DNA of 39,257 nucleotides. It comes from Marinitoga hydrogenitolerans DSM 16785 (GTDB lineage Bacteria; Thermotogota; Thermotogae; Petrotogales; Petrotogaceae). The stretch covers positions 1 through 39,257 of the forward strand of contig NZ_FQUI01000017.1 of the NCBI RefSeq assembly GCF_900129175.1, written 5' to 3'. Positions 1 through 39,257 of the stretch are shown one piece after another. Both the position numbers and the translations under genes were made by a program. Position 1 is the stretch's first letter; each line of letters opens with the position of its first letter. Below the pieces are notes generated by a model. That model had not been told where the DNA came from. It saw only the letters and a list, made by a program, of their open reading frames with translations, and searched no databases.

Positions 1-1
1 A

Positions 2-220
2 TTAACTAAAAAAGGTAATAAATATCTTAGAACTTATTTGATTTTAGCTGCTAATTCTCTTAGATATCATAATCCTATTTTCAAAGAATATTACTGGAAA
101 AAGTTTAATGAATCTAATTCTCATCGTCATATGAGAGCTCTTGTATTAAGCGGTAGAAAACTTGTCAATCTTATTTTTTATTTACTTAAAAACAATGTAC
201 CTTATATTCCCATGAAATAA
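2..220 (+). CDS. IS110-family transposase, C-terminal part (5' end off window)
   Basis: An open frame enters from the left edge and ends at a TAA at 218-220. It encodes about 72 residues. The opening KKGNKYLRTYLILAANSLR and the following HNPIFKEYYWKK match the conserved C-terminus of IS110/IS116/IS902 transposases (Transposase_20 region), which reads roughly K-G-N-K-x-L-R-x-x-L-x-x-A-A. IS110 enzymes use a RuvC-like DEDD domain near the N-terminus; that part would lie outside the window. Whether the element is intact cannot be judged from here. Confidence 0.8.
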   Translation, partial: LTKKGNKYLRTYLILAANSLRYHNPIFKEYYWKKFNESNSHRHMRALVLSGRKLVNLIFYLLKNNVPYIPMK

Positions 221-514
221 TTTTTACTCATCCTTGTTTTATTATTTATTTTCTTTTATTTTTGAATTTCAATATTCTCAAACTATTAGCTTCTTTTATA
301 GCTAATTATTTCCTTTTTGCTCTTTTTTACTGATTTGACTCCCTACCGGAAATCTTTCGTTTCTCTAATATTATTATACCATTAATATTTTTTATTCACC
401 TACAATTTTCTAAGCTTTTTCTAAGCAAATACTAAGTTTCTTTTAAGATAAATAAGTTATTATATAGTTGTCGAAGGACAAATAAAAAAACAAAAATACT
501 ATGGAGGTGTTATT
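221..514. other. AT-rich spacer after the IS110 gene
   Basis: No gene is visible. A weak hairpin (ATTAGCT ... AGCTAAT, about 287-308) follows the transposase. A less AT-rich stretch at 335-360 (TTGACTCCCTACCGG) might mark the end of the insertion sequence, but I cannot define an end or a duplicated target. The last part is the leader of the next gene, with a strong GGAGGTG ribosome binding site at 503-509. Confidence 0.4.
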
Positions 515-1171
515 ATGAAAAAGTTTTTAACAGTATTATTAATTGGTGGAATGATGGCAGGTTCTATTTTTGCATTTAACGCAAATGCTCCAAGGGTATA
601 CCATGATTCAGATGTTGCCCCAATGTATGAGAATTATTCAAGAATTCGTGGCGGTTATATGTTCTCAGATGAAGAGTTAATTACTGCAAATGGAACTATT
701 GAATCTATTGAAGAAAATGAAATTTATCCAGGAATATTAGAAATTAAGGTTAAAATTGACAATGGTGAAATTGTTGAATTACATGCAAATTCTTATTTTG
801 TAAATGATTTAGAAGTAGGGAAAAATATAGAATTAAAAGGTTGGATAATTAAATTAAATGATGAAACAATATTTAAACCAATTGAAAGCAAAATAGATGG
901 TAAAGAAGTAGTGTTAAATGGTTTTGGAGGTATGACAATGAGAGGTTCTGGATATACAACAATGCAAGGTTATATTCCAAACAGAAGACCTGTTAATAAT
1001 TTTAGAGGAATGAGAAATTCTCACAACTTAAATTACAACAATTGGAATCATAAACCCATGATGAATAATTACTACAATAATTATAATTTTAGAAATCACG
1101 CATCATACAATCAAATGCCAGGGTATTCACCTATGAGAAATCCTGCACCAATGCCACGAGGAAGAAGATAA
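515..1171 (+). CDS. secreted protein with small beta-barrel-like domain and Asn/Met/Tyr-rich tail
   Basis: The protein has 218 residues. Residues 1-20 form a signal peptide (MKKFLTVLLIGGMMAGSIFA), so it is probably exported. Residues 55-135 alternate short beta-like segments (NGTIESIEE, ILEIKVKIDNGEIVEL, VGKNIELKGWIIKL, IDGKEVVL), as in small OB-type modules. Residues 140-218 are low-complexity and rich in Asn, Met, Tyr, Arg and Pro (several NYN/YNNY and PMR patches), probably disordered. The middle domain resembles the small protein at 5871-6140 in spacing and in its N-G-x-I and x-L-G/K-G pattern. A strong GGAGGTG site fixes the start, and a hairpin terminator follows. Function is unknown; a metal- or surface-binding role for the tail would be a guess. 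Confidence 0.75.
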   Translation: MKKFLTVLLIGGMMAGSIFAFNANAPRVYHDSDVAPMYENYSRIRGGYMFSDEELITANGTIESIEENEIYPGILEIKVKIDNGEIVELHANSYFVNDLEVGKNIELKGWIIKLNDETIFKPIESKIDGKEVVLNGFGGMTMRGSGYTTMQGYIPNRRPVNNFRGMRNSHNLNYNNWNHKPMMNNYYNNYNFRNHASYNQMPGYSPMRNPAPMPRGRR

Positions 1172-1261
1172 TAAATATAAACACCAAATATATTCAGCAA
1201 AAAACTTTAAGTTAATTTTTTTTCGTACATTTCACCATACATTATTATAAATTAAAATTAT

Positions 1262-1300
1262 AAATTAAACGGGATCAAAAATCCCGTTTAATTTATTTTT
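1262..1300. terminator. hairpin terminator after the secreted protein gene
   Basis: A perfect 14-bp stem (AAATTAAACGGGAT at 1262-1275 with its complement at 1281-1294), a 5-nt loop and a T-rich tail. It ends transcription of the 515-1171 gene and could also work from the other side. Confidence 0.8.
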
Positions 1301-1423
1301 ATATACTTTTCGGTAGTATAATATAAACTGTGTAAAAATAAAAAAAGGTAGAGAAAAATAAAAAGAAATTGATAATTATTGTCGTTTAAATTAAATAAAA
1401 AAATAACATTAAAAATGTATCAT

Positions 1424-1473
1424 GTGATATAATAATTATGTAAATTTGTTGAATTTTATAAATATAAAATTCA
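1424..1473 (+). promoter_or_regulatory. extended -10 promoter followed by a 24-bp perfect palindrome
   Basis: TGTGATATAAT at 1423-1433 is an extended -10 box. About 17 bases further on, 1450-1473 is a perfect palindrome with 11-base arms (TGAATTTTATA AA TATAAAATTCA). That places a dyad in the early transcribed leader of the small-gene cluster. It could be a repressor operator or an RNA hairpin. A run of about 14 T's follows near 1501-1514. The promoter reading is inference from the consensus match. Confidence 0.45.
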
Positions 1474-1592
1474 TGGAAAATTTACCGCGAGTTTATTTAC
1501 TTTTTTTTTTTTTTGATAAAATGATAAATGAATAAATTAATATTTTCTGCTGGCGACAGTTTTATTAATCAAAAAGTATTGGAGGGATGGTA

Positions 1593-1883
1593 GTGAAAAA
1601 GGGGTATGTTTTTATTATATTGATAGTATTATTTGTAACAAGTTTAAATGCGGCTACGATTATAGGTAGTGAAGAAAATAGAAGCTTAAATAATGTCAGT
1701 TCTAAGATCGATAAGACATTAGAAATTCAAATTGGCAATAAAGTTCTGAATTTTGTTCCTGAGAATAGCATTCCAAAAAATACAAAAGTTTTTTGGGTAA
1801 AAGATATTGCAGAATTAAAGAAAATTATTAATGAAATATATTCATTAAAATTAGTACATAGTAAGAAAAATTTTAATGAATAA
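1593..1883 (+). CDS. small secreted protein of unknown function
   Basis: About 97 residues. The GGAGGG ribosome binding site at 1581-1586 touches an upstream ATG (1587), but is ideally spaced (6 nt) from the GTG at 1593, so the GTG start is preferred. The resulting N-terminus, MKKGYVFIILIVLFVTSLNA, is a clear signal peptide. The mature part is short and hydrophilic (a stretch around IQIGNKVLNFVPENSIPKN, then WVKDIAELKKIINEIYSL). I recognise no family. The last codons overlap the next small ORF (1876), which starts in another frame, so the two may be translationally coupled or may be halves of one frameshifted gene. Confidence 0.55.
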   Translation: MKKGYVFIILIVLFVTSLNAATIIGSEENRSLNNVSSKIDKTLEIQIGNKVLNFVPENSIPKNTKVFWVKDIAELKKIINEIYSLKLVHSKKNFNE

Positions 1884-2022
1884 AAATTATGGTGGAATAG
1901 GTTATGATTATGCCTGGGCTTCTGGAGAAGTTGTTTTTAGATTTTATTTAGGAATACATCCCATAGGTGTAACTATTATAACGAAAACATTACATGTTTA
2001 TGATCAGGCTTTTATTAAATGA
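1876..2022 (+). CDS. 48-residue small ORF, bacteriocin-like peptide or frameshifted continuation
   Basis: The ORF begins at an ATG inside the last codons of the preceding gene (overlap AATGAATAA) and ends 12 bases before the next start. The peptide opens MNKNYGGIGYDYAWASGEV and continues hydrophobic and aromatic (FRFYLGIHPIGVTIITK). It has no ribosome binding site of its own apart from coupling to the upstream gene. Two readings are possible: a coupled small peptide, or the C-terminal half of a roughly 145-residue secreted protein split by a frameshift near the A/T-rich junction at 1865-1885. The composition argues against random sequence. Neither reading is proven. Confidence 0.4.
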   Translation: MNKNYGGIGYDYAWASGEVVFRFYLGIHPIGVTIITKTLHVYDQAFIK

Positions 2023-2034
2023 AAGGGTGATTAG

Positions 2035-2352
2035 ATGAATTTAATAAATAAAATAATAAAAATAAATTTAGCTATTGTATTATCAATAATATCTGTTGTG
2101 TTAATTTTCCAGGTAATTTCAATTTTCAGTATTGCAGGCGGTGAAGAAATTTCATTATCAGAAAATAAAATTATAAAAGATATAGTAGATAATTATATGA
2201 AAATCGAATTTTACATAAAAAAAGCAAAAAAAGGTGAAATTATTGATATAGAAAAAATAAATAGTTTATTGAATGAAATAGAAAATTATAAAATAAAATT
2301 AAAAAGAGATATTCAAAAAAATTTTCAGGAAGATATATCATCTGCTGAGTAA
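2035..2352 (+). CDS. small single-pass membrane protein with coiled-coil-like tail
   Basis: 105 residues. Residues 8-33 form one transmembrane helix (INLAIVLSIISVVLIFQVIS). The rest is charged, Lys/Glu/Ile-rich and predicted helical (residues 42-100), fitting a short coiled coil. A GGGTG ribosome binding site lies at 2025-2029. It is the third gene of the tiny cluster starting at 1593 and would be cotranscribed with it. In such clusters a small membrane protein can act as an immunity or anchoring partner, but nothing in the sequence proves this. Confidence 0.55.
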   Translation: MNLINKIIKINLAIVLSIISVVLIFQVISIFSIAGGEEISLSENKIIKDIVDNYMKIEFYIKKAKKGEIIDIEKINSLLNEIENYKIKLKRDIQKNFQEDISSAE

Positions 2353-2375
2353 AAATAAGAAAAACTTATTTTTTT
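2351..2375 (+). terminator. AU-rich terminator of the small-gene cluster
   Basis: AAAAATAAG (2351-2359), a 5-base loop and CTTATTTTT (2365-2373), followed by more T's. The stem is weak, but it lies just after the stop codon. Confidence 0.5.
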
Positions 2376-2438
2376 CAATGATATACCATTCTTATTTCAA
2401 AAGGTGAAGAATTTAAAGGAATTTATAAAATATAAGGT

Positions 2439-2532
2439 GGTGTGGTGACACTTTTGCTTTTTGCAAAAAATTAACAATGGTTGTTTTTTAGTATTATTCA
2501 GTGTTTTATATAAAAAATACTGTCAACCTCAG
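2439..2532 (+). repeat. left inverted repeat
   Basis: Three blocks match the reverse complement of the right repeat in the same order: 2439-2456 (GGTGTGGTGACACTTTTG, identical over 18 bases to 4332-4349), 2471-2478 (TTAACAAT, to 4310-4317) and 2519-2532 (ACTGTCAACCTCAG, one mismatch to 4247-4260). Weaker similarity continues outward into 2420-2438. The 14-base gap between the first two blocks is the same length on both sides. Confidence 0.75.
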
Positions 2533-2534
2533 AA

Positions 2535-2570
2535 AAAATAGCGGATAAAAATTCATCCGCTATTTTCATT
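2535..2570. terminator. bidirectional hairpin terminator inside the left repeat
   Basis: A 12-bp stem (AAAATAGCGGAT at 2535-2546 with ATCCGCTATTTT at 2555-2566) and an 8-base loop. T-rich tails follow on both strands. It would stop read-through into the AAA-ATPase gene from the left. Confidence 0.65.
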
Positions 2571-2654
2571 TTGTATTTATCAAGCAAAATTATAAAGAGC
2601 TATTATTACTACATAATATACAAGGAATTATAAGAAAACAAAATGATTGAAATG

Positions 2655-2663
2655 TGATATAAT
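2655..2663 (+). promoter_or_regulatory. extended -10 promoter of the AAA-ATPase gene
   Basis: TGATATAAT within TGTGATATAAT, the same 11-base string seen near 1424 and near 20044. Transcription would start around 2670, leaving a leader barely longer than the ribosome binding site at 2671-2677. No good -35 is visible. Confidence 0.5.
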
Positions 2664-2683
2664 TCCATCGGGAGGTGGAAATA

Positions 2684-4222
2684 ATGAAAAAATTGCCAAT
2701 AGGTGTACAAGATTATAAAGAAATAATAGAAGAAAATTATATATATGTAGATAAAACAAAATATATATTTAATTTAATAGATAGTGGAAAATTTTATTTT
2801 CTCTCAAGACCAAGGAGATTTGGTAAAAGTTTAACAGTATCAACGTTTTATTATCTATTCAAAGGAGAAAAGGTATTATTTAAAGATACATATATATATG
2901 ACAAATGGGAATTTAAAGAATATCCAATAATAAGGATAAATCTACTTGATGTAGTAAATGAAAGTGAAAAAGAATTAAAAGAAGGGTTATTAAAAATAAT
3001 AAAAGATGAAGGAAAAAAATATGGTATAGAAATAAAAAACGATCACTATAAATATGCATTTGATGATTTAATAATAGAATTATCCAAAAAAGGAAAAGTG
3101 GTAATATTAGTAGATGAATATGAAAAGCCAATATTGGATAATATAAATAACAAAGAAATGGCAGAAAAATATAGAAATGTGTTAAGAAATTTTTATGTAA
3201 CAATAAAATCAAAGGATGAATATATAAAATTTGTATTCATAACAGGGATTACGAAATTCACAAAAACAGGAGTATTTTCAGCGCTTAATAATTTAAATGA
3301 TATATCGTTAAATAAAAAATATGCAACAATGTTGGGTTATACACAGGAAGAATTGGAATATTATTTTGAAGATTATATAAAAGAAACAGCAAAAGACATA
3401 GGAATAACAGAATATCAATTATTAAAAGAAATGAAAAAATATTACAATGGATTTTCATTTGATGGAGAGCAATTTGTATATAATCCATTCTCCATATTAA
3501 AGTTTTTTGAAGAAAAAAAATTCAGAAATTACTGGTTTGAAAGTGGATCACCATCATTTCTATCAAAATATATAGAAGACAAAAAAATAACCTATGAAGA
3601 TTTGGTAAAAAACACAGTAAGTAGCGATGATTTTACAACAAGAGAAATAGAAGATGCAAATGCAAATATATTCTTCACACAGGCTGGATATCTAACATTT
3701 AAAGGAAAAGAAATGTATGGATTTGAAGAAGAATATATATTAGACTATCCAAATCTTGAAGTAAAAGATAGCTTTTCAAGATTAATATTAGAATCGAACT
3801 ATAAAGTGGAAATAAAAGAAATAAAAGAAATAAACAAAACAGTATGGAAAAAATTAAAAAACAATGATATTAAAGGATTAATAGAAGAAATAAAGAAAAT
3901 AATAAGTGCAATACCGTATAATCTACACAAAAAAGAAGAAAAATATTATCATTCATTAATATTTACAATAATAGCATCAGCAGGAATAGACGTAAAAGCA
4001 GAAGAATTAACAAACTTAGGACGAAGTGACCTTGTAATAGACTTTGATGAAAGGATATATCTTTTTGAAATAAAAGTGGATAAAAGTGCAATTGATGCAA
4101 TAAACCAAATAAAAGAAAAGAAATATTATGAAAAATACAGAGGAAAAGAAATATATGTAATAGGAATAAATATCAATTCAGAAAAGAGAAATATTGAGGA
4201 TTATATAATTGAAAAAATATAA
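2684..4222 (+). CDS. AAA-ATPase-like / PD-(D/E)XK nuclease family protein
   Basis: 512 residues from the ATG at 2684; an upstream GTG at 2675 is part of the GGAGGTG ribosome binding site and is rejected as start. The N-terminal domain is the AAA-ATPase-like family (Pfam PF09820 type), with its unusual P-loop SRPRRFGKS at about 41-49 and Walker B VVILVDEYEKPI at about 139-150. The C-terminal PD-(D/E)XK nuclease domain (PF08011 type) carries GRSDLVID followed by LFEIKV at about 445-465, giving the D...E-x-K signature, then a QIKEKKYYEKY helix. Such genes often occur in many copies per genome and their biological role is poorly known. A hairpin terminator follows directly. The flanking inverted repeats suggest it moves as a unit. 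A decayed relative lies at 32342-32524. Confidence 0.9.
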   Translation: MKKLPIGVQDYKEIIEENYIYVDKTKYIFNLIDSGKFYFLSRPRRFGKSLTVSTFYYLFKGEKVLFKDTYIYDKWEFKEYPIIRINLLDVVNESEKELKEGLLKIIKDEGKKYGIEIKNDHYKYAFDDLIIELSKKGKVVILVDEYEKPILDNINNKEMAEKYRNVLRNFYVTIKSKDEYIKFVFITGITKFTKTGVFSALNNLNDISLNKKYATMLGYTQEELEYYFEDYIKETAKDIGITEYQLLKEMKKYYNGFSFDGEQFVYNPFSILKFFEEKKFRNYWFESGSPSFLSKYIEDKKITYEDLVKNTVSSDDFTTREIEDANANIFFTQAGYLTFKGKEMYGFEEEYILDYPNLEVKDSFSRLILESNYKVEIKEIKEINKTVWKKLKNNDIKGLIEEIKKIISAIPYNLHKKEEKYYHSLIFTIIASAGIDVKAEELTNLGRSDLVIDFDERIYLFEIKVDKSAIDAINQIKEKKYYEKYRGKEIYVIGININSEKRNIEDYIIEKI

Positions 4223-4245
4223 CTCCAGCTTTTGCTGGAGTTTTT
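4222..4245 (+). terminator. terminator of the AAA-ATPase gene
   Basis: ACTCCAGC (4222-4229), loop TTTT, GCTGGAGT (4234-4241) and a T run. It begins in the stop codon. Confidence 0.85.
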
Positions 4246-4246
4246 C

Positions 4247-4349
4247 CTGAGTTTGACAGTTATTTTTTTCAGAAAAAGAGATAATGCTGAAATATAGATT
4301 GAAATAGCAATTGTTAACTTTTTATTAAAAACAAAAGTGTCACCACACC
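4247..4349 (-). repeat. right inverted repeat
   Basis: Reverse-complement partner of 2439-2532. The outer 18 bases (4332-4349) are identical and the innermost block (4247-4260) has one mismatch. The similarity appears to run outward over the last codons of the amidase gene, so that gene's stop may come from the inserted sequence. Confidence 0.75.
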
Positions 4350-4351
4350 CC

Positions 4352-5776
4352 CTAAATTTTATATTTTTCTTTAAATTCATTATAAGATGTTATTATTTTT
4401 GGCAATTTTCTTACATTATAAGATTGTTCATAACATTGAGCTAATGAAAATAATTTTTCTTCTTCTAAAAATCTTGCTGTAAAAGTCAATCCAAACGGTT
4501 CACCGTTTATATAAGAACACGGAACAGTTATAGAAGGATATCCTGCTTTAGCAGCAATACCTGCACCATAATTAGCTGGGAATATTAGAGCGGTTAAATT
4601 GTGTTCTTCAATAATTTTATCGATCCCTAATTTTCTCGAATATTTTCTATCATTTAATAAACTTTCTAAGTATTCTTTATCATTTATATTTGTTCCATCT
4701 GATTTAATTAAAATATTTTGTCCATATTTTATTGCCCTTGGATTTTTATAATTATATTTTATAATATCATTCAACGTTTTTACTTCTAAATCTTTATCTT
4801 TTAAATAATTATTTATTCCATGTTTAAATTCATAATAAAGAACATTGATGTTACTTATTTTGTCCAAATTCTCAAATTTTACTTTAATTATTTTCCCACC
4901 CAATTTCTCAACTTTTTTCAACGCTTCAAAAAAAGCATCTCTTTTTTCATCCTCTAACCATTTTATATGATCTTCAGAATATCCAAAAATCATCCCCTTA
5001 TAATCTTTTATTTCGCTAAATTTCGGCTTATAATCTTTTACTATATAAGTAGCAGCATCTTTTTTATCATATTTACTCAATATTTTAAATATTTCATAAG
5101 CATCTTTAACTGTTCTGGTTATTGGACCAGCGGTATCTTGTGTATATGAAATCGGTATAATCCCACTTCTACTAATTGAACCTGTAGTTGGTTTCAGACC
5201 TACACATGAATTTGAACTGCTTGGTGATAGAATAGAACCAGATGTTTCAGTACCAATAGCTGCTAGACACAAATCTGCTGCTACAGCTACTGCAGATCCA
5301 GAGCTTGAACCTCCAGTATCAAAATTACCATAAGGATTTTTTGTTTGACCTCCTAATGTTGAGTAACCGTTTTTCATCTTAAAAGAAACAAAATTGGCAA
5401 ATTCTGTTAAATTTGCTTTCCCTAAAATAACAGCTCCCGCTTTTCTTAATAATTTAACTAAATATGCATCTTCTTTTGCAAAGTTTCCTTCTAAAGCTTT
5501 TGCTCCAGCTGTTGTTTGTATTTTATCATTTGTGTCAATATTTCCTTTAATGATTATAGGAATTCCATGTAATTTACTTCTTATTTTACCTTTTTTTCGT
5601 TCCAAATCTAATTTCTGAGCAATAAATATAGCATCAGGATTAATTTCTAATATTGCATTTAAATTTTGAAGTTTTGAGATTCTTTCTAAATAAAATTCAA
5701 CTAGATCTACACTATTGATTTTTTTTTCATCAAATAATTTATTAACTTTTTCAATTGTTAAATTCATCAATTCCAT
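4352..5776 (-). CDS. amidase signature family hydrolase
   Basis: 474 residues, usual length for the family. It would hydrolyse carboxylic amides in the cytoplasm; the substrate cannot be read from sequence. The Ser-cisSer-Lys triad is visible: Lys77 in HGIPIIIKGNID, the glycine/serine-rich loop TGGSSSGS at 154-161, and the nucleophile Ser181 in GTETSGSI. The C-terminal AGYPSITVP and GEPFGLTF segments are typical. A GGAGGG site six bases upstream fixes the ATG at 5776. No gatB or gatC neighbours are present, so a role in tRNA amidation is unlikely. It is probably monocistronic and divergent from the gene at 5871. Its 3' end touches the right inverted repeat. Confidence 0.88.
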   Translation of the reverse strand: MELMNLTIEKVNKLFDEKKINSVDLVEFYLERISKLQNLNAILEINPDAIFIAQKLDLERKKGKIRSKLHGIPIIIKGNIDTNDKIQTTAGAKALEGNFAKEDAYLVKLLRKAGAVILGKANLTEFANFVSFKMKNGYSTLGGQTKNPYGNFDTGGSSSGSAVAVAADLCLAAIGTETSGSILSPSSSNSCVGLKPTTGSISRSGIIPISYTQDTAGPITRTVKDAYEIFKILSKYDKKDAATYIVKDYKPKFSEIKDYKGMIFGYSEDHIKWLEDEKRDAFFEALKKVEKLGGKIIKVKFENLDKISNINVLYYEFKHGINNYLKDKDLEVKTLNDIIKYNYKNPRAIKYGQNILIKSDGTNINDKEYLESLLNDRKYSRKLGIDKIIEEHNLTALIFPANYGAGIAAKAGYPSITVPCSYINGEPFGLTFTARFLEEEKLFSLAQCYEQSYNVRKLPKIITSYNEFKEKYKI

Positions 5777-5870
5777 AGGTATCCCTCCAAAAAATATTTA
5801 TATTTCTTAAAATATTCTAAGATAATTTTAAGTTTCACTATATATAATAAGATTGATGAGGGGTGATAAT

Positions 5871-6140
5871 ATGATATCAGAAAATTCTAAAATTATAAAT
5901 GGTAAAATTATAAAAATAGAAAAAAGAAAAAATTCAAAATATTTATATAATATTTTTATCAAAGATCAAAAGAATAATATTTACAAGACAATAATAAACA
6001 CTAGATTTTTTAATACTTTAAACTTGAATGAAAATATATCTATTTTAGGAAAAACTGTAAAATTCGGCAGTATATACAAATTATTATCACGTAAAATTAT
6101 ATATAAAGGCAAATCTTTTGATATTATTTCTTTTCATTAA
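5871..6140 (+). CDS. small basic protein resembling the domain of the 515-1171 secreted protein
   Basis: 89 residues from the ATG at 5871, preceded by GAGGGGTGA at 5858-5866; the possible in-frame TTG at 5853 has no site of its own. The protein is Lys/Ile/Asn-rich and beta-patterned: INGKIIKIEKR, YNIFIKDQKNNIYKT, FFNTLNLNENISILGKTVKF, IIYKGKSFDI. The order N-G-x-I-x-x-I-E, I-K, F-x-N-x-L, N-I-x-x-x-G and I-x-x-x-G-K matches residues about 58-132 of the secreted protein, but here there is no signal peptide. The 3' end overlaps the convergent MFS gene by 17 bases. Function is unknown. Confidence 0.6.
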   Translation: MISENSKIINGKIIKIEKRKNSKYLYNIFIKDQKNNIYKTIINTRFFNTLNLNENISILGKTVKFGSIYKLLSRKIIYKGKSFDIISFH

Positions 6141-7272
6141 TTAGAAACACTATAATTAATTCTAAAATATTTATAGTTATTACTATAAAAAAACTATATA
6201 ACAATCCGTGCAGTTTTCCAATATACCCAATCAAATAGGTTATCCCTCCAGAAATAATGGATGTTCCACCAGAAGCAATACTTAGAGCTATTCCTTTATT
6301 ATTTTCATATTTTTCTACTATTAAGGCTTGAATAGTTGGATATGTTGTTGCAAATGCTGTCCCTACCAATATTGTTCCAATTGCGGAAATAACAACATCT
6401 TTACTTACATAAATTGTAAAAACTGAAAATAATATAGAAAATAACACAGTTATAATTAGCCATCTTTTATAACCATATCTTTCCGGCATTTTAGATAATA
6501 ATGTTCTTCCTAAAAATAGTCCAAACCATAAAAATGATGGATATAATGCTGCTGTTGAAATATTAAAATTCCTAAATTCATATAAAAATGTTGATATCCA
6601 AGATGAAAAGTTCATTTCATATCCAACATAAAAAGATAAAGCTAATACCAACATAATTAAATTAAAATTGATTATACCTTTAATACTCTTTTTTTCTTTA
6701 TTCAAATAATTCGTATGTATGGATTCTATAAAACTTTTAATTAAAAACAACGAAATTAACGGAATGATATTCAATAATATTCCAGTTAAAAAGGATAACT
6801 TCCAATATTTAGTATACCTTAATATCAATGATGAAAAAATAGGACTACTCAATGCTCCTATAGCAAAAGCAGAATGTAATAAATTTAATATCCTTCCTTT
6901 TTTTCCATTTCCTGTAACTCCAATAAGAAAGGGGATTGAAATTTCCAAAGCTCCTCCACCAAAATTAATAAAAAATATCCCTAAAACCATTATCCAATAT
7001 GAATTCATTAAAAACATCAAAATGTTTCCCATTAGGAAAATCAATATAGCAGATAAAATCATTTTAAAAGCATTAAATTTTTCTAAAAGATAACCGTATA
7101 ATAAAGCTGACAATAAAAACGCAATAGATCCTATTGAAAAGGCTAATCCAACTAAAGAATGATCAATATTATATGCTTTTTCAATTATTGGGATTAAAGT
7201 GCTTGTTACTATTAATGAATAACCAAAGGCAAAAAAACTACTAAATCCAAATATCAGTTCAGTTTTTTTCAT
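6124..7272 (-). CDS. MFS transporter
   Basis: 382 residues with about 12 hydrophobic segments, the usual size of a major facilitator permease in the inner membrane. An in-frame ATG at 7284 exists, but the GGGGGT site lies between the two ATGs and fits the one at 7272. The segment YVGYEMNFSSWISTFL, opening the second half, is like that of sugar-type or FucP-like MFS proteins, so a sugar or small organic solute is a reasonable guess; the substrate is not shown. It lies 45 bases downstream of the pepF-like gene on the same strand, separated by a hairpin, so it is probably only partly cotranscribed. Confidence 0.82.
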   Translation of the reverse strand: MKKTELIFGFSSFFAFGYSLIVTSTLIPIIEKAYNIDHSLVGLAFSIGSIAFLLSALLYGYLLEKFNAFKMILSAILIFLMGNILMFLMNSYWIMVLGIFFINFGGGALEISIPFLIGVTGNGKKGRILNLLHSAFAIGALSSPIFSSLILRYTKYWKLSFLTGILLNIIPLISLFLIKSFIESIHTNYLNKEKKSIKGIINFNLIMLVLALSFYVGYEMNFSSWISTFLYEFRNFNISTAALYPSFLWFGLFLGRTLLSKMPERYGYKRWLIITVLFSILFSVFTIYVSKDVVISAIGTILVGTAFATTYPTIQALIVEKYENNKGIALSIASGGTSIISGGITYLIGYIGKLHGLLYSFFIVITINILELIIVFLINEKK

Positions 7273-7292
7273 ATTTACCCCCATTTAAAACT

Positions 7293-7310
7293 GGGCGGTA
7301 TTTACCGCCC
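7293..7310 (-). terminator. hairpin between the M3 peptidase and MFS genes
   Basis: GGGCGGTA TT TACCGCCC, an 8-bp GC-rich stem directly after the peptidase stop codon. The T tail on the minus strand is short (AGTTTT), so termination may be partial. Confidence 0.55.
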
Positions 7311-7317
7311 TTATAAT

Positions 7318-9030
7318 TTATAATGATTCAATTTCATCCATAATAAATTCTACTAATTCTGAAATATACTTTTCAGAAAAATCAAATTTTATACCTGCTA
7401 TTTCATATAATTTTTTTACAGGATATTTAAATCCGGAACTTAAAAAGTTTTTATATTGCTCTATTGCTTCTTTTCCATTCTCTTTATAATTCTTATAAAC
7501 TGCTATTGCGCCTAATTGTGACATAGCATATTCAATATAATAAAATGGCACTTCAAAAATATGCAATTGCCTTAACCATCTAATTCTTTTTTCTTTATCT
7601 AATCCTGACCAATCAATTCCAGGATTGAATCTATCCATTAATTCACCAAAATAATTATCTCTTTCTTCTATTGTATGATTAGGATTTGTATATATCCAAT
7701 GTTGAAATGCATCAACAATCATTACCCAGGGTAATATTTTCAATGTTCCTTCTAATTGTTCTCTTTTTGCTTTTTTTAAATCTTCAGGATTATTATAATA
7801 TTCATCTAAATACTCTAAAGTTAGTAACTCCATAGACATTGAAGCTAATTCTGCAACTTCACTTGGGAAGTCTTTTAATATGGAAATAGGTATATCTTTA
7901 GAATAAAATGTATGTTGTGCATGTCCAGATTCATGCAATAATGTTTTTACATTCCCATGTATTCCTACAGCATTCATAAATATAAATGCTGCTCCCGTCT
8001 CTCTTAAAGGATAATTATATCCACCTGGAGCTTTCCCTTTTCTATTAATTAAATCTAAAAATCCAGAATTTTTCATTTTCTCTATATTTTTTGCAAAGTC
8101 ACTATCTACTCTTTTTAAAATTTTTATAGCTTTTTCTACAAACTCTTCTTCTGTTCTAAACGGTTTTAATATTTTCCCGTCAACATCAACTTCAGTATCC
8201 CATGGTTTTAAAGTTTCTACATTTAATTTTTTTCTTCTCTCTTCATTTAATTTTGATAATGCTGGAACAACGGTTTTTTCTACAGATTTATGAAATTCAA
8301 ATAAATCTTTAGGTGTAAAATCAAACCTTCTTTTTGCATCATGCATGTAGTCTCTAAAATTTTCATATCCCGCATTCTTTGCTATTTGAATTCTAATATT
8401 TTTTAATTCATCAAAGAGGGTTTCTAATTCCTCATGGTGTTCTAATATTGCATTATTTACTAATTTCCAAGCATCTTCTCTAATTTTCCTATCGGGATTT
8501 TTTAAATATATTCCCATCTGTGATAAAGTTCTTTCTTCGCCATCATATTCAACAGTTATTTTTGAAATTATTTCTCCATATTTTGAAGATAATTCTTGTT
8601 CTTTTATCTTTAATGGAAGATTCTCTTTTCTAAAAATTTCTATATCTCTTGAAACTAATCTATTCATGTGTTCATAGCTTTCATTTTTCAATTCTTTTCT
8701 ATATGGAGAATCATAAAACTTCTTTTTCAATAAAAAATCATATTCACTTGCCGGAGATATTATATTAGCATAAAAATCATTAAATGCTTTGGAATTTTCT
8801 TCTTTCGTATCACAAGTCATTCTAATATATCTCCATGCCATTTCTTCAGAGAGTATAGCATCAAATTCAGACCATTTTTCCAAAAATTTTAGTAAATCAT
8901 TAACTGAATTTATTTCTTCAGCTAATAGACTTTCTAGTTCATTTTTTACATCATTCCAATCGTTTAAGTTAATCTCTTTGTTATAGAATTTCCTCGGTTT
9001 CTTTTCAATTTTTTCATTTGTAAGTATCAT
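7318..9030 (-). CDS. M3-family oligoendopeptidase (PepF-like)
   Basis: 570 residues, standard length for oligoendopeptidase F-like zinc enzymes that trim short peptides in the cytoplasm. The zinc motif HESGH is in KTLLHESGHAQHTF at about 364-377, and the downstream glutamate ligand is in SEVAELASMSMELL. The tail FEVPFYYIEYAMSQLGAIAVY is characteristic of the family. The start at 9030 has an AGGAGG site seven bases upstream. A near-consensus promoter (TTTACA, 17 bases, TATAAT) lies at 9102-9074. No signal peptide. It probably serves peptide catabolism. Confidence 0.93.
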   Translation of the reverse strand: MILTNEKIEKKPRKFYNKEINLNDWNDVKNELESLLAEEINSVNDLLKFLEKWSEFDAILSEEMAWRYIRMTCDTKEENSKAFNDFYANIISPASEYDFLLKKKFYDSPYRKELKNESYEHMNRLVSRDIEIFRKENLPLKIKEQELSSKYGEIISKITVEYDGEERTLSQMGIYLKNPDRKIREDAWKLVNNAILEHHEELETLFDELKNIRIQIAKNAGYENFRDYMHDAKRRFDFTPKDLFEFHKSVEKTVVPALSKLNEERRKKLNVETLKPWDTEVDVDGKILKPFRTEEEFVEKAIKILKRVDSDFAKNIEKMKNSGFLDLINRKGKAPGGYNYPLRETGAAFIFMNAVGIHGNVKTLLHESGHAQHTFYSKDIPISILKDFPSEVAELASMSMELLTLEYLDEYYNNPEDLKKAKREQLEGTLKILPWVMIVDAFQHWIYTNPNHTIEERDNYFGELMDRFNPGIDWSGLDKEKRIRWLRQLHIFEVPFYYIEYAMSQLGAIAVYKNYKENGKEAIEQYKNFLSSGFKYPVKKLYEIAGIKFDFSEKYISELVEFIMDEIESL

Positions 9031-9073
9031 CTTTTTTCCTCCTTTTCATATTTTGTTAGTTATACTAATTATA

Positions 9074-9102
9074 ATTATACACTATTATTCTATTTTTGTA
9101 AA
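9074..9102 (-). promoter_or_regulatory. sigma70-type promoter of the M3 peptidase gene
   Basis: On the minus strand, TTTACA (9102-9097), 17 bases, TATAAT (9079-9074). This is one of the best two-box promoters in the window. Confidence 0.7.
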
Positions 9103-9310
9103 ATGATAAAAGATACTTCTTCATCAAATTTATAATATTATTTTTTACTTTCATAATTTTATATAAGTTTCAAAATCATTCTCTAACTTAAAAAATACAA
9201 ACAACATAATTACTAACAGCAATGAATATTTGCAAACTATTATTAACTTTGAATCTTTTTCAAAAAGTAATATTAAAATTTCATTTTTTTAACACAAAAT
9301 AAATAAAGTA

Positions 9311-9338
9311 CTTCAATATTTTAAAAATCGTGGTATAA
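9311..9338 (+). promoter_or_regulatory. promoter of the DUF2202 gene
   Basis: TGGTATAAT (9330-9338) is an extended -10, with a weak TTCAAT at 9311-9316 as possible -35. The rest of the 417-base gap between the divergent genes (9031-9447) is AT-rich and shows no gene. Confidence 0.55.
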
Positions 9339-9447
9339 TATATAATATAGAAATTATATGAATTTATATAATTAAAAAATTTAAAATAACCCATATGTTT
9401 CTTATCAAAAAAATTTTAATGAGAATATCTCTATAAGGAGGGATATT

Positions 9448-10122
9448 ATGAAGAAAAAGTTAGCTAGTTTTATATTTACAGTGTTTATTTTTATCACAAT
9501 ATTTTCTAACCTTCCTACCTTTACTCCGATTATTAATAAACCAATTGATGTATCAACTTTACCCTACGAAACACTTTCATCTACAGAGATAAATTCTATT
9601 ATGAGAATGAGAGAAGAGGAAAAGTTAGCACGTGATGTATATTTGACACTATATAATGCATGGGAAATACAAATATTTTACAATATAGCAACACGTGCAG
9701 AACAACTTCATATGGATTCCGTTAAAGCTCTCATTGATAAATATGATCTTGAAGATCCTGTAAAAGATGATACTATAGGTATTTTTAGTGATAAGGAAAT
9801 GCAAAAATTATATTATGATCTAGTTACACTCGGTACAAAATCAGAAGTTGACGCTTTAAAGGTTGGTGCAACTATTGAAGATTTAGATATTTTTGATTTG
9901 GATCTTGCTCTAAAAGAAGTTGATAATAAAGATATTATATTAGTTTATGATGCACTTATTAAAGGTTCAGAAAATCATATGCGGGCTTTTATAAATACAC
10001 TTAAACAATATAATGCATATTATGAACCACAATTTATCAGTATTGATAGATTTGATCAAATACTAAACGATACAAATACAATGCAAAATAATGGTCAGCA
10101 ACATAAAGGAGGACAAAAATAA
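9448..10122 (+). CDS. secreted DUF2202 ferritin-like protein
   Basis: 224 residues. Residues 1-24 form a signal peptide. The rest is the DUF2202 four-helix domain: MREEEKLARDVYLTLYNAW, then ATRAEQLHMDSV, then IKGSENHMRAF. These give the E...E-x-x-H ... E-x-x-H arrangement of ferritin-like di-metal sites. The C-terminus is a short polar tail (NNGQQHKGGQK). An AAGGAGGG site precedes the ATG. It probably binds metal outside the membrane, perhaps in metal or redox stress; the reaction is not established. A strong terminator follows, so it is monocistronic. Confidence 0.85.
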   Translation: MKKKLASFIFTVFIFITIFSNLPTFTPIINKPIDVSTLPYETLSSTEINSIMRMREEEKLARDVYLTLYNAWEIQIFYNIATRAEQLHMDSVKALIDKYDLEDPVKDDTIGIFSDKEMQKLYYDLVTLGTKSEVDALKVGATIEDLDIFDLDLALKEVDNKDIILVYDALIKGSENHMRAFINTLKQYNAYYEPQFISIDRFDQILNDTNTMQNNGQQHKGGQK

Positions 10123-10184
10123 AAAATAAAAAGGACTCTATTATACCATATATCTAGATTTAATTCTATTTGTAATAAATGATT

Positions 10185-10216
10185 ACCGGATATCTAAATT
10201 AGATATCCGGTTTTTC
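10185..10216 (+). terminator. terminator after the DUF2202 gene
   Basis: ACCGGATATCT (10185-10195), loop AAATT, AGATATCCGGT (10201-10211) and a T run. It is almost the same hairpin as the trp attenuator terminator at 30544-30570, differing by one paired substitution. Confidence 0.85.
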
Positions 10217-10305
10217 ATTATTCAAATTAGTTAGAAATTCTGATATAGCAAGCTACTTAATAATATTTGTAGAAAAAAAATCATGTATTTTTATTTTATT
10301 TAGTA

Positions 10306-10329
10306 TATAATTTTATTGTGGTGCCACAA
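10306..10329 (+). promoter_or_regulatory. -10 box with overlapping dyad TTGTGG-TG-CCACAA
   Basis: TATAAT lies at 10306-10311. A dyad with 6-base arms (10316-10329) covers the expected transcription start and sits just before the GGAGGGG site. It may be an operator, perhaps for the AraC-like protein itself, or a small hairpin near the ribosome binding site. Confidence 0.4.
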
Positions 10330-10341
10330 AGGAGGGGGATT

Positions 10342-11133
10342 ATGGAAAATTACATACTAAAAAGTATTAATTCTGCATTGAAATTTATAGAAGAAAATAT
10401 ATCAAATGATTTTTCTTTAGAAGATATTGCTGAATATTCAAATTTTTCATTATCTTACCTATATAAATTGTTTAATTTAATTGTTGGTATGAGCATTAAA
10501 GAATATATCAGAAAAAGAAGGCTTTCAAAGTCTGTATATGATTTGTTTAATTCTAATATGAATATTTTAGAAATTGCTATCAAATATCAATATAATACCT
10601 ATGAATCATATTCAAGAGCATTCAAAAAAGAATTCGGATTATGTCCTAGTGAAGTTAGAAAGAAAAAAATAAATGTACCGTTATTTAAACCTATAACTTT
10701 AAATGGAGGGGATATTATTATGGAAAATAGAAACTATTTATTGCTTATTGATATTGATAAATTTGCGGATATTAATAAAACATACGGAAGAAAATTTGGT
10801 GATTTAGTTCTATCACAGATCCCTGAAAGAATAAAAGAAGTTTTAAATAAGGAGAATTTTGACTATGAAAATAAAAAAGCTGAAAACATTGAAAGATTAG
10901 GTGGAGATGAATTCGTTATTGTATTGAAAAATGCTGATGAAAAAAATGCAAAATATATTTCTAAAAAAATTTTAGAAAATATTAAAAAACCATTTGCTTA
11001 TGAAAATATTCAGGTAACCGCAAGTATAGGAATCACTGAATACGTTTTATTAAATAAAGATACTTATGATGATGCTTACAAAGCTATGATTAATGCAAAA
11101 AAAGAAGGCAGAAATACTTTTAAATTAATATAG
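10342..11133 (+). CDS. AraC-type HTH fused to GGDEF (diguanylate cyclase) domain
   Basis: 263 residues from the ATG at 10342 (GGAGGGG at 10331-10337; an upstream in-frame GTG at 10318 is rejected). Residues 5-108 form an AraC/XylS DNA-binding domain with both helix-turn-helix motifs (SLEDIAEYSNFSLSYLYKLF; ILEIAIKYQYNTYESYSRAF; then FGLCPSEVRK). Residues 130-263 form a GGDEF domain with LLLIDIDKFADINKTYGRKFGD and an intact RLGGDEF at 185-191. No RxxD inhibitory site is visible five residues before it. A second ribosome binding site (GGAGGGG at 10705-10711) precedes an in-frame ATG at 10720, so a free GGDEF protein of 137 residues may also be made. It would link c-di-GMP synthesis to a DNA-bound regulator. 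Confidence 0.85.
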   Translation: MENYILKSINSALKFIEENISNDFSLEDIAEYSNFSLSYLYKLFNLIVGMSIKEYIRKRRLSKSVYDLFNSNMNILEIAIKYQYNTYESYSRAFKKEFGLCPSEVRKKKINVPLFKPITLNGGDIIMENRNYLLLIDIDKFADINKTYGRKFGDLVLSQIPERIKEVLNKENFDYENKKAENIERLGGDEFVIVLKNADEKNAKYISKKILENIKKPFAYENIQVTASIGITEYVLLNKDTYDDAYKAMINAKKEGRNTFKLI

Positions 11134-11480
11134 TCCCTAGTATACTAAAAACTATGCATTTTAGCTTCTTTAATGATGATGGTATATAAAGATTAATAAT
11201 CTGTTTTTTAATAATATAATAAATATAATTGGTATGGTATTTCCATACCAATTATTAATTACATTGAAAATAATATCAACGATATTTCTTTATATATCGC
11301 TTTAAAGGTCATATTTTATTGATATATTCTCACTAATTGCAATAACAGAACATCTACTCTAACATAAACTATAACAAAACCATAAGCTTTCATCTAATTA
11401 ATGTAACTAATAGTATTTGAATGTACATGATTATAAAAGTTTTTAATTTTTTGGTATTTAGATTTTTGAACTATATATAA
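11134..11480. other. gene-poor spacer with one hairpin
   Basis: No gene is visible. The main structure is a 13-bp hairpin at 11225-11255 (ATAATTGGTATGG, loop TATTT, CCATACCAATTAT). It probably ends transcription from one or both sides although its T tail is poor. Confidence 0.5.
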
Positions 11481-11685
11481 TTATTTAATCATAGGAAAAA
11501 GCACGAAAACTTTTTTAAAGCTTATAATAGGTATTTCTACCCTTTCCATATCTTTTAATCCATTTAATTTACATAATTCTATAATTCTTTTTATTCCAGT
11601 TCCCCATTGTTCTATAAATCGTATTTCTTTTAAAAAACGGGCAATAACCTTATTACGTATCTCTGATCTTCCATCTTTTATGGAT
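11481..11685 (-). pseudogene. 5'-truncated remnant of an AlbA_2/HATPase_c_4 regulator gene
   Basis: The frame encodes GRSEIRNKVIARFLKEIRF followed by IEQWGTGIKRIIELC. This matches the C-terminal region (HATPase_c_4 type) of AlbA_2-domain putative transcriptional regulators, often misannotated as RecG-like helicases. The N-terminal DNA-binding part is missing: the matching sequence stops at about 11680, next to the stop of the upstream deacetylase gene. The open frame could start at 11717 inside that gene, but no ribosome binding site supports it. It is most likely debris at the junction where the lysine operon ends. Confidence 0.6.
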
Positions 11686-12789
11686 TCAACATAATTTCTT
11701 AAATATATCAATACCAATATTAATTACATCATCGTCAGGTAAAAAGTCCGGAGAATGTAACCCTACTTTTTTATTTGTTTTAGTACCTAACCAAAACATT
11801 AAAGCGGGGTATTTTTCTGCTATAAATCCAAAATCTTCTCCTGTCATCTTATATCCACAATCTATTATTTTATATTTATTTTCTATTTTTTCTAAAAATT
11901 CTTTATATACTTTTTCATCGTTAACAACTTCTTTATATTGTGAACCTAAAGTAATTTTATAATCCACATCTAGCATTTCTTTAATTGAGTTTAATATTTT
12001 TTCCAATTTATTAATGTATTCTTTAGTATGGTCTAAACTCAAAGATCTAATGCTTCCTTCTATTTTCCCATAAGCAGGTATAACATTTCTTACCTCACCA
12101 GAATACGCTTTTCCAATACCATATATTAAAGGTTTCACAGGATCATTGGGAATTTTTTCAAGTGAATCTAAAAACATTCTTAAAGCATTTAATGCATTTT
12201 TCCCATCTTGCGGAAAGGCTATATGAGAATTTTTCCCGAAAAATTCTATATCTATTTCAACCGCAGAAGCAAATAATACACCTTTTGATGTAGCTATTAC
12301 TCCTTTTTCATATTCATCAGTAACATGTAAAGCATAAGCCTTTATTATATTAAAATTATTAAAAATACCAGAATCAATTACCTTTTTTGCTCCACCTCCA
12401 CCTTCTTCTGCAGGCTGAAACAAAAATAAAATATTTTTTTGAATTTTATTTTCAAACGCATATTTAATTAATCCGTATAATATGGACATATGAATATCAT
12501 GGCCACATGCATGCATATTTTCATTCTTTGATTTGAAATCAATATTATTTTTTTCTTTTATAGGCAAAGCATCAATATCTGATCTAAAAAGAACAAACTC
12601 ATTTTTTTCAACTGGTTGATACTTTATTATCAAACCCGTTTCTAAAGGTTTTAATATTTCAACATTGATATTATAATGTTCTTTTAATTTATTAATAGCA
12701 TTTTCTAATATTTGTGTGGTTTTAAACTCTTTAAATCCCAATTCAGGATTTTGATGTAAAATATATCTTAATTCAATAGGCGATATCAT
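11686..12789 (-). CDS. dapL: N-acetyl-diaminopimelate deacetylase (M20 amidohydrolase)
   Basis: 367 residues. It is a zinc-dependent M20 peptidase-family amidohydrolase with RSDIDALP, HACGHDIHM at about 93-101, and QPAEEGGGGAKK with the catalytic Glu pair. In this operon it would remove the acetyl group from N-acetyl-LL-2,6-diaminopimelate to give LL-DAP. The ATG overlaps the stop of the aminotransferase gene (ATGA), so the two are translationally coupled. It is the last gene of the lysine operon. An acetylornithine or hippurate deacetylase is the alternative by family alone; the context decides. The symbol dapL is also used elsewhere for a different aminotransferase. Confidence 0.85.
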   Translation of the reverse strand: MISPIELRYILHQNPELGFKEFKTTQILENAINKLKEHYNINVEILKPLETGLIIKYQPVEKNEFVLFRSDIDALPIKEKNNIDFKSKNENMHACGHDIHMSILYGLIKYAFENKIQKNILFLFQPAEEGGGGAKKVIDSGIFNNFNIIKAYALHVTDEYEKGVIATSKGVLFASAVEIDIEFFGKNSHIAFPQDGKNALNALRMFLDSLEKIPNDPVKPLIYGIGKAYSGEVRNVIPAYGKIEGSIRSLSLDHTKEYINKLEKILNSIKEMLDVDYKITLGSQYKEVVNDEKVYKEFLEKIENKYKIIDCGYKMTGEDFGFIAEKYPALMFWLGTKTNKKVGLHSPDFLPDDDVINIGIDIFKKLC

Positions 12790-13922
12790 AATAATTCCTC
12801 CAATATTTTAATGATCTCATCTATCTCATCATAAGAGATATTTAAAGCTGGTAATAATCTGATCACACTGTTATTGGAAATAATATTCAATAATAATCCT
12901 CTTTTAAAAGCACTTTCTCTTAAATCAGGATATGGTTCATCTAATTCAATACCAATCATTAATCCTTTTCCTCTTATATCAGCAATTTTATAAGTTTTCA
13001 TACTTTCTAATTTGTTTTTTAAATAATTCCCTTTTTCAAACACATCATCCAACATATTTGGTAAATTATCCAACATATATCTTGCACCAGCTAAAGCAAC
13101 TGGATTTGGTGCAAAAGTAGAACCATGATCACCTGGTTTTAAAATATTAGTAGTGTCATTTAAAAATATAGTTGCACCTAATGGTAATCCTCCACCTAAT
13201 GATTTTCCTACAGTAATTATATCAGGTTTAAGATTAAAATGTTCATATGAAAAAAATTTACCTGTTCTGCCTAATCCAGCTTGAACTTCATCACAAACCA
13301 ATATAAAATTTTTTTCATTATGATATTTATTTAATATTTCAGAAAATTCTTTTGTTAATTCCATTACTCCACCAGAACCCTGAATTGCTTCAACAAAAAC
13401 AGCTATAATTTCATCACCATGATATTTCATATAATCATTAAATCCATCTACATCATTAAATTCAAACTCTTTACAATAAGGCAACAAAGGTCTAAATGGG
13501 GATTTTAATTTTTCAAATCCATTAATAGATAACGCTCCTAATGTTCTACCATGAAACCCTTTTTTAAAATAAATAATTTTATTTTTTTCTTTAGTTGATA
13601 TTTTTTTTATTGCTTTTAAAGCCGCTTCTGTGGATTCTGTACCTGAATTAGTAAAGAAAACTGCACCATTTTTATCGGTAAACTCAATTAATTTGTTAGC
13701 AACCCACTCTACATCTTCATCTAAAAAGAAATTAGATAAATGCATATATCTCTGCATTTTATTTTTCATAGCATTTATTAAATTTTCATTTGAATGACCA
13801 AAAGATAATACTCCTATACCAGAAAAAGTGTCTATATATTTCTCTCCTTCTTTAGAATATATATATATACCTTTTGCGTAATCTATATCTATATTAAAAT
13901 AATCATACATTTTTAATATCAT
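12786..13922 (-). CDS. class III PLP aminotransferase, probably N-acetyl-DAP aminotransferase
   Basis: 378 residues of the acetylornithine/succinyldiaminopimelate aminotransferase type. Visible are TNSGTESTEAALK (91-103), GFHGRTLGALS (122-132), the PLP-binding Asp in CDEVQAGLGRTG (D211) and the Schiff-base lysine K240 in ITVGKSLGGGLPLG. Its place between aspartate kinase and the deacetylase suggests that it aminates N-acetyl-2-amino-6-oxopimelate. Bacilli use a class I enzyme (PatA) for this step, so the class III enzyme is a replacement. It starts with an ATGA overlap with the kinase gene. An argD role in arginine synthesis is possible but has no arg neighbours here. Confidence 0.85.
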   Translation of the reverse strand: MILKMYDYFNIDIDYAKGIYIYSKEGEKYIDTFSGIGVLSFGHSNENLINAMKNKMQRYMHLSNFFLDEDVEWVANKLIEFTDKNGAVFFTNSGTESTEAALKAIKKISTKEKNKIIYFKKGFHGRTLGALSINGFEKLKSPFRPLLPYCKEFEFNDVDGFNDYMKYHGDEIIAVFVEAIQGSGGVMELTKEFSEILNKYHNEKNFILVCDEVQAGLGRTGKFFSYEHFNLKPDIITVGKSLGGGLPLGATIFLNDTTNILKPGDHGSTFAPNPVALAGARYMLDNLPNMLDDVFEKGNYLKNKLESMKTYKIADIRGKGLMIGIELDEPYPDLRESAFKRGLLLNIISNNSVIRLLPALNISYDEIDEIIKILEELL

Positions 13923-15109
13923 AATTCAAACTCCTTTAACAACGATTTTGTGGCTTTATCTAAATACTTTTTTTCTAATAAACAAGATATTTTTATTTCT
14001 GAAGTGGTAACCATTCTTAATGGTATATCTTCTAATGCCTTAAAAAAACGTGAAGCAACTCCTTTCTCAGTTTTCATACCTATACCAACTACAGAAACTT
14101 TTGCATAACCATGTTCATATGTGATTTGTGAATCATTAAATTCAACTAAAGCTTCTTTTAAATATTTATCAAAATGTTCCATCTCTTCCTCAATTATAGT
14201 AAAAGATACATTCAACTTATTATTTATATTAATTATTGAAATCATATCAACGTTAAAACCCTTTTGAGCAATTTTATCAAAAATATTGTAGATAATAGCA
14301 TGATTAAAAGGTAAATTTGTTATTGTTACCTGCGTTTGATTTTCCATTACACTCATACCTGTAACTACTGGATTTTCAATATTATCTGTAACCACATATG
14401 TCCCCTCCTCATCTGAAAAAGTCGAAGCACAATAAATAGTAATATTATATTTTTTTGCAACTTCAACAGCTCTACTATGTAATACTTTTGCACCAAGACT
14501 TGACATTTCTAACATTTCATCATAAGTAATATACTTTATTTTTTTCGCATTTGGATATATTTTAGGATCAAATGTAAAAATACCAGAAAAGTCACTATAA
14601 ATTTCACATTTCGCATCTAACGCCGCTGCTATAGCTACTGCTGAGGTGTCTGACCCTCCTCTTCCAAGCGTGGTATAATCACCTTCCTCTGTTATTCCTT
14701 GAAATCCCGTAATTACTAAAACATCATATATGTCCAATAATTTCAAAATTTTTCCTATTTTAAACTTTTGAATTCTTGCATTATTAAAGTCTCCTGTTGT
14801 GAAAATACCAGCTTGAAATGCATTTAACGATTTTGTTTTAACATTTAAATCATTTAATGCCATTGAAAGCAATGCGACAGAAATTTGTTCCCCTGTTGTC
14901 AATAACATATCTAATTCTCGGGGATGTGGTTTTTCTGAAATCTCTTTTGCTAATTTTATTAAATTATCAGTAGTTTTACCCATTGCAGAAACTATAACAA
15001 CAACTTTATATTTTTTATTAACCTTATTTTTTATTTTATTTGCAACATATTTGATCTTTTCTACATCTGCTACAGATGAGCCTCCATATTTTTGCACTAC
15101 TATATCCAT
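13919..15109 (-). CDS. lysC: aspartate kinase
   Basis: 396 residues, monofunctional length. It phosphorylates aspartate, the first step toward lysine, threonine and methionine. The kinase core begins at VVQKYGGSSVADVEKIK (4-20), with TTGEQIS, TLGRGGSDTSAVAIAAAL and YSDFSGIFTFDPK further on. Two ACT domains fill the C-terminus from about 265 (VTITNLPFNHAIIYNIFDKI; VSVVGIGMKTEKGVASRFF), so feedback control by lysine or threonine is likely. The AGGTGAT site precedes the ATG. It is inside the riboswitch-controlled lysine operon. Confidence 0.95.
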   Translation of the reverse strand: MDIVVQKYGGSSVADVEKIKYVANKIKNKVNKKYKVVVIVSAMGKTTDNLIKLAKEISEKPHPRELDMLLTTGEQISVALLSMALNDLNVKTKSLNAFQAGIFTTGDFNNARIQKFKIGKILKLLDIYDVLVITGFQGITEEGDYTTLGRGGSDTSAVAIAAALDAKCEIYSDFSGIFTFDPKIYPNAKKIKYITYDEMLEMSSLGAKVLHSRAVEVAKKYNITIYCASTFSDEEGTYVVTDNIENPVVTGMSVMENQTQVTITNLPFNHAIIYNIFDKIAQKGFNVDMISIININNKLNVSFTIIEEEMEHFDKYLKEALVEFNDSQITYEHGYAKVSVVGIGMKTEKGVASRFFKALEDIPLRMVTTSEIKISCLLEKKYLDKATKSLLKEFEL

Positions 15110-15117
15110 TTTATCAC

Positions 15118-15810
15118 CTACAAATTTCTTAATTCGTCTAATAATTTTGTTTTATCTTTTGTTTTTTCATCTACTTTTTTTATCACTTTAGCTGGGACAC
15201 CTGCTACAACTGTATAAGGATCAATATTTTTAGTAACAACTGACCCTGCAGCAACAACTGCACCTTTTCCAATTTTTACACCTTCTAAAATAACGGCATT
15301 AGCTCCAATTAAAACATCATCATCTATTACAACTGGTTCTGCACTTGGTGGTTCAATAACACCAGCTATAACAGAACCTGCACCAATATGACAATTCTCT
15401 CCAATTTGAGCTCTTCCACCAACCACAACATTCATATCTATCATTGTTTTTTTTCCAATTTTTGCTCCTATATTTATAACTGCACCCATCATAATTACTG
15501 CATTATCACCTATTTCAACTAGATCTCTAATTATTGCTCCAGGTTCAATTCTTGCATTAATCTTTTTTAAATCCAATAATGGAATTGCTGAATTTCTTCT
15601 ATCCATTTCAATCCTATATTTTTCTATTTTTTCTGTATTTTTTTCAAGAAAATTTTTAAATTCATCGAGTTCGCAAAATAATACTCCCGATTTATCATCT
15701 CCATAATATTCATCAAAAGATATATCTTTTAAGTCACCTTTTAAATAAACCTTTATCGGAGTAACTTTTTTTGCTTTAGCAATGTATTCAATAATTTCGT
15801 ATGAATTCAT
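15118..15810 (-). CDS. dapH: tetrahydrodipicolinate N-acetyltransferase
   Basis: 230 residues. It transfers acetyl from acetyl-CoA to tetrahydrodipicolinate, committing the operon to the acetylase branch. The N-terminal part (1-85) is the DapH-specific alpha/beta region. Residues 88-200 form a left-handed hexapeptide beta-helix ([59 protein letters not shown]). The loop [11 protein letters not shown] is typical of DapH rather than the succinylase DapD. An AGGAGG site lies before the ATG, one base after the dapB stop. Confidence 0.95.
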
Positions 15811-15811
15811 T

Positions 15812-16468
15812 CTATTCCTCCTTTGTCAATTCAAATATATCCTGAAATGTATAAAAACCTGCTACAGCTTTTAATGCAAATTCAGCAGATTTTAATACTC
15901 CTGCTGCAAATGTTCTTCTCGATAATGCTCTATGAGAAATGGTAATTATTTCTCCCAAATTACCAAAATATACAGTATGATCTCCAGGAACATTACCTAA
16001 TCTCAAAGATGAAATATTAACTTCTTTATTTAATACCTCCTTAATCATTTTTGCAGTTCCTGAAGGCTTATCTTTTTTAAATCTATGATGTGTTTCTGTA
16101 ATTTCTATATCTACATCATCTAATAATTTATCTGCTAATTTCACTAATCTTAATAAGACTTGAATACCTAATGAAAAATTATAACTTTGAATTATCGGTA
16201 ATGTTTGTGACAATTCTTTTAATTTAGTTATCTGTTCATTACTTAAACCAGTTGTTCCTATAATTAAAGGACATCTAAATTTTTCAACATATTCAATTAC
16301 TTTTTCAAATGCTGTTGGTAATGAAAAATCTATTAATACTTCTGGAGTTTCTAAAAAATTCTCTCCTTCTTTATCATATGAAAAAACTAAATCATGTCCT
16401 TTTTCTGAAAATAAATTATATATTTCATTTCCCATTCTTCCATTTCTTCCTATGATTCCATATTTCAT
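15812..16468 (-). CDS. dapB: 4-hydroxy-tetrahydrodipicolinate reductase
   Basis: 218 residues, short for the family (usually about 240-270) but like thermotogal versions. The NAD(P)H-binding start is [16 protein letters not shown]. The substrate and catalytic motif [17 protein letters not shown] (about 134-150) carries the conserved His pair, Lys and SGTA. The C-terminus [20 protein letters not shown] is typical. The ATG overlaps the dapA stop (ATGA). Confidence 0.95.
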
Positions 16469-17340
16469 AATATATTCAACTCCTCAAACGAATTATCAAT
16501 TACAGTTTTTCCATTTTCGCTAATTGATATTAAAGGTAACCTTAAAATATTTTTACAATACCCAAGTTTTGAAACAGCATATTTAACAGGTATTGGATTT
16601 ACTTCAACAAACAATTTTCTCATTAAAGAATTGTATTTTTTATTAATTTCTTGTGCCTTATTATAATCATTAGTTAATATAGCTTCAGTTAATTCCTTCA
16701 TTTGCTTTGGTAAAACATTAGAAAAAACTGAAATTACACCATCCCCACCCAAAGCCATTAAAGGTAAAGCTTGATCATCATTTCCTGAATAAACAAACAT
16801 ATCTTCTGGTTTTTTTGAAATTAATTCAGCAATTTGAGATATATTTCCACTTGCTTCCTTGATTCCAATTACATTTTTGTTCTTTTCAAAAATCTCTATC
16901 GCTGTATCTGTTAAAATATTACCTCCTGTTCGTGAGGGCACGTTATATAATATTATTGGCAATTCAGTTCTTTGAGCTACATACGAAAAATATTCAACCA
17001 AACCTTTTTGTGTTGACTTGTTATAATATGGACTAACTATAAGCAAACCATCAGCTCCTGATTTTTCTGCTAATTTATTATTATATAACACATGTTTTGG
17101 ATTATTTGATCCTGTCCCTACAATTACAGGAATCTTTTTATTTACTAATTCAACAACTTTAGATACAATCTTTTCTCTCTCATTTTCATCTATTGTAGGT
17201 GCTTCACCAGTTGTTCCTAACACTACTAATCCATCAACATAGTTCATTTGAAAAAGAGCAAATTCTTCTAACGCTTTGTAATCCACTTCATAATTTTCAT
17301 CAAATGGTGTTATTATTGCAGTTGCCACACCTTTAAACAT
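16465..17340 (-). CDS. dapA: 4-hydroxy-tetrahydrodipicolinate synthase
   Basis: 291 residues, normal length. It condenses pyruvate with aspartate semialdehyde. The TIM-barrel aldolase signature is complete: GTTGEAPTI (42-50), Tyr132 in ILYNVPSRTGG and the Schiff-base Lys161 in VIGIKEASGN. The GAGGAGGGA site fixes the start at 17340. It lies 12 bases after lysA and is coupled to dapB. Confidence 0.96.
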   Translation of the reverse strand: MFKGVATAIITPFDENYEVDYKALEEFALFQMNYVDGLVVLGTTGEAPTIDENEREKIVSKVVELVNKKIPVIVGTGSNNPKHVLYNNKLAEKSGADGLLIVSPYYNKSTQKGLVEYFSYVAQRTELPIILYNVPSRTGGNILTDTAIEIFEKNKNVIGIKEASGNISQIAELISKKPEDMFVYSGNDDQALPLMALGGDGVISVFSNVLPKQMKELTEAILTNDYNKAQEINKKYNSLMRKLFVEVNPIPVKYAVSKLGYCKNILRLPLISISENGKTVIDNSFEELNIL

Positions 17341-17352
17341 ATAAATCCCTCC

Positions 17353-18576
17353 TCATCGGAAATTTTTTATTGTTGAAAAATAATCTTCTAACGTTTCTGC
17401 TCTTCTAATCATTTTAAAATCTTTCCCATCGTATATAAATTCTGCGGATCTTAATTTTCCATTATAATTGAATCCCATCGAATGCCCATGAGCTCCAACA
17501 TCATGTATTATCAAAACATCTCCTTCTTCAACTTTTGGCAATTCTCTATCAATTGCAAATTTATCGTTATTTTCACACAAAGAACCTACAATATCGTATT
17601 TATATTTTTTTGTATTATTTTCTTTACCTAATACTGTAATATGATGATACGCTTTATTTGGTCCATATAAACCAGGCCTCATTAAATTTGCCATGTTTGC
17701 ATCTACACCTATATAGGTTTTATAGCTTTCTTTTATATGCAAAACTTTTGTTATTAAATATCCATGAGCACCTGTAATATATCTTCCATTTTCTGTATAT
17801 ATTTTTGGTTTAAAATTTTTAAAATATTTATTATATGTTTTCTGAATATTTTCGCTTAATAATTTTATATCTAACTCTTTTTCTTCAGGTCTGTACGGTA
17901 TTCCAAAGCCTCCACCAATATCTATAAATTCAAAATTAAGATTTAATTCTTTTGATATATTATTTACTGTTTTAAATATTATTTCTGTATTTTTTGTAAT
18001 TAATTCAACATCTAACGTATTAGAAATTATCATTGCATGTAATCCAAATCTTTTTACACCTAATTTTTTTAAATATTTATAACCCTCTAATAATTTTTCA
18101 TAAGGCATTCCAAATTTTGATTCTAAAGGATTACCTAAAACGTTGGATCCATAAGCATTTTTAGGTGTATATCTTATTGAAGCAATTTGAGGAATACCAA
18201 TTTTATTTATAAACTTTGGAATATGACCAATATCATCAAAATTTATAATTGCATCTAAATCATATGCTTTCTTATATTCTTCCAATGGAGTATTATTAGA
18301 TGTAAATAAAATATTATCTCCTTTTAACCCTACCATTTCTGACAAAACCAGTTCTGCCATTGAACTACAATCAGTCCCTGCACCATTTTCTTCCAGTATT
18401 CTCAAAATATATGGATTCGGTGTAGCTTTTACAGCAAAATACTCTTTAAACTTACACCAGGAAAATGCATTTTGTAGCTTTTTTAAAGAATTAATAATAC
18501 CCTTTTGATCATAAACATAAAAAGGTGTTGGATATTTTTTTAATAATTTATCTACAGAAAATGGTATTTTTTTCAT
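17353..18576 (-). CDS. lysA: diaminopimelate decarboxylase
   Basis: 407 residues from the ATG at 18576. An in-frame ATG at 18588 lies upstream of the GAGGGGA site and is rejected. It is a fold-III PLP enzyme that decarboxylates meso-DAP to lysine, the last step. K50 in EYFAVKATPNPYIL is the PLP lysine. IDIGGGFGIPYRP (about 219-231) binds the phosphate, and SLCENNDKFA holds the Cys-Glu pair. The C-terminus HDVGAHGHSMGFNYN has the active-site region, where many family members read DAGAY. It follows asd closely. Its presence means the cell can finish lysine, although dapF is not in the operon. Confidence 0.93.
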   Translation of the reverse strand: MKKIPFSVDKLLKKYPTPFYVYDQKGIINSLKKLQNAFSWCKFKEYFAVKATPNPYILRILEENGAGTDCSSMAELVLSEMVGLKGDNILFTSNNTPLEEYKKAYDLDAIINFDDIGHIPKFINKIGIPQIASIRYTPKNAYGSNVLGNPLESKFGMPYEKLLEGYKYLKKLGVKRFGLHAMIISNTLDVELITKNTEIIFKTVNNISKELNLNFEFIDIGGGFGIPYRPEEKELDIKLLSENIQKTYNKYFKNFKPKIYTENGRYITGAHGYLITKVLHIKESYKTYIGVDANMANLMRPGLYGPNKAYHHITVLGKENNTKKYKYDIVGSLCENNDKFAIDRELPKVEEGDVLIIHDVGAHGHSMGFNYNGKLRSAEFIYDGKDFKMIRRAETLEDYFSTIKNFR

Positions 18577-18599
18577 ATTTCCCCTCATTTCTTTAAAAT

Positions 18600-19577
18600 T
18601 TATAATGTATGATGATTCAATTCAAAATGTTTTAATAATATTCTTACTGCATTGGTAGCAGCACCTACTCTAACATTATCGGCTACAACCCACATTAAAA
18701 ATGTATATTCATCCATTTTTCTTAATCTGGAAACATATGTAATATCAGAACCTTCTACGTTCAACGGTGTTATTAAATTATCAGTATATTTTACATTTTT
18801 TGTATTTGAAATTAACTCTTTAACTTCTAAAATTGATGCTTTTTTTTTGGTTTTGAAAGTAATACTTTCAGAATGACCATATAAAACAGGTACTCTTACT
18901 GCTGTTGGATAAACATTTATACTATAATCAGAATAAATTTTTTTTGTTTCATTTATCATTTTCATTTCCTCTTGTGTAAATCCATTACTTTCTATAGGAC
19001 CAATTTGAGGAATTACATTATTCATAATTTTTTCTGGAAAATGGGTAATATTATTCATTCCCTTTAGTTGATTTAACAATTCTTGAATACCTTTATTTCC
19101 AGCACCTGAAACTGCTTGATATGTACTCACAAATATTTCAGAAATTCCAAATTCTTTTTGTATATTTGATAGAGCTAAAACCATTTGAATAGTTGAGCAG
19201 TTAGGATTTGCTATAATTCCTCTATAATTCTTTATAATCTCTCCATTTATTTCAGGTACAACTAAAGGAATATCTTTTTCCATTCTAAATGCAGAAGAAT
19301 TATCAATTACAATATTACCAAACTCAGAAGCTAATGGCGCAAATTTTTTTGAAATAGTTGCTCCAGCTGAAAAAAGTAAATAATCAAATTTATCTTTCAT
19401 TTTTTCTTCAGTTAACTCTTCCACAAAATACCCTTTATTTTTAAATTTTATTTCTTTTCCTTCTGATTTTTTACTTGCAAATAATTTTAATTCTGTAACG
19501 TTGATATTTAAATCTTCTAATACTTTAACCATAGTTCTTCCAACTTCACCTGTTGCTCCCACAATACCAATTTTCAT
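18600..19577 (-). CDS. asd: aspartate-semialdehyde dehydrogenase
   Basis: 325 residues. It reduces aspartyl phosphate to aspartate semialdehyde with NADPH. The N-terminal GIVGATGEVGRTM (3-15) binds the nucleotide. Cys127 in NPNCSTIQMVLAL is the nucleophile, and the catalytic His lies in RVPVLYGHSES. The start at 19577 has a strong GGAGGGAG site. As first gene of the lysine operon it lies directly after the lysine riboswitch terminator, so lysine should shut off the whole operon. Confidence 0.96.
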   Translation of the reverse strand: MKIGIVGATGEVGRTMVKVLEDLNINVTELKLFASKKSEGKEIKFKNKGYFVEELTEEKMKDKFDYLLFSAGATISKKFAPLASEFGNIVIDNSSAFRMEKDIPLVVPEINGEIIKNYRGIIANPNCSTIQMVLALSNIQKEFGISEIFVSTYQAVSGAGNKGIQELLNQLKGMNNITHFPEKIMNNVIPQIGPIESNGFTQEEMKMINETKKIYSDYSINVYPTAVRVPVLYGHSESITFKTKKKASILEVKELISNTKNVKYTDNLITPLNVEGSDITYVSRLRKMDEYTFLMWVVADNVRVGAATNAVRILLKHFELNHHTL

Positions 19578-19590
19578 ATTCTCCCTCCTA

Positions 19591-19625
19591 ACAAAAACGG
19601 CCTTCCGAAAAACACGGAAGGCCTT
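19591..19625 (-). terminator. expression-platform terminator of the lysine riboswitch
   Basis: On the minus strand GGCCTTCCG (19623-19615), a 7-base loop, CGGAAGGCC (19607-19599) and GTTTTTGT. It stands between the aptamer and asd, as expected for a transcriptional off switch. Confidence 0.9.
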
Positions 19626-19654
19626 ATTTGAAATAATATAATAATCAAATTATT

Positions 19655-19820
19655 CCAAACGGCTCTCCGCGCTTTCACGCGACAGTCACATAGGTATTCC
19701 CTATGCAACCAGGCATGTAAGATGGGTAAATCTTACACCCTTCGGCAACCTCGCCTTTCGTCTACCCCAAGCCTACCCTAGCGATAGGTAGATTACTCAT
19801 CTTGGTTGCGCCTCCGTTTG
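19655..19820 (-). promoter_or_regulatory. lysine riboswitch (L box) aptamer
   Basis: The minus strand carries the L-box core in order: GGAGGCGCAACC, AAGATGAGTA, GACGAAAGGCGAGG, GTTGCCGAAGGG, GCCTGGTTGCAT, TATGTGACTGTC and GGAGAGCCG. The P1 ends pair (CAAACGG at 19820-19814 with CCGTTTG near 19663-19657). The location upstream of asd and a full lysine operon, with a terminator following, fits control by lysine. The match is by eye to the known consensus. Confidence 0.93.
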
Positions 19821-19906
19821 TTCGTAAAACATATTAACTTTTGATGTAGTTTAACAAATAAAATTGAACAAAAGATTACAAAAACACAACAACAATATTA
19901 ATCGAA

Positions 19907-20014
19907 TTATTTCAATTTTATTTTATCAACTTTTACCTTTATTCTTTTCATTCTCAAACGTTCAATAAATCTAATAATTGGGCATCTCATTTTCCACTTT
20001 TGGAAAAAAGTCAT
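19907..20014 (-). CDS. 35-residue Lys/Arg-rich small ORF upstream of the lysine riboswitch
   Basis: The minus-strand ORF begins MTFFQKWKMRCPIIRFIERL and ends with a lysine-rich stretch (KVKVDKIKLK). A TTGGAGGT ribosome binding site lies six to seven bases before its ATG, and an extended -10 box lies at 20051-20043. It has eight Lys and five Arg and is strongly basic. It is too short to classify. It could be a true small basic protein or a translated leader upstream of the riboswitch. The strong site and promoter argue that it is expressed. Confidence 0.45.
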   Translation of the reverse strand: MTFFQKWKMRCPIIRFIERLRMKRIKVKVDKIKLK

Positions 20015-20042
20015 ATTTTACCTCCAAAAATCTTTTTTATTT

Positions 20043-20051
20043 ATTATATCA
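20043..20051 (-). promoter_or_regulatory. extended -10 promoter upstream of the small ORF and lysine operon
   Basis: TGATATAAT on the minus strand, in the context TGTGATATAAT. No convincing -35 is visible. It is the clearest promoter for the small ORF and may supply transcripts running into the riboswitch; a weaker TTGTTA/TAATAT pair at about 19857-19831 is an alternative. Confidence 0.5.
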
Positions 20052-20065
20052 CAAAATCACAAATA

Positions 20066-20093
20066 AAAAAAGAGCAGTATCATCTGCTCTTTT
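20066..20093 (-). terminator. terminator after tRNA-Ser
   Basis: On the minus strand AAAAGAGCAG, loop ATGATA, CTGCTCTTTT and more T's, starting directly after the tRNA 3' end. Confidence 0.85.
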
Positions 20094-20094
20094 C

Positions 20095-20185
20095 TGGCGG
20101 AGAGGGTGGGATTTGAACCCACGGATGGGTTTTGCCCATCACACGCTCTCCAGGCGTGCGCCTTAGACCGCTCGGCCACCTCTCC
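20095..20185 (-). tRNA. tRNA-Ser (anticodon GGA)
   Basis: About 91 nt with encoded CCA. The acceptor stem GGAGAGG pairs with CCTCTCC. The D arm is GCCGAGCGGTCTAAGGC. The anticodon stem CACGC/GCGTG holds loop CTGGAGA, giving anticodon GGA. A long class II variable arm (ATGGGCAAAACCCAT) is typical of tRNA-Ser. The T arm is TGGGTTCAAATCCCA. Confidence 0.97.
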
Positions 20186-20272
20186 GTTATATTAACTTTC
20201 CAACATATTTTATCATATCTTTCCAATTTAGTCAAGCTATTTATTTAAATAAAATTAAAACTTATTATTAAC

Positions 20273-20833
<561 letters not shown>

Positions 20834-22111
20834 TTAAATTCCTCCTTGTTCAGAATATTTTTTTCGTATTATTAAATGATACAAAATAAGAATTATAAAA
20901 GATATGAAATAAAGAAAAATACTAAAATTTTCATTTAAATTTATATACATTATATAATTATTTATATAATGTAAAATATATTTTATATTTGATATATAAA
21001 CATTTGTGATATTCGATATGATATCAGGTAAAGGTATAATTATGTATATTAACGATATAATAAGCAAAGAATATACAATTGGAACAAATAAAAAACTCAT
21101 TAATGGACCAATTATTGAAAACCCTTCAAAAAATAATATACTCCATGGTAAAATAGCTAAAAATGCTGAAATTGTTATTAAAAAAGGATTTTTCGAATAC
21201 TCGATAACCTGTAATATTGAAAATGCAGCGAAATAACTCATTAAAAATCCTACTGAAAAAATAACATTTGGATTATACAATAAATTTGTTACACCTATTA
21301 TACCCAATATATTTTTTGAATCTATATTAAATCCAAAAATTTTATTTAATTCAATTATTATTAATAAAAAAACCGCTCTTGTAGCTGAATCAGAAAAACC
21401 TGAAGCACATAGATAAAATAATAATACTAAAATTGTTGTTACTCTTCTATAGTTTATAGGTAAAAGTGTAAAAGAATATACTAAATAAAGAATTGAATAT
21501 ATGATATATACATGGAATCCTGAAACAGCAAACAAATGTAATAATCCTGAATTTTTAAAAATTTCAGCATTTTTACCTCTTAAACCACCAAAAATTACTG
21601 AAAATAATATATTTTTATTTTCATATGGAAAATTTCTATACATTCTTTCTTTTAAAAAATTCCTTAAAGAATATATACTCTTTTTTGAAGAATTAGCCAT
21701 ATAATCAATTTCAAATTTATTTTTTACCTTTTTACCAATTATATATACTCTATTTCCTATTTTAAAAGGGTCTGTTGAATATTTATTATATGAAAAATAT
21801 ATCTTTTCTTTTACTTTCTTCCATGAATCATTAAAAAAAATCTTATCCGCTTTAACCACATAAAAATTATAGTTTTTATCTATAATTTTTCCCAAAATAC
21901 CTATATTATAACTTAACGGTATTGTATATGTTTTTAATGTTGATATAAAAATCAAAATTAAAATTAATAAAAATACAATCTTTGTTTTAAATGAATATTT
22001 AAAAACAAAAAAGACTACAGCCATAAAAATTATGGCTGTAGTCATCATTTTTGCTTTTATCATAAGGATTAAAACAATTGAACTAAAAAACAAATTTACA
22101 AAAAATGGCAT
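20834..22111 (-). CDS. ComEC/Rec2-type membrane protein, short form
   Basis: 425 residues with an N-terminal membrane segment, a soluble loop (about 60-150) and then many membrane helices. The Competence-domain signature is clear: FSVIFGGLRG and SGLLHLFAVSGFHVYI at about 167-210, followed by GFSDSATRAVFLL. It would form the inner-membrane channel for single-stranded DNA uptake. The C-terminal metallo-beta-lactamase-like domain of long ComEC proteins is absent. The start overlaps the apgM stop (TAATG), with GGAG inside apgM, so translation is coupled. Confidence 0.85.
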   Translation of the reverse strand: MPFFVNLFFSSIVLILMIKAKMMTTAIIFMAVVFFVFKYSFKTKIVFLLILILIFISTLKTYTIPLSYNIGILGKIIDKNYNFYVVKADKIFFNDSWKKVKEKIYFSYNKYSTDPFKIGNRVYIIGKKVKNKFEIDYMANSSKKSIYSLRNFLKERMYRNFPYENKNILFSVIFGGLRGKNAEIFKNSGLLHLFAVSGFHVYIIYSILYLVYSFTLLPINYRRVTTILVLLFYLCASGFSDSATRAVFLLIIIELNKIFGFNIDSKNILGIIGVTNLLYNPNVIFSVGFLMSYFAAFSILQVIEYSKNPFLITISAFLAILPWSILFFEGFSIIGPLMSFLFVPIVYSLLIISLIYIIIPLPDIISNITNVYISNIKYILHYINNYIMYINLNENFSIFLYFISFIILILYHLIIRKKYSEQGGI

Positions 22112-23322
22112 TAGGCTCCAAATTTTTCAAGTTTTCTTGCATTTGCCATTAATAAACTCATTAAATCAACAGCATATATGGTTCCTACAGATCCTCTAGC
22201 ACATTCAAATTCATCAAATGCTTTGGAAAGCCCTGCTCTTGTATATGCAGATTTTATCATAAAAGGAACTGGATGCCAGCTATGACCGCTTATTGCTACA
22301 GGTGTTGAATGGTCTCCAGTAACTACAAGAACATCAGGATTTAATTCCAATAATTTTGGTAATGCTTTATCTACCATTTCGATAACATGTGTTTTTGCAT
22401 CAAAATTACCATCTTCTCCATAAGAATCTGTCTTTTTTATATGCACATAGAAGAAATCATATTCATCCCAATGTTTTTTTAGTGTTTCAAATTCATCTTC
22501 AGGAGTTTCACCATCAACATTTAAAATATCCATTCCAACTAATTTTGCTAATCCTTTATACATTGGATAAACAGCTATTGCAGCTGCTCTCATTTTATAT
22601 ACTTCTGGAAATTTAGGAATTGCTGGATATTTCGAAAACCCTCTGATTAAGGCAAAGTTTATTTTTGGTTCATCTTTTAACACTTCTCTGATTTCTTTCA
22701 TTAATTTTGTAAATATTTCTGCAGTTTTTTCTGCTTCAGGATGTGTAGCATGTGCCCATTTTATTGGTAATCCTTCTTTTTGAGGATCTGCATCCTCTAT
22801 TCTATCATCTAAACCTTCACCGGTTAATTTAACAACAAATCTATGTTCTTTACCAGGATAAAATTGAACTTTCACACCATCTATTTCTTTAATACTTTCT
22901 TGTAATTTTTCTACTATTTTCTTTGATATTTCTGTGGCTGGTCTTCCTGCTCTTCTATCAACAACAATATCGCCATCTATTGTAGCAAAGTTACCTCTTG
23001 CAACAACATCTTTTTCTCCAACTTCAACGTCAATGCCCAATGCTTCCAAAATACCTCTACCAATTTGAAATTTTATTGGGTCATATCCAAACAAACCTAA
23101 ATGTCCTGGACCAGAACCTGGTGTAACCCCTGGTAATACTGGAATCGTTTGTCCTAAATCTGACTCTGTAGCAACTTTGTCTAAATTTGGTGTTTTTGCC
23201 GCTTGTAATGGTGTTTTCCCATTAACAACAGTATCTCCAATACCATCCATTACTAACATTACTATTTTTGAATCAGTTTTTGTTATTAATTTCTGTAAAA
23301 ATTCTTGTCTATCTACCATCAT
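22111..23322 (-). CDS. apgM: 2,3-bisphosphoglycerate-independent phosphoglycerate mutase, archaeal type
   Basis: 403 residues. It interconverts 3- and 2-phosphoglycerate in glycolysis. It is of the ApgM type, not GpmI: MLVMDGIGDT with the metal Asp at the N-terminus, TPNLDKVA, the loop GVTPGSGPGHLGLFGYDP with the phosphorylated Ser, RGNFAT, and the C-terminal metal site VTGDHSTPVAISGHSWHPVP. Two adjacent ATGs (23322 and 23319) both fit the GGAGGGAG site. An extended -10 box lies at 23363-23355. It leads the operon with comEC and tdk. Confidence 0.95.
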   Translation of the reverse strand: MMVDRQEFLQKLITKTDSKIVMLVMDGIGDTVVNGKTPLQAAKTPNLDKVATESDLGQTIPVLPGVTPGSGPGHLGLFGYDPIKFQIGRGILEALGIDVEVGEKDVVARGNFATIDGDIVVDRRAGRPATEISKKIVEKLQESIKEIDGVKVQFYPGKEHRFVVKLTGEGLDDRIEDADPQKEGLPIKWAHATHPEAEKTAEIFTKLMKEIREVLKDEPKINFALIRGFSKYPAIPKFPEVYKMRAAAIAVYPMYKGLAKLVGMDILNVDGETPEDEFETLKKHWDEYDFFYVHIKKTDSYGEDGNFDAKTHVIEMVDKALPKLLELNPDVLVVTGDHSTPVAISGHSWHPVPFMIKSAYTRAGLSKAFDEFECARGSVGTIYAVDLMSLLMANARKLEKFGA

Positions 23323-23354
23323 TTTTCTCCCTCCCTACTTACAATCTTAATTAC

Positions 23355-23363
23355 ATTATAGCA
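23355..23363 (-). promoter_or_regulatory. extended -10 promoter of apgM
   Basis: TGCTATAAT on the minus strand, about 30 bases upstream of the apgM start. The -35 is poor. Confidence 0.55.
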
Positions 23364-23474
23364 TATTTTAATTCATTCAATATAATATTTTAGTAAAAAT
23401 TTAGATAATTCAATATTTTTTGATATAATATTTTAAACAAACAAATGAGTTTAAAAAACATAAGGAGTGATTTA

Positions 23475-24131
23475 ATGATAAAAGGAATTATCTTCGATTT
23501 GTACGGTACATTAATAAATGCCAATCAGTTGTTTTTACCAATTGCAAAAATTATTTCCAATGAAATTGGACAACCCGCAGATATATTAGAAAAAAACATC
23601 AAAGAAACTTATAATAAGCATTTTAAAGACTATCATTTGAAACCTTTCAAACCTGAACGAGAATATTATAAATTACTTTTTAATGAATTAAAAGAAAATT
23701 TAAATTTAAAAAATTCTATTGATTATTATATTGATGAAATGTATAAAACATTTATTGATTTAAAACCATATGATGATGTTGAACATCTAAACACTATAAA
23801 AGAAAAAGGATTGAAAATAGCTATATTATCAAATGCGGATAATGATTTCGTTTTACCCTCTTTAGAAAAAAATATATTTCCATTTGACATTTTAATAACT
23901 TCACATTCTACAAAATTATATAAACCTGATCCCAAAATTTTTGATTACACATTAAACAAAATAAAATTAAACAAAGAGGAAGTTATTTTTATCGGTGATA
24001 ATTACAATGTTGATATATTAGGTGGAATCAATTATGGAATAAAATCAATATTAATAAAAAGAATTCCTTCTAACCTTAATTATCCTGATACGATTTATTC
24101 TTTAAAAGAGTTGTTTAAATATATCTATTGA
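23475..24131 (+). CDS. HAD-family hydrolase (phosphatase-like)
   Basis: 218 residues from the ATG at 23475; AAGGAGTGA lies just upstream, and an in-frame ATG at 23445 lies before this site and is rejected. Motif I is IIFDLYGTLIN, motif II ILSNAD, motif III KLYKPDPKIF and motif IV VIFIGDNYNVDILGG. The helical cap between motif I and II is of the C1 type seen in phosphoglycolate-phosphatase-like and haloacid-dehalogenase-like enzymes. The substrate is unknown. Its promoter is an extended -10 (TGATATAAT at 23421-23429). Confidence 0.88.
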   Translation: MIKGIIFDLYGTLINANQLFLPIAKIISNEIGQPADILEKNIKETYNKHFKDYHLKPFKPEREYYKLLFNELKENLNLKNSIDYYIDEMYKTFIDLKPYDDVEHLNTIKEKGLKIAILSNADNDFVLPSLEKNIFPFDILITSHSTKLYKPDPKIFDYTLNKIKLNKEEVIFIGDNYNVDILGGINYGIKSILIKRIPSNLNYPDTIYSLKELFKYIY

Positions 24132-24142
24132 ATAGATTAAAG

Positions 24143-24910
24143 TTAAAATATTAAATTAACCTTACGTGCTGCACCACTTCTAAACAAGGTTCTGGTGCCA
24201 GCCCCTTTCTTTATTAAATCAAATAATTTTTCTGAATTTTCTATATACGATCCTGATAAAATTTTCACAGGGAAAACATCTTCAACCATTATTGTAGATG
24301 GACCAGCAATTGCTACTCTATCTGTATTAACATAATTTAATATCCAATCAATCGTTCCATTTACAATTGTTGTTCCCGTAATTATTATAGCAGTACATTT
24401 TGGAAGCATTTCTATAATAGCCCAATCTGGTAAAATATAGTCTGCTCTTCTTTGCCTATCAAAAATTAAAACATCCCAAACCTTTGGTCTTAAAGCATCG
24501 ACAAATGGAGTTATCTCGCCAACAATACCAACAATATCTTTTTTATTAAATTCCATCAACTTTAATGTGTCTCCTTCGATAAATCTTTCTGGATTTTTAT
24601 TGAAAACAGCGTTAACAGCTGCATAAGAAACTGATCTCAAAAGGGGATCTCCTGAAAACAGACCAATCTCTAATAAGTCTTTTACTTTCATACCAACCTC
24701 AGCTTTACTTTCTGGTTTTCCGTCTAACCCCATACATTTGTAAAATTCTTCACATTTTCCTAAAGTATCTTCGCGATTTGTTGCAACAAATCCAGTTCTA
24801 CCATCACTTAACTTTACAGCTGTTTCTCCAATCCCTATTACAAAATCCTCAATAAATTCATCTGTAACATTTTCCAATGCTTTTATATATAGTTTTTTTG
24901 CTATAGACAT
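24143..24910 (-). CDS. DUF364/DUF4213 protein (putative heavy-metal chelation family)
   Basis: 255 residues from the ATG at 24910 (GGGGTGAT upstream); the frame is open further up, but that sequence is promoter. The N-terminal half (VIGIGETAVKLSDGRTGFVA; SAAYAAVNAV-like SVSYAAVNAVFN) is the DUF4213 domain. The C-terminal half (DIVGIVGEITPFVDALR; ALIITGTTIVNGT-like TAIIITGTTIVNGTIDWIL; VAIAGPSTIMVEDVFP) is DUF364. The family is linked to heavy-metal chelation, but its function is not proven. The gene is convergent with the HAD gene and divergent from the GAF gene, so it stands alone. Confidence 0.85.
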   Translation of the reverse strand: MSIAKKLYIKALENVTDEFIEDFVIGIGETAVKLSDGRTGFVATNREDTLGKCEEFYKCMGLDGKPESKAEVGMKVKDLLEIGLFSGDPLLRSVSYAAVNAVFNKNPERFIEGDTLKLMEFNKKDIVGIVGEITPFVDALRPKVWDVLIFDRQRRADYILPDWAIIEMLPKCTAIIITGTTIVNGTIDWILNYVNTDRVAIAGPSTIMVEDVFPVKILSGSYIENSEKLFDLIKKGAGTRTLFRSGAARKVNLIF

Positions 24911-24941
24911 ATTATCACCCCATTTTTTAAGATTCAAAATT

Positions 24942-24970
24942 ATTATACTATTTTTAACATTATTAATCAA
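24942..24970 (-). promoter_or_regulatory. promoter of the DUF364 gene
   Basis: On the minus strand TTGATT (24969-24964) and TATAAT (24947-24942), 16 bases apart. An opposite promoter-like TGGTAAAAT (25001-25009) lies about 50 bases away for the GAF gene. Confidence 0.55.
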
Positions 24971-25045
24971 ATATAATTTAAAAAATTTTGTAAGAAATAG
25001 ATGGTAAAATAGAAATAACAAAAAAAATCAAAGGAGGTATTTTTC

Positions 25046-25984
25046 GTGAGAAGTATATTACAAGATCTAACCCCAGAATTTTTAAAAATATTAAACAAAG
25101 ATAAAATTTTTTGGTTTGATGGGTGGAAAGAATATAAGCAAACTCGTCCAAAGATTATACGTGAATATGAAAAATTAGAAAATTTAAATGAAAATAAAGT
25201 TAAGGAAAGACTAAATGCAATTAGAAGAAAAGATTTGGATATGTTTAAACAATATTGGGAAAATAATTTTTTAGAAATAAAAAAAGAGATGGTTATGAAA
25301 TTATCAAGAAATGCTGAATATTTTCAATTAAAGCGCGGAGACTTTGTTGTGTTTATTATGGGATTATTAGGATTAAATTCTCATTACTATATAGAAACAT
25401 ATTATGGAACAGTAATAGTAGTTGATTCTTTTTATCATTTCTTATATAAAGAAGACATTAATAAAACTATAGAGAATTCCATTATTAACTTTATAAAAAA
25501 TAATCCTGTTAATGAAAAAAGAGCATTGTTTGGAAAAGTACTATCTCAAATTGAAAAAATTATATATGATAATAATAACATAAACAAAGTAATGGAAAAA
25601 ATTGTGAAAATATTATACGAAAATATTGAATATTATAATTGGGTAGGTTTTTATTTAACTGATAAAAACAATAAAAATATGTTAAAATTGGGTCCATATT
25701 TAGGCGAACCAACAGAACACATAAATATTCCTTTTGGAAAAGGAATATGCGGACAAGCTGCTTCTACTAAAAACACATTTATTGTTCAAGATGTAACTAA
25801 AGAGTCAAATTATCTTTCATGTAGTGAAAAAACTAAAGCTGAAATCGTTATACCTATAATTGATAAATCAGGAAATGTTTTTGGAGAGCTGGATATAGAT
25901 AGTCATAAACTGAACCCTTTTACAATAGAAGATACCCAATTTTTAGAAGAAATAATAGATCTATTTGTTAAGAAATTTTTTTAA
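25046..25984 (+). CDS. fusion of an unknown N-terminal domain with a GAF domain like free methionine-(R)-sulfoxide reductase
   Basis: 312 residues with a GTG start after GGAGGT. Residues 1-160 match nothing I recognise; they are mostly helical and charged, then RGDFVVFIMGLLGLNSHYYI. Residues 165-312 form a GAF domain of the fRMsr (MsrC) type: YYNWVGFYL, LKLGPYLGEPTEHI, FGKGICGQAAS, VIPIIDKSGNVFGELDIDS. Two of the three cysteines of the enzyme are kept (C235 and C259). The third, in the GxPAC position, is replaced (EPTEH). It may reduce free methionine sulfoxide with a changed redox cycle, or it may only bind a small ligand. It stands alone between divergent and spaced genes. Confidence 0.75.
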   Translation: MRSILQDLTPEFLKILNKDKIFWFDGWKEYKQTRPKIIREYEKLENLNENKVKERLNAIRRKDLDMFKQYWENNFLEIKKEMVMKLSRNAEYFQLKRGDFVVFIMGLLGLNSHYYIETYYGTVIVVDSFYHFLYKEDINKTIENSIINFIKNNPVNEKRALFGKVLSQIEKIIYDNNNINKVMEKIVKILYENIEYYNWVGFYLTDKNNKNMLKLGPYLGEPTEHINIPFGKGICGQAASTKNTFIVQDVTKESNYLSCSEKTKAEIVIPIIDKSGNVFGELDIDSHKLNPFTIEDTQFLEEIIDLFVKKFF

Positions 25985-26266
25985 TTCTGTTAAATGTTTC
26001 TTTTTTTACTTATTCACAAAATCGAGAATAAATGCTTATTTAATAGAAATATTTCTTAATGAAAGTAAAAAAATATTAAAATTGTTAATTTTAGGATTAT
26101 TCTAAAACCCTCTAATAATTAAAGTTTAATCAAGATAATTCCTTTATTCACTAAGTTTAGAATCTCAACAAAGTTCATAAAAAATTTTCTTGATTAAAAA
26201 TGTTAAATCTGTTATTCTATATAATGCTAAACGTTCTTTTTATTTTTTTGGTCAGGGGGTATTTTT
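25985..26266. other. AT-rich region upstream of dnaA with two DnaA-box-like sites
   Basis: The spacer has no gene. TTATTCACA (26010-26018) and TTATTCACT (26144-26152) differ by one and two bases from the classical box TTATCCACA. A -10 box (TATAAT, 26220-26225) and an unusual GGGGG-rich ribosome binding site precede the dnaA GTG. Two sites are few for a replication origin; they could serve dnaA autoregulation. Confidence 0.35.
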
Positions 26267-27634
26267 GTGACAAACGAAGAATTGTTAGAACAACTTAAAT
26301 CGAAAATTAATCATAATACATGGGAACAATGGTTTACCTCTGCCCAAATATTGGATATTCAGGAAAAAAAGGTGATTATAGGTATTGGAAATCTATTTGT
26401 TAAAGATTTCATAGCAAGAAAATACGGTTCTTTAGTTTCCAATACATTATCTGACATTTTATCAAGAAAAATAACAGCTGAATTCACTTTTATACCAGCT
26501 GATAAATCTACTAAGAAAAAAGCCGGTCCTTTAATAAAAGAAAGGCCACTAAAACTTTCTGATTTCAATCCTGAATATACTTTTAATAGCTTTGTTATTG
26601 GCGAAGCCAATAGAGTTGCTTATTATTCTGCTTTAGAGGTTGCCAATAATCCCGGTAAATATAATCCATTATTTATATATGGTAATGTTGCTTTAGGTAA
26701 AACCCATCTCCTTCATGCGATAGGCAATCATTTAATGGAGAGATCGCCAGACTTAAAGGTTATGTATGTAACTGCAGAAGAGTTTATGAATGACTTAATG
26801 AAATCTTTAAGAGATGAAAAAATGGATGATTTTAGAGAACGTTATAGAAAAAAAATAGATATATTACTAATTGATGATGTTCAATTTTTAATTGGTAAAG
26901 ATATGGCACAAGGTGAATTGTTCCATACTTTTAATACTCTATTTAATCTTGGAAAACAAATAATAATATGTTCTGATAGAACACCCGAAGAGCTTGCAAC
27001 TTTTCACCCAAGATTGATAAGTAGATTTGAAATGGGATTAGTTGTTAATGTTGACGAACCAGACAAAAAAACAAAGTTAAAAATTGCAAAAAAAATGGCT
27101 GAGATGACATCTTTATATTTAACGGATGATGTTGTTACATATTTAGTTGAAAATATTGATAATAACTTAAGAAGGTTGCGAGGGTTGATTTTAAATCTAT
27201 TTTTCCATAGTAAAGTTACGGGAGAAAAGGTTAATATTGAAACTGTAAAAAAATTGTATAGTTCATTAAAGGCACATAAAAAGAGTATACCTCAAACAAA
27301 AGAAACATTACGTGTATTAAAGAAGAATCTTATTTTAGAAGCTGTTATTAAAGAATATAATTTGACACGAGAGCAATTATTTAGTCCAACCAGAAAAAAA
27401 GAAATTTCAGAAGCTCGACAAATATTATCCTTCATGCTTAAAAATTATGGAAAAATGAAAGTTAAAGATATTTCAGAGTTTATGGGAAAAAATCATTCAA
27501 CAATTAGTCAATCAGTTAAAAAAATAGAAAAAGAGTTAACAGGTGGAAATTTACTTTTAAAAAGACGAATTGATGATATTAGAAGATTATTTGAAGAAGC
27601 AGAAAAAATACAAACTACAGAAAATGTAAGTTAA
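26267..27634 (+). CDS. dnaA: chromosomal replication initiator DnaA
   Basis: 455 residues with a GTG start (CAGGGGG upstream). Domain I covers about 1-75. The AAA+ domain has Walker A YGNVALGKTHLL (138-149, where many DnaAs read GGVGLGKTH), Walker B ILLIDDVQFL and HPRLISRFEMGL with the sensor arginines. Domain IV has the DnaA signature KDISEFMGKNHSTISQSVKKI. Domain II is nearly absent, so the protein is compact. It opens the origin at initiation. dnaN is not adjacent. A strong terminator follows. Confidence 0.97.
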   Translation: MTNEELLEQLKSKINHNTWEQWFTSAQILDIQEKKVIIGIGNLFVKDFIARKYGSLVSNTLSDILSRKITAEFTFIPADKSTKKKAGPLIKERPLKLSDFNPEYTFNSFVIGEANRVAYYSALEVANNPGKYNPLFIYGNVALGKTHLLHAIGNHLMERSPDLKVMYVTAEEFMNDLMKSLRDEKMDDFRERYRKKIDILLIDDVQFLIGKDMAQGELFHTFNTLFNLGKQIIICSDRTPEELATFHPRLISRFEMGLVVNVDEPDKKTKLKIAKKMAEMTSLYLTDDVVTYLVENIDNNLRRLRGLILNLFFHSKVTGEKVNIETVKKLYSSLKAHKKSIPQTKETLRVLKKNLILEAVIKEYNLTREQLFSPTRKKEISEARQILSFMLKNYGKMKVKDISEFMGKNHSTISQSVKKIEKELTGGNLLLKRRIDDIRRLFEEAEKIQTTENVS

Positions 27635-27676
27635 ACTCGGTATCTTATAAAAATATAAGATACCGAGTTTTTTTAT
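27633..27676. terminator. terminator after dnaA
   Basis: A 16-bp stem (AAACTCGGTATCTTAT at 27633-27648 with 27655-27670), a 6-base loop and a T run. It separates dnaA from the convergent preA-like gene. Confidence 0.9.
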
Positions 27677-27725
27677 TTTATATATTTTACTTTCATTATT
27701 GCTTTTAGGATGATATGCTAATTTT

Positions 27726-28817
27726 TTAAATCACTCCACTAATAGCTTTCACTGGACATCTACTCTGACACAAACTACAACCAAAGCATTTACTTTCATC
27801 AACAATAACATGTTTGTTTTCTTTATCTACCGTTATTGCCCAATACGGACATACCATTTCACATAATTTACAGAAGGTACATTTGTTTAAATCTATTTTA
27901 GGATATTTTGGTTCAAAAATAACCTCTTTTTTCTTTAATCCTGTTTTTTTAACTTCTTCTATACTATTAAATTCATATTTTTCTAATACTTTTGGTAACT
28001 GTTCAACTATAGTTTTGTACAATTGTTTTCCTCTAATTAAAGCTGCAGATAACATTTGAACAGCATCAGCTCCAGCAAGAAGATATTCTATAACATCATC
28101 TGCAGAAGCTATTCCTCCAACACCTATTACTGGTATCTCAGGAACTGCAGTTTTTATAGTATTTACTAATGCCAATCCAAGATTTTTTATAACTGGTCCA
28201 GAAATCCATACTTGCCCTTTATCATTTCCAATTAAATTTGTTCTATTTTCTATATCAATTAACATTGTTGGGCCAAGAGAATTTATAGCAACAACCCCTG
28301 TACCGCCACTTTCTAACACCATTTTGGCAAATTCAACTGGATCTGGAATATGCGGACTCATTTTCATAAAGATGGGTTTTTTTGTATGCTTTCTTATTGT
28401 TCTAACTGTTTCTGCGATATTATCCAAATTTTTCCCTACGTAATGTGTTGAAATTTCAAAAGCATCTGCAAACTGATCTAATTGAGGTATTAAAACTTCC
28501 ATATCTTCTTTCGTATACCCTGCACTTACAATTAAAGGTAAATCAAGTTCCTGTTTTAATCTTGGCAATATTTCATTTATCCATTTTTCTGGTGGTAGTT
28601 CTGACCATAACTCTGCATTTACAATATAATTATTTGTTCCATATATACATGGCCTTGGAACTTCTGCAGCTTTTGTGGAAATAGTTTTTGTAACCATTCC
28701 CCCAATCCCAAGTCTTGCTAAATACAACATTTTTTCATCATCACCAACAAGTGGCCCGGATGCTGGCATTAAAGGATTTTTTAATTTTATTCCAGCAAAT
28801 TCTGTACTTAAGTCCAT
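27726..28817 (-). CDS. PreA-like dihydropyrimidine/dihydroorotate dehydrogenase with two 4Fe-4S clusters
   Basis: 363 residues. Residues 1-300 form an FMN TIM barrel of the dihydroorotate dehydrogenase superfamily (GIKLKNPLMPASGP, PIFMKMSPHIPDP, GTGVVAINSL, VIGVGGIASADDVIEYLLAGAD). Residues 315-363 form a ferredoxin-like tail with CTFCKLCEMVCP and CFGCSLCQSRCP, giving two 4Fe-4S clusters. This layout is that of PreA, the catalytic subunit of NAD-dependent dihydropyrimidine dehydrogenase. No preT partner or pyr gene is beside it, so the electron donor and substrate are open. The start has GGGGGAG upstream. Confidence 0.85.
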   Translation of the reverse strand: MDLSTEFAGIKLKNPLMPASGPLVGDDEKMLYLARLGIGGMVTKTISTKAAEVPRPCIYGTNNYIVNAELWSELPPEKWINEILPRLKQELDLPLIVSAGYTKEDMEVLIPQLDQFADAFEISTHYVGKNLDNIAETVRTIRKHTKKPIFMKMSPHIPDPVEFAKMVLESGGTGVVAINSLGPTMLIDIENRTNLIGNDKGQVWISGPVIKNLGLALVNTIKTAVPEIPVIGVGGIASADDVIEYLLAGADAVQMLSAALIRGKQLYKTIVEQLPKVLEKYEFNSIEEVKKTGLKKKEVIFEPKYPKIDLNKCTFCKLCEMVCPYWAITVDKENKHVIVDESKCFGCSLCQSRCPVKAISGVI

Positions 28818-28995
28818 AATACTCCCCCTTTTTTAGAATTATCATAGTATTTTATACAATTATATAACTTTTACTTTAAAATTAAAAATCCATATATCTT
28901 TATTTAATCATTTTTTTTCAATTTGATTTTCAAATAAACTTAAAAATCTTATCTGTTTAAAGGTTTTTGATTTAAAGTACTTTAAAGTTGTTTTA

Positions 28996-29222
28996 TGATA
29001 TAATAAATATGAATAACGAAAGTTAAATAATTGCTCAGCCATTATTTATATGCATTAAAAAATTAGTGCAACAATCTGTTGCACTAATTACAAAAATTCC
29101 ACGGGGACATAATCTTGCAATAATTTCAAAATGTAAAAACATAAAAGAAGATTTATTTTACGCAAAAAAAACTATAAACGTTATTATAAGCTAACCGGGG
29201 TTTTCCCAGGTTAGCTATTTTA
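28996..29222 (+). ncRNA. candidate small RNA between preA-like gene and trpB
   Basis: A plus-strand extended -10 (TGATATAAT, 28996-29004) faces a stretch with no gene. It is followed by a 13-bp hairpin (AATTAGTGCAACA at 29061-29073 with 29077-29089) and ends at the hairpin 29189-29216, which has a T-rich tail on this strand. A transcript of about 210 nt is predicted. I recognise no RNA family. The region may equally be the decayed end of a mobile element. Confidence 0.3.
29189..29222. terminator. hairpin terminator downstream of trpB
   Basis: AGCTAACC and GGTTAGCT pair (29189-29196 with 29209-29216), with an inner GGG/CCC and loop TTTT. It ends trpB transcription on the minus strand and has the better T tail on the plus strand. 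Confidence 0.7.
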
Positions 29223-29229
29223 TTATTTA

Positions 29230-30504
29230 TTATGAATATGCTGTTAGGTCGAGTAATCCATGACCGGATAGCGTAAATACTATAACTTTTTCTTCTTTAT
29301 TTTTTTTCGCTTTAAGCGCTTCTTTAATTGCACCAGTAATTGCATGTGATGATTCAGGTGCTGGTATTATTCCTTCTAATTTAGCAAAAAGGTTAGCAAC
29401 TTCAAAGGTTTCATCCTGTGTAAATGCCACAGCTTCCAGCATATTTTCATGTTTTAATTTGGCAATAATCGGTGCAGATCCATGATATCTCAATCCACCT
29501 GCATGTATTTTTGGAGGTATAAAATCCTTTCCAAGTGTATACATTTTCATTAATGGAGTTAATCCAGCTGTATCCCCATTATCATATCTATACTCTCCCT
29601 CTGTTAATGTTGGACATGATTTTGGTTCACAGGCTAAAAACTTTATATTTTTTCCTGATAATTTTTCTGGAATAAATGGCAAAATTGTTCCTCCAAGATT
29701 TGAGCCACCCCCATGACATCCAATTATAACATCTGGTTTTTCATTTATTTTTTCAAATTGTTTTTTTATCTCTAGTCCAATTATAGTTTGGTGTAATAAT
29801 ACATGATTTAAAACACTTCCAAGTGCGTATTTAGCTTTATTTCTACTAAATACAACTTCTAAAGCTTCACTTATAGCTATTCCAAGACTACCTGGATTTT
29901 CTTTATCTATATCTAATATTTTTTTACCAAAATTAGTTTCTAAACTCGGGCTTGGTGTTACCTTGCCTCCAAAAAGATTTATGAGACATTTTCTCATTGG
30001 TTTTTGCTCAAAACTTGTTTTTACCATATATACTTCAATGTTTAAACCAAATTTTAAACCAGCATACGATAATGCACTTCCCCATTGTCCAGCACCTGTT
30101 TCTGTAACCAATGTTTCTATTCCAGAAATTTTATTATAATATGCCTGCGGAATTGAAGTATTGGTTTTATGACTCCCCGTTGGAGAAACTCCTTCATATT
30201 TGTAATATATCTTTACAGGTGTCTCAAGATATTCCTCCAAATTTGTTGCTCTAATAAGCGGAGAAGGTCTGAATATCGCATATTCTTTCAATACTTCTTC
30301 TGGAATTTTTATAAACCGTTCTGTAGTTACTTCCTGTTCAACTAAAGGATCTGGAAAAATAGCACTTAATTCTTCTGGTTTCATGATTTCCTTTGTTTGT
30401 GGATTCAATGGTGGATCAAGTTGAAATGGTAAATCTGCCAATGCATTATACCAATACTTAGGTATCTCCTCTACTGATAAATATACTCTTTCTCTTCTAC
30501 CCAT
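29230..30504 (-). CDS. trpB: TrpB2-type tryptophan synthase beta chain, stand-alone
   Basis: 424 residues from the ATG at 30504; an in-frame GTG at 30513 is less likely because GGAG overlaps it. It is a PLP enzyme that joins indole and serine to give tryptophan. The PLP lysine is K113 in PTGSHKTNTSIPQAYY. TETGAGQWGSAL and GCHGGGSNLGG (phosphate loop) follow. The long N-terminus (ALADLPFQLDPPLNP) and length mark the TrpB2 subgroup, which occurs without a TrpA partner. No other trp gene is nearby. The gene lies behind a tryptophan attenuator, so it should be induced when charged tRNA-Trp is scarce; indole salvage is the likely role. Confidence 0.93.
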   Translation of the reverse strand: MGRRERVYLSVEEIPKYWYNALADLPFQLDPPLNPQTKEIMKPEELSAIFPDPLVEQEVTTERFIKIPEEVLKEYAIFRPSPLIRATNLEEYLETPVKIYYKYEGVSPTGSHKTNTSIPQAYYNKISGIETLVTETGAGQWGSALSYAGLKFGLNIEVYMVKTSFEQKPMRKCLINLFGGKVTPSPSLETNFGKKILDIDKENPGSLGIAISEALEVVFSRNKAKYALGSVLNHVLLHQTIIGLEIKKQFEKINEKPDVIIGCHGGGSNLGGTILPFIPEKLSGKNIKFLACEPKSCPTLTEGEYRYDNGDTAGLTPLMKMYTLGKDFIPPKIHAGGLRYHGSAPIIAKLKHENMLEAVAFTQDETFEVANLFAKLEGIIPAPESSHAITGAIKEALKAKKNKEEKVIVFTLSGHGLLDLTAYS

Positions 30505-30537
30505 AATACACACTCCACTCTCCTTTCCTGTAATAAT

Positions 30538-30570
30538 AAAAAAACCGGATATCCAAATTGGATATCCGGT
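30538..30570 (-). terminator. attenuator terminator (3:4 hairpin) of trpB
   Basis: On the minus strand ACCGGATATCC (30570-30560), loop AATTT, GGATATCCGGT (30554-30544) and seven T's. It stands between the trp leader peptide and trpB. It would stop transcription unless its 5' arm is captured by the antiterminator partner at 30638-30633. Confidence 0.88.
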
Positions 30571-30603
30571 GATTGCCTACACAAACAAAATTAGCTCTGA
30601 GAA

Positions 30604-30711
30604 CTATAGAGCATAACAAAACAGTAGACACCCACCGGGCGTCCACCACCAATTTAAGCTATTTAAATTTATTGAATTATTCATAATTCTACGCTTTACT
30701 GTTTTTTCCAT
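30604..30711 (-). CDS. trpL: tryptophan leader peptide with three consecutive Trp codons
   Basis: 35 codons. The peptide begins MEKTVKRRIMNNSINLNSLN, then WWW at codons 21-23 (30651-30643), then TPGGCLLFCYAL and TAG. GGAGGGG lies five bases before the ATG. It is not expected to act as a protein; a ribosome stalled at the Trp codons would control the RNA fold behind it. The position between a two-box promoter and an intrinsic terminator, directly before trpB, is the classical arrangement. Confidence 0.85.
   Translation of the reverse strand: MEKTVKRRIMNNSINLNSLNWWWTPGGCLLFCYAL
30624..30646 (-). promoter_or_regulatory. 1:2 hairpin and antiterminator arm of the trp attenuator
   Basis: GTGGACGCCC, loop GGT, GGGTGTCTAC form a 10-pair hairpin (with two G-U pairs). 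Its 5' arm overlaps the last Trp codon. CCGGTG at its centre (30638-30633) is complementary to CACCGG at the base of the terminator (30571-30566). Stalling at the Trp codons would block the 1:2 fold and free this arm to break the terminator. Confidence 0.75.
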
Positions 30712-30737
30712 TTTAACCCCTCCGGTATTTTTTTGAT

Positions 30738-30766
30738 ATTATACTACATTTTTTTAGAAAAGTAAA
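30738..30766 (-). promoter_or_regulatory. promoter of the trp leader and trpB
   Basis: On the minus strand TTTACT (30766-30761), 17 bases, TATAAT (30743-30738). The leader RNA would start about 20 bases before the trpL ATG. Confidence 0.7.
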
Positions 30767-30958
30767 GTATTTTTTAAAATTATTGATTTCATTGTTTATG
30801 TAAAAATAAGGGTTTCTTAACATATTGTATATTTGATATTTTCCCTTTTTTCTTTTTCCTTTCTAAGATACCAGATTTTTTCTTTTTTTCCCCACTCTTT
30901 TTGGAAGAGAGCCTTAATTATATTTCATTCTAGAAAAATTATATTTAAATAACAAATG

Positions 30959-31600
30959 TTATTTAATTTTCTCAAAAATAGTTAACATTCCTACTATTGC
31001 AAATGGAAACACTATATAATATGTTCCCCATAAAAAATAAGTGTTATATATAATAAATAATATCATTAAACGTTTACCTAATATTTTATCATTTATGCCG
31101 TATTTATCTTTCAAATCAAACATTACGCATAATGTAGAAATAAAAATTATCATCAGACCTATAAGATTTTTTGTAGACACTGAATGTTCTATAATTTTTA
31201 TTACTATTGCCCACGATATTACCAGGAAAATTAATTTAATTAATCTATATTGATTTTTTCTATTCATTTTTTTCTCAATACGTTTAGAAATATTTGGTTT
31301 TATGAATAATCTTATTAGTTCAGTAATAAAAATAAGTACTACTATAAAATGTTTCCAGATAAGAAAATATGTAATGCTAAAAAAAACAATAAGATAGAAA
31401 AAATTTATTATATTACTTTTTTGATTATATTTACTTTTTATCAAAGAAAAAATAATATAAGAAAAAATTAACAATACAGAAGATATTAAATAATTTACTG
31501 TATTTTGTCTTATTATAAAATTATCTGATATCTTTGATAATAATAAAAATATATAAGGATATAATCCTAATATTATTGTAATAACTATTTTTTTAGCCAT
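30959..31600 (-). CDS. polytopic membrane protein next to a glycine-zipper peptide
   Basis: 213 residues, with six or seven hydrophobic segments (for example ITIILGLYPYIFLLL, YLISSVLLIFSYIIFSL, INFFYLIVFFSITYFLI, LIKLIFLVISWAIVIKI, LIGLMIIFISTLCVMF, IVFPFAIVGMLTIF). I recognise no family. Its start overlaps the end of the glycine-zipper gene by 16 bases, so the two are coupled and made together. In class II bacteriocin loci a membrane protein in this place is often the immunity or export partner; that role is inference from context. Confidence 0.65.
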   Translation of the reverse strand: MAKKIVITIILGLYPYIFLLLSKISDNFIIRQNTVNYLISSVLLIFSYIIFSLIKSKYNQKSNIINFFYLIVFFSITYFLIWKHFIVVLIFITELIRLFIKPNISKRIEKKMNRKNQYRLIKLIFLVISWAIVIKIIEHSVSTKNLIGLMIIFISTLCVMFDLKDKYGINDKILGKRLMILFIIYNTYFLWGTYYIVFPFAIVGMLTIFEKIK

Positions 31601-31896
31601 TCTACAACATCAACTCCTATAGCTCCTTGAATTGCTCCTATAGCAATACCGGGTACTATACCAGGTCCCCCACTAGCAGCTACTCCCCAAAGACCACCAA
31701 CTATAGCACCGGCTGCTGCGCCGTATGCAGTTTCTTTCCATCCTTCAATACCTTTTTGGTTAAATTCTTCAATTTTTTGAGCATTTTTTTGTTGAAGTTT
31801 TTCCCAAGCTTCTGAACCTGTAACGTATCTTCCTTGATTAACATGTCCATACCCACTAACATTTCCTTCATAAATAGCATCCATTCTAATGCCCAT
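31585..31896 (-). CDS. glycine-zipper protein, candidate bacteriocin or pore-forming peptide
   Basis: 103 residues with a strong GGAGGTGG site before the ATG. The N-terminal 55 residues are hydrophilic (EGNVSGYGHVNQGRYVTGSE, then a charged helix EKLQQKNAQKIEEF). Residues 58-96 are a Gly/Ala-rich hydrophobic stretch with repeated G-x-x-x-G spacing (YGAAAGAIVGGLWGVAASGG, then PGIVPGIAIGAIQGAIG). This pattern is typical of two-peptide and Blp-type class II bacteriocins and of other glycine-zipper pores. There is no signal peptide and no typical double-glycine leader near the N-terminus. It is the middle gene of a three-gene unit (32185 to 30959). Confidence 0.6.
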   Translation of the reverse strand: MGIRMDAIYEGNVSGYGHVNQGRYVTGSEAWEKLQQKNAQKIEEFNQKGIEGWKETAYGAAAGAIVGGLWGVAASGGPGIVPGIAIGAIQGAIGVDVVEWLKK

Positions 31897-31918
31897 AAGG
31901 CCACCTCCTGTGAAAAGT

Positions 31919-32185
31919 TTACTTTAATTGATATAATAAATTTCTAAATTCAATATCTTTTGAAAAATATCTAATGCCATTTATATAAAGATCAATGTAA
32001 TAAATTCCGTTTAATATTGGTAATGGTACTTCTACATTATTATTAGTTTTTACTGTATAAAAACTAATATCTTTTATAAGTTTATTTGATAAAGTTGAAA
32101 TTGGAATCTTTTTCAATGTATTAAATTTATTATCTTTTTGTATAAGGATGAAATTAGAAACATATGGAGCATCAATCAAATACAT
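31919..32185 (-). CDS. small protein of unknown function, first gene of the glycine-zipper unit
   Basis: 88 residues (start MYLIDAPYVSNFILIQKDNK), with AAGGGG eight bases before the ATG. It appears soluble and beta-rich (VEVPLPILNGIYYIDLYING). I recognise no family. A TATAAT on the minus strand (32216-32211) may be its -10. It lies 22 bases before the glycine-zipper gene and is probably cotranscribed; it could be an accessory, maturation or immunity factor, none of which the sequence shows. Confidence 0.5.
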   Translation of the reverse strand: MYLIDAPYVSNFILIQKDNKFNTLKKIPISTLSNKLIKDISFYTVKTNNNVEVPLPILNGIYYIDLYINGIRYFSKDIEFRNLLYQLK

Positions 32186-32341
32186 ACAAAAAACCCCTTT
32201 TTAAATTAAAATTATACTAAATCTTCATTTTAAAATTTTATTCACAAGTATTATATAAAAAAAAAAAGAAAAGTCAATACAAATAGAAAATTTTACCTCA
32301 TATTTCCAAACAACTAAATTGATAATTAATATATCAGATGA

Positions 32342-32524
32342 TCAAATAATTTTGAAGTATTTGAATTTAAAAAATACTATAAAAAAGACGGAGAATTAAA
32401 AGAGAGTGCAGAACTTGGAATGAAACAAATAGAAGAAAAGAAATATGAAGAAAAAGTAAAGAGTTATGGAATAGGAAAAGTAATAAAGGTTGCTATTGCT
32501 TTTGATAAAAAAATGTGGAAATAA
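32342..32524 (+). pseudogene. 3' remnant of a second AAA-ATPase/PD-(D/E)XK gene
   Basis: The frame from 32342 to the TAA at 32522 encodes FEVFEFK, ESAELGMKQIEEKKYEEKV and IGKVIKVAIAFDKKMW. This is the end of the PD-(D/E)XK domain (E-x-K, then Q-I-x-x-K-K-Y-x-x), as in the intact gene at 2684-4222. An in-frame TGA precedes it at 32339, and there is no start codon with a ribosome binding site. The tail differs from the intact gene, so it came from another member of the family. Its original terminator (32535-32568) is still present. Confidence 0.75.
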
Positions 32525-32534
32525 TAATAAAATA

Positions 32535-32569
32535 AAAAATCGTCTGCAAAAAAATGCAGACGATTTTTT
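32535..32569. terminator. hairpin terminator after the pseudogene
   Basis: AAAAATCGTCTGCA (32535-32548), loop of six A's, TGCAGACGATTTTT (32555-32568). It also sits just after the stop of the trpB fragment on the other strand. Confidence 0.85.
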
Positions 32570-32570
32570 A

Positions 32571-32632
32571 TTATGAATATGCTATTGAATCAAACAGTCT
32601 ATGGCCGGGTAGCGTAAATACTATAACTTTTT
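32571..32632 (-). pseudogene. trpB 3'-end fragment (last 20 codons)
   Basis: On the minus strand the frame reads KKVIVFTLPGHRLFDSIAYS and a stop. The intact trpB at 29230 ends KVIVFTLSGHGLLDLTAYS. About 50 of 62 bases match between 32571-32632 and 29230-29291, and the similarity stops sharply at 32632. It is a leftover of a second, diverged trpB copy, with no start or body. Confidence 0.8.
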
Positions 32633-32719
32633 TATATCTAAATTTTACTTAAACAATATACAAAAATTACATAAAAATTGAATTTGTAACTTTTTTGAAA
32701 CTTTTAATTCCGATAAAAA

Positions 32720-32728
32720 TGGTAGAAT
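32720..32728 (+). promoter_or_regulatory. extended -10 promoter of the lplA-pdh operon
   Basis: TGGTAGAAT, about 50 bases before the lplA start. A TTGAAA at 32695-32700 is too far away (22 bases) for a good -35. Confidence 0.45.
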
Positions 32729-32775
32729 TTGAGTAGGAATAAAATTAAAATCATTACAAAAAAGAAGGAGAAACA

Positions 32776-33630
32776 ATGAAATTATATATAATCGAATCCA
32801 AAAATACGAATGTTTATTATAACTTAGCTATTGAAGAATACTTAATAAACAATACCAACAACAATATTTTTATTTTCTTTTGGAAAAGCAAGAATTCTTT
32901 GGTTATAGGAAAACATCAAAACCCTTGGAAAGAAATTAATTTTAATTTTGAATTGGTAAAAAATGGAGAAATCAAAATTGCCAGAAGAATTTCTGGTGGA
33001 GGAACTGTTTTTCATGATTTGGGAAATTTAAATTATTCCTTTGTTTCGCCAAAGAATTATTTAAATAGCCAGGAAATATTTGAAATTATAATAAAAACAC
33101 TTAAAAATATGGATATAGATGTGGAAAAAAATTATAAAAACGACCTGATATATAAAGATTACAAATTTTCAGGTAGTGCTTTTTCAATAAAAAAAGATAA
33201 ATTTTTACATCATGGAACATTATTAATTAATTCAAATCTTGAATTAATTAATGAAACTCTGGGAAAAAACGAGAAAATCAAAACAAAAGCAACAGAATCT
33301 AAACCTTCTAAAGTAATAAATCTTAAAGAAATTAATTATTGTATAAATGAAGAAATGATAAAAAACAATATTATAAGAGAAACATCAAAATATCTAAAAT
33401 TGTCTGGCATTAAAATTGCTACAAAATATTTTAGAGATGAAAGTTTAATGGAAAAGCATAAATCATGGGAATGGATATATGGAAATACACCTAAATTTAT
33501 TTTTAAATTTGAAGATAATGAATTTAATGTTGAAAATGGTTATATAACATATATTAATTCAAAAAAATTAAAAAATCCAATGAAATTTGATTTGATGAAT
33601 TTTGAAAATTTAAATTACCAAAAAGTTTAG
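32776..33630 (+). CDS. lplA: lipoate-protein ligase
   Basis: 284 residues. It attaches lipoate, by way of lipoyl-AMP, to the lysine of lipoyl domains. YNLAIEEYL, SLVIGKHQNPWKEIN, ARRISGGGTVFHDLGNLNYSF (the conserved RRxSGGGxVxHD loop) and DYKFSGSAFSI with the catalytic lysine are all present. The protein is of bacterial LplA size with a small C-terminal domain. It is the first gene of the pyruvate dehydrogenase operon, where E2 carries a lipoyl domain. AAGGAGA precedes the ATG. Confidence 0.92.
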   Translation: MKLYIIESKNTNVYYNLAIEEYLINNTNNNIFIFFWKSKNSLVIGKHQNPWKEINFNFELVKNGEIKIARRISGGGTVFHDLGNLNYSFVSPKNYLNSQEIFEIIIKTLKNMDIDVEKNYKNDLIYKDYKFSGSAFSIKKDKFLHHGTLLINSNLELINETLGKNEKIKTKATESKPSKVINLKEINYCINEEMIKNNIIRETSKYLKLSGIKIATKYFRDESLMEKHKSWEWIYGNTPKFIFKFEDNEFNVENGYITYINSKKLKNPMKFDLMNFENLNYQKV

Positions 33631-33642
33631 GAGGCGCTTATT

Positions 33643-34086
33643 ATGGATAAAAAAGATGTTATGAAAAAATTAGGAAAATTTCTTGCTGAAACAAAAACCG
33701 GTGTTTTAGGATGGATTAATAAAGACGGTTATCCAGAATTGAGATGGATGTCACCATGCTTGATGCCTTATAACACAGACTGTACCTACGCAATCACATT
33801 AGAAGATTTTCCAAAAGTAAATGATCTAAAAAATAATGGTAAAGTTCAATGGCTAATTCAAAACAAAAGTCTAACAGAGGTTATAAACATTTATGGAAAA
33901 ATAAACATCATTGAAGATGCTTTGTTTAAATCAGAAGTTTTAGAAAATTTATCCTCAAATTTAGTAGCTATATGGAAATTAGAAGATGATGCGGAATTTG
34001 TTGTATTAGAAACAATAATAGAAGAAATCGTATATTACGACACAATGAAAGGAATAAAGGAAAGAATTAATTTTAGGGAGGAATAA
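33643..34086 (+). CDS. pyridoxamine 5'-phosphate oxidase-like flavin-binding protein
   Basis: 147 residues. It has the split-barrel PPOX-like fold pattern of general stress protein 26 relatives: KTGVLGWINKDGYPELRWMSP (19-39), then YAITLEDFPKVNDLKNNGKVQWLI and INIYGKINIIED. It may bind FMN or F420-like cofactors; the reaction is unknown. It lies in the operon with AGGAGG after lplA and two bases before pdhA. The link to pyruvate dehydrogenase is by location only. Confidence 0.75.
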   Translation: MDKKDVMKKLGKFLAETKTGVLGWINKDGYPELRWMSPCLMPYNTDCTYAITLEDFPKVNDLKNNGKVQWLIQNKSLTEVINIYGKINIIEDALFKSEVLENLSSNLVAIWKLEDDAEFVVLETIIEEIVYYDTMKGIKERINFREE

Positions 34087-34088
34087 TT

Positions 34089-35060
34089 ATGAAAGATTTA
34101 AAAAATTACGATACCAATTTACTTAAAGATTTATTATTTAAAATGCTTTTAATAAGAAGATTTGAAGAAAAAGCTGCTCAGGCATATGGATTAAAAAAAA
34201 TAGGTGGATTTTTACACCTATATATAGGTGAAGAAGCTGTAGCAGTTGGTTCAATTTCAAATTTAGATATGACAAAAGACTATGTTGCCGCAGCATATAG
34301 AGATCATGGACATGCATTGGCAACAGATTTAGATCCAAATTCTTTAATGGCAGAACTATATGGAAAAATAACGGGTTGCTCAAAAGGGAAAGGTGGATCG
34401 ATGCATTTTTTTGATTACGAAAAACATTTCTTTGGTGGAAATGGAATCGTAGGTGCTCAAATACCTGTAGCTACAGGTATTGGTTTAAAAATAAAATACA
34501 ATAAGGAAGATGGTGTTGTATTGTGTTACTTTGGTGATGGTGCAATTCACCAGGGAGCTTTCCACGAAAGTTTGAATTTAGCAAAAATATGGAATTTACC
34601 CGTTGTATATATCTGTGAAAATAACCATTATGGCATGGGAACTGATTATAGGAGAGTTTCAGCAATAGATGATTTTTCAATAATGGCCAATTCATATGCA
34701 ATGGATGGAAAACAAGTGAATGGAATGGATGTTTTAGAGGTTTACGAAGCAACTAAAGAAGCTATTGAAATAGCAAAAAATGGAACTCCAGTTTTACTTG
34801 AAGCCAAAACATACAGGTTTAAAGGTCATTCAATGAGTGATCCTGCAAAATATAGAACAAAAGAAGAACTTGAAAAATATAAGCAAAAAGATCCAATAGT
34901 AAGTTTTAAAGAATTATTGAAAGAAAATAATATTATTAGTGAAGAAGACTTTCTTGAAATAGATAAACAATGCAAAAAGATTGCAAAAGATGCTGCTAAA
35001 TTTGCAGAAGAAAGTCCTGAACCTGATTTAGATGAATTATATACAGATATTTATGCTTAA
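34089..35060 (+). CDS. pdhA: pyruvate dehydrogenase E1 component, alpha subunit
   Basis: 323 residues. Together with PdhB it decarboxylates pyruvate with thiamine diphosphate. Signature segments are LIRRFEEKAAQAYGLKKIGGFLH, AAYRDHGHALA, KGKGGSMHFFD, GNGIVGAQIPVATGIGLK, the ThDP motif CYFGDGAIHQGAFHESLNLA ... ENNHYGMGT, and the phosphorylation-loop-like RFKGHSMSDPAKYRTKEE. The ribosome binding site GGGAGG overlaps the end of the preceding gene. A branched-chain or acetoin dehydrogenase is possible, but the sequence is closest to the PDH type. Confidence 0.92.
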   Translation: MKDLKNYDTNLLKDLLFKMLLIRRFEEKAAQAYGLKKIGGFLHLYIGEEAVAVGSISNLDMTKDYVAAAYRDHGHALATDLDPNSLMAELYGKITGCSKGKGGSMHFFDYEKHFFGGNGIVGAQIPVATGIGLKIKYNKEDGVVLCYFGDGAIHQGAFHESLNLAKIWNLPVVYICENNHYGMGTDYRRVSAIDDFSIMANSYAMDGKQVNGMDVLEVYEATKEAIEIAKNGTPVLLEAKTYRFKGHSMSDPAKYRTKEELEKYKQKDPIVSFKELLKENNIISEEDFLEIDKQCKKIAKDAAKFAEESPEPDLDELYTDIYA

Positions 35061-35074
35061 AGGGAGTGAGAAAG

Positions 35075-36052
35075 ATGCCAATTATTACCATGAGAGAAGC
35101 TATTAGGCAAGCTATGGATGAGGAAATGTCAAGGGATGAAAATATAATTTTAATGGGAGAAGAAGTCGCTCAATATAACGGAGCATATAAAGTTAGTCAA
35201 GGACTATATGATAAATTTGGTGAGAAGAGAGTTATAGATACCCCTATTACAGAAAGTGGATTTGCTGGTGTTGGAATTGGTGCTGCTATGGCAGGGTTAA
35301 GGCCTATTGTTGAATTTATGACATTTAATTTTGCACTTCAGGCCTTTGATCAGATTGTAAATAATGCTGCAAAAATGAGATATATGTCAGGTGGTCAATT
35401 CAAGGTTCCGATAGTCTTCAGAGGGCCCAATGGACCTGCAGAATATTTAGCTTCCCAGCATTCACAGGCTACACAAACTTTTTTTGCACATGTACCAGGG
35501 TTAAAGGTTGTAGCGCCAGCTACACCATATGATGCAAAAGGTCTTTTAAAAACAGCAATAAGAGATGATAATCCAGTTATATTTTTAGAAGGAGAATTAA
35601 TGTACTCCTGGGAAGGTGAAGTTCCTGAAGAAGAATATACAATAGAATTTGGAAAATCAGACATAAAACGTGAAGGAAAAGATGTAACTATAATTACCTA
35701 TTCTAAACCTTTAAAATTAGTATTAGAAAGCGCAAAAGAACTTGAAAAAGATGGTATTGATGTTGAAGTGCTTGATCTAAGGAGTATAAGACCTCTAGAT
35801 GAAGAAACAATATTAAATTCTGTAAAGAAAACAAATAGATGCGTAATTGTCGATGAATCGTGGCCGTTTGTAAGTGTTGCCTCTCATGTTGGATGGCTAA
35901 TTTCAAATAAAGCATTTGATTATTTAGACGCACCAGTTGAATTGGTGACAAATGAAGATGTACCCATGCCTTATAACCACAAATTAGAATTAGCAGCACA
36001 ACCATCTGTTGATAAAATAATAAAAGCTGTTAAAAAAGTTTTGTACATTTAG
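35075..36052 (+). CDS. pdhB: pyruvate dehydrogenase E1 component, beta subunit
   Basis: 325 residues from the ATG at 35075; a GTG at 35066 overlaps the GGGAG site and is rejected. ITMREAIRQAMDEEMSRD, LMGEEVAQYNGAYKVSQGL, DTPITESGFAGVGIGAAMAG, ARPIVEFM-like LRPIVEFMTFNFALQAFDQI and the C-terminal VIVDESWPFVSVASHVGWLI are diagnostic. It completes the ThDP site with the alpha chain. It follows pdhA by 14 bases. Confidence 0.94.
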   Translation: MPIITMREAIRQAMDEEMSRDENIILMGEEVAQYNGAYKVSQGLYDKFGEKRVIDTPITESGFAGVGIGAAMAGLRPIVEFMTFNFALQAFDQIVNNAAKMRYMSGGQFKVPIVFRGPNGPAEYLASQHSQATQTFFAHVPGLKVVAPATPYDAKGLLKTAIRDDNPVIFLEGELMYSWEGEVPEEEYTIEFGKSDIKREGKDVTIITYSKPLKLVLESAKELEKDGIDVEVLDLRSIRPLDEETILNSVKKTNRCVIVDESWPFVSVASHVGWLISNKAFDYLDAPVELVTNEDVPMPYNHKLELAAQPSVDKIIKAVKKVLYI

Positions 36053-36064
36053 GAGGACGATATT

Positions 36065-37291
36065 ATGGCTGAAAAATTACTAATGATTGCCTTATCTCCC
36101 ACAATGGAAAAAGGCACTATCGTAAAATGGGTAAAAAAAGAAAATGAATCTTTCACAGAGGGAGATGTTCTCTGTGAAGTTGAAACAGATAAAACAACAA
36201 TGGAATATGAAGCAACAGAAGAGGGGACATTATTAAAAATACTTGTTCCTGAAGGTGAAAAGGCTGCTGTTGGTGAACCTATTGCTATATTCGGAGAACC
36301 TGGTGAAGATATTTCTGATTTATTGAATGAAAATATTGAAAAAGTGAAAAGTGAAGAGATAAAAAGTGAAACAATAGAAAAAGAAACTGTTAAAGAAATT
36401 GAAAATATTAAAGCTAAAGAAGCTGAATTTGAAAGTATTTCAGACAGTATTAAAATATCGCCTTTAGCAAAAAAAATAGCATTAATGAAAAACATTGATA
36501 TAACAAGAATAAAAGGAACTGGTCTAGGAGGAAGAATAATCAAAAGAGATGTTGAAAACTATAAACTACTAGCAGAAGCTTATGAAACACCAGCAATTTC
36601 ATTAAATAATGATGAAGATAGAACAATTCCATTATCAGACAAACGCAGAATTATTGGTGAAAGATTGTCACAATCAAAATACACATCACCACATTTTTAT
36701 TTAACTGTTAGCGTAAATATGGAAAATATAATGGAAAATAGAAAGATGATAAACAACAGATTGAACGAAAAAATATCAATGAATGCATTTTTGATAAAAA
36801 TAATTGCCAATACATTGAGAAAACACAGAAGAATAAATTCAACTTTGCAAAATAATAAAATAATTGAATTTAGTAGAATTGACATTGCTTTAGCGGTAGC
36901 TCAAGAAGATGGATTAATTACACCTATTGTAAGAAATGCTGATAAAAAAGGAATTTTACAGATAGAAAGTGAGTTGAGAGAATTAATAGAAAAAGCAAAA
37001 AATAACAAATTGGAACCAGAAGAATATACAAATGCAACATTTACAATTAGTAATCTTGGGTCATTTGGAGTAGATGAATTCACAGCGATAATCAATCCAC
37101 CAGCTTCAGCAATACTTGCTGTTGGAATGATAAAAAAGATACCTATTGTCGAAAATGATGAAATAATTATTAAACCAATGATGAAAATGACTTTATCTTC
37201 AGACCATAGAGTAATAGATGGCTCAGTTGCTGCTATATTTATGAAAGATTTAAAAGAAACTTTAGAAAATCCAATATTAGCAATACTTTGA
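36065..37291 (+). CDS. pdhC: dihydrolipoamide acetyltransferase (E2)
   Basis: 408 residues. One lipoyl domain at 1-78 has the lipoyl-lysine K43 in EVETDKTTMEYEA. A charged linker (about 85-125, Lys/Glu/Ile-rich) follows. The E1/E3-binding domain is at about 130-168 (ISPLAKKIALMKNIDITRI ... GTGLGGRIIKRDV). The catalytic domain is at about 185-408, with SPHFYLTVSVNME, FTISNLGSFGVDEFTAIINP and the active site SSDHRVIDGS (His and Asp). It moves the acetyl group to CoA. The upstream LplA is the likely lipoylating enzyme. Confidence 0.95.
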   Translation: MAEKLLMIALSPTMEKGTIVKWVKKENESFTEGDVLCEVETDKTTMEYEATEEGTLLKILVPEGEKAAVGEPIAIFGEPGEDISDLLNENIEKVKSEEIKSETIEKETVKEIENIKAKEAEFESISDSIKISPLAKKIALMKNIDITRIKGTGLGGRIIKRDVENYKLLAEAYETPAISLNNDEDRTIPLSDKRRIIGERLSQSKYTSPHFYLTVSVNMENIMENRKMINNRLNEKISMNAFLIKIIANTLRKHRRINSTLQNNKIIEFSRIDIALAVAQEDGLITPIVRNADKKGILQIESELRELIEKAKNNKLEPEEYTNATFTISNLGSFGVDEFTAIINPPASAILAVGMIKKIPIVENDEIIIKPMMKMTLSSDHRVIDGSVAAIFMKDLKETLENPILAIL

Positions 37292-37300
37292 GGTGATAAT

Positions 37301-38680
37301 ATGAAATATGATTTAATTATTTTAGGTTCAGGTCCAGGTGGTTATGTTGCTGCAATTAGAGCTGCACAACTTGGATTAAAGACTGCAATAATAGAAAAAG
37401 ATAAAGTTGGTGGAGTTTGTTTAAATATAGGTTGTATACCATCTAAATCTTTAATACATCAAGCTGAAACTTTTTCAAGAATAAAAGAATTAGAATATAT
37501 GGGAATAAAATTTAATTTAGATAATTTTAATTATAAAAAAATATTTGAAAAATCAAGAAAAGCGGCAGATACGCTTTCAAAAGGTGTTCAGTATTTACTA
37601 AAGAAAAACAAAATCGATTTAATTTCAGGCGAAGGTAAGTTATTAAATAAAAATGAAATAATAGTAAATGATAAAGATATATACACATCAAAATTCATTT
37701 TACTTGCAACGGGTTCAAAACCCAAATCTATCCCTGGATTTGAAATAGATGAAGTGCTAATATTAAGTTCAAATGGTGCTTTAATGTTAGAGAATTTACC
37801 TAAATCAATAGCTATTATAGGCAGTGGAGTAATTGGAATTGAATTTGGTTATATAATGAACTCTTTTGGAGTTGAAGTTCATATAATAGAAATTTTAGAC
37901 AGAATTTTACCAACTGAAGATTTAGAAATAGCAGAATTCCTTGAAAAAGTATATAAAAAAAGAAATATAAAAATCCACAAATCTACAAAGTCAAGAATAA
38001 TAGAAAAAACAAAAAACGAAATTACATTAGAATTAGAAAGTGAAGATAAAAAAAATATTATTAAGGTTGAAAAAATTTTAGTTGCCGTTGGCAGAGAACC
38101 AAATACCAAAAACATTGGTCTTGAAAAAATTGGTATTGAAACAGAAAAAGGTTTTGTTAAAGTTAGAGAGTACTACAAAACAAATGCAGATAACATTTAT
38201 GCAATTGGCGATATTGTAAAAACACCACAATTAGCTCATGTTGCTTCAAAAGAGGGTGAAATTGTTGTAGAACATATTGCTAGACATAGTACAGAAAAAT
38301 TTGTGGATATTTACAAAATCCCATCTGCTATATATTCCGAACCTCAGATAGCAAGTCTTGGTTATACCGAAGAATTGTTAAGAGAAAAAAATATTCAATA
38401 TAACAAATTTTCTTTCCCATACAGAGGCGTTGGAAAATCTATTGCAATAGAAAAATCAGAAGGATTTATTAAAATATTAACAGACAAAGAAACTAATGAA
38501 ATTTTAGGAGCTCATATAATAGGTGCTGAAGCTACAGAATTAATTCATGAAGTATTGTTAGCTAAAAATTCTGAATTGTTACCTGAAGATATATCCGAAA
38601 TGATACACGCACACCCCACACTCTCCGAAGGTATTATGGAGGCATTTAGAGGAATAGAGGGTTGGGCAATTCACATTTAA
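37301..38680 (+). CDS. lpdA: dihydrolipoamide dehydrogenase (E3)
   Basis: 459 residues. It reoxidises dihydrolipoamide with NAD+. The FAD-binding GSGPGGYVAAIRAAQLG (9-25), the redox disulfide GGVCLNIGCIPSKS (C40 and C45), the NAD-binding IIGSGVIGIEFGYIMNSFG and the C-terminal HAHPTLSEGIMEAF with the catalytic His-Glu pair are all present. It is the last gene of the operon and is followed by a strong terminator. Confidence 0.96.
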   Translation: MKYDLIILGSGPGGYVAAIRAAQLGLKTAIIEKDKVGGVCLNIGCIPSKSLIHQAETFSRIKELEYMGIKFNLDNFNYKKIFEKSRKAADTLSKGVQYLLKKNKIDLISGEGKLLNKNEIIVNDKDIYTSKFILLATGSKPKSIPGFEIDEVLILSSNGALMLENLPKSIAIIGSGVIGIEFGYIMNSFGVEVHIIEILDRILPTEDLEIAEFLEKVYKKRNIKIHKSTKSRIIEKTKNEITLELESEDKKNIIKVEKILVAVGREPNTKNIGLEKIGIETEKGFVKVREYYKTNADNIYAIGDIVKTPQLAHVASKEGEIVVEHIARHSTEKFVDIYKIPSAIYSEPQIASLGYTEELLREKNIQYNKFSFPYRGVGKSIAIEKSEGFIKILTDKETNEILGAHIIGAEATELIHEVLLAKNSELLPEDISEMIHAHPTLSEGIMEAFRGIEGWAIHI

Positions 38681-38691
38681 TCCGCAATTTT

Positions 38692-38730
38692 AAAATGACG
38701 TCTACAATTTTTGTAGACGTCATTTTATTA
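38692..38730 (+). terminator. terminator of the pdh operon
   Basis: A perfect 15-bp stem (AAAATGACGTCTACA at 38692-38706 with 38712-38726), a 5-base loop and T's. Confidence 0.9.
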
Positions 38731-38795
38731 TCAAAACATTTCTTTTGTCAGCTTTCTTTGGAAAGAGACCCTTTTTTGTACATTTTTATTTTCCC

Positions 38796-39152
38796 TTATT
38801 GTTTTAATCTTCGATTTATCCATGTGAAAATATAAATAAATAAACTTATTATTAGGTATAACAAAAACAATTCGTATATTAAATATTTATTTGTTGTGGA
38901 ATCAATTTTCAAAATGAAATTCAAAAAAATAAATCCCAAAGAAAAGAGAGATATAGCTATTGTACTCTTATATATTGAAATAATAAAATAACTTATTAAA
39001 ATTAAAAATATTACGTATAATGATAAAATTTTCGTAACTCCAAATATTGTGAATTCAAAAAATAGGCCAGTAACAATTAATACAATCCCTAGTAAAATTC
39101 AAGTAAAATTACAATCAATTTTTCTTTTCTTAAATTTAATAAATTTATATAA
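38796..39152 (-). pseudogene. probably broken small membrane-protein gene
   Basis: A minus-strand frame runs from 39152 to the TAA at 38798-38796 with one TGA at 39101-39099. After the TGA it is open for 100 codons and rich in membrane segments (GIVLIVTGLFFEFTIFG, LYVIFLILISYFIISIY, LYLIISLFIYIFTWINR). Before the TGA it reads LYKFIKFKKRKIDCNFT, a plausible basic N-terminus, preceded by an AGGTGAT site but no ATG, GTG or TTG at the right distance. A Trp codon at the TGA would restore the frame. The family is unknown. Confidence 0.4.
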
Positions 39153-39257
39153 TTATTTTATCACCTGATATATTTTTATGGTTAAGTTTTTGTTTAATGT
39201 ATTGATGCAATTTTATATTCTTGCTATTATTTGATGTTAATGATTAATTGGTTTTAT

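Follow-up and report, generated by a model that had tools for sequence, protein, structure and literature searches.

Anatomy of the leader upstream of trpB2

The window analysed here, a 39,257-nucleotide stretch of the Marinitoga hydrogenitolerans DSM 16785 genome (contig NZ_FQUI01000017.1), carries on its minus strand a trpB2 gene preceded by a short open reading frame with three consecutive Trp codons. A previous sequence-only reading of this locus had proposed ribosome-mediated trp attenuation, raising the question of whether the leader is a switch responding to charged tRNA-Trp, and of how far such a switch extends among relatives. The anatomy, conservation and alternative pairings of the leader, as well as the missing trp genes, can be read from the genomes and are described below.

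The leader adjoins trpB2 directly upstream. The promoter, Shine-Dalgarno site, 35-codon WWW leader, hairpin and terminator listed by the sequence-only reading were all recovered on the minus strand by sequence inspection and folding (Table 1). The protector hairpin comprises 10 pairs, two of them G-U, and its 5' arm includes the last base of Trp codon 2 and the whole of codon 3, while the terminator stem has 11 pairs followed by seven T's at 30543-30537. The leader stretch folds with a z-score of -3.9, none of 200 dinucleotide shuffles being equally stable. The TGGTGGTGG run occurs once in the 39-kb window, and arises by chance in 15 of 15,000 shuffled upstream regions (~0.1%). The same reading had noticed that CCGGTG is complementary to CACCGG; this complementarity is real but was understated, since the six bases are part of a 15-position antiterminator in which 5'-CCGGUGGGUGUCUAC (30638-30624) pairs with 5'-GUAGGCAAUCACCGG (30580-30566) with one mismatch. 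This duplex (-23.2 kcal/mol, p = 0.004 against dinucleotide shuffles) invades the terminator. Two hallmarks of attenuators are hence found in the window leader: tandem cognate codons in a short translatable ORF, and control codons overlapping the first of three mutually exclusive stems, with an antiterminator that invades an intrinsic terminator.

Table 1 Features of the trpB2 locus in the window (positions of the whole stretch)
Feature	Position	Strand	Evidence
Sigma-70-type promoter, TTTACT-17-TATAAT	30738..30766	-	sequence; hexamers and spacing kept upstream in M. lauensis, G001 and G004
Promoter boxes: TTTACT, 17-nt spacer, TATAAT	30766-30761; 30743-30738	-	sequence
Leader ORF Shine-Dalgarno site, GGAGGGG	30717..30723	-	sequence; purine-rich site common to four Marinitoga species
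Leader peptide ORF, 35 aa, MEKTVKRRIMNNSINLNSLNWWWTPGGCLLFCYAL	30604..30711	-	ATG 30711; stop TAG 30606-30604
Trp control codons, three consecutive, TGGTGGTGG	30643..30651	-	sequence; WWW/WWWW in 63/72 assessable Thermotogota trpB2 leaders
Protector hairpin (1:2), arms 30646-30637 and 30633-30624	30624..30646	-	folding; invariant in four Marinitoga species
Segment 2, antiterminator 5' strand, CCGGTGGGTGTCTAC	30624..30638	-	duplex p 0.004; invariant among the four species
Segment 3, antiterminator 3' strand, GTAGGCAATCACCGG, overlaps terminator 5' arm	30566..30580	-	duplex test
Intrinsic terminator (3:4), stem 30570-30560/30554-30544 plus U7	30537..30570	-	sequence, folding
trpB2, TrpB2-type tryptophan synthase beta chain, 427 aa, regulated gene	29230..30513	-	profile matches

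TrpB2 and the tryptophan genes of Marinitoga

The trpB2 product scored above the cut-offs of both NF009057 (689 bits, cut-off 366) and TIGR01415 (665 bits, cut-off 519), and reached only 153 bits with the trpB1 model TIGR00263 (cut-off 392). The closest named relative is M. lauensis, whose TrpB2 is 93% identical. Neither trpA nor trpC was found in any of seven Marinitoga genomes, and trpB1 matches as strong as those of other Thermotogota are missing from all seven. A trp operon at another place in the window genome was thus rejected, trpA, trpB1 and trpC all being absent. The sole TrpE-like gene in G000 scored 432 bits, below the trpE cut-off of 518, and the distribution of such genes across the genus does not track trpB2; we therefore rejected it as trpE and took it as PabB. 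Of the 49 TGGTGGTGG sites listed for the same genome, 30 were given as loci, and among these 30 no second Trp attenuator was found, none but that of trpB2 resembling a leader with hairpins.

Because trpA, trpB1 and trpC are absent, TrpB2 is, on gene content, the only tryptophan synthase of Marinitoga. TrpB2 makes tryptophan from indole and serine, so its role in this genus is probably the salvage of scavenged indole, with serine, to tryptophan. The missing genes bear out the earlier description of an orphan indole-to-tryptophan enzyme. Other features were observed on the same strand of the window. Adjoining trpB2, positions 27726-28817 encode a dihydroorotate-dehydrogenase-like protein with a C-terminal ferredoxin domain, which matches several DHOD and PreA models, every one below cut-off. 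A lysine riboswitch (103 bits) lies at 19652-19824 and a tRNA-Ser(GGA) gene at 20095-20185.

Proposed switch and its conservation within Marinitoga

Full-length trpB2 is present in four Marinitoga species, namely that of the window, M. lauensis, G001 and G004. In these four, hardly any change is seen in the promoter, the WWW codons, the protector hairpin, segments 2 and 3 or the terminator, whereas the N-terminal half of the leader and the spacer from the stop codon to segment 3 diverge in sequence and length. The leader peptides keep SLN/SVN-WWWTPGGCL. Segment 3 shows only two changes in the genus: a G-to-A change at 30576 in G001, which turns a G-U pair into A-U, and an A-to-G change at 30573 in G004, at the one unpaired position. 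Relatives were expected by the earlier reading to keep the Trp codons and the stems, and M. lauensis, G001 and G004 do keep both. Two other Marinitoga genomes lack trpB2 (G003, G006) and a third holds a fragment (G005). The M. lauensis gene (L065, L067, L069) is frame-broken in the six-frame search, yet gives a whole-length tblastn alignment; the break is possibly a (long-read) sequencing error.

We hold with high confidence that the element acts on a single-gene trpB2 transcript by ribosome-mediated transcription attenuation in response to charged tRNA-Trp, and the conserved WWW, stems and antiterminators of its relatives support the earlier reading on this point. When Trp-tRNA is scarce, the ribosome translating the leader would stall on WWW and cover the 5' arm of the protector hairpin, so that segment 2 could pair with segment 3; the terminator would not form, and RNA polymerase would enter trpB2. 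With ample Trp-tRNA, the ribosome would reach the UAG, segment 2 would re-pair with segment 1 behind it, and segment 3 would be left to the terminator, so that transcription would end ~24-33 nt before the trpB2 start. Stalling, termination and read-through, as well as their direction, are what we infer from the anatomy, and the words "complete" and "controlling", which the sequence-only reading had applied to the attenuator and its action on trpB2, are to be taken in the same sense.

In computed folding, the RNA past the leading edge folds as the antiterminator when the ribosomal A site is at W1 or W2, and the terminator alone forms when the ribosome has left the Trp codons behind or stands at the stop codon. 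Since the downstream folds differ with its position, the ribosome is predicted to decide the outcome. In Marinitoga, 17 bases separate segment 2 from the stop codon that follows it, and for that reason the off state under tryptophan excess would depend on the protector hairpin forming again once the ribosome has passed. The E. coli trpL leader differs here: it relies on masking, termination under excess tryptophan occurring through coverage of segment 2 by the ribosome. One family (f8) resembles E. coli in this respect, since a ribosome at its stop codon would mask segment 2.

Conservation across Thermotogota

TrpB2 was searched in 103 Thermotogota genomes and the upstream regions of the genes found were read. 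Three genes (G007, G011, G019), at a contig end or lacking the upstream region, stand outside the resulting count of 72. Of these 72 assessable genes, 63 follow a leader ORF containing WWW or WWWW, and in 54 of the 63 genomes concerned trpA has no match. One of the nine leaderless genes belongs to G010 and the other eight to the Thermotoga-type clade (G089-G096), each genome of which possesses trpA and a second, trpB1-type gene. The leader stands 1.3-1.7 kb upstream of trpB2 in G066 and G068. In G066 (L246), a WWWW leader ~1.34 kb upstream is separated from trpB2 by a substrate-binding-protein-like gene. This gene is presumed to share one operon with trpB2, which suggests an uptake function related to tryptophan or indole under the same attenuator.

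The antiterminator was tested in 50 leaders, that is, all those with a script-located terminator, each against 500 dinucleotide shuffles; two of them (G044, G024) precede trpB1-type genes and the others trpB2. The duplex was significant at p <= 0.01 in 46 leaders and at p <= 0.05 in 48, and in every one of the 50 it occupies three or more bases of that leader's terminator arm. We relied on this duplex test, as the pairing of terminator-foot bases in the minimum-energy fold (4.1 against 3.9 in shuffles) was uninformative. The antiterminator sequences differ by family: CCGGTGGGTGTCTAC/GTAGGCAATCACCGG in Marinitoga, CCCCGATTCGA/TCGAATCGGGG in f8, GGCAATTGTCC/GGACAATTGCC in f9, CCCCCGATCTG/AGATCGGGGG in f10 and CCCCAGATAGCG/CGCTATCTGAGGGG in f11.

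In an alignment of nine f8 members, 98.4% of the antiterminator pairs are kept, three of the four varying pairs have changed on both sides, and sliding the antiterminator by 1-3 columns lowers pairing to 22-50%. The covariation score was matched by 9 of 500 shuffles, a control that is blind to relatedness and is moderately exceeded. The f8 alignment alone is thus modest evidence of covariation, and the stronger point is the replacement of the whole duplex between families. A third hallmark of attenuators, a structure conserved with compensatory changes, is found both in the f8 antiterminator and in the different duplexes of each family. The protector hairpin varies, is weaker in some families, and is less conserved in f8.

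At the scale of the phylum, the conservation test proposed with the sequence-only reading gave leaders before 63 of 72 genes and an antiterminator rebuilt from different sequences in each family. The predicted switch is conserved in its logic and not in its sequence across Thermotogota. We think it reasonably probable that it is an old, phylum-wide trait, which indole scavengers devoid of trpA have kept while re-engineering its sequence, and which has disappeared from the Thermotoga-type clade, where trpB2 occurs together with trpA and trpB1, and from one further genome. Leaders with WWW and a terminator were also observed upstream of the trpB1-type genes of G044 (L159) and G024 (L161), in genera of the same family and order. 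Trp attenuation in these genera would extend beyond trpB2 to trpB1-type genes.

Alternative explanations

The strict conservation of WWWTPGGCL in four Marinitoga species could also reflect a TnaC-like arrest peptide, in which the nascent peptide and free tryptophan as a ligand stall the ribosome, so that high tryptophan and not scarce Trp-tRNA sets the switch. An arrest peptide is expected to conserve its peptide; across the phylum, however, the Trp codon run is constant and the residues that follow it change completely (WWWHSPP, WWWYCPDSVG, WWWQEAP, WWWKMGNCPPP), tracking the RNA pairings. The direction of such a switch would moreover be odd for an enzyme that makes tryptophan, and we consider this explanation very improbable. 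Slightly less probable still is a relic leader with constitutive read-through, trpB2 being unregulated by tryptophan. The loss of trpB2 from G003 and G006 and its reduction to a fragment in G005 would fit such decay, but drift is seen in the flanking parts, the pairing segments and Trp codons being invariant, which implies selection on the switch.

The same low probability is given to a ligand-binding riboswitch or a protein-binding leader of the type of the RF04312 "trpB motif", which its authors list as a riboswitch candidate (PMC11109978). The window element has a sub-threshold cmscan match to this model, of 27.5 bits against a cut-off of 59, but comparable scores are obtained at unrelated Thermotogota terminators, and the Marinitoga alignment displays no aptamer-like conserved core outside the pairing segments and control codons. 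In addition, leader ORFs with His, Tyr or Phe accompany the near-threshold RF04312 matches themselves. We rejected the window element as a member of RF04312, its score being below the cut-off and at background level. Attenuation by the translating ribosome is the explanation that we retain.

Relation to known attenuators

The window element has every feature of a classical ribosome-mediated attenuator that can be checked in a sequence. It resembles E. coli trpL in its tandem Trp codons within a short leader ORF, in its protector, antiterminator and terminator alternatives, and in the intrinsic terminator that precedes the structural gene; it differs by having three or four Trp codons instead of two, and by serving a lone trpB2 instead of a trp operon. 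The window leader has no match to the Rfam Trp_leader model, at the gathering score or at E up to 10, nor to the T-box covariance model.

Trp attenuators have been described in Proteobacteria and Actinobacteria (PMC1262725). Those of Corynebacterium and Streptomyces, with double or triple UGG, are likewise classical attenuators outside Proteobacteria, and in C. diphtheriae one is also predicted before an operon written trpB2A (PMC1262725). Their pairing sequences differ, and the gene named trpB2 in these bacteria adjoins trpA in an operon, in contrast to the lone TrpB2-family gene found here in a genome without trpA. His leaders have been described in Firmicutes (PMC2965389; PMC9413887). A survey of cis-regulatory RNAs that included Thermotogales, made with the Rfam models of that time, considered amino-acid attenuators probably gammaproteobacterial in origin, with very few transfers (PMC3766115). 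The sequence-only reading knew of no case described from such a bacterium, and in the open-licence literature we too found no description of Trp attenuation occurring in Thermotogota or acting on a lone trpB2. Attenuation by charged tRNA-Trp would therefore be of a known kind, in a phylum for which no description was found.

The RF04312 motif shares with the window element a hairpin followed by a terminator, sometimes before trpB (PMC11109978), and differs from it in several respects: the window element falls far below the cut-off, and the near-threshold matches in Clostridia have their codon run upstream of the modelled region and form a longer chain of alternative pairings. The best Clostridia matches, in the family of genome G411, score as much as 58 bits and narrowly miss the cut-off. 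Of 29 matches, all below cut-off, 28 have a leader ORF immediately upstream. Leaders ending in HHHHH precede a HisZ-like protein or amino-acid-binding proteins, and Phe/Tyr leaders, such as FYFSYFS and YYYSYYR, precede transporter-like proteins. Loci L175-L203 and L086-L108 hold these ORFs; a few of the Clostridia matches have Leu. The Rfam model begins after the leader ORF, which may be why the ORF was overlooked. The authors of the motif could not rule out a classic attenuator (PMC11109978), and His attenuators in Peptostreptococcaceae were predicted independently (PMC9413887). These sub-cut-off matches are a strong lead, not proof, that RF04312 is probably, at least in part, a leader-peptide attenuator class.

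WWW leaders were also observed outside Thermotogota. Deltaproteobacterial-type trpB2 genes and one labelled Armatimonadetes (L007, L009, L013, L020, L024) have them 200-335 nt upstream (WWWQAHSVCP and similar), with an apparently longer pairing relay, CTGCCC / GTGGGCAGGG / CCCTTCCCATG / CATGGGAAG terminator, the parity of which would fit Trp control with one extra toggle. In one Bacteroidales genome (L062), the leader MKTNNNIANFWWWHRVTPVS and a terminator lie ~160-100 nt upstream of trpB2. A one-step antiterminator was rejected in both groups, the duplex test not being significant.

Significance

These results would bring a phylum that branches deeply and is mostly thermophilic within the range of classical Trp attenuation by leader peptides, and suggest that RF04312, a listed orphan riboswitch candidate, consists at least in part of leader-peptide attenuators. 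A function of TrpB2 outside tryptophan synthesis had been proposed (PMC1854888). Thermotogota with this leader very probably make TrpB2 only under tryptophan shortage and, because its expression would be tied to Trp-tRNA, the orphan TrpB2 is implied to serve tryptophan supply.
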